Assembly: GCA_947631615.1 (NCBI GenBank)
Contig: CANRLX010000004.1
Coordinates: 23,658-87,657, forward strand
Length of the DNA: 64,000 bases
From: an uncultured Acetatifactor sp.
GTDB taxonomy: Bacteria > Bacillota > Clostridia > Lachnospirales > Lachnospiraceae
Direction of reading: 5' to 3'
Part shown: positions 1 to 64,000 of the stretch, one piece after another
Layout of the letters: every line of letters starts with the position of its first letter
Position numbering within the stretch: the stretch's first letter is position 1
The notes under the pieces: generated by a model
What the model saw: the letters and a program-made list of their open reading frames with translations, nothing else
Database searches by the model: none
Told to the model about the DNA's origin: nothing
Translations under genes and position numbers: made by a program

Positions 1-399
1 TACAGCATAGTTTGCTTTTTGTACAGCAAGCGACGCTTGTTTATATCCTCGGTCCTTGAGAATGTGGAGCATTTCTTTCATCAATGCAGTACCTATTCCC
101 AATCCTCGAAACTCTTTGTACAAGGATATTGCAAAAGAGGGCGTGCTATTGTCTATGTGTCCGTAATCATTCATAATGCGTACCCAAACAGCGCCTACCG
201 GCATATTGTTGATTTCTGCAACTAAACCAATATCATCCTTTTTCATACCAAAGTCAGTTATATACACTTGCAGCTCAGGTTGATGGATAATTGATTTTGG
301 CGGTGCAGGAGTCCCTTGTGGCACAAAAATAGCTTCGTATAAAAAATCTTCAAGTATGCTATATTCTTCCTCCAATATTGGTCCAATTCTGTACTCCAT
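1..399 (-). CDS. GNAT-family N-acetyltransferase (C-terminus runs off window edge)
   Basis: Minus-strand reading from CAT at 397-399 gives MEYRIGPILEEEYSILEDFLYEAIFVPQG... with SLYKEFRGLGIGTALMKEMLHILKDRGYKQASLAVQK, a GNAT acetyl-CoA-binding pattern; open to the window start. Confidence 0.8.
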   Translation of the reverse strand, partial: MEYRIGPILEEEYSILEDFLYEAIFVPQGTPAPPKSIIHQPELQVYITDFGMKKDDIGLVAEINNMPVGAVWVRIMNDYGHIDNSTPSFAISLYKEFRGLGIGTALMKEMLHILKDRGYKQASLAVQKANYAV

Positions 400-433
400 A
401 GGATTTTCTCCGCCCTAAAAATAGAATAGATCT

Positions 434-2050
434 TCACATCGTTTTCTTCATGATAGGTGATACTTGTTTTGAGGAAAGCTCCTTTTCTTTCGGACTTCCC
501 TGTGGAAGCATCCCGTAAATCCGGTACAGCCCCAGCGCCGCCGCAGAGAGGTAGACCGGCGTCATATTGTACAGATATCTGGAGCGCGCCTCAAAGATCA
601 TGACAAACAAAAAGCTGCCGATCAGCGCGATATAGAGCACATCCTCGCCGATGGGATGCTCCCGCTCCCGCCTTTTGCGAAGTGCCCCGGCCGCCCCCAG
701 AAAAAGGGTCACGACCCAGCACCCCTGTGCAAAGGTGGCATAATACGGATACCATTCCGCGTCCTTTCGGAAAATTTTCTCCACCCACTGCTTCACCGGC
801 GTGTCCAAAACCCAGGACGGCGAGATCTCAAACACACCTTCCTTCTCCCACGCAAACATTCCGTCGTTATAATTGATCAAAAGTTTTCTTCCCAGAAACC
901 GGACGCAGCCCATCGGGCCATATCCCCGAAGCCGTTCCCCGGCTACGCGCAGATTTTCTCTGGCCCGCGTCTCCTGATCCGGCTGCGCGCTGGAAAAGGC
1001 GTAATCTTCGGTATAGTAGGCCCCCGCGTTCTCTTCGTTGAGCCCCAGCATCAGATAATGCGTATAGGAAAATCTCAGATCCTCCTGCAGGTCGCACCCT
1101 GTATATTCCAGCATATGGGCCCGTATTCCCAGCGATGCGCCAAACGCCAGAAGGATCATCCCCAGGTGAAAGACAAACGCTCTCCCGTATCCTTTTCGGA
1201 CAAGGAGGGCGATCCCTTCCAAACAGAGCACCGCGATCAAAACAATGACGGCGCTCGGCTTAATATAATATCCGCACAGCCCGCAAAGTCCCGTCAAAAA
1301 CCAAAAGACGCCCTTTTTCCAGATTACAGAGGCCCTGCAGGCACAAAGATACAAATACAACGTCAAAATCGGAAACAAAATACTGTAGGCATCCGTGTAG
1401 GGGACCACCATCCACGGATGGATCCCGATCAAGAGGGCGAACAAAAGAAAGGCTGACAAACCGGCCTTTTTGCTTCCGGTGATCTCTTTGATCGAAAGGG
1501 CCGTCAGCACGCCGGCGAGATTGACCATTGCGCAGCCCGCCAGAACATACGCATAATATCCCTCCAGTCCAAAAAAGGACGCCACGCTGCCGACTATCGC
1601 CAGCAGATACACGATTCCCACATTGTTTGGATACTGGGAAAAATAATAAAAGTCCCCTATGACTTCCGTCCCCGTCTGAAGCCCATCCGCTATACCCGTC
1701 ACGATCCCTACGTCCCATCCCACGATAAAATAGAGATGATAGGACAAAAAGACCTGCAGTAAAAGAAGGAGCAGGCTCATTCCCCAGAGGCATCCATAAA
1801 AACCGTCGGAAAATATTCTCTGAAAAATACGCCTCGGAGCCACCCATCTTTTCCACGCGGCCATAACCGCCGCAAGCAGGGCCGCCCCCAGCGGCATCAG
1901 CACGACGTTGGGCAGAACCGATTGGTTTCTCGCCCACTCCGGATAGTCCGCTCTCTGATCGCACACCACAAGAAGCGCCAGGATCAGCACGCTCAAAAAA
2001 GCATATATTCCCTTGACTATTTGACTCAGTCTGTTTTCCCTAATCGTCAT
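434..2050 (-). CDS. Polytopic membrane protein, glycosyltransferase (GT-C/ArnT-like)
   Basis: 538-aa ORF with many hydrophobic segments; general resemblance to dolichyl-phosphate-mannose mannosyltransferase-like proteins. Confidence 0.55.
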   Translation of the reverse strand: MTIRENRLSQIVKGIYAFLSVLILALLVVCDQRADYPEWARNQSVLPNVVLMPLGAALLAAVMAAWKRWVAPRRIFQRIFSDGFYGCLWGMSLLLLLLQVFLSYHLYFIVGWDVGIVTGIADGLQTGTEVIGDFYYFSQYPNNVGIVYLLAIVGSVASFFGLEGYYAYVLAGCAMVNLAGVLTALSIKEITGSKKAGLSAFLLFALLIGIHPWMVVPYTDAYSILFPILTLYLYLCACRASVIWKKGVFWFLTGLCGLCGYYIKPSAVIVLIAVLCLEGIALLVRKGYGRAFVFHLGMILLAFGASLGIRAHMLEYTGCDLQEDLRFSYTHYLMLGLNEENAGAYYTEDYAFSSAQPDQETRARENLRVAGERLRGYGPMGCVRFLGRKLLINYNDGMFAWEKEGVFEISPSWVLDTPVKQWVEKIFRKDAEWYPYYATFAQGCWVVTLFLGAAGALRKRREREHPIGEDVLYIALIGSFLFVMIFEARSRYLYNMTPVYLSAAALGLYRIYGMLPQGSPKEKELSSKQVSPIMKKTM

Positions 2051-2106
2051 CCAGCGTCCTCTATCTGTCTTTGGCTATCTCCCCGGCTCCCCGGCTCTGT
2101 CTCAGG

Positions 2107-2181
2107 CTTCGGCGCTCCGTTCCCTGACTCTCCGGCTTCGGTGCTCCGTTCCCTGACTCTCCGGCTTCGGTGCTCCGGCTT
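2107..2181. repeat. 29-bp tandem repeat (about 2.5 copies)
   Basis: cttcggYgctccgttccctgactctccgg at 2107-2135 and 2136-2164, third partial copy from 2165. Confidence 0.9.
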
Positions 2182-2229
2182 CTCCCTCTCTACCTCCGGC
2201 CTTTTGTCTCAAGCTCTGCCTCCCTCGGC

Positions 2230-3684
2230 CTATCTCTCGCTCATGCGGTCCAACAGCTCCAGCTTCATATCGTACAGCTTTTTCGAGAGATCCACATAGA
2301 CATTGTGAGGATTCACCAGTCTCTTGGTCTCGTCCCAGAGGGTATCTAACTCCTGACGGCAGTACTCTCGGATCTCCATCACCTTGGGGGAGGTATAGCA
2401 GCACTCGCCGTTTTTAAAGACCTGCTGCAGGATCGGGCGGATGGTGTAGGTGCCTCCCGCCAGGCGCGTCTTCTTCCACGGTTCCTGGGGATCAAAAAGG
2501 AGCAGATCCTCCTTCTCGTCATACACCTCGTCCGCCAGGCAGATCAGATCCGCCTTCAGCTTGCCGGTGTCCTTCTCGTAGATCCGGTAGATGATCTTGT
2601 CCCCGGGGTTGGTGACCTTCTCCGAATTTTCGGACAGCTTGATCTTGGGGATAAACCTTCCGTCCTCCCCCATGATTGCCGCCAGCTTATACACACCGCC
2701 GAAGGAAGGATTGTCCTTGGAGGTGATCAGGTTGGTGCCCACGCCCCACGAAGTAATCTTTGCCCCCTGCTCCTTCAGGCTGTCGATCAGAAATTCGTCC
2801 AGATCGTTGGAGGCCGAGATCACCGCATCCGTAAATCCCGCCTCGTCCAGCATCTTTCGCGCTTTCTTGGACAGGTATGCCAGATCGCCGCTGTCCAGCC
2901 GGATCCCATAGTTGGCCAGAGGCAGTCCCGCCTCCCGCATCTCTCGAAATACGCGGATTGCATTGGGAACGCCGGATTTCAGAGTATCGTAAGTATCTAC
3001 CAGCAGTATGCACGCGTCGGGATACATGTCCGCATATGCCCTGAACGCGGTATATTCATCCGGAAAGCTCATGATCCAGCTGTGCGCGTGGGTTCCCTTC
3101 ACGGGGATGTCAAAAAGCTGCCCCGCCAGCACGTTGCTGGTCCCCACACATCCGCCGATCACTGCCGCCCTGGCCCCGTAGGTGCCGGCGTCCGGCCCCT
3201 GGGCGCGCCGCAGGCCAAACTCCATGATGCCGTCTCCCCTGGCCGCGTGGCACACCCGCGCCGCCTTGGTGGCGATCAGGCTCTGATGATTGATAATATT
3301 CAGGATGGCCGTCTCCACAAGCTGCGCCTGCATGATAGGGGCTACCACCTTTACCATGGGCTCGCGGGGAAACATGACCGTCCCCTCCGGAATCGCATAG
3401 ATATCTCCGGTGAAACGAAAGTCCTTGAGATAGTCCAAAAATTCTGCGTCAAAGATCCCCAAAGACGCCAGATAATCGATATCCTGTCCGGCAAAGCGAA
3501 GCTCCTTGATATACTGGATCAGCTGCTCCAGGCCGGCGGCGATGGAGTACCCGCCCCCGCACGGATTGTTGCGGAAAAAGGCGTCAAATATCACCGTCTC
3601 ATTGCGGTCCTTGTTCTTAAAATACCCCTGCATCATCGTAAGTTCATAAAGATCTGTCAGCAACGTCAAATTCTGTCTGTCCAT
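2230..3684 (-). CDS. pncB: Nicotinate phosphoribosyltransferase
   Basis: MDRQNLTLLTDLYELTMMQGYF..., GTHAHSW, IRLDSGDLAYLSKKAR; typical PncB; start placed at 3684. Confidence 0.93.
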   Translation of the reverse strand: MDRQNLTLLTDLYELTMMQGYFKNKDRNETVIFDAFFRNNPCGGGYSIAAGLEQLIQYIKELRFAGQDIDYLASLGIFDAEFLDYLKDFRFTGDIYAIPEGTVMFPREPMVKVVAPIMQAQLVETAILNIINHQSLIATKAARVCHAARGDGIMEFGLRRAQGPDAGTYGARAAVIGGCVGTSNVLAGQLFDIPVKGTHAHSWIMSFPDEYTAFRAYADMYPDACILLVDTYDTLKSGVPNAIRVFREMREAGLPLANYGIRLDSGDLAYLSKKARKMLDEAGFTDAVISASNDLDEFLIDSLKEQGAKITSWGVGTNLITSKDNPSFGGVYKLAAIMGEDGRFIPKIKLSENSEKVTNPGDKIIYRIYEKDTGKLKADLICLADEVYDEKEDLLLFDPQEPWKKTRLAGGTYTIRPILQQVFKNGECCYTSPKVMEIREYCRQELDTLWDETKRLVNPHNVYVDLSKKLYDMKLELLDRMSER

Positions 3685-3742
3685 CGTTTCCTCCTTTTTT
3701 CTCCCCCCGTCTCTTTCATGACCTCTGCCGGCGCGTCCGCTT

Positions 3743-4906
3743 TTATCCGCGCACGCAGGCATCCGCCAGTTGTCTCAGTGCCGATCGGCTCTCTTCGTTC
3801 AGAGTGCTCCTGATCGTGACCACAGGTTCCAAAAAAGTGATGTTTTTCATGGGCTCCAGAAGCGCCTTCATCGCTCGGGCCGCCGTCGGTCCCCAAGAGC
3901 CGTTCTCCACCATGCCCACCGTGCGGTTCTGGTACATCTTGGACTGCAGATGCAGAAGAAACTCCTGCATACACGGGAACACCCCACCGTCATAGCTGGA
4001 TGCCGCCACGATCAAGCGATCGTATCGGAAAGCCTTCGCCACCGCATAGGACACATCCTCATGGGAGAGGTCGCACAGGTCGACCTTTTCCTCTCCTCCC
4101 TCTCGCAGCATCTCCGCCAGCTCCTCCACGGCCTTCCATGTGTTGCCGTAGATGGAGGCGCAGGCGATCAGCACGCCCTTCTCCTCCGGCCGGTAGCTGC
4201 TCCAGGTGTCGTAGAGCCCGATATAGTGCGCCAGGTTCTCACGAAGCACCGGCCCGTGAAGCGGGCAAATGGTTTGGATGTCGAGCCCCGCCGCCTTTTT
4301 CAAAAGTCCCTGGACCGGCGCGCCGTACTTTCCCACAATATTGAAATAGTAGCGCCGCGCTTCCTCCTCCCAGGGTTCCTCCGTTTCCAGGGCGCCGAAT
4401 TTTCCGAAACCGTCCGCGGAGAAAAGGATATTTTCGCTGCTCTCATAAGTGACCATCACCTCCGGCCAGTGCACCATCGGCGCCATATAAAAGGTGAGCG
4501 TATGGGAGCCCAGCTCCAGCGTGTCCCCCTCCTTCACCGTAAGCGCACGATCCTTCAGATCCACGTCAAAAAACTGCGGCAGCATAGCGAAGGTCTTGGC
4601 ATTTCCCACCAGCACCACCTCCGGATAGAGCTCCAGAAGCCTCCCCAGGCTGCCGGCATGGTCCGGCTCCAGATGGGAGAGGATCAGATAGTCGGGCTTT
4701 CTTCCGCCGAGGGCAGCCGCCAGCTTCTCCTCCCATGCCGCTGTCGCCCTGACGTCCACCGTATCCATCAGCGCCACCTTCTCGTCCAGAATCAGGTAAG
4801 AATTATAAGACACTCCCCCGAGAACCGGATATTGGTTCTCAAACAGATCCAGCTGCCTGTCGTCCACACCAAGGTATCGAACAGAATCCGAAATTTTTAG
4901 TTCCAT
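3743..4906 (-). CDS. FprA-type flavodiiron protein (metallo-beta-lactamase plus flavodoxin domains)
   Basis: SHLEPDHAGS di-iron motif, CPLHGPVLR, C-terminal flavodoxin-like domain with ASIYGNTWKAVEELAEML. Confidence 0.92.
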   Translation of the reverse strand: MELKISDSVRYLGVDDRQLDLFENQYPVLGGVSYNSYLILDEKVALMDTVDVRATAAWEEKLAAALGGRKPDYLILSHLEPDHAGSLGRLLELYPEVVLVGNAKTFAMLPQFFDVDLKDRALTVKEGDTLELGSHTLTFYMAPMVHWPEVMVTYESSENILFSADGFGKFGALETEEPWEEEARRYYFNIVGKYGAPVQGLLKKAAGLDIQTICPLHGPVLRENLAHYIGLYDTWSSYRPEEKGVLIACASIYGNTWKAVEELAEMLREGGEEKVDLCDLSHEDVSYAVAKAFRYDRLIVAASSYDGGVFPCMQEFLLHLQSKMYQNRTVGMVENGSWGPTAARAMKALLEPMKNITFLEPVVTIRSTLNEESRSALRQLADACVRG

Positions 4907-5123
4907 AGCTCATCCTCCGGTTTTTATTTTTGGGCATCAATATGGTTTAGTATGGCATATTTCACCCCAATATAAAACACGTTTTTTAGAATTTTATCAT
5001 TGTAAATTCCGCTTGTCAACGTTCCTTTGTTTTGCTATACTAATTTTACTGTTCCGACAGGTCAAATACACACAGATAACAGGAGTATGCCGCGTCAAAC
5101 GAACGCCCGGCACAACGAACACC

Positions 5124-5510
5124 ATGAATACCTTTTTCACCAAAAAGAAGCTTCCGGAAGCTATGATGCTTCTGTTTTTTCTCTTGACTCCCCTCCTCTC
5201 CGCCACCCTCTTCTGTCTCAGGGACGGACGGATGCCCGGCGATATCTACATTCCCCTGGGAGGCTGGAGCGACGAGATCACCTACTACAAACAGATCGAG
5301 GGGATCCTCTCCCACGGGATCCCCCGGGGGTATTTTGGCTATAATCAGTCTCGGGCGCTGTACGGCACGCTGGGCACGTGGGGGCTGGTCCCTCTGATCC
5401 CCTATGTGATATGGGGGTTTTTCTTCGGCTGGAATTATGTTTCCCCCATCTACGCCAATATCTTCTTTTGCGCGCTCGCCCTCGCGGCCGTGTATCTGCT
5501 TCCTGCGCCG
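5124..5510 (+). pseudogene. 3'-truncated membrane protein gene (N-terminal fragment only)
   Basis: MNTFFTKKKLPEAMMLLFFLLTPLLSATLFCLRDGRMPGDIYIPLGGWSDEITYYKQIEGILSHGI...ALALAAVYLLPAP is protein-like; after about 5510 the frame only reads antisense through the small ORF and mfd. Confidence 0.6.
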
Positions 5511-5612
5511 TTACTCCTCCACGTACTCCCGATAGTCCTCCTCGCAGGCAAACAAAATGTAGATTCCGTCCACCAGTCCCATGTAGCCGTTTGCCGTCGT
5601 ATATCCCTTCAT
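5511..5612 (-). CDS. 33-aa small protein, function unknown
   Basis: ATG at 5612 preceded by ggataAGGAGGtatcgtt; MKGYTTANGYMGLVDGIYILFACEEDYREYVEE, TAA at 5511-5513; too short for the supplied ORF track. Confidence 0.65.
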   Translation of the reverse strand: MKGYTTANGYMGLVDGIYILFACEEDYREYVEE

Positions 5613-5672
5613 AACGATACCTCCTTATCCTTACGCCTGTCTCTGATAAGAAGGTATCACATTACAAGTCCA

Positions 5673-8600
5673 TTAAACTTCCCTCAAAAGGATCTGCATC
5701 TCCTCCAAAAGCTCCTCCGTCCGGTTGAGCAAAAGCTCCGCATCCGTCTCCATCAAACCGGTTTTCCGGTATTTATAGGTGAAAAAGGGCGTCCCATACG
5801 CGGTGAAGCTCAAGTCCGTCCCATGCCGTTTGACAAGCTCCGGTATGTGCGCCGGATCAATGTCGGCGTCCGGCCGGAAGGTAAAGAGGATTTTCTCATT
5901 CTTTCCCTTGACCTCGGTCAGGTCCAGCCGGTGCGCGGCCACGCGGATCAGCGCGATCCGCAGCAGATTGTCCACGGGCTTCGGGATCTCCCCGAAGCGG
6001 TCCAGCAGCTCGTCCCGCATGTCGTCCCGCTCCCTTCCGCTCTCGATGCCCGCGATCCGCTTGTAGATATCCAGCTTCTGCACCTCATTTACGATATACG
6101 CGGCGGGAATATACGCGTCCACATCCAGGTCGATCACGGTCGCAAAGTCCGTGGCCACCGTTTCGCCCTTCAGTTTCTGCACCGCCTCGTTCAGCAGCTT
6201 ACAGTACATATCATAGCCCACGGCCTCCATGTGGCCGTGCTGCCGGACGCCCAGGAGATTTCCCGCGCCGCGGATCTCCAGATCCCGCATTGCGATCTTA
6301 AATCCGCTCCCTAGATCCGTAAATTCCCGAATCGCCTCCAGACGCTTCTCCGCCACCTCGCGCAGCACCTTGTCCCTTTTATACATCAGAAAGGCATACG
6401 CCGTCCGGTTGGAGCGCCCCACCCGTCCTCTGAGCTGATACAGCTGGGAGAGGCCCATGCTGTCAGAGTCATGGATAATCATGGTGTTCACGTTGGGAAT
6501 ATCCAGCCCTGTCTCGATAATGGTGGTGGATACCAGCACATCGATCTCCCCCCCGATAAAATCGTACATGATCTGCTCCAGCTCATTCTCCCTCATCTGG
6601 CCGTGGGCAAAGGCAACGGACGCCTCCGGCACCAGCGCCGCGATCTGCGCCGCCACATCCCCGATGGTGTTGACCCGATTGTACACATAATACACCTGGC
6701 CCCCGCGGGCCAGCTCCCGCACGATGGCCTCCCGCACCAGTTCCTCATTGTATTCGCAGACAAAGGTCTGGATGGGCAGCCGGTCGTTTGGCGCCTCCTC
6801 CAGCACACTCATGTCCCGTATTCCCACCAGGCTCATATGCAGCGTTCTGGGGATAGGGGTCGCCGTCAGGGTAAGCACATCCACATTTTCCTTTAACTTC
6901 TTGATCTTCTCCTTGTGAGATACCCCAAAGCGCTGTTCTTCGTCGATAATCAAAAGCCCCAGATCCTTGAACCGCACATCCTTGGAAAGGACGCGATGGG
7001 TGCCGATCACGATATCCACGAATCCCTTCTGGAGATCCGTCACCGTTTTCTTTAACTCTGCCGCCGTGCGGAACCGGCTCATCAGATCGACCCGCACGGG
7101 AAAATCCTTCATCCTCTGCACAAAGGTGGCATAGTGCTGCTGCGCCAGAATGGTGGTGGGGACCAGGTACACCACCTGTTTCCCGTCCTGCACCGCCTTA
7201 AACGCCGCCCGCAGCGCGATCTCCGTTTTGCCGTAGCCCACATCCCCGCAGATCAGGCGGTCCATGATCTTTGTGCTCTCCATATCCGCCTTTGTATCCG
7301 CGATGGCGCTCAGCTGATCCTCCGTTTCCTCAAAGGGAAACATCTCTTCAAACTCCTTCTGCCACACGGTATCCTTCCCGAAGGAATATCCGCTGCTCTG
7401 CTGGCGCAGGGCGTACAGCTCCACCAGATCCCTGGCGACCTCGCTGACCGCGCCCTTCACCTTCGTCTTGGTCCGCTCCCACTCCTTGGTCCCCAGCTTG
7501 TTCAGCCGCGGCTTCTTCTCCGCGTCGGCAGAGGCGTACTTCTGGATCACATCCAGACCGGTGGCAAGCACATAGAGATTTCCGCCGTCCCGATACTCGA
7601 TCTTGATATAGTCCTTGACGACCTTCTCCATCTCCACCTTTTCAATGCCCCGATATATGCCGAGGCCGTGGGTCTCATGCACCACGTAGTCCCCTACCTT
7701 CAGATTGTTGAAATCGTTGATCTTCTGTCCCTGATAAATCTTTTTTCTGCGCTGCTTCTTCTTGGCCGCCCCAAAGATATCGGTCTCCGCCAGCACCACA
7801 AACTTAAGCAGCGGATACTCAAACCCTTTCCCCACATGACCGTAATAGGTCAGCACCTCCCCGGGGATCACCTCCCTGGACGGATCCTCCGTGTAGACCG
7901 CCGCGATCTCCTGATCCCGCAGATCCTCCGCCAGACGCTTCGCCCGGGTGCGGGAGCCGGACAAAAGGAGCACCCGATAACCGTTTTTCCGATACTGCTT
8001 CAAATCCCTTACCAGCGCGTCAAAGCTGTTGTTGTAGGGGGCCAGATTTCTGGCATTGATGTCATATTTTTTGATCGGGCGAAACAGGGTGCTCCGACCG
8101 TCCAGCGCCGCCAGCGTGACCACCTTGCTGCCGCTCAGCCTGGCCGCCACCTGCTCCGCGCTGTACAGAATGTCCGTCTGCCCCGCCAGCAGATAGCCCT
8201 TGTTTAGACGCTGCTCCATACTCTCCCGAAACTCCAGCTCCACGGCGTCCGCCTGCTCCTTCGCCCGAGCCGGCTCCTCCACGAAAAAGACCAGCGATTC
8301 CCCATGCCCTCCGGCCGCCGCAAGGTCCTGCAAAAGCTCCGGAAGCGTCACCGTGTCCTCATAAAAATAGCGGATATAGCTCTCCAGGTTGACCTTGCTC
8401 TTAAACTCCAAGAGCTGTTCCCCAAGCTCCCGAACCTGTGTGGCAATGCGGTGCGCCTCCTCGGGCTGATGGGCCTCCCGAAAATACCGCTCCCGCTCCT
8501 TCGCCTCCCGCTCCAGCTTTGCCAGCCCTGCGCGGATCCGCTCCTCGGAGAGCACAAACTCCGACGCGGGATAGATATTGACGCTCTCCAGCTTCTCGAT

Positions 8601-9230
8601 GGAGCGCTGGCTCAGAATGTCAAAGCTTCGGATGGAGTCGATTTCGTCCCCCCACAGCTCAATGCGGAAAGGATTCTCCTCCGTCAGGTCAAAGACATCC
8701 ACAATGCCGCCTCTCACGGAAAACTGTCCCGGACTCTCCACCTGGAAAGTCCTCTCGTACCCCATTTCGATCAACCGGTCGGACAGTCCCTTCTCGTCCA
8801 GGCTCCCGCCTCTCTGCAAGGATATGACATCCTTGTCACAATCCAGACGCGCCTGGGGCGTCATGAGAGCCGCATAGGTCGTCACGATCGTCACCGGCTT
8901 TCCCTCCATCAGCCGCCGTAGCGTGCAGATGCGCTCCCTTGTGAGCTGGTTGCCGTGGATATCCGCCTGAAAGAAAATCAGGTCCTTCGCCGGATAGAGC
9001 CGCACGTTCCGGTCGTAAAACCGATACTCCTCCAAGAGCTCCCTGGCCCGCAGGTCGCTGTAGGTCACAATGCACCTGTACTTCATCCCTTCGCCGAGCC
9101 CGTAGACCATATGCAGTTTCTGGGAGTCCACGCATCCTGTCAGGGCGATGGGCCCCTTGGTCTTTCTGAGGCACTCCCTCATTTGATCGTATTCCGCCAG
9201 CTCCTTCAGAGGAGCGAGTAATGCCTGCAT
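5673..9230 (-). CDS. mfd: Transcription-repair coupling factor
   Basis: 1185 aa; GDVGYGKTEIALRAAFKAV, DEEQRFGV, TATPIPRTLHMS, QLRGRVGRSNRTAYAFL. Confidence 0.97.
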   Translation of the reverse strand: MQALLAPLKELAEYDQMRECLRKTKGPIALTGCVDSQKLHMVYGLGEGMKYRCIVTYSDLRARELLEEYRFYDRNVRLYPAKDLIFFQADIHGNQLTRERICTLRRLMEGKPVTIVTTYAALMTPQARLDCDKDVISLQRGGSLDEKGLSDRLIEMGYERTFQVESPGQFSVRGGIVDVFDLTEENPFRIELWGDEIDSIRSFDILSQRSIEKLESVNIYPASEFVLSEERIRAGLAKLEREAKERERYFREAHQPEEAHRIATQVRELGEQLLEFKSKVNLESYIRYFYEDTVTLPELLQDLAAAGGHGESLVFFVEEPARAKEQADAVELEFRESMEQRLNKGYLLAGQTDILYSAEQVAARLSGSKVVTLAALDGRSTLFRPIKKYDINARNLAPYNNSFDALVRDLKQYRKNGYRVLLLSGSRTRAKRLAEDLRDQEIAAVYTEDPSREVIPGEVLTYYGHVGKGFEYPLLKFVVLAETDIFGAAKKKQRRKKIYQGQKINDFNNLKVGDYVVHETHGLGIYRGIEKVEMEKVVKDYIKIEYRDGGNLYVLATGLDVIQKYASADAEKKPRLNKLGTKEWERTKTKVKGAVSEVARDLVELYALRQQSSGYSFGKDTVWQKEFEEMFPFEETEDQLSAIADTKADMESTKIMDRLICGDVGYGKTEIALRAAFKAVQDGKQVVYLVPTTILAQQHYATFVQRMKDFPVRVDLMSRFRTAAELKKTVTDLQKGFVDIVIGTHRVLSKDVRFKDLGLLIIDEEQRFGVSHKEKIKKLKENVDVLTLTATPIPRTLHMSLVGIRDMSVLEEAPNDRLPIQTFVCEYNEELVREAIVRELARGGQVYYVYNRVNTIGDVAAQIAALVPEASVAFAHGQMRENELEQIMYDFIGGEIDVLVSTTIIETGLDIPNVNTMIIHDSDSMGLSQLYQLRGRVGRSNRTAYAFLMYKRDKVLREVAEKRLEAIREFTDLGSGFKIAMRDLEIRGAGNLLGVRQHGHMEAVGYDMYCKLLNEAVQKLKGETVATDFATVIDLDVDAYIPAAYIVNEVQKLDIYKRIAGIESGRERDDMRDELLDRFGEIPKPVDNLLRIALIRVAAHRLDLTEVKGKNEKILFTFRPDADIDPAHIPELVKRHGTDLSFTAYGTPFFTYKYRKTGLMETDAELLLNRTEELLEEMQILLREV

Positions 9231-9240
9231 GGTACACCTC

Positions 9241-9816
9241 CTAGCGTTCCACCTTGTGATTGTACCGGTTCATAGCCGCGTCCGCATCCTGGGCGATGAT
9301 CGTGCGAACGGCATCCGCCGCCAGTCCGGCGGCCTCGTCCATCGCCTTGCGCTCCTCGCCGGAGAAATGTCCCAGCACATAGTCCGCCAGATCATATCCC
9401 TTCGGCTTTTCTCCCACGCCCATCCTGACGCGGATAAAGGTATCATGCCCCAGATGGGCAATGATATTTTTCAGCCCGTTGTGTCCTCCGGCGCTGCCTT
9501 TTTTGCGGACGCGGATCTGCCCCACGTCCAGGCTGATATCGTCCGAGATGACGATCAGCTCCCGCTCCTCGTCCACCTTGTAATAATCCGCCAGTTCCCG
9601 CACGCTCTCCCCGCTCAGGTTCATAAACGTCTGGGGCTTGGCCAGGACGCACTTTTTTCCGCCGATATAGCCCTTTCCGATGACCGCCTTGTGCTTTTTC
9701 TCCAAGACGGCAATGTCCTCCTGCTCTGCTATCTTGTCGATCACGGCAAACCCGATATTATGTCTGGTATTTTCATACTGTTTTCCCGGATTCCCCAAGC
9801 CTACGATAATATACAT
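9241..9816 (-). CDS. pth: Peptidyl-tRNA hydrolase
   Basis: MYIIVGLGNPGKQYENTRHNIGF, KPQTFMNLSGESV; start at 9816. Confidence 0.96.
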   Translation of the reverse strand: MYIIVGLGNPGKQYENTRHNIGFAVIDKIAEQEDIAVLEKKHKAVIGKGYIGGKKCVLAKPQTFMNLSGESVRELADYYKVDEERELIVISDDISLDVGQIRVRKKGSAGGHNGLKNIIAHLGHDTFIRVRMGVGEKPKGYDLADYVLGHFSGEERKAMDEAAGLAADAVRTIIAQDADAAMNRYNHKVER

Positions 9817-9966
9817 CTTCCGTCCTCTCCCGTCCAAACGCCGCTTCCTGTCCCCCCGCGGCCAAACGCCTTCCGCGGAGGGTATCTTCTATATTGTCTC
9901 ACCTTTCCCCGCAAAAAACAATAGGCGATTGCGAAACCCGTGCGGCCGCAGCCCCGGCGGCCGCGG

Positions 9967-10018
9967 CAAAAAAAGGGCTGCCGCCCAGCTAACGATCTTT
10001 AGCCGGTGCGGCAGCCTC
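9967..10018 (-). terminator. Rho-independent terminator downstream of spoVG
   Basis: Minus strand ggctgccgc...gcggcagcc stem followed by a T-run. Confidence 0.8.
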
Positions 10019-10050
10019 CCTACATCTCATCCTGTCGTTTCTCCCGTTCC

Positions 10051-10326
10051 TTATTCCTCCGGCTCCAGCAGCGCCTGCTCATAGCGCTCCAGGATAATCC
10101 TCTGGATCGACTCGCGCGTGCTGGAATTGATAGGATGTGCAATATCTCTGTACTCGCCGTCTGTCGCCTTCTTGCTGGGCATTGCAATGAATAACCCTTT
10201 CTCTCCCTCGATCACCTTGATGTCATGAACCACAAACTCGTCGTCCAGCGTAATGGACACAATCGCCTTCATTTTTCCTTCCTTCGTTATTTTACGAACG
10301 CGAACATCTGTAATCTGCATATTCAT
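10051..10326 (-). CDS. spoVG: Septation/sporulation regulator SpoVG
   Basis: [51 protein letters not shown]. Confidence 0.97.
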
Positions 10327-10348
10327 GCCCCCTTAGCTTTGTACTCTT

Positions 10349-11467
10349 TTAAATTACATATCTTTCGTTTCTCTCCAGTACAATCCGAATATCACTTCCA
10401 CCCGTAAACTCGGAATTGGCCCTTATCGTGCTGCGACTTTCCACGATGCAGTTTTCAATCCGGACATTATCGCCTATATAGACATCATTTAAAATGATGG
10501 AATTTTTGATGGTGCAGTGGCTGCCGATATAGCTCTTTTTGAAGATCACAGAATTTTCCACCTCTCCGTTTACAACGCATCCACTGGAGACCAGGCTGTT
10601 GCGCACACGGGCTCCCGCATTGTATTTTGCGGGCGGCAGGTCCTCCACCCGTGAGTAGATATCCGGATACTGACGGAAAAAATAATTCCGTACATCGGGC
10701 TTTAAAAACTCCATGTTAGTGCTGTAATAATCCTCCACCGAAGCGATGTTTCTCCAATAGTCCCGAATCTTATAGCCGTATATCCTCCTCACGTCCTTGT
10801 AGCGGATCAGGATATCCCTCACAAAATCATAGCGGTCCTCCTCCGCGCACCGTTCGATCATCTCGATGAGATGCCTGCGGCGCACCACGTAGATGCCGCA
10901 GGAGATCGTATGGGTCTTGGCCTGGATCGGTTTCTCCTCAAACTCCTCGATCCGGCAGTCGTCATTCATGATAACGGTCCCAAAACGCTCTATATTTGTC
11001 TCCGGCTCCATGTCGCGGCACACCACCGTGATGTCTGCCTTCTTGTCGATATGATACTCCAGCAGGCGGTTGAAGTCCATTTTGTAAACGCAGTCGCCGG
11101 AGGAGATGATCACATAGGGCTCGTGGCTGTTCTTCAGGAAACTTAAGTTTTGATAGATCGCATCCGCCGTTCCCCGATACCAGTTGCTGTTGTCCGCCGT
11201 GACCGCCGGTGTAAAGACATACAGGCCGCCCTGCTTTCGCCCAAAATCCCACCATTTGGAGGAATTTAAATGCTCGTTCAGGCTTCTGGCATTGTACTGG
11301 GTAAACACCGCCACCTTCTGTATGTGAGAGTTGGACATGCTGCTCAAGGTAAAGTCAATGCTGCGGTAGCTGCCCGCGATGGGCATGGCGCAGATCGCTC
11401 TGCTCTGGGACAGCTCCCTCATCCTGTGATTGTTACCGCCTGCCAAAATGATCCCGATCGCTTTCAC
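10349..11467 (-). CDS. glgD: Glucose-1-phosphate adenylyltransferase-like subunit GlgD (copy 1)
   Basis: Nucleotidyltransferase fold with left-handed helix C-terminus; [33 protein letters not shown]; next to glgC. Confidence 0.88.
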
Positions 11468-12747
11468 TGACGCTCACCTGCCTTCATCAATGATCTGCCG
11501 CCGGCAAGATGGGAGCCCTCATAGTCCGCCGTAGCGGTGACGCCGAAAATCACGGTATTTTTCCCTATCGTCACGCCGTCGGGTATCACGCTTTTCTCCC
11601 CGACGACGGCGATGCCGTGATGGTATATCTGCGGCGCCATCTCGTTCTCCACCTCTTCCCCGACCCCCAGCTTCACTCGGTCGCCGATCTGTGCCTTTTC
11701 CGCCACAATGGCTTTGTTCAGCTCACAGCCAGCTCCGATATGGGTCCGGTTCATGATAATGGAGTCCCTCACCACGGTGCCCGCTCCAATGTAGACGCCG
11801 CAGCCGATCACGGAGTTGTACACCTCCCCGTAGATATCGGATCCCTCTCCGATGATGCTACGCTCTACCACACTGTCGGCGGCTATGTATTGCGGCGGCT
11901 GGATCTCGCTCTTCGTGTATATCTTCCAGTATTCCTCATACAGGTTAAACTCCGGCACAATGTCGATCAGCTCCATATTGGCCTCCCAGTAGGAGCTTAA
12001 GGTCCCTACGTCCTTCCAATACCCGTTGAACTCATACGCGTAAAGCGGCGCGCCCTTGCTGTGGCAGTAGGGGATCACATGCCTTTCAAAGTCGAGCCCC
12101 GGCTGATCCGCCAGCGCCTCCAGCGCCTCCCGCAGAGTCTTCCAATTAAATATGTAGATTCCCATGCTCGCCAGATTGCTCCTGGGCTTTTTGGGCTTCT
12201 CTTCAAATTCTGTGACGCGCCGGTTCTCGTCGGCGAGGACAATGCCGAACCGGCAGGCCTCCTCAAGGGATACGGGCATCGCGGCAAGAGTCACCTCCGC
12301 GCCGCTCTCCTTGTGAAATTCCAGCATAGCCTCGTAGTCCATCTTATAGATATGGTCTCCGGACAAAATCAGCACATAGTCCGGATCGTAGCTTTCCATA
12401 TACTCAAGGTTCTGATAGACCGCGTTGGCAGTGCCGGTGTACCACTCGCTGCCGGCGCTTTTCTCATAGGGCGGCAGCACGGTGACGCCGCCGTTGTTCC
12501 GGTCCAGATCCCAGGGAATCCCGATCCCGATATGGGCGTTTAACCTGAGGGGCTGGTACTGGGTCAGGACCCCCACCGTATCTACGCCGGAGTTGATGCA
12601 GTTGGAAAGGGCAAAATCAATAATGCGGTATTTTCCTCCGAACGAAACGGCAGGTTTCGCCATATTGGACGTCAGTACGCCGAGCCGGCTTCCCTGTCCG
12701 CCGGCTAACAACATGGCGATCATTTCCTTTTTTATCATTGGCCTCAC
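11464..12747 (-). CDS. glgC: Glucose-1-phosphate adenylyltransferase (copy 1)
   Basis: [43 protein letters not shown]; overlaps glgD start. Confidence 0.95.
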
Positions 12748-12975
12748 CTCGATCCTGCCCTCAGCCTGCTATAGGTAGCATTTTCGTATTATGATTATAG
12801 CACAACGATTCTCAGAATGGAATATAAATTACCAAAAAAAATCTCCATTTCTCGAGTTTTATATGTATTTTTTACATATTACATCCATTTTTGTCTATTA
12901 TTTATGAAAAAATGCCAAAATAATCTGTTTTTTTGAGGCCGTTTTATTGTACTTTTTTACATTTCCAATAAACAT

Positions 12976-13008
12976 TTGTTTTTGGAAAGAAATATGCTAT
13001 AATCTTAA
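12976..13008 (+). promoter_or_regulatory. Candidate sigma-A promoter for murC
   Basis: TTGTTT, about 17-18 bp, TATAAT in the intergenic region. Confidence 0.5.
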
Positions 13009-13121
13009 ATTAGAAAACGGCCGGACGGTCATAATATCATGAGGAAACGCGTTCCGGTATATAATGTTATATAGCGTTTCGGGGACGTGTCCCCTCTATC
13101 ATCAGATAAGGAAGTGGCAGT

Positions 13122-14507
13122 ATGTATCAAGTGGATTTCGATCATCCCATATCCGTCTATTTCGTCGGAATAGGCGGCATCAGCATGAGCGGTCTCGCCG
13201 AGATCCTGGCGGACGCCGGTTTTCAGGTGTCCGGCTCCGACCGGAAAGCCTCCGCTATCACCAGATCCCTGGAAAAGAAAGGCATTACCGTCCGATACGG
13301 GGAGAGCCCCGACCACATCACGGACGACATCGACTGCGCCGTGCTGACCAGCGCCGTCCATGAGACGAACCTGGAGTATCAGGCGATCCTTGCAAAGGGG
13401 ATCCCTTACCTCTCGCGGGCACAGCTTTTGGGCCAGATGATGCGCAATTATGACACCCCTGTCGCAATCAGCGGCACCCACGGCAAGACCACGACCACCT
13501 CCATGGTGTCGGAGATCCTGCTGCGGGCCGGCAAGGATCCCACGCTCTCCATCGGCGGCATCCTAAAGACCATCGGGGGGAATGTCCGCATTGGCCGATC
13601 GGGCTATTTTGTGACCGAGGCGTGCGAGTACACCAACAGCTTTTTAAGCTTCTTCCCCAAGATAGGATTGATACTTAATATAGAAGAAGACCACCTGGAC
13701 TTTTTCAAGGACCTCGAGGACATCCGACATTCTTTCCGCTCCTTTGCCGAGCTTTTGCCAAAGGACGGCTGCCTGATCATCAACAGCGATATTCCGGACT
13801 GGCGTAAGATCGCGGAGGGACTGCCCTGTCGGGTGGTGACCTACAGCGGGGGAGCGCACGCCGACGCGGACTACTGTCCCTCGGATATCCGCTATGACGA
13901 GTCCGGCCACCCCTCCTTTTTGCTGCACGCGCCCGCCTTTTCGGATGCGGCCTTCTCCCTGAAGGTTCCCGGACAGCACAACGTGAGCAACGCGGTGGCA
14001 GCCATCGCCCTGGCGGATCTTTTGGAGGTGGACCGCGCGGTCACGGCGGAGGCGCTTCGGGACTTCTCCGGCACGGATCGCCGCTTTGAGTACAAGGGCA
14101 CCGTCGGCGGCGTCACCGTGATCGACGATTACGCGCACCACCCCACAGAGATCACCGCGACGCTCAAGGCGGCCGCAAATTACCCCCACAAGACGCTCTG
14201 GTGCGTCTTTCAGCCTCACACCTACTCCCGTACCAAGGCGTTTTTAAAGGACTTCGCCAAGGCCCTTTGCCTCGCCGACAAGGTGGTTCTGGCGGATATC
14301 TACGCCGCCAGAGAGACGGACAATCTGGGCGTCAGCTCCGAGACTCTGAAAGCGGAGATCGAAGCGCTGGGACACGAGTGCTTCTACTTCCCCACCTTTG
14401 ATGAGATTGAAAATTTTCTTTTGGAAAATTGCATAAACGGGGATCTGTTGATAACTATGGGAGCCGGAGACGTGCTCAAAATCGGGGAAAATCTTCTCGG
14501 GAAATAG
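13122..14507 (+). CDS. murC: UDP-N-acetylmuramate--L-alanine ligase
   Basis: FVGIGGISMSGLAEIL, ISGTHGKTTTTSM, VIDDYAHHPTEI. Confidence 0.97.
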   Translation: MYQVDFDHPISVYFVGIGGISMSGLAEILADAGFQVSGSDRKASAITRSLEKKGITVRYGESPDHITDDIDCAVLTSAVHETNLEYQAILAKGIPYLSRAQLLGQMMRNYDTPVAISGTHGKTTTTSMVSEILLRAGKDPTLSIGGILKTIGGNVRIGRSGYFVTEACEYTNSFLSFFPKIGLILNIEEDHLDFFKDLEDIRHSFRSFAELLPKDGCLIINSDIPDWRKIAEGLPCRVVTYSGGAHADADYCPSDIRYDESGHPSFLLHAPAFSDAAFSLKVPGQHNVSNAVAAIALADLLEVDRAVTAEALRDFSGTDRRFEYKGTVGGVTVIDDYAHHPTEITATLKAAANYPHKTLWCVFQPHTYSRTKAFLKDFAKALCLADKVVLADIYAARETDNLGVSSETLKAEIEALGHECFYFPTFDEIENFLLENCINGDLLITMGAGDVLKIGENLLGK

Positions 14508-14678
14508 TTTTCCACATATCCACAGAATAAACGGAGCTTTGGGCCATTTTATTCTGTGGATATTTTTGATTTGTCTGTGGATATTTTATCCGTTGCCATA
14601 CGCCGCGGATCCTCGGATATTCTACCCCTTTTCTCCCCTTTCGCCCCTTTGTTATCCACAGTATCCACACTGTCCACA
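14508..14678. promoter_or_regulatory. Cluster of DnaA-box-like 9-mers with a 16-bp perfect inverted repeat
   Basis: TTTTCCACA 14508, ATATCCACA 14516, TGTGGATAT 14555 and 14576, then TTATCCACA 14652, GTATCCACA 14661, CTGTCCACA 14670; IR ATATCCACAGAATAAA/TTTATTCTGTGGATAT at 14516-14563. Confidence 0.65.
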
Positions 14679-14802
14679 TTTTTTGTCAAGTCCAGTGTTT
14701 ACAAGGCTTTCCGGCAATTTGACTCTTTTCTTTTGGCGCTCCATATGCTATACTTTGAGATGTTTTCAAAGGAAAACAGACACTGGAAAGGACTGTGACC
14801 CT

Positions 14803-15867
14803 ATGGCACATTTAGCGATTTACAAGGACAACGATACCACCTCTACCGTGGTGCCCAATCTCTTTATTGACAAATACCTGGCGGATGCCAACGATGCGCA
14901 GATCAAGGTATATCTGTATCTGCTGCGTATGTTCAGCGCCGGTCAGGCTACCAGTGTGTCCGATATCGCTGATAAATTCAACCATACCGAAAAGGACGTG
15001 ATCCGCTCGTTAAAATATTGGGAGAAGCAAAAGCTTCTGAATCTGGAGTACGACGAGGAGAAGAATCTGCGCGGGATCCATCTGCGCGACTTAAGCCAGG
15101 CGGCCGGCATCTCCCCCTCCGGAAAAAATCTGAAGCTGACTCTGTCCGCCCAGCCCGAGCCGCCGGAGCCGTCCGATGCCTTTCCTGTGGCGCAGGAGAC
15201 GCCTTTTTCCAAGCCTGCGTACTCTCCGGACCAGCTCCGCGAGTTTAAAAACCGTGCCAACACCTCGCAGCTTCTGTTTATTGCGGAGTCCTACATCGGG
15301 AAGCCCCTGACTCCCTCCGAGATGAAATCCATCCTGTTTTTCACGGATGTGCTGCACTTCTCGGACGACCTGATCGATTACCTGCTGCAGTACTGCGTGG
15401 ACCGGAATAAGAGAGATTTCAAATACATAGAAAAAGTCGCCATCCGCTGGGCCGAGGAGGGTGTCACCACTCCAAAGCAGGCGCAAAAATACGCTTCCCG
15501 CTATGACAAGAGCGTCTATACCATCATGAACGAGCTGGGCAAAAGCGGAAGCCCCACCTCAAAAGAGCTGGAATTTATCAATCGCTGGACGAAGGAGTAC
15601 GGCTTCTCCATGGATATCATCGCGGAGGCCTGCGAGCGCACGGTCCTCGCCACGGACAAGCACCGCTTTGAATATGCCGACAGCATTTTAAGCAGCTGGC
15701 TCCGCCAGGATGTACACCACAAGGCGGACATCCGCCGGATCGATGACCTGCACCAGAAGCAGAAGGCGGCCAAGCCCGCCAAGTCCTCCGGTTCCAACCG
15801 TTTTAACCAGTTTCCGCAGAACAACTACGATTTCGACGCTCTGGAGCAGGAGCTTCTCAGCAACTGA
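14803..15867 (+). CDS. DnaD-domain replication protein
   Basis: N-terminal winged-helix-like region (DAQIKVYLYLLRMFSAGQATSVSDIADKFNHTEKDVIRSLKYWEKQKLL) and DnaD-like C-terminal repeats; followed by a DnaI/DnaC-like ATPase. Confidence 0.82.
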   Translation: MAHLAIYKDNDTTSTVVPNLFIDKYLADANDAQIKVYLYLLRMFSAGQATSVSDIADKFNHTEKDVIRSLKYWEKQKLLNLEYDEEKNLRGIHLRDLSQAAGISPSGKNLKLTLSAQPEPPEPSDAFPVAQETPFSKPAYSPDQLREFKNRANTSQLLFIAESYIGKPLTPSEMKSILFFTDVLHFSDDLIDYLLQYCVDRNKRDFKYIEKVAIRWAEEGVTTPKQAQKYASRYDKSVYTIMNELGKSGSPTSKELEFINRWTKEYGFSMDIIAEACERTVLATDKHRFEYADSILSSWLRQDVHHKADIRRIDDLHQKQKAAKPAKSSGSNRFNQFPQNNYDFDALEQELLSN

Positions 15868-15897
15868 CTCTGATACCACGAACAGGGAGGCAGCACC

Positions 15898-16890
15898 GTG
15901 TCACTCAGCAATACACAGTATGAAGCCATTATCAGCGGCTATGAGCGCACCCGCGACCAAAACCGCCATATCCTGGAAGAGCGCAGAGCACAGGTCTACC
16001 GCCAGTGTCCCGCTCTCCGCCGGTTGGACGACTCCGTGAGCGAGATCTCCGTGGCACAGGCCAGGCAGCTTCTGGAGGGGGACGAGAGCGCACTGGACAC
16101 ACTGCGCAAGTCCTTGCAGGACATCGCCTCCCAAAGAGCTACTCTGCTTAAGGAGGCCGGTTTTCCGGAGGATTATCTAAAACCCATCTACACCTGTCCC
16201 GACTGCCAGGACACCGGATATCTGCAGACCTCCGAGGGCCTGCGGGAAAAATGCCACTGCTTCCGCAGACAGGAGATTTCCCTCCTGTACGAACAGTCCA
16301 ACATTCAGGACATGGTGGCCCGGGAAAACTTCTCCACCCTGTCCTACTCCTACTATCAGGGGGAGGATTTGGAGCGGTTTCAAAGGGCGGTGCACATCTG
16401 CCGGAATTTTGTCCAATCTTTTCATCAGGACTACCATAATCTGTTCTTTTATGGTACAGTAGGAACAGGAAAAAGTTTTTTATCCGGCTGCATTGCCAAC
16501 GAGCTGCTGGGGGCGGGATATTCTGTGATCTATTTCAGCGCCTCCGGTCTGTTTGAGACCTTGGCGAGGTATGCTTTCGGCTCAAGGGAAAAGGAGGCTC
16601 TGTCCGCCTTTTGCAGCGATTTGTACGGCTGCGACCTGGTGATCGTCGATGACTTGGGCACCGAGGTGACGAACGCTTTTGTGACGTCCCAGCTTTTTTC
16701 CTGCTTGACGGAGAGGCATCTTCGCCAGCGCTCCACGATCATCTCCACCAACCTGAATCTGGAGGAGCTGCGCGACCGCTATTCGGACCGCGTGTTCTCC
16801 CGAATTACCAGCAACTACACACTCTGCAAGCTGACCGGACCGGATATCCGTATGCAGAGGAAGGTCGCCAACCACGCAAAAGAATCCTAA
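15898..16890 (+). CDS. DnaC/DnaI-like helicase loader ATPase
   Basis: Walker A GTVGTGKSFLSGCIANELL, Walker B LVIVDDLGTE, N-terminal CPDCQDTGYL...CHCF zinc-binding pattern. Confidence 0.9.
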   Translation: MSLSNTQYEAIISGYERTRDQNRHILEERRAQVYRQCPALRRLDDSVSEISVAQARQLLEGDESALDTLRKSLQDIASQRATLLKEAGFPEDYLKPIYTCPDCQDTGYLQTSEGLREKCHCFRRQEISLLYEQSNIQDMVARENFSTLSYSYYQGEDLERFQRAVHICRNFVQSFHQDYHNLFFYGTVGTGKSFLSGCIANELLGAGYSVIYFSASGLFETLARYAFGSREKEALSAFCSDLYGCDLVIVDDLGTEVTNAFVTSQLFSCLTERHLRQRSTIISTNLNLEELRDRYSDRVFSRITSNYTLCKLTGPDIRMQRKVANHAKES

Positions 16891-16935
16891 CCGCAATTAA
16901 CCAGCGTTACATGACAGAAAGTGAGGATATTTTTC

Positions 16936-18120
16936 ATGGCAAACCGTGAAGAAAAACGTAATCTTGAGACCATTCCCGTCGGCTCCCTGGGGATCATCTC
17001 CCTGGAGGGCTGTAAACCCCTGGGACAAAAGGTAGATCAGTTCCTTGTAAAGTGGAGAGCCGAGCGCGAGAGCGAGCACAAGGGTTCCCTCGCCTTCTCC
17101 GGCTATCAGAGAGATTCCTACCTGCTCAACGCCAGAGTTCCCCGCTTCGGATCCGGCGAGGCAAAGGGCACCATCCTGGAGTCCGTGCGCGGAATGGATC
17201 TGTATCTTCTGGTGGATGTGCTGAATTATTCCATGACTTACTCTCTCTGCGGCCACGAGAACCATATGTCTCCCGATGACCATTATCAGGATCTGAAGCG
17301 CATCATCGCCGCGGTGGGCGGTAAGGCGCGGCGCATCACGGTGATCATGCCCTTCCTCTACGAGAGCCGCCAGCATAAAAGAACCGCCAGGGAGTCTCTG
17401 GACTGTGCGCTGGCGCTTCAGGAGCTGGTGCGCATGGGAGTGGACAATATTATCACCTTTGACGCGCACGATCCCAGGGTACAAAACGCGATTCCCTTGC
17501 ACGGTTTTGAGACGGTGCAGCCCGCATACCAGTTTATCAAGGGACTCTTAAAGCACGTGACCGACTTAAAGATCGACTCCAACCACATGATGGTCATCAG
17601 CCCCGACGAGGGCGGCATGTCCCGCGCCATCTACATCGCCAATGTGCTGGGGCTGGACATGGGTATGTTCTACAAGCGGCGCGATTATACCAAGATCGTC
17701 AACGGTCGAAACCCCATTGTCGCTCACGAGTTTTTGGGAACCAGCGTGGAAGGCAAGGATATGATCATCATTGACGATATGATCTCCTCCGGCGAGAGCG
17801 TGCTCGAGGTCGCCGCTGCGCTAAAGGCCCGCAAGGCCAACAAGATCTTTGTCTTTTCCACCTTTGGTCTGTTTACCAACGGGCTGGAAAAATTTGACAA
17901 GGCTTATGAGAACGGCGTGATCGACCGCATCCTCACCACAAACCTGATCTACCAGACTCCGGAGCTTTTGCAGCGCAAATGGTACATCGACTGCGACATG
18001 AGCAAGTACATCGCCTATATCATCGACACGCTCAACCACGATTCTTCCATCAGCGATCTGCTGAATCCCAACGAAAGGATCCAGAGCATTGTCTCGCGGT
18101 ATAAAAACGGAGAGCTATAA
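16936..18120 (+). CDS. prs: Ribose-phosphate pyrophosphokinase
   Basis: ENHMSPDDHYQDLKRIIAAVGG, FDAHDPRVQNAIP, MIIIDDMISSGESVLEVA (PRPP-binding loop). Confidence 0.93.
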   Translation: MANREEKRNLETIPVGSLGIISLEGCKPLGQKVDQFLVKWRAERESEHKGSLAFSGYQRDSYLLNARVPRFGSGEAKGTILESVRGMDLYLLVDVLNYSMTYSLCGHENHMSPDDHYQDLKRIIAAVGGKARRITVIMPFLYESRQHKRTARESLDCALALQELVRMGVDNIITFDAHDPRVQNAIPLHGFETVQPAYQFIKGLLKHVTDLKIDSNHMMVISPDEGGMSRAIYIANVLGLDMGMFYKRRDYTKIVNGRNPIVAHEFLGTSVEGKDMIIIDDMISSGESVLEVAAALKARKANKIFVFSTFGLFTNGLEKFDKAYENGVIDRILTTNLIYQTPELLQRKWYIDCDMSKYIAYIIDTLNHDSSISDLLNPNERIQSIVSRYKNGEL

Positions 18121-18121
18121 T

Positions 18122-18193
18122 TTGTCAACCATTTTAAAAACTGGTTGACAATAAAATTCCTTCGTGTTATGATGTCCTCATAACACGGAGGAA
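18122..18193 (+). promoter_or_regulatory. bioY promoter/operator with two inverted repeats
   Basis: TTGTCAACC-N12-GGTTGACAA (18122-18151) overlapping -35 TTGACA (18145-18150); 17-bp spacer; -10 TATGAT (18168-18173); second IR TTCCTTCGTGTTATGA-tgtcc-TCATAACACGGAGGAA (18157-18193) spanning -10 and SD. Confidence 0.75.
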
Positions 18194-18198
18194 TTTTT

Positions 18199-18762
18199 AT
18201 GCAGACGACTACTCGGACAAACACCAAAAACCATACCTTGGATCTGGCCTACACGGCGGTCTGCGCCGCGCTGATGGCGATCTGCTCCTGGATCTCCATT
18301 CCCACCGCCGTCCCCTTTACCCTGCAGACCTTCGCGGTCTTTCTGACGGTGATTTTGTTAGGCGGCAGACGCGGAACCGTCGCCGTGCTGGTATACATTC
18401 TTCTCGGCGCGGCAGGCGTACCGGTCTTTGCGCAGTTTACCGGCGGCCTGAGCATCCTTCTGGGAAATACCGGCGGCTACATCGCCGGCTTTCTTGTTAC
18501 CGCTCTGATCATGTGGGGCATGGAGCGTTTCCTGGGAAGGAGCCTGCGGGTCCTGATCTTATCCATGCTTCTCGGTCTCATCGGCTGCTATGCCTTCGGC
18601 ACTGCCTGGTTTTTGTTTTTTTATGCTAGGACGACCGGAGAAATTGGGCTTTTCACCGCTCTCGGCTGGTGCGTATTCCCCTTTGTGATTCCGGATCTGA
18701 TCAAGATGGGGCTGGCACTGGCGCTGGGAACACGGCTAAGGAGGGCGCTTTCTTATGAATGA
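18199..18762 (+). CDS. bioY: Biotin transporter BioY
   Basis: ICSWISIPTAVPFTLQTFAVFLTVILLGGRRGTVAVLVYILLGAAGVPVFAQFTGG. Confidence 0.95.
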   Translation: MQTTTRTNTKNHTLDLAYTAVCAALMAICSWISIPTAVPFTLQTFAVFLTVILLGGRRGTVAVLVYILLGAAGVPVFAQFTGGLSILLGNTGGYIAGFLVTALIMWGMERFLGRSLRVLILSMLLGLIGCYAFGTAWFLFFYARTTGEIGLFTALGWCVFPFVIPDLIKMGLALALGTRLRRALSYE

Positions 18763-19144
18763 TCTTCTGATTGATCTTCGCCCCCATCACGGAATATGTC
18801 TGTTTTTCTTTCAGGGAAAGGGTTACAGCGGCTCCTTTACCAGAAACATGTGGGACATCAAACAAGCGCTGGCATCCGATCCCACCATACGAATCGTCAA
18901 AGGGGCGGACGCTGTCTGCAGCGCCTGCCCCAACAATCTCGATCAAATCTGTACCTCCCTGGACAAGGTAGAACGGTATGACGCCGCCGTCCGGAAGCTC
19001 TGCGGGCTCCACATCGGCGATCAACTCCCCTATCGGGAATTTCAGCAGAGCATCCGTCAAAACATCCTGGACAAGGGACTGCGCTCCCAGGTCTGCGGCG
19101 ACTGTCAGTGGAGCGGGCTCTGTCAGTACTCCTCTCTCACGTAG
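18755..19144 (+). CDS. DUF1284 family protein
   Basis: LRPHHGICLFFFQGKGYSGSFTRNM, CSACPNNLDQ..C, CGDCQWSGLC; overlaps bioY by 8 bp. Confidence 0.75.
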   Translation: MNDLLIDLRPHHGICLFFFQGKGYSGSFTRNMWDIKQALASDPTIRIVKGADAVCSACPNNLDQICTSLDKVERYDAAVRKLCGLHIGDQLPYREFQQSIRQNILDKGLRSQVCGDCQWSGLCQYSSLT

Positions 19145-21663
19145 GTGATGAAGCTGTTGCCGTTTTGAGCAAACCATTCCGCCGAGTCGTTCATGCCCTT
19201 GCGGGACAGCGTTCCGGTCTCCGGATCCATAATGACCACATTGTATTCATTAAATCCGGTCACCAGCACCGCCTCCCCGCTCTTCAAAAGCGCCAGCACT
19301 GGAATATCCTGATTCACATAGTACAGGATGGCATCCAGATTGCAGCCTGTCAGATCCAGGACCTGGGCGCCGTCCAAATTGTTCTCGAGAATACTGCGGA
19401 CCGTCTGCCCCTGTCCCAGCAGATAGTCGGAATTTCGGATGATCCCCTCATATTTCAGCATGGTGTCCAGGCACACCGCGAGACTGTCCTTCTCCTCGGT
19501 CACGCTCTCCTCTTTGATGGCCATAATCTGGTTCCTTGTCACACGATTTCCCTTCAGCCAGACACACTCTCCATTTTCACCGGTGACCACGCCGGAGATC
19601 TCATAGGCCAGATTCACGGCCATAGCGGGCGCATTGTAGATCCCCTCCACACCGTAGGGGCCGTAGACATAGTATCTCGGCACCTCGCTCTCGGGCGTCA
19701 GCTCAAGCTCCCTTCCCCCCTCAAACACTACCTCCTTGGGCGTCAGAATCATAATATTTTTGCTGTCGATCGTCACCCGCGTCTGGATCTCCACATACCT
19801 CTCATACACATCGATGTCCGCTGTGACGATCACATTCTTGCCGCTCTCCGCCTCCGTGTTGTTCATGATCTGGTCATCCTCAACGTTCGTGTAAGCGCCG
19901 CTCTCCAGACGCCTCTGGCGTTTCAGCGTGATCTGGTTATCCACGACCTTGCAGTCTGTCACATAGATATCCTGCTGCTCATATTCCTTTAAAAGATTGC
20001 CGTCGGAATCGCTGATGCACACCTTGTACATAGGGAAGAATACGCGTCCGGAGTTTTCCTCCTGGATATCCTCCACCCTCGCCACGCCGTAGATGATATC
20101 TTCGCCCATGAATCCCAGCGGACGGATCGCCTCCGATCCGCTCACGGAGATCACATTGCGGGTCTCGTTATTTAGATTCATCACGCTCATACTGGAGCAG
20201 TACGGACTGTCCGTCCCCTCCTCGGAAAGAAGCGAGACCAGTATCCTGTGATTGTCCGATACCTGTACGGTATTGTCCTGGGTCACGGAAATCATTTTCT
20301 GATAGGTTTTCGCCGCCAGATCCACACAGTAGATATTATTTTCCAGGGAAAGATACAGCTTCTGCTCTCTGCTCAGATACAAAAGCTGCTCGACCTCGTT
20401 CCGCAGCACGGCATAGCTCTTGTAATAGGGCAGATACACGATCTCCTCAATGGTGTTCCGCGCGCTGTCATAATCGTACAGGGCCAATCCCACCTCGCCC
20501 TCATGTCTTCCCCGGTTCATATAGCCGTACACCGCAAACCGCACATTGCCGCCCTCGTCCACATCCAGGATCTTGATGCTGTGCTCGTCGTAGAGCGTCC
20601 TCTCATCGGCGTTGTCCTTATCGTAAAAGCTGAAAATCACCGTCATCTTGTTGGTGGTCACATTATAGCCAAACAACTGCCCCGCGACCTCAAACACTAC
20701 ATTGTTGCCGTCCTCGCTCTCCACCATGGGAATATCCGTACCGGTGATCCCCAAAAGGATCTTATCGTTGGCATACATGCTGTCCACATCGGGGATCTGC
20801 GTCATGGTGCGCTCATAGTCCAACAGGTACATGCGCTCCGGCGTGTACCGGACGCGGAAATATTCCTCCGCCCGATAATAGACCGGATCACTCCCCTCAT
20901 TCGTGGACACGATATAGTCCAGCAGGACGGAAGCCGTCTGGTCCGTGATCTCCGTCAGGCGGACGATCGGCCTCCTCTCCTCCTTCACCGCCATATCGCC
21001 CCATGTAATCTGCCGGAAGCTGCTGTGGATATTTACGTTGTGGAAGGATTGGTTGTCTTCCAGCTGTGCGTTCGTCTCCAGATAGATCGCCAGCTCCCTG
21101 GCCGCCTCCCTATCGTACAGCTTTTCATGAAAATCCGACACAAAGGACAATTTTTCCACCACATTGACGCTGTCGCTCCAGATCACCCGGGTGTAGTAAC
21201 GCACCTCCTGGTCGTCGTCCAGTTTTAACAGGATCACCAGCATATATTCCGTGTCCCGTTCGATCAGATCCTTCAGGGTGATCGTACCGTGGATCGTGCC
21301 GTCCCGCTGTTCATAATTCTGCACCGGCGTGTCCTCGATCAGGCGGGAGCCGTCCATGCTGCGCACCTCAATGGAGATCCCCGCCACATTCCTGCCGTAG
21401 GTGTCCACGGTAAAATCGGTGTTGCGGCTCTCCCCCAGGGCCGTGATCGTATCCCGCTGAAAGGCGGTGTCCATGACATTACAATAGCCATGGAGCTGGT
21501 TGTACTCGATGCCGTCCCTCTCCATCGCGATCACGGGAAGGGTCGCCTGCGCCATCTCCATGGTAATATTGTCGTGTCCCTGATTCATGATTCTGCCAAT
21601 AATGACCAGCGCCGCCAAAAAGGTCAGCGCAAAGACGATCATTTTCATCAACGTTTTCTTCAT
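19123..21663 (-). CDS. Large exported/membrane-anchored protein with C-terminal C39-peptidase-like domain
   Basis: N-terminal signal/TM (MIVFALTFLAALVIIG); C-terminus AVCLDTMLKYEGI...GQTVRSILE...IPVLALLKSGEAVLVTGFNEYNVVIMDPETG resembles a peptidase C39-like fold. Confidence 0.6.
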   Translation of the reverse strand: MKKTLMKMIVFALTFLAALVIIGRIMNQGHDNITMEMAQATLPVIAMERDGIEYNQLHGYCNVMDTAFQRDTITALGESRNTDFTVDTYGRNVAGISIEVRSMDGSRLIEDTPVQNYEQRDGTIHGTITLKDLIERDTEYMLVILLKLDDDQEVRYYTRVIWSDSVNVVEKLSFVSDFHEKLYDREAARELAIYLETNAQLEDNQSFHNVNIHSSFRQITWGDMAVKEERRPIVRLTEITDQTASVLLDYIVSTNEGSDPVYYRAEEYFRVRYTPERMYLLDYERTMTQIPDVDSMYANDKILLGITGTDIPMVESEDGNNVVFEVAGQLFGYNVTTNKMTVIFSFYDKDNADERTLYDEHSIKILDVDEGGNVRFAVYGYMNRGRHEGEVGLALYDYDSARNTIEEIVYLPYYKSYAVLRNEVEQLLYLSREQKLYLSLENNIYCVDLAAKTYQKMISVTQDNTVQVSDNHRILVSLLSEEGTDSPYCSSMSVMNLNNETRNVISVSGSEAIRPLGFMGEDIIYGVARVEDIQEENSGRVFFPMYKVCISDSDGNLLKEYEQQDIYVTDCKVVDNQITLKRQRRLESGAYTNVEDDQIMNNTEAESGKNVIVTADIDVYERYVEIQTRVTIDSKNIMILTPKEVVFEGGRELELTPESEVPRYYVYGPYGVEGIYNAPAMAVNLAYEISGVVTGENGECVWLKGNRVTRNQIMAIKEESVTEEKDSLAVCLDTMLKYEGIIRNSDYLLGQGQTVRSILENNLDGAQVLDLTGCNLDAILYYVNQDIPVLALLKSGEAVLVTGFNEYNVVIMDPETGTLSRKGMNDSAEWFAQNGNSFITYVREEY

Positions 21664-21707
21664 AGCTTTATTGTAATAACTTTGAGATAATTAAACAACT
21701 AAATTTT

Positions 21708-22103
21708 TCATAAATAAAAAATTCCGCCTCTTTTTCCGCCGTGCCTGCGCTTATAGATCTCGTTGCACAAAAGCACCTGCACCATGTCGGCGGTCCGGCT
21801 CCACCTCTCCGGATCCTCCTCACAGTCCTCCGTCTCCTCCTGTCTAAGGACCTGTACCATGCTGTCCGCAAGCCGCTGTATGGAACAGCGGTCCGGATAC
21901 TCGTCGTATATCATACTCCCCTCATAATCTAATTTGTCCAACATTTCCGCTATTTTACACTGGTAACGCTTTACATCATGGGGATATGCCTGCTGTAAGT
22001 ATTCCAAATCCTGAAGCGCCGCACTCTCCTGTGCGGGGCTGAGATATCCTGAATATGTCATGTAGAAGGGAAGGGGATGGATCAGTCTCCTATTAAAGTC
22101 CAT
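21708..22103 (-). CDS. Hypothetical protein, 131 aa
   Basis: Intact ORF immediately downstream of atpC, same strand; family not recognised. Confidence 0.6.
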   Translation of the reverse strand: MDFNRRLIHPLPFYMTYSGYLSPAQESAALQDLEYLQQAYPHDVKRYQCKIAEMLDKLDYEGSMIYDEYPDRCSIQRLADSMVQVLRQEETEDCEEDPERWSRTADMVQVLLCNEIYKRRHGGKRGGIFYL

Positions 22104-22172
22104 ACGCTGTGCCTCATGCTATCCGGTGCGATCCTGCGATCACTTTTTAATAGCATATGCGCACAGCGTATG
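22101..22172 (-). promoter_or_regulatory. Long inverted repeat between atpC and the 131-aa ORF, covering its start codon
   Basis: CATACGCTGTGC (22101-22112)/GCACAGCGTATG (22161-22172) and ATGCTAT (22116-22122)/ATAGCAT (22150-22156). Confidence 0.8.
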
Positions 22173-22194
22173 AATTGTTACATCCTGTATTCCA

Positions 22195-22599
22195 TTACTT
22201 TAAGATCTCGATACGCGCCATTGCACGCAAAAGTGCCGTCTCCGCTCTGGCGATATCGGTCTCGGGAGTCTTGTTCTGCAGACGCTCCTCCGCGCGGCGG
22301 AGCGCTGCCTCCGCGCGATCCGAATCGATCTCGTTCGGCCACTCGATAATCTCCGCCAGGACGGTGATACCCGTGGGAAGAATCTCCGCAAATCCGGAGT
22401 GAAGCGCCGCTGACTTCTGTTCCTCCTTCTCATAAATGTGCAGAATACCGGGCTTTACAATGACCGTCAGCGGAATATGGCCGGGGAGGACACCGATCTC
22501 TCCCTCCGTGGTATTAAACTCCACCATATCCACGTCTCCCTCGTAAAACACGCGATCCGGTGTGATAATGCGCAGCTTGAAATTTTGATTGTCTGCCAT
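22195..22599 (-). CDS. atpC: F1F0 ATP synthase subunit epsilon
   Basis: FKLRIITPDRVFYEGDVDMVEFNTTEGEIGVLPGHIPLTV. Confidence 0.95.
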   Translation of the reverse strand: MADNQNFKLRIITPDRVFYEGDVDMVEFNTTEGEIGVLPGHIPLTVIVKPGILHIYEKEEQKSAALHSGFAEILPTGITVLAEIIEWPNEIDSDRAEAALRRAEERLQNKTPETDIARAETALLRAMARIEILK

Positions 22600-22614
22600 A
22601 TGTACACCTCCGCA

Positions 22615-24943
<2,329 letters not shown>

Positions 24944-24962
24944 AGTTTACCCCTCCAACCGC

Positions 24963-26477
<1,515 letters not shown>

Positions 26478-26496
26478 TCACCTTTCTTCCAGCGGC

Positions 26497-27045
26497 CTAA
26501 CCCAACTGGATTTGTAATAATTGTTTGGTTAAATCATTTAACTTGGTCCGAATACTGCTGTCCACCACTCGGTCGCCGATACGGATCACCATACCGCCGA
26601 TCAGAGAGGCATCCACCTGAAAATCAGACTCGATGCGCTGATAGGACGTGATCTCCAGAAGCCGCGCAAGCGTGGCCGCCTTCTGCTCGTCGGAGAGCTC
26701 TACCGCGGTGGTGATATGTGCCACCCCGACACCGCTCACCTCCTTGACCCTGTCAATAAAATACTGAAAGATCGACGGAAGCTCCTTATAGCGTTCCTTG
26801 TCCACGACCACCTTCAAAAAGCCGGTCAGCTCGTCGCTGACTCTTCCCTGAAAGACCTTCTCTATCACACAAACCTTTTCCTGTTTGGAAATGCCGGGAT
26901 GATTCATCAGCTTGTCAAACTGCGGGTTCTCTTCCAGCACCTGCAGGATCTTTTGGATCTCCTTCAAAAACTCCTCGCCGCGCTGATTCTCCATGGCCGT
27001 CTCAAACAGGGCTTCTCCATATGTTTTGGAAACTAACTTAGCCAT
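26497..27045 (-). CDS. atpH: F1F0 ATP synthase subunit delta
   Basis: SKTYGEALFETAMENQ..., C-terminal DASLIGGMVIRIGDRVVDSSIRTKL. Confidence 0.95.
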   Translation of the reverse strand: MAKLVSKTYGEALFETAMENQRGEEFLKEIQKILQVLEENPQFDKLMNHPGISKQEKVCVIEKVFQGRVSDELTGFLKVVVDKERYKELPSIFQYFIDRVKEVSGVGVAHITTAVELSDEQKAATLARLLEITSYQRIESDFQVDASLIGGMVIRIGDRVVDSSIRTKLNDLTKQLLQIQLG

Positions 27046-27581
27046 GTACTATCACCCATTTCCTTCAGAGTCTCGTCGATGAGCTGATCCTGCACAGTCG
27101 TGTCGATGGAAGCGGACACCACCTTCTCCGCCATAATGGATGCCAGAGAAACCATCTCCTTCTTCACATCGTCCGACATCTTCTGTTTCTCCAGATCGGC
27201 CTCAACACGTGCTCTTTCAATGATGCGGGCAGCTTCTTCCTTGGCCTGATCGATGATCTGGTTCTCATTGGCCAGCGCACGTTTGCGGGCGTCGCTCAAA
27301 ATGCCTTCCGCTTCCTTGTCGACATCCTTCAGCTTATCCTCGTACTGCGCCTTTAAGCCCTGGGCTTCCTCCCTGTTCTGCCTTGCGTCTTCCAATTCAT
27401 TATGTATCTTCTCCTTGCGGGCGTTCAGCATCTTTCTCGCCGGATTGAACAGGAAATAGCTGAGTGCCAAGAAAAGAACGAAGACGGCAATAATAGTCAG
27501 ACAGGAGTCAGCCAAAAGCTGCCAGTCAAGGTCGAACAATCTCTCCATGCTCGCCGCAGACCCGTCTGTTAAAAGTATCAT
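27033..27581 (-). CDS. atpF: F1F0 ATP synthase subunit b
   Basis: N-terminal TM followed by charged helix (ARKEKIHNELEDARQNREEAQGLKAQYEDKL). Confidence 0.94.
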   Translation of the reverse strand: MILLTDGSAASMERLFDLDWQLLADSCLTIIAVFVLFLALSYFLFNPARKMLNARKEKIHNELEDARQNREEAQGLKAQYEDKLKDVDKEAEGILSDARKRALANENQIIDQAKEEAARIIERARVEADLEKQKMSDDVKKEMVSLASIMAEKVVSASIDTTVQDQLIDETLKEMGDSTWLS

Positions 27582-27626
27582 TGTTGCCTCCTTTCCACCA
27601 TCTCGCAAAAATCGTAATCGTCGCTA

Positions 27627-28660
<1,034 letters not shown>

Positions 28661-28676
28661 AATTTCACCTCCTTAT

Positions 28677-29180
28677 TCATTCCTTTTGTCGCAAGTCCTG
28701 CGAAGGCCCTTCCCCTTCACGCGGGTTTCCCGCTTCCTCCCCGGCCGCGGTCTCATCGAGCGGCATCGGAACGGGATCCGTTTCATGGAACAGCATATTA
28801 TAAAATTTATGGGTAAACGGCTGCATAAGCGCCGTTACTTTCAGGCTCATGTACGCCATAAAAACGATCAGCGGATTTAAGACCCGCGTCACCATACAGA
28901 TGGACAGCAGAACCACAAGCACCGCATAACGGATCACATAACCGCGAAAAATCGCCTTGGCGGCTCTCTTCTCATCCAAATCCAGCGCCCGATCCAGCGT
29001 GCGGTACATATGGATCGTGCTTGCGACCGCCAGGAGAATACCAAACCAAAGACTCTTTGCATAATAGATCTGATCCTTCACCAGAAAGGCTCCCACGACC
29101 TGACAGATCACGCCTAACACCAAGATCCCCGTCCACATCTCCAGAAGCGTTCTATTTATCTTTTTCAGCATCTCGGTCAT
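28677..29180 (-). CDS. ATP synthase subunit I-like membrane protein
   Basis: Small TM protein directly upstream of atpB: MTEMLKKINRTLLEMWTGILVLGVICQVVGAFLV. Confidence 0.7.
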   Translation of the reverse strand: MTEMLKKINRTLLEMWTGILVLGVICQVVGAFLVKDQIYYAKSLWFGILLAVASTIHMYRTLDRALDLDEKRAAKAIFRGYVIRYAVLVVLLSICMVTRVLNPLIVFMAYMSLKVTALMQPFTHKFYNMLFHETDPVPMPLDETAAGEEAGNPREGEGPSQDLRQKE

Positions 29181-29478
29181 CTTCCTTCCCGCCGTCTGAC
29201 TCCCTGCCGGAAGCGCTTTTTCTCTCCGCCGGCTCCTCATAGACACGCTTTGCCATGCGGTAGACATTCTGCGCGCCCGCTATCGCCCCCACAAAAAACA
29301 GAAGCACCATGAGGTAGGAAGTCCCCAGCTTCCTGTCCAGGAAAATACCAAGCGCCGACATCATACCGATCGGAACCAGCATATTGATGCCAAACTGCAT
29401 GATCAGCGCAAAGGAGCGGTATACGCTTTTGTCATAGCGCCCTCCGCCTCGGCGCGGCGGTCCCTTCTTGTCAGCCAT
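29152..29478 (-). CDS. AtpZ/AtpI family protein
   Basis: ALIMQFGINMLVPIGMMSALGIFLDRKLGTSYLMVLLFFVGAIAGAQNVYRM. Confidence 0.85.
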   Translation of the reverse strand: MADKKGPPRRGGGRYDKSVYRSFALIMQFGINMLVPIGMMSALGIFLDRKLGTSYLMVLLFFVGAIAGAQNVYRMAKRVYEEPAERKSASGRESDGGKEDDRDAEKDK

Positions 29479-29704
29479 ATCTGCCTCCGCTTGCCCTTGT
29501 AATGTGACTATAGTAAATTATACCCAAATTTTTCCGAATTGTCTAGAAAAAAACAGTGCACAAATGCAAAATAAAAAGAAATTTATCTGCAAAATTAGGT
29601 TGACGTAAGTATTTTGCTGATATAGTATTAAAAAAAGACAGATTTTTGTAGAAAATACGGAATTTTGACCGGTCGAAGGACCAAAACGAGAAAGGAGAAC
29701 CTCC

Positions 29705-30184
29705 ATGCCCCCTCTGCAGATCTACCGCAAACGCATCCTGCCTCCGGAATGTCTCCTGTTAAAGGACGATATCATCGTGGAACAGGGCGAGGATTACATC
29801 ATTACCAAGTGGAACACCCTGAAGCCCAAAGCGGCTTTCTCCCACGGCAGCTCCTGCTATTTTTTGAAGGAGGGGATCAAGGTCAGCAAGTTTTACCGCG
29901 CGGACGGTTCCCTGCTCTACTGGTACTGCGATATTGTAGACTATGTGTACGACCCCGAACAGGCCCGCCTCACCGTCACCGACCTTCTGGCCGACGTGAT
30001 CCTCTATCCCGACGGGCGCATGAAGGTGGCCGATCTCGACGAGCTGGCGGAGGCGATGGAGCGGGGTCTGATCACCGCCGGACAAATGTGCCTGTGCCTG
30101 AGAAGGTTAAACAACCTCCTCTCCCTGATCGACAGGGACAAATTTGACCGGCTGCAATCCTATCTGAATCTCCGGAATCTGTAG
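29705..30184 (+). CDS. DUF402 domain-containing protein
   Basis: WYCDIVDYVYDPEQARLTVTDLLADVILYPDGRMKVADLDEL matches the DUF402 pattern. Confidence 0.75.
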   Translation: MPPLQIYRKRILPPECLLLKDDIIVEQGEDYIITKWNTLKPKAAFSHGSSCYFLKEGIKVSKFYRADGSLLYWYCDIVDYVYDPEQARLTVTDLLADVILYPDGRMKVADLDELAEAMERGLITAGQMCLCLRRLNNLLSLIDRDKFDRLQSYLNLRNL

Positions 30185-30204
30185 CCTATCCCATAACCTG
30201 CCGC

Positions 30205-31971
30205 CTATAGCGCCAGCATCCTGCCCAGGCAGGTGCCGATCAGCCCCAACAGCTCAATATCGTTGTCCGCCCACTTGCGGTTCCGGTTAAACACATCAAA
30301 GCTGACCAGCGCATAGGGGCGGCCGTCCTTCTTGGCAAGGCATTGGATCATGGAGCCGATCTCCTGCTCCGTCGCGATCCGGTAAGCCTCCTCGTGAACC
30401 GCCTTCAGCTTCTCCTTCGTGGTGATCACAAACACTCCCTGGTTCTCAAACAGCTTGATATATTCTTCATCCTCGAGGATGTGCTCCGTATCCTTCATCC
30501 CGCACACATAGCTACCGTTTCGGCACACCAGCTCTCTGCCATAATCGGCATAGATGGTCAGTCCGTCCAGGTCGAAAAGGTCGCGGATGCTCTTCTGCAC
30601 CTGCGGATCCTCCGTCACATACCGGACGCCCTTCAGATACAGGGTGCTCATCAGCTCGATCAGCTTGTCGCGGCGCTTTTCCCTGGACATAGCATACGCC
30701 ACCGTCTGCGTTTTCATGCTGTCCGTGGTGTATTCCCCGTGCAGCTTTTCCTCGTAGATAATATGACGGTTCTTCCCCTTTTCCTTGGCGATATAGAGCG
30801 CCTTGTCCGCCTTGCCAAACAGCTCCTCAAAATTCGTCCCGTCCACAGGATACTGGCTGACGCCGATGGAAGTGGTCAGGCGGAATTTCGGGTCAAACGC
30901 CACCAAAAGCTGCTTGGCGATGGTCTTTAGGAGCGTTTTTAAATCCTCTCTGCTCCCCACCTTCTCCAGAAAGACGAAAAATTCATCCCCGCCAAAGCGT
31001 CCCACGATCCCTCTCTGTCCAACCGTATCCTGAAGCGTCTCCGCCACCTTCCGGATCACCTGATCCCCGAAAAGATGGCCAAACGTGTCATTGATATTCT
31101 TGAAATCGTCGATATCCATGACGATGACCCACGCGGTCCTGCCTGCTGCCTCCGCCAGCTTCTCGATGGTATACTCGGACGCCGCCTTCTTGTTCAGAAG
31201 CCCCGACCCCGCATCCCTGGCCGCTTCCGTCAGATAGTACGCCTCCCGAATACTGATCTGGTCCGGCATGAAGACGCCGCCCACCATATTCTTGTTTTTA
31301 TGGTAAATGCCGCCCTTCACGCTGCACCTGCCCTGTTTTCCGTCCAAAATGCCCTCAAATTCCATGTCGAAAAACTGGCTGCCGCCCTTCAAATGGCCGC
31401 AAAAGGTATTCATCTGATCGATCAGCCTATCCTGAGGATCCCGCCCTCCCGTGTACTCCTCCACAAAGGCATCCAGGTCCGAATCCACAAGCTTGATCGA
31501 TTTCTCATTGACATACTTGTAGATCAACAGGTGATTGCCCGCCATATCGTACTCAAAGTAATAGGTGTTTTCCAGAGTCATAAAATAGCGGTACTTTGCC
31601 ACATTCTCTTCCAGCCGGTCCTTGCGTTCCTCCAGATCCAGGATGTCCAGAATCGTCACCTCATAGATCGGTTCGCCGTTCTCCGTGCGGTCGCTTCGCT
31701 CCACGCGCAGATAGATATTGCGGAAGCCGTCCTTGTGGTTGGTGATCCTCGTGACCACCTCCACCGGCTCCGTCAGATTCTCTATCGCCTCCTTCAGGAT
31801 CTCAGCGTCCTCCGGATCGATCAGATCCGTGATGGGAAGATAGGAATTGCTGCCCACATACCGATAGTACCACTCAGAGGCATAGACGGCGACAAAATCC
31901 TTTCGCACAAAGACCTGGCAGCACATATACAAACCCTTTTCCCGCACTTCACCTGTTCTCAGAATCCTCAT
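30205..31971 (-). CDS. Diguanylate cyclase (GGDEF domain) with N-terminal sensory region
   Basis: MDIDDFKNINDTFGHLFGDQVIRKVAETLQ...GRFGGDEFFVFLEK. Confidence 0.9.
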   Translation of the reverse strand: MRILRTGEVREKGLYMCCQVFVRKDFVAVYASEWYYRYVGSNSYLPITDLIDPEDAEILKEAIENLTEPVEVVTRITNHKDGFRNIYLRVERSDRTENGEPIYEVTILDILDLEERKDRLEENVAKYRYFMTLENTYYFEYDMAGNHLLIYKYVNEKSIKLVDSDLDAFVEEYTGGRDPQDRLIDQMNTFCGHLKGGSQFFDMEFEGILDGKQGRCSVKGGIYHKNKNMVGGVFMPDQISIREAYYLTEAARDAGSGLLNKKAASEYTIEKLAEAAGRTAWVIVMDIDDFKNINDTFGHLFGDQVIRKVAETLQDTVGQRGIVGRFGGDEFFVFLEKVGSREDLKTLLKTIAKQLLVAFDPKFRLTTSIGVSQYPVDGTNFEELFGKADKALYIAKEKGKNRHIIYEEKLHGEYTTDSMKTQTVAYAMSREKRRDKLIELMSTLYLKGVRYVTEDPQVQKSIRDLFDLDGLTIYADYGRELVCRNGSYVCGMKDTEHILEDEEYIKLFENQGVFVITTKEKLKAVHEEAYRIATEQEIGSMIQCLAKKDGRPYALVSFDVFNRNRKWADNDIELLGLIGTCLGRMLAL

Positions 31972-32015
31972 AAGCTTCTTCCTTTTCTCTTATTATCTTG
32001 TTCGGATCACCCTTG

Positions 32016-33200
32016 TCAATAAAAGACGTGACCGCCAATATTGATCCCTGTCAGCCCCTCGATCGGGGTTCGGAAAAACACGCACTGTCCCACGTTGGTG
32101 TAACCGGTCATAGCCTCATCCGCCGCCTGATAGCACTCTGCGGTAGCCTTGTCGGACGCAAGAGCCAGCTCCAGCCTGCCGCTCGCCACCGGAGAGAACT
32201 GTTTGTTCTGGTAGACCACGCCCACCACCGTGTCCGGAAATACGGAGCTCAGCACCCGATTGACCACCACGCTGCCCACGGCCACCTTGCCGTCGTACGG
32301 TTCGGCTCCCGCCTCGCAGTAGATCAGATTCGCCAGAAGCTTCCGGTCCCCCTCCGCAAAGCTCACCTCGGAGATGTCCCTCCATTCGGAATTTGCCGCC
32401 GTGCGGGACAACGCCTGCTCCTCCGCCAGCTTTTTCCGCAGGACGGTCAAGTCCTCCTCCGCCTTGCGGATCTGCGCCTCGTATTCCAGCGCTCTCTTTT
32501 CCGCATCGGAGATTTCGGAAGCGTACTGCGCAATGGAATTGGAGGTCTGATTGATCATTCCGTTCACACGGCTCTGCTCCTCCCTGGTATCCTCTTCCAG
32601 TCGTCCCAGCTCCTCGCGGTCCGCCTGCAGACGCGCTTCATGCTCCTCGATCATCTGACGGTTTTCCATATACTCATCCAGCATACGCTGCTCATATGCG
32701 GCGACGTTCTGGAAATAATCCGCGGCGTTGACCATCTCCGCAAAGCTGCCCGCGTTCAAAATGGCGGAAGCGTACTCCATGTCGCCTCTCTCATAGGCGT
32801 CCCTGGCATGAAGCACCATGTTGTTATACTGCTGTTCTTCTCTGTCTCTTGCCTCTCCAAGCGCTTTCTGCGTCTCCTGGATATCCTGTTCCTTGTCTCG
32901 GATCTGCAGTTCCAGCTCCTCCAGGCGGTTGCTCACCTGGGTCAGCTGCGATTTCAGGTTCGTCAGCTGCCCCTGAAGGGTATTGCTTTCCCCGCGCAGA
33001 TTCTGCAGATTATCCCGCTCCTCGCCCAGCTGTCCCTCCAGATTTTTCTTGTCCTCTTCTCTCTCGTCGATCTCCTGCTGGGTGGTGCTGGGATTTCCGC
33101 CACCCGTAGCCTCCACGGCAAATCTGCCGTCCGCCGGAAACACCAGCCACGTCAAAAACGCTGTCAAGAGCAAAAGAGATGTCTTCCTTCGCCCCTTCAC
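32016..33200 (-). CDS. Exported cell-wall hydrolase, SleB-type catalytic domain with N-terminal coiled coil
   Basis: Signal peptide, long coiled coil, then LLANLIYCEAGAEPYDGKVAVGSVVVNRVLSSVFPDTVVGVVYQNKQFSPVASG. Confidence 0.88.
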   Translation of the reverse strand: MKGRRKTSLLLLTAFLTWLVFPADGRFAVEATGGGNPSTTQQEIDEREEDKKNLEGQLGEERDNLQNLRGESNTLQGQLTNLKSQLTQVSNRLEELELQIRDKEQDIQETQKALGEARDREEQQYNNMVLHARDAYERGDMEYASAILNAGSFAEMVNAADYFQNVAAYEQRMLDEYMENRQMIEEHEARLQADREELGRLEEDTREEQSRVNGMINQTSNSIAQYASEISDAEKRALEYEAQIRKAEEDLTVLRKKLAEEQALSRTAANSEWRDISEVSFAEGDRKLLANLIYCEAGAEPYDGKVAVGSVVVNRVLSSVFPDTVVGVVYQNKQFSPVASGRLELALASDKATAECYQAADEAMTGYTNVGQCVFFRTPIEGLTGINIGGHVFY

Positions 33201-33245
33201 CTCAAAACCTCTCTTTATTTAATATATGATTTCCTTTCGCTTCCT

Positions 33246-33731
33246 CTACACCTGAATGTGGATCTGCCGACCGGTTCTGCTGTAGGGCACATATTTCACC
33301 CCGGCGGAATCAAACATGCGTTTCGCGGCACGGTTGGCAGGTGTGCCCTCGTACTTGTCACAGTCGTAGACCACGGTGCGGATCCCCGCCTGAATGATCG
33401 CCTTCGCGCACTCATTGCAGGGAAACAGGGATACGTACAGCTTGGTCCCCTCCAGCGACCCTCCCCTGTAGTTCAGGATCGCATTCAGCTCGCTGTGGGT
33501 CACGTAAGGGTACTTGGTCTCCAGCTCCTCGCCCTCCCTGTCCCACGGATAGTCCTCGTCCGAGCAGCCGCACGGCAGACCGTTATATCCCATGGAAAGT
33601 ATCTTGTTGTCGCTGCTGACGATGCAGGCTCCCACCTGTGTACTGGGGTCCTTGGAGCGCATACCCGACAGGTGCGCCACCCCCATGAAATATTCGTCCC
33701 AGCTGATGTAATCCGCTCGCTTTTTGGTCAT
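33246..33731 (-). CDS. dCMP deaminase / cytidine-deoxycytidylate deaminase family
   Basis: THSELNAILNY...SLFPCNECAKAIIQAGI zinc-binding HxE/PCxxC. Confidence 0.9.
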   Translation of the reverse strand: MTKKRADYISWDEYFMGVAHLSGMRSKDPSTQVGACIVSSDNKILSMGYNGLPCGCSDEDYPWDREGEELETKYPYVTHSELNAILNYRGGSLEGTKLYVSLFPCNECAKAIIQAGIRTVVYDCDKYEGTPANRAAKRMFDSAGVKYVPYSRTGRQIHIQV

Positions 33732-33773
33732 TTGCTCCCATTCTCCTCCGTGTACCGCGCCCCGGTCACTCGC

Positions 33774-34202
33774 TTATTCGATCATGTCCACCCGTCTGCA
33801 GTGGCGCCCCTCGCCGGAGAAAGGCACGCTCAGAAACGTGTCCACGATCTCTTTCGCCAGATTCTCTCCCACGATTCCCGCGCCCAGCGACAGCACATTG
33901 GCATTGTTGTGGAGCCTCGTCATCTTAGCGGAATAGGGATCCGCGCACAGCGCGCAGCGCACCCCCTTCACCTTGTTCGCCACCATGCTCATGCCGATGC
34001 CGGTGGTGCAGATCACGATCCCTCTCTCGCACTCGCCGGACGCCACCGCCTTCGCCACCGCCTGTCCAAACACCGGATAGTCACAGCTCTCCCTGCTGTG
34101 GCACCCCATATCCTTCACCGAAAATCCGTTCTGCTCCAGATGGGCAATCAGCTTTTCCTTCAACTCATATCCGCCATGGTCGCTTCCAATCGCTATCATC
34201 AT
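33774..34202 (-). CDS. rpiB: Ribose-5-phosphate isomerase B
   Basis: MIAIGSDHGGYELKEKLIAHLE...GIVICTTGIGMSMVANKVKGVRCAL. Confidence 0.95.
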   Translation of the reverse strand: MMIAIGSDHGGYELKEKLIAHLEQNGFSVKDMGCHSRESCDYPVFGQAVAKAVASGECERGIVICTTGIGMSMVANKVKGVRCALCADPYSAKMTRLHNNANVLSLGAGIVGENLAKEIVDTFLSVPFSGEGRHCRRVDMIE

Positions 34203-34212
34203 CTTTCCTCCG

Positions 34213-34272
34213 CTTACCGCAACTATCCTTACCGCAGCTATCCTTACTGTAATTATCCCTACTGTAACTATC
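34213..34272. repeat. 15-bp imperfect tandem repeat x4
   Basis: cttaccgcaactatc / cttaccgcagctatc / cttactgtaattatc / cctactgtaactatc. Confidence 0.9.
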
Positions 34273-34277
34273 GTTTC

Positions 34278-35360
34278 CTAACTTATCGTTTCCTGGAGCG
34301 TCACCACTCTGTGCCCCGCCGCCTTTAACAGCCGGTTCATGATGGCCTGCCCAAAGCCTTCTCTTGCAAAGCTCTCCGAGTAGATCCTGGTGACTCCCTC
34401 ATTGTCAAATTCGCGCAGCACCGCGTACAGGCAGTGCGCGATGCTCTCCTCGTCCGTCCGGCTCCCCACGCTCTTGACCACATCCGCGCGGTAGGAACAA
34501 AGCCGTTCCTCGGTGCCGATGACGCCGACCTTTTCCCCCGCCCTTTGATCCGCCGACACCTGGCCGTTGATATAGGCAGCCACCGCCTCCGGCTCTCCCT
34601 CCACCAGTGTCAGGATCCCCTTGGGGGCATAGTGGCGGTATTTCATGCCGGGAGCCTTGGGAGCCTGTCCGCTGTCATTCGTCATAATTGTGACATCCGT
34701 GTCGATTTCCTGCCCGAGGGCATCGGAAAGCATCTCCACGGTGATATACCCCGGGCGAAGTACCTTAGGCGGCGAAACGGTCAGATCTACGATCGTGGAC
34801 TCCAGCCCGATCTCTCCCTCCCCGCCGTCTATGATGGCGTCGATCCGCCCCATCATATCCTCCGCCACGTATTTGGCCGCGGTGGGACTGGGCTTTCCGG
34901 AGAGATTTGCGCTGGGCGCCGCCACGTAGCCGCCGCTGCAGGCGATCAGTCTGCGGGCCACCGGATCGGAGGGCATACGGACCGCCACGGTGTCCAGACC
35001 TCCGGTGGTCTCATAAGGCACCTCCTCCGTTTTTTGGAGGATCATCGTCAGCGGCCCCGGCCAAAAGCTTTCCGCCAGGCGAAACGCCTCCCGGGGAATG
35101 TTCCGCGCGATCCGCTCCATATCTTCCAGCCTGCAGATATGGACGATCAGAGGATTGTCGGAGGGGCGTCCCTTGGCGGCATAAATCCTGCGCGCCGATT
35201 CCGGATTCAGGGCGTCTCCCCCCAGCCCATACACGGTCTCCGTGGGGAACGCCACCAGACCGCCCTTTTGGATAATCTCCCCCGCCTCCTGCAGAGCCTT
35301 TTCCTCCGCGTCAGACAGGTCGTCCACATCCTTCTCTACTTTGATCCATCTCGTATCCAT
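34278..35360 (-). CDS. L-threonylcarbamoyladenylate synthase (Sua5/YwlC type)
   Basis: GGLVAFPTETVYGLGGDALNPESARRIYAAKGRPSDNPLIVHI, KAPGMKYRHYAPKG Sua5 linker. Confidence 0.93.
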   Translation of the reverse strand: MDTRWIKVEKDVDDLSDAEEKALQEAGEIIQKGGLVAFPTETVYGLGGDALNPESARRIYAAKGRPSDNPLIVHICRLEDMERIARNIPREAFRLAESFWPGPLTMILQKTEEVPYETTGGLDTVAVRMPSDPVARRLIACSGGYVAAPSANLSGKPSPTAAKYVAEDMMGRIDAIIDGGEGEIGLESTIVDLTVSPPKVLRPGYITVEMLSDALGQEIDTDVTIMTNDSGQAPKAPGMKYRHYAPKGILTLVEGEPEAVAAYINGQVSADQRAGEKVGVIGTEERLCSYRADVVKSVGSRTDEESIAHCLYAVLREFDNEGVTRIYSESFAREGFGQAIMNRLLKAAGHRVVTLQETIS

Positions 35361-35497
35361 GAGAGCACACTTCCCAAGATTTTATAATCATGTATAGTAT
35401 AACACAGCCGGAGCCAAAAGGAAAGAGGCAGAAAAAACCTTGCGGCCCACCGGACCGGATCGTTTCTGCCCCTCTTCCCCAAAAAAGCATACCGCCG

Positions 35498-36202
35498 CTA
35501 TGTCTCCGTGTTTAAATATTGCAGGATTCCGATGGCAACGGCCCATGCGACTTCCTTCTGGTAATCGTCCGACACAAGCTTCTCCGCCTCCTCCCGATTG
35601 GAAAGGAAACCACATTCCACAATGACAATCGGCACCGCCGTCTTTTTCAGCAGATAATAGCTGTCATTCGCCTTGACCTGACGCTTGTTCTCGGGATCCG
35701 TCGTCTCGACCAGCCGCGTCTGTATGTACTCCGCCAGCCTCTGCCCCTCCCTGCTGCCGTCATAGTAAAAGACCTGCGCCCCGTGCACATACTCCTCCGG
35801 ATAGCTGTTCTGATGAATACTCACCGTCACCAGGGGATTGGCCTCGTCGATCAGCGCAATGCGCTGTTTCATGTCCTGCACCTTCTTGTTCGGCGCGTCG
35901 GCATCGTACAACCCCTCGTCCGATTCCCGGGTCATGACCACCTTGATATCGTTGGCCTCCAGATACTGCTTCACCAGCAGAGCGATCCGCAGATTGAGAT
36001 CCTTTTCCAGCGCATTGTTAATGCCCACCTTCCCGGGATCGTTTCCGCCGTGCCCCGCATCGATCACCACGCACCGCTCACCGTTTTCGGCGATCCCCGC
36101 TCCCGCCGCGCTCTGCGCCGCCTCCCGCCCCACCACGAACATGGAGACAAGAAGCAGACATCCCATGACCAGGGAGAACACCTTATTCTGAAACTCCGTC
36201 AT
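35498..36202 (-). CDS. N-acetylmuramoyl-L-alanine amidase (CwlD-like)
   Basis: CVVIDAGHGGNDPGKVGINNALEKDLNLRIALLVKQYLE...VECGFLSNREEAEKL. Confidence 0.9.
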   Translation of the reverse strand: MTEFQNKVFSLVMGCLLLVSMFVVGREAAQSAAGAGIAENGERCVVIDAGHGGNDPGKVGINNALEKDLNLRIALLVKQYLEANDIKVVMTRESDEGLYDADAPNKKVQDMKQRIALIDEANPLVTVSIHQNSYPEEYVHGAQVFYYDGSREGQRLAEYIQTRLVETTDPENKRQVKANDSYYLLKKTAVPIVIVECGFLSNREEAEKLVSDDYQKEVAWAVAIGILQYLNTET

Positions 36203-36270
36203 AGTACTTCCCGTTTTGTTTTTGTACTATATATATGCCCTCACTGTCGGGCGAAAGAACCGCCGGATCT

Positions 36271-37959
36271 CTATAAGCTCACATACACCTTGAGGAGATC
36301 CCAGATCGCGGAATTGCCGAAGCCAAGCCTCCACACGGCGACTCCTCCCAGCTCCTTCGCCTCCATCACATTCAGCTTCGCGCTGATGGACTGGGCATCT
36401 TCCACCCAAACCTGGCAAAGGGTGCTCCCCTCCTGCCACTCCGCGTAATTTTGTCCGGTGGTCTCATCCCACACCGGCGCCACTCCTCTGCGGCTCAGAT
36501 AATCCGCAGTCTGGTTCAAAAACAGGGTCTCATCCGTGACCTGATCCCCCTCCGTCCGCCAAATGCGCGTGTAGAACGGAAGCGCATTGACCACCTTTTG
36601 GGAGGGCACCTCCTCCAGCGTCCGGTCCAGGCCGTTGGAGACATAGCTCAGGCTCGCCACGCTTCCCGCTTCGCCGCATCCGTGCCAGTGCTCGTCGTAG
36701 CCCATGATGATCACGTAGTCCGCGATCTGGCCCTGAATGTCCAGCCTGTAATAATCGTTAAAATCGAAGGGGACATAGTTGTCCACGGAAAGCACCAGGC
36801 CCTTTTGCCTGCAGGCCACGGACAGCTCGCGCAAAAACTGTACATAGTGGATGCCGCATTTGGAATCCAGCGATTCAAAGTCCACATTGATGCCGTCCAG
36901 CCCCAGCCTTCCCGCCTCTTCGGCCAGGCTGTCCACCAGGCGCTGCCTCTTTGCCGTAGAGGACAGAACCGCCAGCTCGTCCACCTCTACGCCGGAATTA
37001 AAGTTGTCCACCACGCCCCACACCTGCAGTCCCATCCCGTGGGCTTGGGCAACGTAATCGGAGCTTCCGAAGCTCCTGTAGCCTCCCTCATTGTCGTTCA
37101 GGGCAAACCAGGTGGGCGCGATCACGTTCATCCCATGGGCATTTGCCGTCACCTCGCCCAGGCTCTCGTTGCCCCCCAGACTGTAGACAGCGTGGAAGCC
37201 AAGGCTCACCTTCCCGTCCATCGCCACTGAGGTATACTCCGGCGCTTCATAGAAATCCACCGCCGTCTCCGCCTCCGTATGCACATTCGCGAGCCGCTTA
37301 TTCTCCACGTACCCAATGACGGAGTCCGAGGTCTTTACCTTGCTCCAGGTCTCCATCTCCTCCAGGATCTCCACGGGGTCTCCCGCCGCCAGCTCACACA
37401 AAATCGGGCTCTTGATGCCTCCCAGCGTCCTCAAAGCCGTCGCCTTCTTGATCTCCGCCGTCTGGTGTTCCCCCCACTGGGTGTACACCTGGACATGACG
37501 GTCGAACACCTCATAGGAATAATTGGTGAAAAGCTGCACATAGTCGGCCGCCACATACACCTTGTCGTTCTCACAAAAGGCGATGGTGCAGCCCATATCC
37601 TCCGCTCCCGAGGCGCCGGTATACACGCTCTCCCCCAGATTTACCCGGGTGGTGCCCACCGCGTCGGTGTACAAAAGCAGATTTTCCTCCGGATCCACAT
37701 AGAAGATCTCATTCATATATTTGTGGATGGTGTCCAGATCAAAATAGCACACCTGGTCCCTGATGAGCGCCTTCTCCTCCACCATCTCATTCTGCAGGAT
37801 AATGGCGCTCTCCTCTCCGGACACCTGATAAAATTCATTCCAGTCCGCCAGCTCCTTGCTGTAGGAGTATTTATGATAGAGCGGCCTGCCCACCGCGATC
37901 CCCCCAATGACCAGGATCAGCACAAGCGCTACCGCTATTGTTATCAGTCTCTTTTTCAT
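36271..37959 (-). CDS. Glycosyl hydrolase family 18 protein with SH3-like region (spore cortex/peptidoglycan type)
   Basis: LGLDGINVDFESLDSKCGIHYVQFLRELS (GH18 DGxxxDxE), YVIIMGYDEHWHGCGEAGSVA. Confidence 0.85.
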   Translation of the reverse strand: MKKRLITIAVALVLILVIGGIAVGRPLYHKYSYSKELADWNEFYQVSGEESAIILQNEMVEEKALIRDQVCYFDLDTIHKYMNEIFYVDPEENLLLYTDAVGTTRVNLGESVYTGASGAEDMGCTIAFCENDKVYVAADYVQLFTNYSYEVFDRHVQVYTQWGEHQTAEIKKATALRTLGGIKSPILCELAAGDPVEILEEMETWSKVKTSDSVIGYVENKRLANVHTEAETAVDFYEAPEYTSVAMDGKVSLGFHAVYSLGGNESLGEVTANAHGMNVIAPTWFALNDNEGGYRSFGSSDYVAQAHGMGLQVWGVVDNFNSGVEVDELAVLSSTAKRQRLVDSLAEEAGRLGLDGINVDFESLDSKCGIHYVQFLRELSVACRQKGLVLSVDNYVPFDFNDYYRLDIQGQIADYVIIMGYDEHWHGCGEAGSVASLSYVSNGLDRTLEEVPSQKVVNALPFYTRIWRTEGDQVTDETLFLNQTADYLSRRGVAPVWDETTGQNYAEWQEGSTLCQVWVEDAQSISAKLNVMEAKELGGVAVWRLGFGNSAIWDLLKVYVSL

Positions 37960-38009
37960 ATCGGATATCCTCTCATTCTCTCCCAAAAATCGTTTCAGGG
38001 TCTGGCGCT

Positions 38010-38031
38010 TCGGGGCGCATATGCGCCCCGA
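38010..38031. promoter_or_regulatory. 22-bp perfect palindrome upstream of the GH18 gene
   Basis: TCGGGGCGCATATGCGCCCCGA. Confidence 0.85.
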
Positions 38032-38039
38032 GACCGCCG

Positions 38040-38582
38040 TCCCTTTGCACCGGACAGTTTTATTCTAACACACCGGTGCTTTTCCGTCATTACTAAATTT
38101 TGATAAAATCTCACCTTTTTCAACATGAGAGGCAACCCTGTTTCCGACATCCGGTGAGATCCCTCGTATTGACACGCTTTCCCTGCCGGGGCCTGACCAA
38201 AAACCCTGTGATATATCTCCCTGCCCCGCGTCCCAAAGATACCGGCGTGCCGTTTGCACAGAATGACTATAGATTCCTTCGGCAGTACTCGAACCCGTAA
38301 AGGATCCGTAAAAAATTACTAGCACAAAACATGTTTAAAATGAATTATAAATGTGAAAAGTATTAGTTGAATTACCAGAATCGGCACGTATCTGCCTGTA
38401 AGACATCCTCCATATAAACAGGTCAATTATCAAAGTTTCCGCATATCCTATCATAAGAGGGCTATGCGCAGACTACTCCTGTGACCAAACAAAAAGGATG
38501 AAATAGAGCGAACGCTCCTGAAAATCAACCAGAGTTAAGACTGCCGCCTCCTTCCCCGTACAGAGTACCGAAGGCATCTATG
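38040..38582 (-). ncRNA. Candidate structured ncRNA or long 5' leader, identity unknown
   Basis: Near-consensus promoter TTGCCA-N17-TATAAT (38612-38617 / 38589-38594, minus), no convincing ORF, several short complementary segments (e.g. ATCTCACC...GGTGAGAT). Confidence 0.4.
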
Positions 38583-38754
38583 AGTTAGATTATAAGAGAT
38601 GGAAAACTATTTGGCAAGTACCAATTTCCATTTTTTGACAAAAAATTATAAAAAAAAGTAAAGTGGCCCGCTGTCTATTGACTAAAAGCACCCGAAAGTA
38701 TAAGATACTTTTAACCAAAGGTTTTTTTCATTTTCAAGAAAGAAAGGCTGTTGT

Positions 38755-39477
38755 ATGAAGATAGAAAAGGTAAATGAAAATCAGATCCGCTGCACGCTGA
38801 CCCGCGAGGATCTGGCGAGCCGTGAACTGAAGATCAGCGAGCTTGCATATGGAACCGAGAAGGCCAAAAACCTTTTCCGCGACATGATGCAGCAGGCAAA
38901 TTTTGAGTTTGGCTTTGAGGCGGAGGATATCCCGCTGATGATAGAGGCGATCCCCTTAAACTCCGAGTGCATCGTCCTGGTCATCACCAAGGTGGAGGAT
39001 CCCGAGGAGCTGGACACCCGCTTCTCCCGCTTTGCCCCCTCCGTCACGGAGGACAGTGACAGCGAGGAATATGAGGGGGACTCCCCCGACGAGATGCTGG
39101 ATTTGTTCCGCCGTCTCAAGGATCCCAGACGTCCCGCACCGGAGGCAGGAGCCGCTCCCGCCGCGCCGGAGCCGGAGGATAAAAACCGCACGCTGATGTT
39201 TACGATGGATTCCCTCCAGCAGGCAATGACCGTGGCCGCCATCACCGCGCCCAGGTTTCATGGGATCAGCGCGCTCTACAAGGACGATCGCCTCGGAAAC
39301 TATCTGCTCGTGCTCACCCAGGGCGAGGAGACCCGAGAGACCTTTGACCGCACCTGCAACATCATCTCCGAGTACGGAAGCCTCCGGCGCAGTCCCGCCG
39401 GCAGCCGCACCTATCTGGAGGAACATTTTGAGGCGCTGATCGCCGAAAATGCTCTGCAGGCCCTTTCCGGAGAATGA
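38755..39477 (+). CDS. mecA: Adaptor protein MecA
   Basis: MKIEKVNENQIRCTLTREDLASRELKISELAYGTEKAKNLFRDMMQQA. Confidence 0.88.
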   Translation: MKIEKVNENQIRCTLTREDLASRELKISELAYGTEKAKNLFRDMMQQANFEFGFEAEDIPLMIEAIPLNSECIVLVITKVEDPEELDTRFSRFAPSVTEDSDSEEYEGDSPDEMLDLFRRLKDPRRPAPEAGAAPAAPEPEDKNRTLMFTMDSLQQAMTVAAITAPRFHGISALYKDDRLGNYLLVLTQGEETRETFDRTCNIISEYGSLRRSPAGSRTYLEEHFEALIAENALQALSGE

Positions 39478-39537
39478 AAAGCATATAGGCATATAAAGCG
39501 TGTAATAGAAAAATAATAGAAGAAGAAATAGAAAAAG

Positions 39538-39582
39538 AGCTGCCGCATCGTCCGGATCCCGGGGTGCGGCAGCTTCTTTTCT
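39538..39582 (+). terminator. mecA rho-independent terminator
   Basis: agctgccgca...tgcggcagct followed by tctttt. Confidence 0.85.
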
Positions 39583-39770
39583 CTCTTAGTTCTCTTTGTT
39601 CTTTCTTGGTTCTCTTTCCGTTCTTTCTTGGTTCTCTTTCCGTTCTCTCTTGGTTCTCTCTCAGCTCTTTCTTGGTTCTGTTTTGCTTCTCTTTTGGTTC
39701 TTTTCCAGTTCTTTCTTGGTTTTCTCTCAGTTTTCTCTCAGTTTTCTCTTGGTTCTTTCTCGGCTCTCCC
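39576..39770. repeat. Imperfect pyrimidine-rich tandem repeat (about 20-bp unit, ttctttcttggttctctttccg-like)
   Basis: Repeated TTGGTTCT(C/T)TTTC(C/A)GTTCT blocks. Confidence 0.85.
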
Positions 39771-39801
39771 TTTGGGCTTTTCAGAGACGGGCGCCGTCTC
39801 C

Positions 39802-39993
39802 TTACGCCTCCTCGATGGCCTTCATCAGCGCGTCGATGTCAATCCCGTGCACCGCGGCCGCCTCCTCCAGAGACTCCGCCTGAGATGCGGGGCATCCCAG
39901 ACAGTGCATTCCGGCATCCAACAGGATGGGAACCACATTGGGGTTTGCGTTCAGGATCTCTCCGATCGTCATATCCTTGGTTATTCCGCTCAT
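39802..39993 (-). CDS. DUF1858 domain-containing protein
   Basis: [45 protein letters not shown]. Confidence 0.9.
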
Positions 39994-40214
39994 TTCGTTT
40001 CTCCTTTCCACCTATATGCCACATGCCACGCCCTGTCCCAAACGGACAAAACGCCACTCTTTTTCTTACCAGCCTAGTATAATACATTCCCGAAAATCTG
40101 ACAAGCTATTCTTCCCATAAAATAATTATAAAAAAATTCGTAAAAATTTTGAAAACTTTTTGTAAACACTTGGAAATACTGTGTTTTGTATAGAAAAAAG
40201 TACACGTTTCCACC

Positions 40215-40243
40215 TTGACTCTGAAACCACTTTTACATATAAT
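40215..40243 (+). promoter_or_regulatory. pflB promoter
   Basis: TTGACT-N17-TATAAT, about 70 nt upstream of the pflB ATG. Confidence 0.8.
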
Positions 40244-40312
40244 ATTCTTAAGAATTAGCGGCAGCAAAATCTCACAACTAATTCAAAATTTTAAGTAGGA
40301 GGCTATTTCAAA

Positions 40313-42352
40313 ATGAGAGACGAATGGAAAGATTTTGTACCCGGCAAATGGGACAAAGAAGTCAATGTCCGTGACTTCATCCAGAGAAACTATCATCCCT
40401 ACGACGGCGATGAGAGCTTCTTGGCAGGACCTACCCAGAACACCAAGGATCTGTGGGCACAGGTTCTGGATCTGCAGAAGCAGGAGAGAGAGGCCGGCGG
40501 TGTGCTTGACATGGACACCAAGGTGATTTCCACGATCACTTCCCACGGTCCCGGCTATCTGGACAAGAGCAAGGAGACCATCGTAGGTTTCCAGACCGAC
40601 AAGCCTTTCAAGCGTTCTCTTCAGCCTTACGGCGGTATTCGTATGGCAGAGAAGGCTTGCGCAGACAACGGCTACGAAGTGGACCCCGAGGTGAGCGAGT
40701 TCTTCACCATCCACAGAAAGACCCACAATGCAGGCTGCTTCGACGCATACACTCCTGAGATCAGAGCTTGCCGTTCTTCTCATATCATCACCGGTCTGCC
40801 GGATGCTTACGGCCGCGGACGTATCATTGGCGACTACCGCCGTGTGGCCCTGTACGGTATCGACAGACTGATCGAGGACAAAGAGGATCAGAAGGCTTCC
40901 ACCGGCCGCGTAATGACCGACGATGTGATCCGTCTCCGCGAGGAGCTGTCCGAGCAGATGACCGCACTGAAGATGATGAAAGAGATGGCTGCTTCTTACG
41001 GTTTTGATATTTCCAAGCCCGCTCAGAACGTTCAGGAAGCTATCCAGTGGACCTACTTCGGATACCTGTGCTCTGTAAAGGAGCAGAACGGTGCCGCAAT
41101 GTCCCTTGGACGTACCTCCACCTTCCTGGATATCTACGCAGAGAGAGACCTGGCAAACGGCACCTTCACCGAGGAGCAGATCCAAGAGTTCGTGGATCAC
41201 TTCATCATGAAGCTGCGCTGCGTAAAGTTTGCACGTACTCCCGAGTACAACCAGATCTTTGCCGGCGATCCCGTTTGGGTTACCGAGTCTCTGGGCGGTG
41301 TCGGCATCGACGGACGTCACATGGTTTCCAAGATGAGCTTCCGCTATCTGCACACCCTGGAGAACCTGGGCGCTTCTCCCGAGCCCAACCTGACCGTTCT
41401 CTGGTCCACCAGACTTCCTGAGAATTGGAAGAAGTACTGCGCAAAGATCTCCATCACCACTTCCTCCATCCAGTACGAGAACGACGATCTGATGAGAGTG
41501 GTTCACGGCGACGACTACGGTATCGCATGCTGCGTATCCTCCATGGTTATCGGTAAGGAAATGCAGTTCTTCGGCGCCCGCGCTAACGTGGCTAAGTGCC
41601 TGCTGTACGCTTTGAACGGCGGTATCGACGAGGTTACCAAGAAGCAGGTTGGTCCCAAGTACCGTCCTGTTGAGGGCGATGTCCTGGATTATGACGATGT
41701 ATACTCCAAGTTTATCGACATGCTGGAGTGGCAGGCAGACGTTTATGTAAACGCCCTGAACATCATCCACTATATGCACGACAAGTACTGCTATGAGAGA
41801 GCAGAGATGGCTCTTCATGACAGAGACGTTAAGCGCTACTTCGCTACCGGCGTTGCAGGTCTGTCCATCGTTGCAGACTCCCTCTCCGCTATCAAGTACG
41901 CTAAGGTTGAGGTTGTACGTGATGAGGACGGCGTGATCGTTGACTTCAAGACCACCGGCGACTTCCCGAAGTACGGCAACGATGACGACCGTGTTGACGA
42001 GATCGCTCAGGATGTGGTTCACAAGTTCATGACCGCTGTCAGAAGACACCACACCTACAGAAACGGTATTCCTACCACCTCCATCCTGACCATTACCTCC
42101 AACGTAACCTACGGTAAGGCTACCGGTAATACTCCCGATGGACGTAAGAAGGGCCAGCCTTTCGCTCCTGGCGCTAACCCGATGCACGGCCGCGATACTC
42201 ATGGTGCGGTAGCATCTCTGTCCTCCGTATCCAAGCTGCCTTTCAACGATGCACAGGACGGTATCTCCAATACCTTCACTATCATCCCCGGCGCTCTCGG
42301 AAAAGAGGATCAGGTATTTGCCGGAGATATCGAGCTGGATCTGAACAAATAA
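40313..42352 (+). CDS. pflB: Formate C-acetyltransferase (pyruvate formate-lyase), catalytic part lacking the glycyl-radical C-terminus
   Basis: [11 protein letters not shown] active-site Cys pair; ends ...[20 protein letters not shown] with no RVSGYAV motif. Confidence 0.95.
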
Positions 42353-42373
42353 GTTTAAGAGGAGGAATACACG

Positions 42374-42574
42374 ATGGACGAGAAGACAATGATTGACGAC
42401 CTTGTAAAGATGCTGGATTCCGGCATGACGAACGGCGTCGGCCACGTAAATGTCGACACGGAGGCAGGTAAGCAGTCAAAGAACGTTCAGACAATGGGCT
42501 GCACGGATTGTTCCAGAACACCGTTGGCCTGCAGTGTACCCACTCTTCACGAAGGCTTAGACGATTATCAATAA
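42374..42574 (+). CDS. 66-aa Cys-rich protein, N-terminus similar to the PFL radical-domain N-terminus
   Basis: RBS gaggagg; [66 protein letters not shown]. Confidence 0.8.
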
Positions 42575-42599
42575 AAAAAATTATAGGAGGAAAAAAACT

Positions 42600-42845
42600 A
42601 TGGCAGAAGCAAATGCAACACAGGTAAACAACCTGGTAAACTTATTGGATGGTTACGCAACCAAGGGCGGCCATCACCTGAACGTAAACGTTCTGAACAG
42701 AGATACTCTTCTGGACGCTCAGAAGCATCCTGAAAACTATCCGCAGCTTACTATCCGCGTATCCGGATATGCGGTAAACTTCATCAAGCTGACTCCTGAA
42801 CAGCAGGCAGACGTTATCTCCCGTACTTTCCACGAGAGCGTTTAA
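42600..42845 (+). CDS. Stand-alone glycyl-radical domain (GrcA-like / C-terminal domain of PFL)
   Basis: RBS taggaggaaaa; [72 protein letters not shown]. Confidence 0.95.
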
Positions 42846-42874
42846 TCCGCGGAGGAACAGTCACCAATGATAAG

Positions 42875-42907
42875 AAACCCAGGAGGATTTTTCCTTCTGG
42901 GTTTTTT
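42875..42907 (+). terminator. Intrinsic terminator/attenuator between the glycyl-radical gene and pflA
   Basis: aaacccaggagg...ccttctgggtttttt. Confidence 0.75.
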
Positions 42908-42944
42908 ATGAAACGAGGCATCATCTGAGAAAGGAAGAAAAACT

Positions 42945-43712
42945 ATGCAAGGCAGAATACACTCTCTGGAAAGCTTTGGCACGGTGGACGGCCCCGGCAC
43001 ACGCTTCGTGGTGTTCGTACAGGGCTGCCCCATGAGATGCGCCTACTGCCATAATCCGGACACCTGGGAGATGAACGGCGGCACGCTGATGGAGCCCGCC
43101 GAGATCATTGAGCAGTATGAACGCAACGTGAGCTTTTACAAGGACGGCGGGATCACGGTCACCGGAGGCGAGCCTCTGATGCAGATTGATTTTTTGATCG
43201 ACCTGTTCACCCAGGCAAAGCAAAAGAATATCCACACCTGCATCGATACCTCCGGCATCGCTTTCAATCCGGACAACGCTCCGCTGATGGAAAAAATGGA
43301 CAAGCTGATGACCCTGACCAACCTTGTGATGCTTGACATCAAGCACATTGACCCCGAGAAGCACAAGGATCTGACCTCACAGCCCAACGAGAATATCCTG
43401 AAATTTGCCGCCTATCTGAATGAAAAAAATGTGGACATGTGGATACGGCATGTGATCGTGCCGGGTATCACGGACGATGACAAATATCTCTTCGAGCTGG
43501 GCTACTTTATCGGCCAATTCCACAATCTGAAGGCGTTGGACGCTCTGCCCTACCATACCATGGGAAAGCCAAAGTATGAGAAGCTGGGCATGAAATACCG
43601 GCTGGAGGGCGTAGAAGCTCTGAACAAGGATGTTCTCTTAAAGAAAAAGGCGGTTATTCTGGACGGGATCCGCAAGAGGCGCGCCGAGATGGAAGCCTCT
43701 CGGCAGGAATAA
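42945..43712 (+). CDS. pflA: Pyruvate formate-lyase-activating enzyme (radical SAM)
   Basis: GTVDGPGTRFVVFVQGCPMRCAYCHNPDTW, CX3CX2C. Confidence 0.96.
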   Translation: MQGRIHSLESFGTVDGPGTRFVVFVQGCPMRCAYCHNPDTWEMNGGTLMEPAEIIEQYERNVSFYKDGGITVTGGEPLMQIDFLIDLFTQAKQKNIHTCIDTSGIAFNPDNAPLMEKMDKLMTLTNLVMLDIKHIDPEKHKDLTSQPNENILKFAAYLNEKNVDMWIRHVIVPGITDDDKYLFELGYFIGQFHNLKALDALPYHTMGKPKYEKLGMKYRLEGVEALNKDVLLKKKAVILDGIRKRRAEMEASRQE

Positions 43713-43800
43713 AAAGTTTTATTTAGTGCTTGTATTCAACCGCTATTTATATTACAATAGAACAAAGGATTTACTATACGCTTTAAGGAGGATTTGGATT

Positions 43801-43971
43801 ATGGCATATGTAATTGGTGATGCTTGTGTAGCTTGCGGCGCATGTGAGGCAGCCTGCCCTGTCGGAGCAATCAGCATGGGCGACGGCAAGTTTGAGATCG
43901 ATCCCGACAAGTGCATTAGCTGCGGCTCCTGCGCAGGCGGCTGTCCTGTTGGCGCGATCTCCGAGGGTTAA
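43801..43971 (+). CDS. 2[4Fe-4S] ferredoxin
   Basis: CVACGACEAACPVGAI...CISCGSCAGGCPVGAI. Confidence 0.95.
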   Translation: MAYVIGDACVACGACEAACPVGAISMGDGKFEIDPDKCISCGSCAGGCPVGAISEG

Positions 43972-43994
43972 ATTTCGAGAGCTCAAATGAGGTA

Positions 43995-44030
43995 TGAAAG
44001 GCATTTCAGAAAATGAAATGCCTTTTTTTC
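43995..44030. terminator. Bidirectional intrinsic terminator
   Basis: aaaggcatttcagaaaatgaaatgccttttttt between convergent genes. Confidence 0.85.
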
Positions 44031-44713
44031 TTGCGGGTGTTCAGCTCAATGGTTTTGTCCTCCTCCGCCTGCTTTTCCTTTTTGACGGCACGCTTTATTT
44101 TTCGGGATGCGCTTTTGGAGCGCAAAAGCTCGTCCATTTTCTTATAGTACTCCTCGCTTCTTTGCTCCTGCTTGCGTTCCCGCTCCTCCTCCCGTTCCTC
44201 CTGGGCCCGAAACTGGTAATCCAGCTCCTTCACCACGCTCTCACGGATCTCACGGCACAGATCCGTGTTGTTTTCCTGCAGAGTCTCCCTTATCAGCTGC
44301 TGCAAAAGCCACTGCAGCCGCTTGGACTTCTCCTCTCTCTCTGCCGGAACCACCTCGGCGTCCGCCGGCCGGCTCGCCACGATATTGATGGCCATAACGC
44401 TGTCGTCCGCTGCGCTCCCCCGCACGTCCGCCTTTTTTGACACTGTCTGTTCTCTCATCCCGTCCTCTCCCTCCTGCGGCAGCACATCCAGTCTCCCGTC
44501 CTTTAAGATCATTTTGATTGCCTTCAACTGCAGTCCCCTCTCTTTCATACCCTTAATCTGTTTAAAGCGTTCCACGTCCTCCTCCGTATAGTAGCGGTGG
44601 CCCAGCTCGTTCCGCTTGATGGGAAGATGCAGCTCCTCCTCCCAATATCGCAGCACATGACTCTCCACCTTCACCTCCTTGGCAGCGTCGGAAATCAACA
44701 GGTACTCACTCAT
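44006..44713 (-). CDS. MerR-family transcriptional regulator
   Basis: LLISDAAKEVKVESHVLRYWEEELHLPIKRNELGHRYYTEEDVERFKQIKGMKERGLQLKAIK. Confidence 0.85.
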   Translation of the reverse strand: MSEYLLISDAAKEVKVESHVLRYWEEELHLPIKRNELGHRYYTEEDVERFKQIKGMKERGLQLKAIKMILKDGRLDVLPQEGEDGMREQTVSKKADVRGSAADDSVMAINIVASRPADAEVVPAEREEKSKRLQWLLQQLIRETLQENNTDLCREIRESVVKELDYQFRAQEEREEERERKQEQRSEEYYKKMDELLRSKSASRKIKRAVKKEKQAEEDKTIELNTRKKKRHFIF

Positions 44714-44800
44714 AATCTTTCTCCTTTCTCATAAGACATAGCGTCAAAGTGTACCGAAAAGCAGTATTGCAAAGCAGTAAGCAAAAGACAGTAAGCAAAA

Positions 44801-44840
44801 AGAGAACGCATGTGAAACTCCACACGTTCTCTTTTGTAGG
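44801..44840 (-). terminator. Intrinsic terminator downstream of dnaB
   Basis: agagaacgcatgtg-aaact-ccacacgttctct hairpin. Confidence 0.6.
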
Positions 44841-44881
44841 TATCTTCAATTTTCCTTCCGGACAGGAACCGGACCGTGCGC

Positions 44882-46231
44882 TTAATCCCGCCGATACCGC
44901 TCCAGATTTGCAAATTTGGTGTACTCCGGCAGCCAGGCCAGCTCCACCGTTCCGATAGGGCCGTTTCTCTGCTTTGCTATGATGATCTCGGAAACACCCT
45001 TTTTATCGCTGTCGTGATTGTAATACTCATCACGGTAGATAAACATCACAACGTCGGCATCCTGCTCGATGGCGCCGGACTCACGCAGATCGGACAGCAT
45101 CGGCCTGTGATCCGGCCTCTGCTCCACCGCGCGGGACAGCTGAGACAGCGCCAGAACCGGCACATTCAGCTCTCTCGCCAGGGCCTTCAGGGAACGGGAA
45201 ATATCCGATATCTCCTGCTGCCTGGAATCCACACGGCCGGAGCCGGTCATCAGCTGCAAATAGTCGATAATGACCATCGACAGCTCATTCTCCAGCTTCA
45301 GCTTCCTGCATTTGGAGCGAAGCTCCGAGACGGTAATCCCCGGCGTATCGTCGATCATCAGACGGGACTTTCCTATGACACCCGCGCTCTCGATCAGCCG
45401 CTCCCACTCCTGGTCATTCAGCTGACCGGTGCGCAGCTTCTGCGCATCCACGCTGGACTCCAGGGCAAACATACGGTTGATCAGCTGTTCCTTGCTCATC
45501 TCAAGGCTGAAGATGACCACCGATTTTTTCTGCTTAAACGCCACATGCTGGGCAATGTTGAGCACAAAAGCCGTCTTTCCCATGGAGGGTCTCGCCGCGA
45601 TCAGCACCAGATCGGAGGGCTGCATCCCCGCCGTCCGGTAATCCAGATCCGTAAAACCGGTGGCGATACCCGTCACATTCCCCTTGTTGCGGGATGCCGC
45701 TTCGATCCGGTCCATAGCGTTCATGACCACCTGGCGGATCGGGGTAAAATCGTTGGTGTTGCGCTTCTGCACAAGCTGAAAAACCCGTTTCTCCGTATCC
45801 TCCAGAATAAATTCCAGATTCTCCTTGCCAACATAACAGGTGTTAGCAATTTCCTCATTCAGGCGGATCAGCTTGCGGAGGGTGGATTTCTCCGCCACAA
45901 TGGCAGCGTAATACTTAATGTTGGCGGAGGTGGGCACCGCGGTGATCAGATCCCTCACAAACTCCAGGCTGCTCACCTCCGGAGGGACGTCCTTCTCCCG
46001 CAGACGATCCTGCAGGGTGACCAGATCCACCGGTTTTCCTTCATTGTTGAGCTCCACCATCGTCTGAAACAGCGTACCGTACTGCCTGTTGTAAAAATCT
46101 TCCTCGGACACCAACTCGGATGCCACCACAATGGCCTCCCTGTCCATGATCATGGAACCGATTACCGACTGCTCCGCTTCCAGGCTGTGAGGGGGAATCC
46201 TCTTTATCACATTTTCATCCATAGCCGGCAT
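44882..46231 (-). CDS. dnaB: Replicative DNA helicase
   Basis: PPHSLEAEQSVIGSMIMD, ARPSMGKTAFVLNIAQH, VIIDYLQLM. Confidence 0.97.
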   Translation of the reverse strand: MPAMDENVIKRIPPHSLEAEQSVIGSMIMDREAIVVASELVSEEDFYNRQYGTLFQTMVELNNEGKPVDLVTLQDRLREKDVPPEVSSLEFVRDLITAVPTSANIKYYAAIVAEKSTLRKLIRLNEEIANTCYVGKENLEFILEDTEKRVFQLVQKRNTNDFTPIRQVVMNAMDRIEAASRNKGNVTGIATGFTDLDYRTAGMQPSDLVLIAARPSMGKTAFVLNIAQHVAFKQKKSVVIFSLEMSKEQLINRMFALESSVDAQKLRTGQLNDQEWERLIESAGVIGKSRLMIDDTPGITVSELRSKCRKLKLENELSMVIIDYLQLMTGSGRVDSRQQEISDISRSLKALARELNVPVLALSQLSRAVEQRPDHRPMLSDLRESGAIEQDADVVMFIYRDEYYNHDSDKKGVSEIIIAKQRNGPIGTVELAWLPEYTKFANLERYRRD

Positions 46232-46252
46232 ACGTCAATTACACCCTTCCCT

Positions 46253-46699
46253 CTATGCTTCCACAACTTTCACATGAAGCTTGCCCGTCACCTGCGGGTG
46301 AAGCTTGACCGACACCTCGTAGGAGCCGAAATTTTTCAGGCTCTCGGGAAGCTGGATCTTCTTCTTATCAATCTCCAGATTGTGCTGCTCCTGGAAGGCA
46401 GCGGCGATCTCCTTGGTAGATACGGAGCCAAATGTCCTGCCGCCCTCTCCGGCTTTGATCCTGACCGTCACCTGCTTGTCCTCCAACTCCCTGGCCATAG
46501 CTTTGGCAGCGTCCAGCTGCTCCTGGGCGATCTTGGCCTCGTTTGCCTTCTGGAGTTTTAGGTCGTTCATGTTCTTAGCGGTAGCCTCCACGCCGATCTT
46601 CTTCGGCAGGATGTAGTTTCTTGCATATCCGTCGCTCGCCTCGATGATATCGCCCTTCCTGCCAAGCTTTTTCTCGTCCTGTAACAAAATGATCTTCAT
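46253..46699 (-). CDS. rplI: 50S ribosomal protein L9
   Basis: MKIILLQDEKKLGRKGDIIEASDGYARNYILPKKIGVEAT. Confidence 0.97.
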   Translation of the reverse strand: MKIILLQDEKKLGRKGDIIEASDGYARNYILPKKIGVEATAKNMNDLKLQKANEAKIAQEQLDAAKAMARELEDKQVTVRIKAGEGGRTFGSVSTKEIAAAFQEQHNLEIDKKKIQLPESLKNFGSYEVSVKLHPQVTGKLHVKVVEA

Positions 46700-46740
46700 A
46701 CGGTTTGATCCTTCCTTCTATCAATAAAACTACAATAAAA

Positions 46741-48792
46741 TTAGATCTCATTGTTTTCCAGCATACTGTCGATCGTGTGCTTGAGCACGCCAATGGCCTC
46801 CGCAATGCCGGTTCCCTCCATCTGACATGCCGCCGTGTTCAGATGGCCGCCTCCACCCATGCGCTCCATGATGATCTGCACGTTGACCTCGTCTATGGAT
46901 CGGGCGCTGACATAAATCTTGCCCTGATAATCGGTCAGCACAAAGCTGGCCTTGATCCCGCGGATGTTCAGCAGCTCGTTTGCCGCCTGCGCGCCTATAA
47001 TGGTGGGACTTGGCAGATCGTCCGCCGTACACACGGAGATGGCAAAATACTGCCTGTAAATCTCCGCCTGGCTCACGGCATCCGCCTTGGCCTTGTACTC
47101 CAGCGCGTCCTCGCGGAACAGCTTCCTCACGCGCGTCACGTCCGCTCCGTTTCTCCGCAGAAATGCCGCCGCCTCAAAGGTCCTGACGCCTGTCTTGGTC
47201 ATAAAGTTGTTCGTGTCGATCATGATGCCGGAGTACATGCAGTCCGCTTCCTCGGGCCGTATCTTAATGTTTTCGTAGGTGTACTGCAGAATCTCCGAAA
47301 CCATCTCGCACGCGGAGGAGGCATACGGCTCCACATAGGAGAGCGTCGCATTCTCGATGGTCTCCGTCCCCTGCCTGTGGTGATCCAGGACCACCACGGA
47401 TTTGCAGAAGCGCAATAGATCCGGACATTCTGTAATGGACGGCTTGTTCACGTCCACCACCACCAGCACGGAATTGTTTCCCGCCAGCTCGATGGCCCGC
47501 TGGCTGTCAATGATCATGTCCTCCTCGTACTCGGGATTGTTCCGGAAAAGCTCCACGATCGGCTGAATACCGTTCGGGACCTCGCTCAGAACGATATTGC
47601 TCTTCCGCCCCAGGGTCTGGGCGATCCGGTAGATCCCCACCGCAGCGCCAAAGCTGTCCACATCCGGCATCCGGTGTCCCATGACCAAAACCCTGTCCTT
47701 GCCGGTAATGATCTCGCGGAGGGCATGTGCCTTGACGCGGGCCTTGACGCGGGTGTTTTTCTCCACCTGCTGGCTCTTGCCTCCGTAATAGGTGATGCTG
47801 TCGGGCGTCTTGATGACCGCCTGGTCGCCGCCGCGCCCCAATGCAAGGTCGATGGCGTTGCGGGAAAACTCATAATTCTGCGCATAGGTCAGCCCGTCCA
47901 GGCCGATGCCCATGCTGATGGTCACGGCCATCTCGTTGCCGATGTTGACCGTCTTGACCTCCTCCAGCAGGTCGAAGCGGGTCTCCTGGAGGGAGGCGAT
48001 CGCTTTCTTCCGCAGGATCACCAGGTATTTATCCTTCTCCATCTTTTTGCAGATGCCGTCCAGCGCGGAAATGTATTTGTTGACCTTCCTGTCGATCAGC
48101 GCGATCAACAGGGAGCGCCGCACCTCCTCCACACTGTCCAGCGCCTCGTCGTAGTTGTCCAGATAGATCATGCCCACCGCAAGGCTCTGGTCGTCCACCT
48201 CCTGCAAGGCAATGTGCAGAGCGGTCTCATCGAAAAGATACATCGCGATCAGGTAGCCGTCATAGCCATCCGCCTCGATCATATCGCTGTGTTCCGCCAT
48301 TTCCCGCAAAGAGATCCTGCGGAATTTCGCCACATACTCACAGCCGTCGTACTCCAGCTCGTACTGCGCTTCCTCCACGCCGGAGTCGTCGGGCAGCCTG
48401 TCCCTTGTGATCGTAGGGAAAAGCGCCGTGATGGACTTGTTGAACCCCTTGGGCTGGTCCACCGCCACCTCAAAGGCGATATTCGTCCAGATCACCTTCC
48501 CCCCGTCGTCCAGCAGGGCATAGGGGATATCCAGGTCGCGGAGAAGCTTTCGCTGGATCTGGCCGTACTCCGTGGCAAAGCTGATCAGCTCATTCATAAT
48601 GACCGGCTTATTGTAAAAGTAGCGGGTCAGCGTAACGGCAAAGTAGACCACGGTAAAACAGTTGAGCAGGATGCCGGCGCGGTAATCGATCAGATAGACC
48701 GCGGCATTCACTGCACAGAGCAAAAAGCCCAGATATATGCTGAACTGGATATAGGTCTTTATTCTTCCTTTTAATTTGATGCGATTCTTCAT
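46741..48792 (-). CDS. gdpP: DHH-family c-di-AMP phosphodiesterase (GdpP-like: TM, PAS, degenerate GGDEF, DHH/DHHA1)
   Basis: VMGHRMPDVDSFGAAVGIYRIA, VVLDHHRQGTETIENATLSYVEPYASSACEMVSEIL, GGGGHLNTAACQ. Confidence 0.93.
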   Translation of the reverse strand: MKNRIKLKGRIKTYIQFSIYLGFLLCAVNAAVYLIDYRAGILLNCFTVVYFAVTLTRYFYNKPVIMNELISFATEYGQIQRKLLRDLDIPYALLDDGGKVIWTNIAFEVAVDQPKGFNKSITALFPTITRDRLPDDSGVEEAQYELEYDGCEYVAKFRRISLREMAEHSDMIEADGYDGYLIAMYLFDETALHIALQEVDDQSLAVGMIYLDNYDEALDSVEEVRRSLLIALIDRKVNKYISALDGICKKMEKDKYLVILRKKAIASLQETRFDLLEEVKTVNIGNEMAVTISMGIGLDGLTYAQNYEFSRNAIDLALGRGGDQAVIKTPDSITYYGGKSQQVEKNTRVKARVKAHALREIITGKDRVLVMGHRMPDVDSFGAAVGIYRIAQTLGRKSNIVLSEVPNGIQPIVELFRNNPEYEEDMIIDSQRAIELAGNNSVLVVVDVNKPSITECPDLLRFCKSVVVLDHHRQGTETIENATLSYVEPYASSACEMVSEILQYTYENIKIRPEEADCMYSGIMIDTNNFMTKTGVRTFEAAAFLRRNGADVTRVRKLFREDALEYKAKADAVSQAEIYRQYFAISVCTADDLPSPTIIGAQAANELLNIRGIKASFVLTDYQGKIYVSARSIDEVNVQIIMERMGGGGHLNTAACQMEGTGIAEAIGVLKHTIDSMLENNEI

Positions 48793-48971
48793 GCAGGGCA
48801 CCTCTTCAGGCAGATGAACAGTCCTTAATGGATATTATATCAAATATTTACACACTATGCTACAATTTAATTTGTCTTTTTCTGTCGGATGCCCTGATTT
48901 TTTCCGTCTATAAGAAAAGAGCGGCAGATTTTTCGCTGCCGCTCCTGGTCATTTCCGTGCAATCCCGCTGT

Positions 48972-49235
48972 TTAATCCTGTACATAGGGCATAAGGGAAA
49001 GGTGACGCGCTCTCTTGATCGCAACCGTCAACGCTCTCTGATGCTTCGCACAGTTACCGGTGATACGGCGGGGAAGGATCTTGCCTCTCTCGGACACATA
49101 TCTCTTCAGCTTGTTGGTGTCCTTGTAATCGATCACATTATCCTTGCCGCAGAACACGCAGACTTTCTTTCTTCTGCGCATACCGCCTTTTCTTCTTGCG
49201 GGAGAATCCGGTTTCTCTGCCTTGTTAAAAGCCAT
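48972..49235 (-). CDS. rpsR: 30S ribosomal protein S18
   Basis: [61 protein letters not shown]. Confidence 0.97.
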
Positions 49236-49262
49236 GTCAATACCTCCTATCGGAATCCAAAC

Positions 49263-49718
49263 TTAGTTAAACGGTAATTCTTCGTCAATGCCATCCGGGA
49301 TGTTCATAAAGCCGTCGCCTGCGCCGGCAGGTGCGGGTGCGCTGCTGCTGCCGCCGTTATAACCGCCATTGTAGCTGTTATCTCCGCCGCCGGAGGCATT
49401 TTTGCTCTCCGCAAACTCGATCTCGTCCACCATCACGCGCACACTGTAGACCATCTGGCCTTCCTTGTTGGTGTAGTTGTCATTCTGGACTCTGCCGCTC
49501 AGAACGATCTTCACGCCCTTGTGCAGATACCGCTCGATAAACTCAGCCTGTCTGCCAAACGCGGTGCAGTTGAAGAAATCCGCGTCGGGCTCGCCCTCGC
49601 GCTTGAATCTTCTGTCCACCGCAATCGAAAAACGTGCGACTGCGGTCTGGCTTGCGCCCTGGGAATATCTCACCTCAGGATCCCTTGTTAAACGTCCCAT
49701 AAGAATTACTTTATTCAT
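49263..49718 (-). CDS. ssb: Single-stranded DNA-binding protein
   Basis: MNKVILMGRLTRDPEVRYSQGASQTAVARFSIAVDR; acidic tail IDEELPFN. Confidence 0.97.
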   Translation of the reverse strand: MNKVILMGRLTRDPEVRYSQGASQTAVARFSIAVDRRFKREGEPDADFFNCTAFGRQAEFIERYLHKGVKIVLSGRVQNDNYTNKEGQMVYSVRVMVDEIEFAESKNASGGGDNSYNGGYNGGSSSAPAPAGAGDGFMNIPDGIDEELPFN

Positions 49719-49737
49719 AGTTCCTTCTCGCTTTCTT

Positions 49738-50028
49738 TTATGCCTCGTCCTGTCTAACGCATAAGTATCTGATCACATTGTCCATAATGCGGATACGGCT
49801 CTCGATCTCAGCGGGAGCAGTGCTCTCAGCCTCAAAACGGATAAAGTAGTAGAAAGCTTCCTTCATTTTCTGGATCTCGTAGGCAAGCTTCTTCTTGCCC
49901 CAGTCGTCCACTTCCGTGATGGTTCCACCGAATCTTTCGACAAGAGCCTTGCACTTGTCAACGACAGCCGCTCTCTCTTCATCTTCGATCTTAGCGCTGA
50001 CAACAACGGCTAACTCATACTTGTTCAT
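49738..50028 (-). CDS. rpsF: 30S ribosomal protein S6
   Basis: MNKYELAVVVSAKIEDEERAAVVDKCKALVERFGGTITEVDDWGKKKLAYEIQKMKEAFYYFIRFEA. Confidence 0.97.
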   Translation of the reverse strand: MNKYELAVVVSAKIEDEERAAVVDKCKALVERFGGTITEVDDWGKKKLAYEIQKMKEAFYYFIRFEAESTAPAEIESRIRIMDNVIRYLCVRQDEA

Positions 50029-50354
50029 GCTTTGTTACCTCCTTTTGGTCTCTGGCCCACATTCTCTGTGAGCAAGGAATTTGATATATCACAAATTGAA
50101 ATGATACCATATCTCAGTCATAAAATCAACAGCTTAATCATATTTTTTAGAAGGAATTTCCACTTCGTTTCCGCCTCCGCCGTAGTACAATAAAGTAGTA
50201 AAATAAAACAGGGAGTATTTTGAGACATTCGAGAATTTTTTACTATAAGTTGCACGATCTTCTCTTTTTACCCTTGTTAATTTTAACAAAATATGGTAGT
50301 ATATAGAAAATAAAAATATACATTATACACTAAATCAAAAAAAGGAGAAACGAT

Positions 50355-51563
50355 ATGGCAAAAGAGATGATCGCAATGATTTTAGCCGGTGGACAGGGCT
50401 CCAGATTGTACGCCCTGACACAAAACCTGGCTAAACCCGCAGTTCCTTTTGGCGGGAAGTATCGTATTATTGATTTCCCCCTTTCAAACTGCGTAAATTC
50501 CGGCATCGATACCGTCGGCATCCTGACGCAGTATCAGCCGCTTGTACTGAACGAGTATATTGGAAACGGACAGCCCTGGGATCTTGACCGCCTGTACGGC
50601 GGCGTACATGTGCTGCCCCCCTATCAGCAGGCCACCGGCTCCGACTGGTATAAGGGCACGGCAAATGCAATTTACCAGAATCTTTCCTTTATCAACCGCT
50701 ACGATCCGCAGTATGTCATCATCCTGTCCGGCGACCAGATCTGCAAGCAGGACTACAACGATTTCCTGCAGTTCCACAAGGAAAAGGGCGCTGAGTTTAG
50801 TGTTGCCGTTATGGAGGTGCCCTGGGAGGAGGCTTCCCGCTTCGGCCTGATGGTAGCCGACGAAAACGACCGGATCACGGAGTTCCAGGAGAAGCCCAAG
50901 GAGCCCAAGTCCAATCTCGCCTCCATGGGCATCTACATCTTTAACCGCGATGTGCTGGAGAAGTATCTGCGTGAGGACGAGGCCAATCCCAATTCCTCCA
51001 ACGACTTCGGAAACGATATCATCCCCAGCCTGCTCCGCGACAACCGCAAGATGTACGCCTATCACTTCAATGGCTACTGGAAGGATGTGGGAACGATCCC
51101 CTCTCTCTGGGAAGCCAATATGGAGATCATGGATCCGGAAAACAGCGGTATCAATCTGTTCGATGAAGACTGGAAAATCTACAGCCGCAACAGCGGTCTG
51201 ACAGGACATAAGATCGGTTCCAACGCCGTGGTTGAAAATGCAATGATCACCGACGGCTGCCGTATCGAAGGCACGGTAAAACATTCTATCCTCTTTGCCG
51301 GAGTACAGGTGGAGGAGGGCGCAGTGGTGGAGGATGCCGTCGTCATGGGCAACTCCGTGATCAAGGCGGGCGCTAAGGTCAGCCACTGTATCGTCGCAGA
51401 AAATGCCAGCATTGGTCAGAATGCCGTCGTGGGCGCAATGCCCGGAAACGGCGAGGAGGGCGTTGCCACCATCGGCCCCGGCGTACAGGTCGGCGACCGC
51501 GCTCAGATCGGCCCTAAGGCTATGGTAAATAACAACGTAAAGGATGGTGAATCGCAATGGTAA
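50355..51563 (+). CDS. glgC: Glucose-1-phosphate adenylyltransferase (copy 2)
   Basis: [43 protein letters not shown]. Confidence 0.95.
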
Positions 51564-52702
51564 ATTCTACGCAGCAAGCATTAGCTATTATCTTCCCCAA
51601 CAGCTATGACAACGAGGTGCCCTCTCTGGTCAACGAACGCCTGATGGCATCCATCCCTTTCGCAAGCCGTTACCGCCTGATCGATTTTTTGCTCTCCAGT
51701 CTGGTTGACTGCGGAGTCGACAATATTTCCGTGATCGTCCGCAAAAATTACCACTCCCTGATCCGTCACCTGGGCAACGGCCGCACATGGGACCTGGCGC
51801 GCAAGAACGGCGGCCTGAATATCGTTCCTCCCTTTGCGGAGAAGACAGTCAAGGTCTATAACGGGCGCGTGGAGGCGCTTGCCAGTATCTTGGAATTTTT
51901 GAAGGTACAGAAAGAAAAGTACGTGATCATCTCTGACACTAACATTGTGGCAAGCTTTGACTTTAACGCATTGATCGACGCCCATATCGAAAGCGGCGCC
52001 GATGTGACGATCGCTTATAAGGAGGAGCCCATCCCTTACGGCTTTATGAACCTTCAGCCCACCGCGACCACAGATCTTTATTATACCCTGACTTTGGACA
52101 ACGGTCGGGTGACAGAGCTCCAGACCAACCCCAAGGACTTCGGTCCCCAGAATCTCTCCATGAACATCTATCTGATCGAGAGAGAGCTGTTGATCAAGGA
52201 GATCACCAAGGCCTACACCAGTGGTTATGTTTATTTTGAGCGCGACATCCTGTCTCCTCAGCTGAACACGCTGAATGTCCAGGGCTACAAGTACGAGGGC
52301 TACACCTCCCGAATCACCGACATGGTAAGCTATTTCACAGAGAATATGAGACTTCTGGACAACGACAACCTGGACGCTCTCTTCGGGCGCGCTCCTATCT
52401 ACACCAAGGTTCGTGACGACAACCCTACCCGTTATATCGGCAAGGCCAAGGTCAAGAATGCTATGGTGGCTGACGGCTGCGTGATCGAAGGCGAGGTGGA
52501 AAACTGCATCCTCTTCCGCGGCGTCAAGATCGGAAAGGGCGCCGTGGTTCGCAACAGCATTATCATGGAAGATACCACCATCATGGGAAATGCGGATGTG
52601 GATTATGTCATCACAGACAAGGAAGTCACCATCAGCTCCGGCAAGGAGTTAAAGGGCAACGCCTCCTTCCCTGTGTTCGTACCGGCATACAAGTCCATTT
52701 AA
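51557..52702 (+). CDS. glgD: Glucose-1-phosphate adenylyltransferase-like subunit GlgD (copy 2)
   Basis: GlgD-like, N-terminal nucleotide-binding motif lost ([14 protein letters not shown]); overlaps glgC by 7 bp. Confidence 0.9.
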
Positions 52703-52717
52703 AAGAATCGACAAAGA

Positions 52718-52746
52718 AGGCGGTCGCAATGACCGCCTTTTTCTTG
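52718..52746 (+). terminator. glgCD copy-2 intrinsic terminator
   Basis: aaggcggtcgcaatgaccgcctttttct. Confidence 0.85.
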
Positions 52747-52778
52747 TCCAAATCCATATCTGCCCGTGTCCCCGCGCC

Positions 52779-52964
52779 TCACTCCTCCGGCACGCGAATT
52801 TCCTTCACACTCTTCTCCAGCAGCCTGCGGGCGATCATGATCTGATGTCCGCAGCCCTTACATTTCAGCCGGAAATCGGCTCCCTCACGCAGTACCTCCC
52901 ACTCTCTGCTGCCACAGGGATGCTGCTTTTTTAATTTTAAAATATCCCCTACATGAATCTCCAT
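52779..52964 (-). CDS. DUF951 family protein
   Basis: VGDILKLKKQHPCGSREWEVLREGADFRLKCKGCGHQIMIARRLLEKSVKEI. Confidence 0.92.
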   Translation of the reverse strand: MEIHVGDILKLKKQHPCGSREWEVLREGADFRLKCKGCGHQIMIARRLLEKSVKEIRVPEE

Positions 52965-52982
52965 CGTATTCCTCTTTTCCTC

Positions 52983-53816
52983 TCACATATTTCCCACTGC
53001 CGCATCCTTGATCACGCCCAAAAATTCCCGCAAAAGATTGTTGGGGAGCATGGGCAGAAAGGAGCCGGCCGCCAATCCCTCAAGATGGGCATATCCTTGC
53101 TTTCGGGCGATGCCGCAGGCGCGAAAAACGTGAAAATCATTGGTCACCAGGACCACCCTGTCATTCTCCCGATCCAACAGCGCGCCGCTGTTGATCAGGT
53201 TCGTATAGGTATTTGTGGAGGCATCCTCCGTTAAAATGCGCTCCTTTGGTATTCCCGCACTCACCAGGTAGCCTTCCATGCCCTCCGCTTCACTGATCGG
53301 CTCATTGCTGCCCCGGCCTCCCGACACGATCACGATGGTGTCGGGGTTCTCCCTTAGATACGCCAGCGCCGCATCCAGCCTTTTCTGCAGGATATAGCTC
53401 GGCCCGTCGGCCTTCCACTGGGCGCCCAGAATAATGCAATAGTCCGCCCCTTCCGCGGGATACGCGTCAAACTCCCTCAGTATCATAGCCTCCACCACTG
53501 CAAAGGCCGCCAGGCCAACGATCCACAGTACAAGCACGGTTTTTTTGACCCATCGGGGGATCCTGGCCATCCGCTCCCCGCTTGCAGACAAAAACGAGAG
53601 CAGGCCACAGACTGCGGCGATCGCTCCCCAGATCAGGAAAAAGAACGTCCCAAACCCCAAAAAAAGACCGATCACAAGGCAGTACAAAAGGCATAAAAGC
53701 CCCACAACACCCCATATAACCGCTCCGATCGGCCGCCTTTTGACCAGGCCGCGGCGGTCCAGTTGAATTATTTTTTTACTTTTCCCCGCCGGTATCAACT
53801 GTTCTTTTTTACGCAT
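52983..53816 (-). CDS. YdcF/SanA family (DUF218) membrane protein
   Basis: YCIILGAQWKADGPSYILQKRLDAALAYLRENPDTIVIVSGGRGSNEPISEAEGMEGYLVSAGIP. Confidence 0.9.
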   Translation of the reverse strand: MRKKEQLIPAGKSKKIIQLDRRGLVKRRPIGAVIWGVVGLLCLLYCLVIGLFLGFGTFFFLIWGAIAAVCGLLSFLSASGERMARIPRWVKKTVLVLWIVGLAAFAVVEAMILREFDAYPAEGADYCIILGAQWKADGPSYILQKRLDAALAYLRENPDTIVIVSGGRGSNEPISEAEGMEGYLVSAGIPKERILTEDASTNTYTNLINSGALLDRENDRVVLVTNDFHVFRACGIARKQGYAHLEGLAAGSFLPMLPNNLLREFLGVIKDAAVGNM

Positions 53817-54023
53817 TCCGCTTCTTCTCTCATCGTGACAACCATTGACTGTATTCTTATTTTGCCACATTCCGGTTTCGTCCGTCAATAGCGTAAGGCC
53901 CTTGTTTTCTTAAGTTTTTCTTATCTTTTTTCTCACGGTTTTTTACAGCTTTTTCTTTTGCCAATCTTCGGTTTATGATATACTGGAAAAAAGACCTGTC
54001 AACAAAAAACGGAGGTATCCCCT

Positions 54024-54755
54024 ATGGAAGTGAAAGAAGCGATCACGGAGTTAAACCAAATCATCCATACCTATGACAATATTGTCTTTTTTGGGGGCGC
54101 CGGCGTCTCCACGGAAAGCGGCATACCGGATTTCCGCAGTGTGGACGGCCTCTACCACCAACAGTATGATTATCCTCCCGAAACCATTTTGAGCCACAGC
54201 TTTTACCGTTCCAAACCGGAGGAATTTTACCGCTTCTACCGCAACAAAATGCTGTTTCCGGACGCCAAGCCCAACGCGGCCCACCGGAAGCTGGCGGAGC
54301 TGGAAAAAGCCGGCAAGCTGCGCGCGGTCATCACGCAAAACATCGACGGTCTGCACCAGGCGGCCGGAAGCCAGGTGGTGTTGGAGCTGCACGGCTCCGT
54401 GCTGCGCAATTACTGCGAAAGATGCGGCCATTTTCACGATATCCGCTACATCCTGGACAGCAGCGGCGTTCCCAAGTGCGAGGAGTGCGGCGGCCCCGTA
54501 AAGCCCGATGTGGTTCTCTATGAAGAGGGACTGGATCAAAAGACCCTGAACGCCGCCGTAAATTATATCCGCAACGCCCAGGTGCTGATCATCGGCGGAA
54601 CCTCCCTCGCTGTCTATCCGGCCGCAGGACTGATAGACTATTTCCAGGGAGACAAGGTCGTGGTGATCAATAAGTCTGCGACACCGAGGGACCGCTATGC
54701 CGACCTACTGATACAGGCTCCTATCGGGGAGGTTTTCTCTTCCATAGAGCTGTGA
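54024..54755 (+). CDS. NAD-dependent protein deacylase, Sir2 family
   Basis: [39 protein letters not shown]...[21 protein letters not shown]. Confidence 0.95.
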
Positions 54756-54794
54756 CAAAGAGGCTGTCAAATACTATTTTACGGAGGGATCGCT

Positions 54795-56480
54795 ATGTTG
54801 AGAAAAGCGGATCTAGGAAATGGCAATTATCAAAATCCTATTATTTACGGAGACTATTCCGACCCTGACGCGATTCGGGTGGGGGACGATTACTACATGA
54901 TATCGTCGAGCTTCTGCAATGCGCCTGCCATACCCATCTTACATTCAAGGGATCTGGTAAACTGGAAAGTCGTCAACTATGTCTGCAGAAACGTGCCGGA
55001 ATATCGGTATGTCAATCCCATGCACGGCAGCGGAGTCTGGGCCCCCGCAATTCGGTTCCATGAAAATGAGTACTATGTGTATTTCCCCATGCCCGATGAG
55101 GGGGTCTATGTGAGCAAGGCCAGGGATCCCCGGGGAGAATGGACTAAGCCGGTGAACATCATGCCCGAGTACGGCGTTATCGATCCCTGTCCCTTCTGGG
55201 ATGACGACGGCAGAGCCTACCTCGCGACCGCTGTGTCCGGCGCGCGCGTGGGCTACAAAAGCGTGCTGAAGCTGGCGGAAATGTCGCCTGACGGCATGAA
55301 TATCCTGTCCGAGTCCAAAATCATTTACGACGGAAGAAACACCGAAAACGAGACCATTGAAGGGCCTAAGGTATATAAGAGAAACGGCTGGTATTACATC
55401 TTCTCTCCTGCGGGCGGCGTCAAGTGCGGCTTTCAGGTGGTGCTGCGCTCCCGCGATCTCTACGGCCCCTACGAGAGCCGCGTTGTCATGAGACAGGGCA
55501 GCTCTCCGGTGAACGGCCCGCATCAGGGCGCCTGGGTCGACACGGTGACGGGAGAGGATTGGTTTCTCCATTTCCAGGATGTCTACGCCGGCGGCAGAAT
55601 CGTGCATTTACAGCCTATGTGCTGGGAGGAGGACTGGCCTGTCATCGGCAAAAGGTGCGAGGGCGAAACCTACGGCGAGCCGGTTATGACCTACCGCAAG
55701 CCCCATGTGTCGCAGAGCGCCCTGGACAATATGAGCGGGATCCCCTGCGAACCGGATCACTCCGACGAGTTTGATTCCGATACGCTGGGACTGCAGTGGC
55801 AGTGGAACGCCAATTTCGAGGACGGATGGTTTGACACGGCGGCAAAGGAATCTCAGCTTTTGCTCCACGCGGTAAAGACCAACCGCCTCAGACAGCTTTC
55901 CGACTACAGAAATCTCCTGCTGCAGAAATGGCCGGCGCCGGAGTTTACCTGTGAGACAAGGATCAATATCCGCAATCTGGAAACCGACGATATGGCCGGT
56001 ATCGTTTCCATGGGCCAGACCTTCGGGGGCCTCGCGGTAAGAGTTCGGGAGGGCGCGGAAGGAGCCGCAAAATATGAGCTGGTAAAGATCACGGGCACAC
56101 AGGAATTTGATCACAATATGGCCTTCGCCGAGAGCTCCGAGGACACTGCCCCTCTTGACAGCGGCCTTCTCGAGACGGCAGATTTTACTATCGTGTTTCA
56201 CTACGAGGTGAAGATTCGAGAGTATCGGGATTATCTTGACCGTAAGGACTGGCAGGGAAACGAGATCTGGGTGCGGCACATTCCGCAGGAGGATATTGTT
56301 ATGTATCTGGAGATCGGCGGAAAGACCATTGCGGACAGCACGATCCGCCTGGACGCCAAGGCCGGACGCTGGGTCGGCGTAAAGAACGGCGTATTTTGCG
56401 TCCACAGGGGCAACGGCGGCAAAACCGGCTATGCCAGGGTGGATTATGTGAGATACCAAAACCATGCTTCCGAACAATAA
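54795..56480 (+). CDS. Glycoside hydrolase family 43 (beta-xylosidase-like)
   Basis: NPIIYGDYSDPDAIRVGDDYYMISSSF, VIDPCPFWDDDGRAYLA, TIEGPKVYKRNGWYYIFSPAGG; C-terminal beta-sandwich-like domain. Confidence 0.93.
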   Translation: MLRKADLGNGNYQNPIIYGDYSDPDAIRVGDDYYMISSSFCNAPAIPILHSRDLVNWKVVNYVCRNVPEYRYVNPMHGSGVWAPAIRFHENEYYVYFPMPDEGVYVSKARDPRGEWTKPVNIMPEYGVIDPCPFWDDDGRAYLATAVSGARVGYKSVLKLAEMSPDGMNILSESKIIYDGRNTENETIEGPKVYKRNGWYYIFSPAGGVKCGFQVVLRSRDLYGPYESRVVMRQGSSPVNGPHQGAWVDTVTGEDWFLHFQDVYAGGRIVHLQPMCWEEDWPVIGKRCEGETYGEPVMTYRKPHVSQSALDNMSGIPCEPDHSDEFDSDTLGLQWQWNANFEDGWFDTAAKESQLLLHAVKTNRLRQLSDYRNLLLQKWPAPEFTCETRINIRNLETDDMAGIVSMGQTFGGLAVRVREGAEGAAKYELVKITGTQEFDHNMAFAESSEDTAPLDSGLLETADFTIVFHYEVKIREYRDYLDRKDWQGNEIWVRHIPQEDIVMYLEIGGKTIADSTIRLDAKAGRWVGVKNGVFCVHRGNGGKTGYARVDYVRYQNHASEQ

Positions 56481-56498
56481 GGCGGTTACGGAATAGCA

Positions 56499-56556
56499 AA
56501 AAGGACATACCTTCGCGACTCCCACAGCGGGTATCGCAAGGTATGTCCTTTTGTTT
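56499..56556. terminator. Bidirectional terminator between convergent GH43 and MCP genes
   Basis: aaaaggacatacctt...aaggtatgtcctttt. Confidence 0.85.
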
Positions 56557-56605
56557 CTTATTGTTTCTTATTGTTTGTTACATCTTAAGTCTTTTTTGTT
56601 ACATC

Positions 56606-58402
56606 TTATATCTTTTCCAGCTGCAGCTTAAACTGATCCATATTGTTGTTCAGAAGAGCGATATCCTGGATCAGAGTCTTTACAACCTCATCCGACTGTT
56701 TGATGATGCCTGCCAGCTGCTCAGCCATGCTCGAGGTCTCCTCGGTGGATGCCGCGTTGTCCGTCGCCAGACTGTTCAACTCATTGATATTTCCGGTCAC
56801 CTTGTCTCTCTGGTCGTTCACGTGCTCAATCAGCTCCGCAATGGAATTTACGGACTTCACACAGGAGTTCAGGCTCTCCTCCAGCTCTGCAAACATATGG
56901 TTTGTATTCTTCAGAGCCTCCACCTGATGTCCGGACGCCTCGTTCATCTTCTGCATGATCTCCACCGACTTGGCGGAATTTTCAATCAGCTCTCCGATGA
57001 TGGAATTGATCTCCGAAGCGGTGTTTGCAGACTGCGTCGCCAGACTTCCGATCTCACCTGCGACCACCGCAAAGCCTCTGCCTGCCTCTCCGGCACGGGC
57101 CGCCTCGATGGAAGCGTTCAGGGAAAGCAGATTGGTCTGGGATGCGATCTCGCTGATCAGGGTCGCCGCCTGACTGATCTTCTTTACGGACTCGTTGGTA
57201 TTTTCCGTCTGCTGGTACATTTCATCAATGTCAGCCTTCGTGTTGGTGTTGACCGTAATCAGCTCCTCCAGCGTCTCCATGGACTTTCTGGAAGACTCCT
57301 GCATAGACTTGGCGTTGGCATCCAATGCCTCCACCTCCCTGGAGGTCCGGCTGATGCCATCTGCCATGGAAATAATACTTTCCGTTGCATTGGAGGTCGC
57401 CGCCGCCTGGGCAGTGCTGTTCTTTGCGATCTCTCCCACGGCGCTGGTCACATTGCCGATGCTCTCACCCATCATACTGAAATTGCTGGTAAAACTCTCC
57501 TCCGCGTTGGACAGATCCTTCGCGGTCTGGCTCAAGCTGGAGATCAGCGCCACGATATGCTTCTGGGACTCGTTCAGCGCCGTCGCCGTCACCCCGAGCT
57601 CGTTCTGCATCCTGACATTGACGGGCGTCGTCAGGTCGCCCTGGGACAGGCGGTTTGCCAGGTTCTGGATCTCAACCAAAGGCTTGCAGAGAACCGCCCC
57701 GTAAATTCGGGACACAATGAACGCCACCACCAGCATTGCCACGATACATACCAGAATGATCGTACAAAGCGCGATGAAGTGCGCGTTGATCTGGCTATGT
57801 ACATCCTCCATCTCCAGGCTCATATCGTCCACATAGTTTCCCGTAGACACCATCCATCCCCAGGGCTCAAACATCTGGGAATACGCGATCTTGGGCGCCA
57901 CTGTCACACCGTCCGCCTTGGTAAAGTAAAATTCATTGTATCCGCCGCCCTCCGGAGAGGTGCAGGACGCCAATATGGACTGCACGATCTTGACCCCGTT
58001 GGGATCCGTCAGATCATACCGGTTATTTCCCTCGTTCTCCGGCAGGATCGGGTGCATCACCAAAATGTAGTCCGTGTCATCGATCCAGAAGTAACCGCTC
58101 TGATCATCATAGTAACGCATTGATCTGACAATCTCCGCCGCCTCGGCTTTCGCCTCTGCCTCTGTCAGCTCGCCGGTCAGCGTCTTGTCATACTCGGCCT
58201 GCAAAATCGCGATCACCGACTGCACCTGCGACTTGATCAGGTCATTATAGCCGGAATTTTTGGCGTTATCGTAATTTTCAAGCGCCATGTTCTCGGAGGA
58301 TTTCACGCTGATGATAGAGCTTACGCCCAAAACGATGGAAGTCAGCAGCACCAAAAGCATACACAGTATCATCAGGGAAGTCTTAAAACTTTTCTTTGCC
58401 AT
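56606..58402 (-). CDS. Methyl-accepting chemotaxis protein with Cache-type sensor domain
   Basis: [84 protein letters not shown]. Confidence 0.94.
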
Positions 58403-58593
58403 CACCAATTCATCTCCTTGTTTAATTTGTTCATTCCAAGAGGCCACTGATAATATTATTTTACAACTTATTCTTTTAAAATTCCAGAGGAACACAAAGA
58501 ATAAACAAATTTTGTGAAAAATTTCTTTTAAATTCGTCTTTCATGTACAAAATAGACAATAAAAAAGTTCGTTTCATGGTTTCTGTCACAATG

Positions 58594-59565
58594 TCACAAC
58601 CCATAGCTTTCAAACAAGTCTGTCAGCGTTTTTAAATCTTCCGCGTTCAATACGATCTGACCGCGGGGAGCGCTCACCTGCTTTCCATCCATGACGATCA
58701 CCGATCCGTCCTCCGAAAAGGCATACAGGATGTCCTCATATCCGACCACCCTATCCTGCAGTCCCGCCGCGGTGATCGCCTCCGTTACAGAATATTGCCG
58801 GAAAAGCTCCGCGATCCGCGCGCTTTCTTCTTCCGTCAGGGTAACGACGTGCTCCTTATCCGTTGCGCGGTATATCACCGCATTGGAGCCCTCCGGCCGG
58901 ATCACGCTGTCCGACGGATCTGCGCCCGCATCCGTTGCCGGCGGAACAGATCCCCGCGGGGCATATTCCGGTGTATATTCTGGGGTATATTCCGGGGTCT
59001 TTTCCAGAAGCTCGGATGCCGTCTGCTCCGGAACCATCTGGTAGGATATGACCTGCCAGATCCCCGCTGTGTTCTCATAGGTGAGCCGGTTCATTGTCAC
59101 AAGCAGCTTATAACCGGTAATATTGCAGTCCACAACAGCAAGGATCGCATCCGGCGACTCCGACAGCAGCAAATACCGATACCCGCCGTCTTTCTGCGCC
59201 CTGACGCCAGGCTCCAATCTATCCGCATTAAAACGATCCAAAAAGGACAGCAGCACATCCCGTTCCTCAAAGGAGCCTGTCCTGTGTCCCTGATCCAGCT
59301 CTTTGATCTCACTCGTGGAATAAAGGGGATAGAGAAAAGAGATCACCGTCCTGCGGAATGTTTCGCTTGCGGCAAACGCTGTTACCGTTGCCAGGGAAAC
59401 TGCAAGCAGGGCTATCCCAAGGCTTGCGGCCATACGATAAAGTCCCCCGCGCCGACGCCCGCTTAACCACTTTTCTTCTGTGAAACCAAAGTCCCTCTCC
59501 AGAGCCTCCTGTACAAATTTCAGATCGATCTGACTGACTGCCTGTGATATCTGCTCTCTATTCAT
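58594..59565 (-). CDS. Putative anti-sigma factor / membrane-anchored protein paired with ECF sigma
   Basis: Start codon overlaps the sigma-factor stop; one TM (MAASLGIALLAVSLATVTAFAA); extracellular part with EYTPEYTPEYTPEYAP repeat. Confidence 0.7.
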   Translation of the reverse strand: MNREQISQAVSQIDLKFVQEALERDFGFTEEKWLSGRRRGGLYRMAASLGIALLAVSLATVTAFAASETFRRTVISFLYPLYSTSEIKELDQGHRTGSFEERDVLLSFLDRFNADRLEPGVRAQKDGGYRYLLLSESPDAILAVVDCNITGYKLLVTMNRLTYENTAGIWQVISYQMVPEQTASELLEKTPEYTPEYTPEYAPRGSVPPATDAGADPSDSVIRPEGSNAVIYRATDKEHVVTLTEEESARIAELFRQYSVTEAITAAGLQDRVVGYEDILYAFSEDGSVIVMDGKQVSAPRGQIVLNAEDLKTLTDLFESYGL

Positions 59566-60119
59566 ATCCAGATCCCCTCCTTCTCCAAATATTTCTTTAA
59601 TCTCTTTCGGATTCTCAACAGCCGCAGGGAAACATTCCGCTCGCTGAGGTGGAATGTCTCCGCCATATCCGTCAGGGAATCCGCAAACCAGTACCTTCTC
59701 ACAAACATCCTGCGATTCTGTTTTTCCAGCCCTTCCAGAAACCGGTTGATCGCCTCCGCAGTTTCTTTCACGGCGTATTCGCCTTCCACCGTATTCTTCG
59801 CCTGGATGCACTCCTCCAGCTCATCCAATGCCACATCATAATGGCTGTTGCGCTTCTGTGCCCTGTTGAAATGGTATTTTTTGATGGCAAGATTACGGAC
59901 GATGCGGCAGGCATAGGTGAGCAGAGGCTTGGGCCTTTGGGGCGGCACGGTATTCCAGACCGCGAGCAGAGCGTCATTGACACATTCCTCCGCATCCCGA
60001 CGATCCTGCAGGATGTTTCGGGCAATCTGCGTAAAATAACCGCCATACTGATCCTGTATCTGCCGGACCGCCCGCTCCGATCTCACATAAAACAATTCCA
60101 TGAGCTCCTGATCCTCCAT
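59562..60119 (-). CDS. RNA polymerase sigma factor, sigma-70 family (ECF type)
   Basis: NILQDRRDAEECVNDALLAVWNTVPP (region 2), DSLTDMAETFHLSERNVSLRLLRIRKRLKKYL (region 4). Confidence 0.92.
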   Translation of the reverse strand: MEDQELMELFYVRSERAVRQIQDQYGGYFTQIARNILQDRRDAEECVNDALLAVWNTVPPQRPKPLLTYACRIVRNLAIKKYHFNRAQKRNSHYDVALDELEECIQAKNTVEGEYAVKETAEAINRFLEGLEKQNRRMFVRRYWFADSLTDMAETFHLSERNVSLRLLRIRKRLKKYLEKEGIWI

Positions 60120-60228
60120 AGGTTCCCCTTCCTTTCTTGTTTCTCTCTGCCTATATACTACCTTTTTTCAACAAGATACTTCCCGCTTGAAATACAAAAA
60201 AACCGAAAACGTTACATTTTCGGTTTTT

Positions 60229-60245
60229 GAGAGGCGCAGACCGGA
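60229..60245 (-). repeat. Duplicated tRNA-Cys 3' end (att-like), left copy
   Basis: gagaggcgcagaccgga identical to 63430-63446; both next to similar A/T-flanked CCG(G)AAA hairpin terminators. Confidence 0.75.
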
Positions 60246-60370
60246 CGGTCGTTTCCCATTCATCCCTTTCCATTCATCCTATTAAACGGACGCCGTTTTT
60301 CGCTGCCACGGTATGCCCGCCGAGCTCGGCATATCCTTTGGCGGTTATCCGCGGTACTTGTTTACGCTCC

Positions 60371-60423
60371 GTACAAATACATTCTGTACAAATACATTCT
60401 GTGAAAATACACCTTGTGAAAAC
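60371..60423. repeat. 15-bp tandem repeat (2 perfect, about 1.5 imperfect copies)
   Basis: gtacaaatacattct x2, gtgaaaatacacctt, gtgaaaac. Confidence 0.9.
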
Positions 60424-60448
60424 AACGGTTTCAACGGAAAACGAAAAT

Positions 60449-60934
60449 TTAAACAATCATTTCATAATAGATTCTCTGACCCGCAGCTTCAGGGCAGATC
60501 GTTTCCTCACTCTTCTTTACAAATTGAAAGCCCGCGCTTTCATAGGTGTGCTGAGCGGGCAGTAAGCGCTCATTTGTCCAGACGATTATCTTTTTTGCGC
60601 CTTGTTCTTTTATGCGCTTTACCGCCTCTCTCATCTGCATCTTTCCATAGCCCTTTCCCTTTTGTTTCGTCGCGATACAATTATGTCCGACTTCCGTAAA
60701 TTCAGGCAGATGTGTCGGATTCCATGAAACAAAGCCAATCGGCTCACCGTCCAGGACCGTCATAAAACCACTGAAATCGGCGATACGGGGATTATCATAG
60801 AAAAAATCATCAAATTCTTTCCATTGGTTCTGCCAATATGGTTCAAATCTCGGCTCAAAAGAATAGCCGTCTTTCAAAAGAGCCGCAAGTGTCCCACGGG
60901 GAAATTCCGTAATATTTCTATACTCGATATCCAT
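60449..60934 (-). CDS. GNAT-family N-acetyltransferase
   Basis: GFVSWNPTHLPEFTEVGHNCIATKQKGKGYGKMQMREAVKRIKEQGAKKIIVWTNERLLPAQHTYESAGFQ. Confidence 0.88.
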   Translation of the reverse strand: MDIEYRNITEFPRGTLAALLKDGYSFEPRFEPYWQNQWKEFDDFFYDNPRIADFSGFMTVLDGEPIGFVSWNPTHLPEFTEVGHNCIATKQKGKGYGKMQMREAVKRIKEQGAKKIIVWTNERLLPAQHTYESAGFQFVKKSEETICPEAAGQRIYYEMIV

Positions 60935-61071
60935 TGTTATATCCATTCCTTTCGCTTCACTCAGGTACAAAACGTTATGAAAATGGACTTCTCATTTTCA
61001 ACCTTATTCCCTCGTTAAGCATCCATTTATCAAACAGTCGCCCCGTTTCTATTTCCTGCTTTCGCGCCCCG

Positions 61072-61725
61072 TTACCTTGCCAATGCCCTGACCAGTTCCC
61101 GATACCGGTCCGTTTTTTTATCAATATCTTCCTGTGTCACTCCATAATACCGCCAGATATCTTTTTCCCACTTTTTAAATTGCTTCATTTTCTTTTTTGG
61201 GCCGCTGGCAGACATTCCAATATACTGATATCTGTTCTCCAAAATCCACCGTACATAAGAATCCGCTTCTTTCTTTTCCCAAATATGAAGATCAATATCA
61301 AACACTTCTTTAGGAACCTTTTCCGCCGCCTGCATCCTGCGTTCCATTGCTTCCTGAAACTTTTGGAGTCCTTCCGCATCCGGACTTTCCAGTTGGGGAT
61401 GTTCCGCATATTCGCCCAATAGCTCCGGCGCATATTGTATGATAAAGGACGTTCTCATTTCCTTGTATTCTATCTGATACGATTTTGCCGTTTTGTCAAG
61501 TTCCCCGCATCCCAGCACACTTCCGACATAATCCGCCACTTCTTTCAAGCTGTGCCCGTCCGGCTTGATCTGTTTTTCTATCTTTTTCTTTTTTCTGTCA
61601 TAGAGATATTTTTGCCATCTCTGTTTGAAGCTTCTCTTACCGCCACGTGTTTTTCCTCCCACCAGGAAAATGGAAGTCGGTCCGTCCGCTCCGCCAAGGA
61701 TCGTAACATGATCTGCTTTCTTCAT
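61072..61725 (-). CDS. Hypothetical protein with N-terminal GGADGPTSIF motif
   Basis: MKKADHVTILGGADGPTSIFLVGGK...; start uncertain (upstream frame open to 61872). Confidence 0.6.
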   Translation of the reverse strand: MKKADHVTILGGADGPTSIFLVGGKTRGGKRSFKQRWQKYLYDRKKKKIEKQIKPDGHSLKEVADYVGSVLGCGELDKTAKSYQIEYKEMRTSFIIQYAPELLGEYAEHPQLESPDAEGLQKFQEAMERRMQAAEKVPKEVFDIDLHIWEKKEADSYVRWILENRYQYIGMSASGPKKKMKQFKKWEKDIWRYYGVTQEDIDKKTDRYRELVRALAR

Positions 61726-61916
61726 AAATTTCCAATCATCCTTTCGCTTATCCTTCGTATCAAATACAGGCTTAAGTGGAAACCGTCTCTGCAATCGGTC
61801 TGCCTTATTGAATTTGCATAGCTTTTCTGTATATATCGTCGCCTTTTCACGGTCCCTTAATCCATTCAGCAAGCCCGCAATATAAAGCAGTGATTTTGTC
61901 GTTCTTGTTACCAGAA

Positions 61917-62336
61917 TCAGACAAATTCTATATCATATGAATTTGCAATACATTCAAATGTTTCATCTTTAAAGTAAAATAAATAATGCTTTAAATTCTC
62001 CGAATTTTCTCCTACAATGATTGAATCTGGAAAGCTATCTTTCCAGTCTGAATTATGAACCAAGTAAAATTCTCCCCATTTTACGCCATATTTTTTGTAT
62101 CTGGATTGTCCGTAAATAAAAAATCCCTCATCGTTTGGTGGTCCGATTCTGTATTGCAAACATTTGTGAAAAGTTATTCTTGCCCTGTCACCTTCAGAAA
62201 AATCATTAAAAACAAATGAATCAAGAAAAAACTCAATAATAACATCGTTTTCCTTGGTTATCAGCTCTAATTCTGGTGCATTCGGTTCTGCAGTCCAACC
62301 ACGATTTAGCTGTTCAAAAACAATCTGGCTATTCAT
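61917..62336 (-). CDS. Hypothetical protein, 139 aa
   Basis: MNSQIVFEQLNRGWTAEPNAPELELITKENDVIIEFFLDSFVF...; intact, AT-rich. Confidence 0.65.
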   Translation of the reverse strand: MNSQIVFEQLNRGWTAEPNAPELELITKENDVIIEFFLDSFVFNDFSEGDRARITFHKCLQYRIGPPNDEGFFIYGQSRYKKYGVKWGEFYLVHNSDWKDSFPDSIIVGENSENLKHYLFYFKDETFECIANSYDIEFV

Positions 62337-62381
62337 CTTGATTCACCTCTCTGTCAAATGAGAAAGCTGTCCATTTCCCCC

Positions 62382-62774
62382 TCACAATTTTAATAGCATA
62401 TTGCGTGTTTCAGCGTCGTATTTTTCCAGCGCATAGCGAAACGCGACGCGCGGCATAACTGTGTGGCGGTCGATCAAGTATTCCTTCACGGTTTCCGGCT
62501 CCATTTGTGAATAATATTTTAGCATCCACCCATAGCCCTTTAATACAAGCTCATGCTCATCGCATATAAGCGCATCGGAAATCATGAACGGAGAAATACC
62601 AGTATAGTCGTTACGGAGAATCGCAGGAATCAGAACCACCGCAGAAGCTCGACGTACCCAAAAATCTTCGTCTTTCGTCCATTCCAGGATCGATGAAAAC
62701 AGTTCCCTGCGGCTCTTCAACAATTCTCCAAACGCATGGGTGCAGAAATCGTCGCAGTCACTCCATCCACGCAC
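62382..62774 (-). pseudogene. 5'-truncated DNA alkylation repair (AlkD-like) gene fragment
   Basis: SDCDDFCTHAFGELLKSRR...WVRRASAVVLIPAILRNDY...LVLKGYGWMLKYYSQMEPETVKEYLIDRHTVMPRVAFRYALEKYD matches the C-terminal half of AlkD-like proteins; N-terminal half missing. Confidence 0.7.
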
Positions 62775-62822
62775 ATACTTTGAGTGCGCGGATTTCTGTA
62801 ATTGCCTCCCCAGTGATCGCGT

Positions 62823-63275
62823 TCAAAGTAAACCTCCTTCGGGCGTATAACCGCCGGTGATTTCAATGACGTTTCCATCTGGATCGCGCAGACAGAAAAA
62901 CCAATAGGGACTGCCCGCGTTTATATATCGTATTTCCGTCATATCAGACGCGATGTGAAGTCCCCTGATGCGCTCATATTCCTTTCTCAAATCTGGCGCA
63001 CCCAAGTTGATGACTATTTTTCCGCTGTTTTGTTTTTCCGTTACCGCCACATAGTCATCATAGAGCGGGACAAAATCTCCGGCAAGTTCTACTTGATCCG
63101 GATGCTCCGCATCAAATTTTCCATTGAGCAGACAGAGGCAAAGATTGCCGACATTGAAAATTGCAAAGCGCGTCTTGTTCTGCGCCGAAACCTTCTTTTC
63201 CAAAAGCTGTTTATAAAAAGATACCGATTGATCAAAGTCGCGTACAACCAGGTATATCCATCCTGTTTCAAGCAT
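62823..63275 (-). CDS. VOC-family (glyoxalase/bleomycin-resistance-like) protein
   Basis: GWIYLVVRDFDQSVSFYKQLLEKKV...GSPYWFFCLRDPDGNVIEITGGYTP. Confidence 0.9.
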   Translation of the reverse strand: MLETGWIYLVVRDFDQSVSFYKQLLEKKVSAQNKTRFAIFNVGNLCLCLLNGKFDAEHPDQVELAGDFVPLYDDYVAVTEKQNSGKIVINLGAPDLRKEYERIRGLHIASDMTEIRYINAGSPYWFFCLRDPDGNVIEITGGYTPEGGLL

Positions 63276-63397
63276 TTTCGTTTCTCCATACAAACTTCGA
63301 TTTGTTTCATGGTTCAATACTGATATTTTACCACAACCGCACACACAACTCCATTAAATTTTGCTGAATCTCCTTTTGCTTTATTCTTTGCAATCAA

Positions 63398-63429
63398 AAA
63401 CCCGAAAACATCATGCTTTCGGGTTTTGT
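63398..63429 (-). terminator. Terminator downstream of tRNA-Cys
   Basis: aaaacccgaaaacatcatgctttcgggtttt. Confidence 0.75.
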
Positions 63430-63432
63430 GAG

Positions 63433-63504
63433 AGGCGCAGACCGGATTTGAACCGGTGCATACTGGTGTTGCAGACCATTGCCTTACCACTTGGCTACTG
63501 CGCC
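63433..63504 (-). tRNA. tRNA-Cys (GCA)
   Basis: GGCGCAGTAGCCAAGTGGTAAGGCAATGGTCTGCAACACCAGTATGCACCGGTTCAAATCCGGTCTGCGCC cloverleaf. Confidence 0.95.
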
Positions 63505-63535
63505 ATATAAAATTGTATGCACTGAAACAGTACAA

Positions 63536-63607
63536 TGACTCCAACGGGAATCGAACCCGTGTTACCGCCGTGAAAGGGCGATGTCTTAACCGCTTGACCA
63601 TGGAGCC
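63536..63607 (-). tRNA. tRNA-Glu (TTC)
   Basis: GGCTCCATGGTCAAGCGGTTAAGACATCGCCCTTTCACGGCGGTAACACGGGTTCGATTCCCGTTGGAGTC. Confidence 0.95.
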
Positions 63608-63738
63608 ACGCTTCTTTCGCCTTACAGCGGATTCCTTTAGAACAAAACACGGAATAGAAACTATTCCGCGATATCCGACGCAACAGACATTCTCATCCGA
63701 CACAACACGCTGACTCAGAATCACTCTGCATCGCAAGC

Positions 63739-63810
63739 TCCCCGAGTAGGGCTCGAACCTACAACAACTCGGTTAACAGCCGAGTGCTCTACCATTGAGC
63801 TATCGAGGAT
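63739..63810 (-). tRNA. tRNA-Asn (GTT)
   Basis: TCCTCGATAGCTCAATGGTAGAGCACTCGGCTGTTAACCGAGTTGTTGTAGGTTCGAGCCCTACTCGGGGA. Confidence 0.95.
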
Positions 63811-63950
63811 CATCCGCGTCTCCCGCCTTACAGGGCTTCTTTCTCTTCCCACACAGGATCCGCTTTCTTACATTTAAGGGCTCTTTTTGCACCCTCAAAA
63901 CCGAACACCAAATCAATCTCCCGCCGATACAAAGACTTCCTTTCCTTCCC

Positions 63951-64000
63951 TTGGTTAAGCTCTCGACCGATTAGTAAATGTCTGCTCCGTACATTACTGC
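63951..64000 (-). rRNA. 23S rRNA 3' end (gene continues beyond window)
   Basis: Minus strand ...TACTAATCGGTCGAGAGCTTAACC, the conserved 23S 3' terminus. Confidence 0.85.

Follow-up and report, generated by a model that had tools for sequence, protein, structure and literature searches.

In the 64,000-nucleotide stretch of DNA analysed here (the window), which comes from an uncultured Acetatifactor sp. of the Lachnospiraceae, seven DnaA-box-like 9-mers lie in the 295-bp gap between murC and a dnaD gene. The cluster is best explained, at a probability of roughly 0.7 as judged from sequence, as a DnaA-binding cis-regulatory module of the dnaD-helicase-loader operon, in which a terminator containing DnaA boxes would act as an insulator. 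The likely control of loader genes by DnaA throughout the order would constitute a feedback step downstream of DnaA in dominant gut bacteria. To our knowledge, the control of replication initiation is poorly known in Firmicutes beyond B. subtilis. For C. difficile, how DnaA activity is regulated has been described as unknown (PMC7561715).

Box cluster in the murC-dnaD gap

The seven 9-mers of the original prediction were all found where it had placed them, including the three contiguous ones at 14652-14678, and six of the seven differ from TTATCCACA by one mismatch at most. Its calls of the downstream genes were correct in kind, with profile matches identifying a DnaD-domain protein and a DnaC/DnaI-type loader ATPase. 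The features of the locus, all numbered by window position, are as follows.

13122-14507, + strand: murC, UDP-N-acetylmuramate--L-alanine ligase (NCBIfam TIGR01082 above cut-off; Pfam Mur ligase domains)
14508-14516, + strand: DnaA box 1, TTTTCCACA, in most relatives likewise found at +1 behind the murC stop
14516-14524, + strand: DnaA box 2, ATATCCACA, in the left hairpin arm, kept at about +10 after the murC stop
14516-14563, + strand: hairpin predicted to be the intrinsic terminator of murC, with a T-run at 14564-14567 behind the arms 14516-14531 and 14548-14563
14555-14563, - strand: DnaA box 3, ATATCCACA, in the right hairpin arm (inverted repeat; stem pairing in relatives)
14576-14584, - strand: DnaA box 4, ATATCCACA, mainly in the window's own genus
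14652-14660, + strand: DnaA box 5, TTATCCACA, identical to the consensus, opening the contiguous tandem array (genus alignment)
14661-14669, + strand: DnaA box 6, GTATCCACA (genus alignment)
14670-14678, + strand: DnaA box 7, CTGTCCACA, two mismatches; relatives usually have TATCCACA at the aligned position
14712-14734, + strand: conserved motif CGGCAATTTGACTCTTTTCTTTT between array and -10 (genus alignment)
14746-14754, + strand: predicted extended -10 of the dnaD promoter, TGC-TATACT (TATACT at 14749-14754), within the conserved TATGCTATACTT
14803-15867, + strand: DnaD-domain replication-initiation protein, probable target gene (PF07261, E=7.5e-42, two DnaB_2 stretches; TIGR01446)
15898-16890, + strand: helicase-loader ATPase of the DnaC/DnaI type, probably the operon's second gene (NF005304 above cut-off)
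16921-18120, + strand: ribose-phosphate pyrophosphokinase-type (PRPP-synthetase-type) protein, possibly the third gene of the operon (NF005299 above cut-off)

The murC stop codon directly adjoins box 1, and boxes 1 and 2 overlap by one base (14516). The loader ATPase also gave weaker matches to DnaC, DnaI and DnaA AAA+ profiles.

Widespread chance occurrence of comparable clusters, the possibility raised against the prediction, was not encountered. In 3000 dinucleotide shuffles of the 295-bp gap the mean was 0.17 boxes and the maximum 3, so that six were never reached. Genome-wide clusters were counted by pattern searches of the 3.47-Mb draft, in which the tandem pattern TNTCCACANTNTCCACA matched in this gap only (two overlapping matches) and a looser 9-bp-tandem pattern gave five other matches, mostly within ORFs. 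A chance origin of the cluster is excluded. The window as a whole holds 45 boxes where 33 are expected, and because this is only a mild excess, the signal resides in the clustering.

Two minor observations concern single boxes. A weak box, TTATCAACA, is found on the minus strand at 14446-14454, still within the 3' part of murC, and has counterparts in many relatives some 62 bp ahead of the first tandem pair; as its bases are also murC codons, the encoded protein sequence may account for it. In five contigs of the draft (C45, C52, C62, C108 and C136), TTATCCACA occurs on the minus strand near base 50-60, a near-identical position that suggests a shared repeat at contig ends.

Conserved layout, hairpin and predicted promoter

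The comparison set of orthologous gaps drew on about 40 species from the genus of the window, about 130 genera in the family with one genome apiece, and 80 named records. The mean number of boxes per gap was 5.2, as against 0.19 after shuffling, and 173 of 184 gaps carried at least three. With one genome per genus, at least three boxes were found in 111 of 129 family genera, while six of the 129 had none in the gap as delimited, and some lineages had short gaps with a single box group; the array is therefore not essential everywhere. The same layout follows murC in most other families of the order. Elsewhere in the class, no cluster was found at 27 murC 3' ends, nor at 24 dnaD-like loci (one of the 24 from the same order), although the class-level dnaD sample consists of distant homologues, which makes the exact boundary of the element approximate. 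Since both murC and dnaD lack boxes outside the order, the element belongs to the murC-dnaD junction; ownership of the boxes by murC rather than dnaD is not supported, as murC outside the order is without them.

The full layout, which is common to the relatives and goes beyond the original prediction, comprises two groups of boxes. Group 1 consists of direct boxes at +1 and about +10 past the murC stop, followed about 40 bp on by an inverted box; a second inverted box is found mostly in the window's genus. Group 2 consists of two or three contiguous direct boxes with a 9-bp period. Conservation in the genus alignment is concentrated in islands, namely group 1 with the hairpin, group 2, and a promoter-like stretch ending TATGCTATACTT.

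Boxes 2 and 3 form part of the hairpin, likewise a feature beyond that prediction: each sits in one arm of an inverted repeat, perfect over 16 bp (14516-14531 and 14548-14563), whose fold is more stable than all 200 shuffles (z = -4.2). The window hairpin was absent from a simple terminator scan restricted to loops of 3-8 nt. Among 234 distinct family gaps, 180 contain the inverted core pair, mostly 35-36 bp apart, and at inner stem positions 1-6 the fraction of gaps with Watson-Crick pairing was 0.87, 0.74, 0.73, 0.58, 0.66 and 0.54, compared with about 0.3 in a control that combined arms from different genomes. Outside the box cores the stem thus varies in sequence yet keeps its pairing across genomes. 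At least five T in the 8 nt after the stem were counted in about 90% of the 180 gaps, and the window's copy has a short TTTT. Both marks of a terminator, a stable hairpin with selected pairing and a U-run right after the stem, are present, and from them we infer that this is a murC terminator with DnaA boxes as its arms. A terminator made from DnaA boxes would be an unusual overlap of RNA and DNA-protein signals.

The second group is tied to the promoter. In the window the -10 lies 70 bp past box 7, and in 106 of 171 gaps the distance from the array end to the -10 is 68-71 bp; with one gap per genus the peak is at 69-70 bp, with lesser peaks near 49, 59 and 79 bp. Both an excess of boxes beside the promoter and a conserved box position relative to it, as looked for in a promoter-region element, were found. 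If the transcription start is assumed to lie about 7 nt downstream of the -10, the array occupies about -109 to -83. No -35 hexamer at a spacing of 16-18 bp was found for this -10 on the + strand; a conserved TTGACT lies 24 bp from it, too far for a usual -35. This TTGACT is included in the motif at 14712-14734, the consensus of which in the genus is approximately CGG-AATTTG-CTATTTCTTTT.

The distance between groups 1 and 2 ranges from 59 to 171 bp among the gaps and seems to step by about 11 bp (R 0.43-0.61 for pooled gaps, 0.55 with one per genus). With promoter-anchored boxes the one-per-genus step weakened, the null reaching it in about 1.5% of draws with a best period of 9.6, and nothing significant was found in contrasts between nearest relatives. 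The stepping may be caused by shared ancestry, and for looping between the two box groups it is a hint only.

Proposed control and alternative readings

In the proposed mechanism, DnaA would bind the contiguous boxes 5-7 (14652-14678) cooperatively, and the array-bound protein would govern how active the extended -10 promoter at 14746-14754 is; the supply of helicase-loading proteins would then track the amount or nucleotide state of free DnaA. Boxes 1-4, fused with the murC terminator, would keep murC transcription out of the operon, and group 1 would form a second DnaA-bound site that may cooperate with the array. From sequence features we infer that DnaA occupies the boxes, that murC transcription ends at the hairpin and that the promoter is used, as well as the sign of control; because the array is upstream of the promoter and not over it, activation, or repression mediated by a loop, is slightly favoured over simple occlusion. 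Recognition of the boxes by DnaA is supported by the canonical DHTTIIH recognition signature in the genome's own DnaA; the same 9-mer box is found in oriC-type regions next to dnaA. Among the three readings that the original prediction had set side by side (DnaA control of primosome genes, a titration locus or an ori-like element), DnaA control appears the best supported, through the order-wide conservation of the gap and the fixed promoter distance.

A variant in which DnaA bound to the terminator arms would gate read-through from murC into the dnaD-loader operon, forming together with the array a looped switch, is offered as a tentative and rather unlikely extension. If it were true, helicase loading and cell-wall precursor synthesis would both be tied to the initiator, and a stem made up of initiator boxes would represent a novel type of regulatory element. 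That the element is an RNA or terminator signal alone, the TCCACA/TGTGGA arms being simply a stem and the other boxes derived from it by duplication, would agree with the strong covarying T-run hairpin right behind murC. This is very unlikely, however, as the distal direct-repeat array lies outside the hairpin and has been preserved both in sequence and in its position with respect to the promoter, and a stem alone does not explain why the arms keep a DnaA-box sequence while the inner stem varies. Binding by another protein that recognises TTATCCACA-like sequence is highly improbable given that the same 9-mer clusters beside dnaA and that the genome's own DnaA bears the canonical recognition signature; we know of no other protein family with a TTATCCACA-like site.

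Doubtful, too, is a titration or inactivation site of the DBC or datA type, at which the boxes would soak up DnaA and the neighbouring operon would be incidental, even though five to seven strong boxes fall within less than 200 bp. In complete or near-complete genomes the locus is a moderate distance from dnaA (0.24-0.79 Mb), which also fits titration and from which it follows that the locus replicates early. Like datA in E. coli and the DnaA-box clusters of B. subtilis, it comprises several boxes outside oriC, and datA likewise lies downstream of a terminator, that of a tRNA operon (PMC10950094). Yet datA requires an IHF site and acts on DnaA-ATP, whereas here the cluster holds a constant position with respect to a promoter. 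A titration site needs no constant distance between array and promoter, and the cluster is always in the murC-dnaD gap while both the chromosome arm and the distance from dnaA vary. Titration is possible as a side effect, but as the main role it is not indicated by a constant promoter distance and a variable dnaA distance.

It is unlikely that the cluster is a replication origin, and the ori-like element of the original prediction, as a secondary or ancestral origin, is hardly credible. The boxes do share their type and tandem geometry with oriC regions of the family (e.g. locus L235), but in all 209 gaps the 60 nt on the 3' side of the last box were free of a DnaA-trio pattern, (TA[AG])x3, an only moderately informative result, as the strict pattern is likewise absent from the genome's own dnaA-upstream region. 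The window's own spacer is 54% GC, and the GC skew, proposed in the prediction as a check, spoke against an origin, being negative throughout the window with no change of sign. The dnaA gene is on another contig, where an oriC-type region flanks it, with box clusters before dnaA and before dnaN, and in complete or near-complete relatives the dnaD locus lies about 0.24-0.79 Mb from dnaA, on either side.

Comparison with known systems and boxes at other genes

DnaA acts as a transcription factor for replication genes, for example at B. subtilis dnaA-dnaN, and the Caulobacter dnaB helicase gene belongs to its DnaA regulon (PMC8203912). The targets of the B. subtilis type described there resemble the present locus in having clusters of 9-mer boxes in promoter regions and replication-linked control by DnaA. 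The direct B. subtilis targets listed there (PMC8203912) do not include dnaB-dnaI or dnaD, whereas the probable target here is a helicase-loader operon; in addition, the present boxes directly adjoin one another, and a predicted terminator stem takes in some of the cluster. Caulobacter dnaB is similar in having boxes upstream of a gene for the helicase-loading step, and differs in that the phylum is another and the target is the helicase itself; the passage on it does not speak of a terminator element (PMC8203912).

The closeness of the boxes counts against the DnaA reading in one respect, since E. coli DnaA prefers box pairs 2-3 bp apart (PMC11317965) and boxes 5-7 abut. The clustered boxes of C. 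difficile oriC1 and oriC2, where three in a row stand next to a DnaA-trio, are similar, but those regions lie beside dnaA and contain a DnaA-trio and an unwinding element, neither of which was found here (PMC7561715). DnaA-dependent attenuation has been proposed for the E. coli his operon, where boxes are likewise tied to an RNA stem-loop and termination (PMC10989985). At his, each box carries two mismatches, and the leader RNA is the proposed target of DnaA (PMC10989985), whereas here strong boxes form the arms of a predicted terminator between two transcription units; neither his attenuation nor datA involves a terminator made of strong boxes. In the open-access literature, no paper was found that treats DnaA boxes together with Lachnospiraceae and dnaD, or with Blautia.

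Of 20 fetched tandem loci, 10 (L228-L231, L237, L239, L241 and L245-L247) have their contiguous boxes upstream of hpf, the gene for the long ribosome-hibernation factor. At least two boxes were present within 700 bp upstream of 17 of 20 hpf genes whose start was placed by motif, and the window's own genome likewise has boxes upstream of hpf (contig C126; L308, L380). No fixed promoter spacing was found at the hpf genes examined. These boxes predict a wider, putative DnaA regulon in Lachnospiraceae.

In three genera (L232, L234 and L236), a further tandem box pair occupies a gap close to mecA and to a gene for a Fur-type regulator; in two of these three loci a gene for an NlpC/P60 protein adjoins as well.

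Follow-up and report, generated by a model that had tools for sequence, protein, structure and literature searches.

A conserved small protein encoded in a split pyruvate formate-lyase operon and the two-cysteine tail it appears to supply in trans

Introduction

Pyruvate formate-lyase (PFL) is a central and very oxygen-sensitive enzyme of gut fermentation. In the GrcA3 and YfiD proteins (GrcA; NF038360, TIGR04365), whose gene lies beside that of PFL, an N-terminal helix and an HxNV strand dock the radical domain on the enzyme. Split PFL with a separate GrcA3 already has a curated NCBI family, and in the open-licence literature we found no account of split PFL, of GrcA3 or of the small protein described below. 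For the E. coli enzyme, docking of the spare part YfiD is governed by residues 696-733, an overlapping PFL segment that persists once the radical loop is gone; this is the recognition element, without which YfiD binding is undetectable and activation is 32-fold lower (PMC8683613). Among other glycyl radical enzymes, BssB, BssC and HpdC are small cysteine-containing accessory proteins that bind a [4Fe-4S] cluster in a HiPIP-like fold.

The locus studied here lies in the window, by which we mean the whole stretch of 64,000 nucleotides analysed, from an uncultured Acetatifactor sp. It contains a gene for a 66-amino-acid protein that has the docking helix and HxNV strand of the GrcA3 type; unlike GrcA3 or YfiD, it lacks the glycyl-radical loop (RVSGYAV) and the C-terminal helix, and carries a dithiol tail instead. 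The E. coli element acts in cis and has no such tail, whereas the 66-residue protein is the product of a separate gene and ends in one. Its nearest counterparts are the cysteine tails of other split cores, which hold the same position in the system and show a dithiol motif in many lineages (..ACSTPTLFEGLD), but are fused to PflB and have no docking segment. In contrast to BssB, BssC and HpdC, to which it has no sequence similarity, it has two conserved cysteines.

Results

A 66-residue gene between the two parts of a split PFL

The operon and the parts of the small protein are laid out as follows.

40313..42352, plus strand: pflB core of a split PFL, 679 residues (TIGR01255, 1092 bits, residues 5-668)
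42360..42365, plus strand: AGGAGG ribosome-binding site of the 66-residue gene, read from the sequence
42374..42574, plus strand: 66-residue protein, detached (trans) dithiol tail (open reading frame, family, dN/dS 0.137)
42383..42457, plus strand: docking segment, residues 4-28 (homology to GrcA3 residues 6-30 and E. coli PFL ~681-712)
42458..42496, plus strand: acidic, variable linker, residues 29-41 (length differs among relatives; dN/dS 0.31 for residues 31-41)
42497..42565, plus strand: dithiol tail, residues 42-64 (dN/dS 0.063)
42500-42502, 42509-42511 and 42530-42532, plus strand: codons of tail cysteines C43 (non-conserved), C46 and C53 (both conserved)
42600..42845, plus strand: separate glycyl-radical domain of the grcA3 type, 81 residues (NF038360, 159 bits, cut-off 158)
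42765-42767, plus strand: radical glycine G56 of that domain
42875..42904, plus strand: terminator-like hairpin AAACCCAG..CTGGGTTT with a T run, 3' of grcA3, found by eye
42945..43712, plus strand: pflA, the PFL-activating radical SAM enzyme (TIGR02493, 293 bits)

The open reading frame encodes the 66-residue product that an earlier note on this DNA had read there, behind its own AGGAGG, and its neighbours are those the note had named: a PFL core without the glycyl loop and an 81-residue radical domain. Gaps of 21 nt (core stop to 66-residue start) and 25 nt (66-residue end to radical-domain start) separate the three genes. The core, aligned with E. coli PFL 10-681, ends in GDIELDLNK followed by the stop codon, with neither a cysteine tail nor a glycyl-radical loop. 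The hairpin is absent from the list of the terminator scan, its loop exceeding the length that the scan allows. Divergent from pflB and just upstream of its promoter region, on the minus strand at 39802-40011, lies a small DUF1858 protein of the hybrid-cluster-protein-associated redox disulfide family.

The gene belongs to a conserved family

The 66-residue frame is a real gene of a conserved, previously undescribed protein family. Of 299 genomes sampled from the same taxonomic family, 77 have a relative, and a scan of GTDB genomes returned 431; the closest are in Acetatifactor and other Lachnospiraceae, and one relative, L087, belongs to the cultured species Acetatifactor muris. A few other families of the same class also have members (L191, L193, L194 and L195), and none was found outside the class in a sample of the phylum. 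PDB searches returned no solved structure containing the protein.

Where the earlier note had named a dN/dS near 1 as speaking against its proposal, we find purifying selection: the pooled value is 0.137 for the whole protein, versus 0.090 for the adjacent GrcA3, with 0.132 in the docking part, 0.31 in the linker and 0.063 in the C-terminal motif.

At almost every locus the gene sits between the end of the core and grcA3, in line with the expected synteny with split pflB. A separate GrcA3, the mark of a split PFL, was detected in 76 of the 77 carriers versus 38 of the 222 non-carriers (p 8e-41), and the genome of the lone remaining carrier is 67% complete. The gap between core stop and grcA3 measures 216-508 nt in operons with the gene versus 23-180 nt in split operons without it. 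At locus L193 the order is core, grcA3, small protein; in no other operon seen does the small gene follow grcA3.

The N-terminus resembles that of the radical domain

The earlier note had derived the N-terminus of the protein from that of the radical domain, and every test applied shows that the two are truly homologous. A Smith-Waterman alignment scores 52, a score met by none of 5000 permutations; profile-profile alignment (hhalign) of the family with GrcA3 gives a probability of 96% and an E value of 2.9e-9 over residues 3-32; and the best of 100 column shuffles reaches 15, versus 49 for the real alignment. A profile of the 66-residue family (A1) also matches the equivalent segment in full-length PFLs of other Clostridia.

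In E. coli PFL numbering the segment spans approximately 681-712 and covers the helix NLAGLMDGYF with the strand HLNVNV; the split core stops just before it. Such a core has no counterpart of E. coli 696-733, and part of that element has a homologue in the 66-residue protein, supplied in trans. Against NF038360 it scores 14 bits, over residues 4-28 only and below the curated cut-off of 158 bits. The glycyl-radical motif RVSGYAV is absent from the frame and from its aligned relatives, as the earlier note had seen for the window protein. A simple origin of the gene would be the joining of a copied radical-domain N-terminus to the core's own tail.

Two cysteines of the tail are conserved

In the family alignment C53 is invariant and C46 is more than 90% conserved; C43 is often lost and His59 is not conserved. 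The motif profile (A7) has four invariant columns, C7, A13, C14 and P17, corresponding to C46, A52, C53 and P56. All of the 145 distinct members have at least two tail cysteines. They are spaced C-x6-C in 136 members, and spacings of x2, x5, x7, x8 and x9 are also seen. A dithiol tail was defined by at least two cysteines in an acidic C-terminal tail with an AC-x-x-P[TN]-like motif; in the window protein these are C46, C53 and ACSVPT.

The CxxC plus third cysteine of the earlier note is thus there to be read in the frame (C43, C46 and C53), but the conserved pair is C46 and C53, and the first cysteine of the CxxC is the one often lost. The metal or Fe-S site proposed at that CxxC found no support: neither this cysteine nor the histidine is conserved and the spacing of the pair is variable, so that a pair of thiols fits better than a fixed metal site.

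Two members, L156 and L158, terminate straight after the first CxxC (GCTDCAK and GCTTCSQ, each followed by the stop codon); AC-x-VPT is missing and two cysteines are kept. Three further candidates were rejected. A CDGSH-like or zinc site (Cys3His) would need C43 and His59, which are not conserved; the in-frame TGA of L030 and L193 is an ordinary stop and not selenocysteine; and a mixed disulfide with GrcA3 is ruled out by the absence of cysteine from the window GrcA3.

The tail is found in cis or in trans

In genomes without the 66-residue gene, the motif profile matches the C-terminal end of PflB, immediately before grcA3. Such cores end in dithiol tails, for example ..DCSNGACSTPTLFEGLD, DLDCSNGACSTPTLFEGLDNDEE, DIDRIEECGNQACNIPNIMESIDNE and ELEPDCACCEPNANLDEE, and at least two tail cysteines are present on the core in 36 of the 38 split genomes of the family sample that lack the gene. 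This cis tail had no place in the earlier note's picture, which is incomplete to that extent. Split cores accompanied by the gene have tails without a cysteine pair in all tested carrier genomes, the window core among them. In the set used for the tree, the pair occurs on the core in 0 of 93 carriers versus 43 of 45 non-carriers (Fisher p 9e-34). The corresponding stretch of unsplit PFLs has no cysteine in 8 of 8 cases. A solved formate acetyltransferase, PDB chain 38lb_A, has a tail ..ALGKSGNVMFGECDMCEMKELD.. with a CxxC (aligned letters only), and appears from its sequence to be a naturally split core with a CxxC tail.

One exception, genome G130, combines a core tail free of cysteine with the gene order core-pflA-grcA3. 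Since the rule holds elsewhere and this core lacks the cysteines, the genome was forecast to hold an unlinked copy of the small protein; a relaxed search found it, MPTPEELMESIDRLMSQGVGHINVV..ECENSPVPMACGVPTVFVEGEE (also ..LECENSPVPMACGVPT..), on another contig. Of three further genomes with an unlinked copy, G297 and G002 lack cysteine in the core tail, and the tail of G282 contains one cysteine but no pair. Neither a cis nor a trans tail was found in G288 (97% complete) and G448 (82% complete).

Altogether, it is very probable that one and the same dithiol tail is carried in cis on the core or in trans on the 66-residue protein, and that the two forms are functionally equivalent. The cis tail, fused to the core, has no docking segment. 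Because the cis form needs the tail alone, the tail is probably the working part, and the docking segment would stand in for covalent attachment.

Split PFLs have switched between the two states

A tree of PFL cores places the split ones together in a single clade (SH-aLRT 99), within which cis and trans forms are interspersed. With three states, the best tree requires 16 changes, at least 5 of them on supported branches; most cis/trans changes sit on weakly supported branches, and of 15 contrasts 5 fall on branches that are starred. Since this count labels the cis state by the number of cysteines, contrasts based on gene presence are the fair test: with gene presence alone as the trait, the 5 supported independent contrasts run as the rule predicts (4.9 of 5 on average). 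Within the split clade the state has changed between cis and trans several times.

Proposed function and alternatives

The cis/trans tail suggests that split PFL, an oxygen-sensitive enzyme, has a safety or assembly device not described before. Judging from the homology of its N-terminus, the 66-residue protein probably docks on PflB. For the fuller proposal, that it is a detached two-cysteine tail which docks in the empty radical slot and guards the core, we would put the chances at even; that the thiols themselves act as guard or placeholder falls slightly short of that.

The steps would be these. The protein would supply the dithiol tail in trans on its copied N-terminal docking segment. 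When GrcA3 is absent, it would sit in the core's radical-domain slot, the site of E. coli PFL 681-712, and bring its pair of thiols near the catalytic cysteines C406-C407 of the window core, which are then exposed. The thiols would keep the core reduced and loadable, and the empty, activatable core would be protected from oxidation or proteolysis until a fresh GrcA3 takes its place there and PflA activates it. The small protein would compete with GrcA3 and be displaced by it. Both the docking in the slot and the competition are suggested by homology; the earlier note's broad notion that another part fills the radical-domain site is supported to the same extent. AlphaFold2 predictions had a mean pLDDT of 41 for core plus 66-residue protein (window read-through) and 47 for core, 66-residue protein and GrcA3 (L094), from shallow, near-identical alignments; these values are too low to bear on docking. 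The cis tail may coexist with GrcA3 in the same enzyme, so the data do not require a role confined to the empty state. Half-site occupancy, with GrcA3 in one slot and the 66-residue protein in the other, was set aside; the half-site reactivity of PFL is itself disputed (PMC12338860).

The distance from the strand asparagine to the last cysteine is 26-36 residues (median 28), and in GrcA3 the same asparagine lies 28 residues from the radical glycine. A stronger version of the guarding role, which we consider rather doubtful, is a built-in thiol plug: once the radical domain has gone, the dithiol tail, in cis or on the 66-residue protein, would enter the active-site opening instead of the glycyl loop, with the invariant cysteine at the position of the radical glycine, and pair with or reduce the catalytic cysteines. 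If this is true, PFL would be a modular enzyme that swaps a radical cartridge for a safety cartridge.

An unlikely but best-surviving alternative is an assembly or activation factor: the 66-residue protein would provide in trans the recognition element that the core lacks (E. coli 696-733), recruiting GrcA3 and PflA to the core and improving installation of the glycyl radical, the thiols serving only for stability. Its segment does copy part of that element, and the closest match to core plus GrcA3, E. coli tPFL (1-695) with N-terminally truncated YfiD, is poorly activated (2.7 versus 15.9 µM radical; PMC8683613). However, it is the dithiol tail that is most constrained (dN/dS 0.063 versus 0.132 in the docking part), and the cis form retains this tail only.

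Still less likely is an inhibitor or radical quencher that replaces GrcA3 and shuts PFL off, or whose thiols donate hydrogen atoms to the glycyl or thiyl radical in a safe shut-down before oxygen cleaves the chain. The common docking segment would imply competition with GrcA3, and the invariant cysteine lies ~27 residues from the strand where the radical glycine lies 28; but the spread of the asparagine-cysteine distance over 26-36 residues, the placement of the gene in the same operon as its target and the cis tail, which would be a permanent inhibitor, all weigh against this reading.

We regard as very improbable a metal- or Fe-S-binding accessory subunit of the small type found in benzylsuccinate synthase or 4-hydroxyphenylacetate decarboxylase. 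Glycyl radical enzymes do have small cysteine-containing partners, and BSS-beta regulates thiyl radical formation (PMC12590467). Yet where a HiPIP-like fold of the BssB/BssC and HpdC type has four cysteine ligands, the 66-residue protein has just two conserved cysteines, at spacings of x2, x5, x6, x7, x8 and x9, with C43 and His59 not conserved; Pfam and PDB searches gave no match, nor was there a profile match to known Fe-S proteins. Finally, a function unrelated to PFL (a regulator or modified peptide hitch-hiking in the operon) would suit the few unlinked copies that adjoin proBA, MoxR-like and other genes, but is hardly credible given the association with split PFL (p 8e-41) and the finding of unlinked copies where the core lacks a cysteine tail.

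The small protein gives split PFL a third, obligate-looking component, and the cis/trans dithiol rule lends itself to tests on small purified proteins. Both bear on how the empty active site is shielded in a glycyl radical enzyme that can lose its radical domain, and on the way in which a core fit for repair is recognised by a spare radical domain.

Second GrcA3 genes and related small proteins

A second split GrcA3 is present in 20 of 76 carriers versus 1 of 38 split genomes without the 66-residue gene (p 0.0016, relatedness not corrected for). The 15 second GrcA3 loci that were inspected (L219-L233) are all stand-alone, and the radical domain therefore looks like an exchangeable part in carrier organisms. 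Several of these genes stand beside apparent genes for CRP-type regulators, thioredoxin, rubrerythrin and desulfoferrodoxin (names assigned by eye); they are likely spare radical domains for oxidative stress.

Paralogous small proteins with a docking-like N-terminus and another conserved tail, HHGRCDVGS[PA][FW]..G, are encoded at L274:969-1163, L273:1396-1605 and L277:1256-1477 (minus strand); their partner is perhaps another glycyl radical enzyme. At L275:1293-1577, upstream of an AAA-type ATPase gene, a further small protein combines a docking-like N-terminus with the tail SHECCNMYGRPAS.
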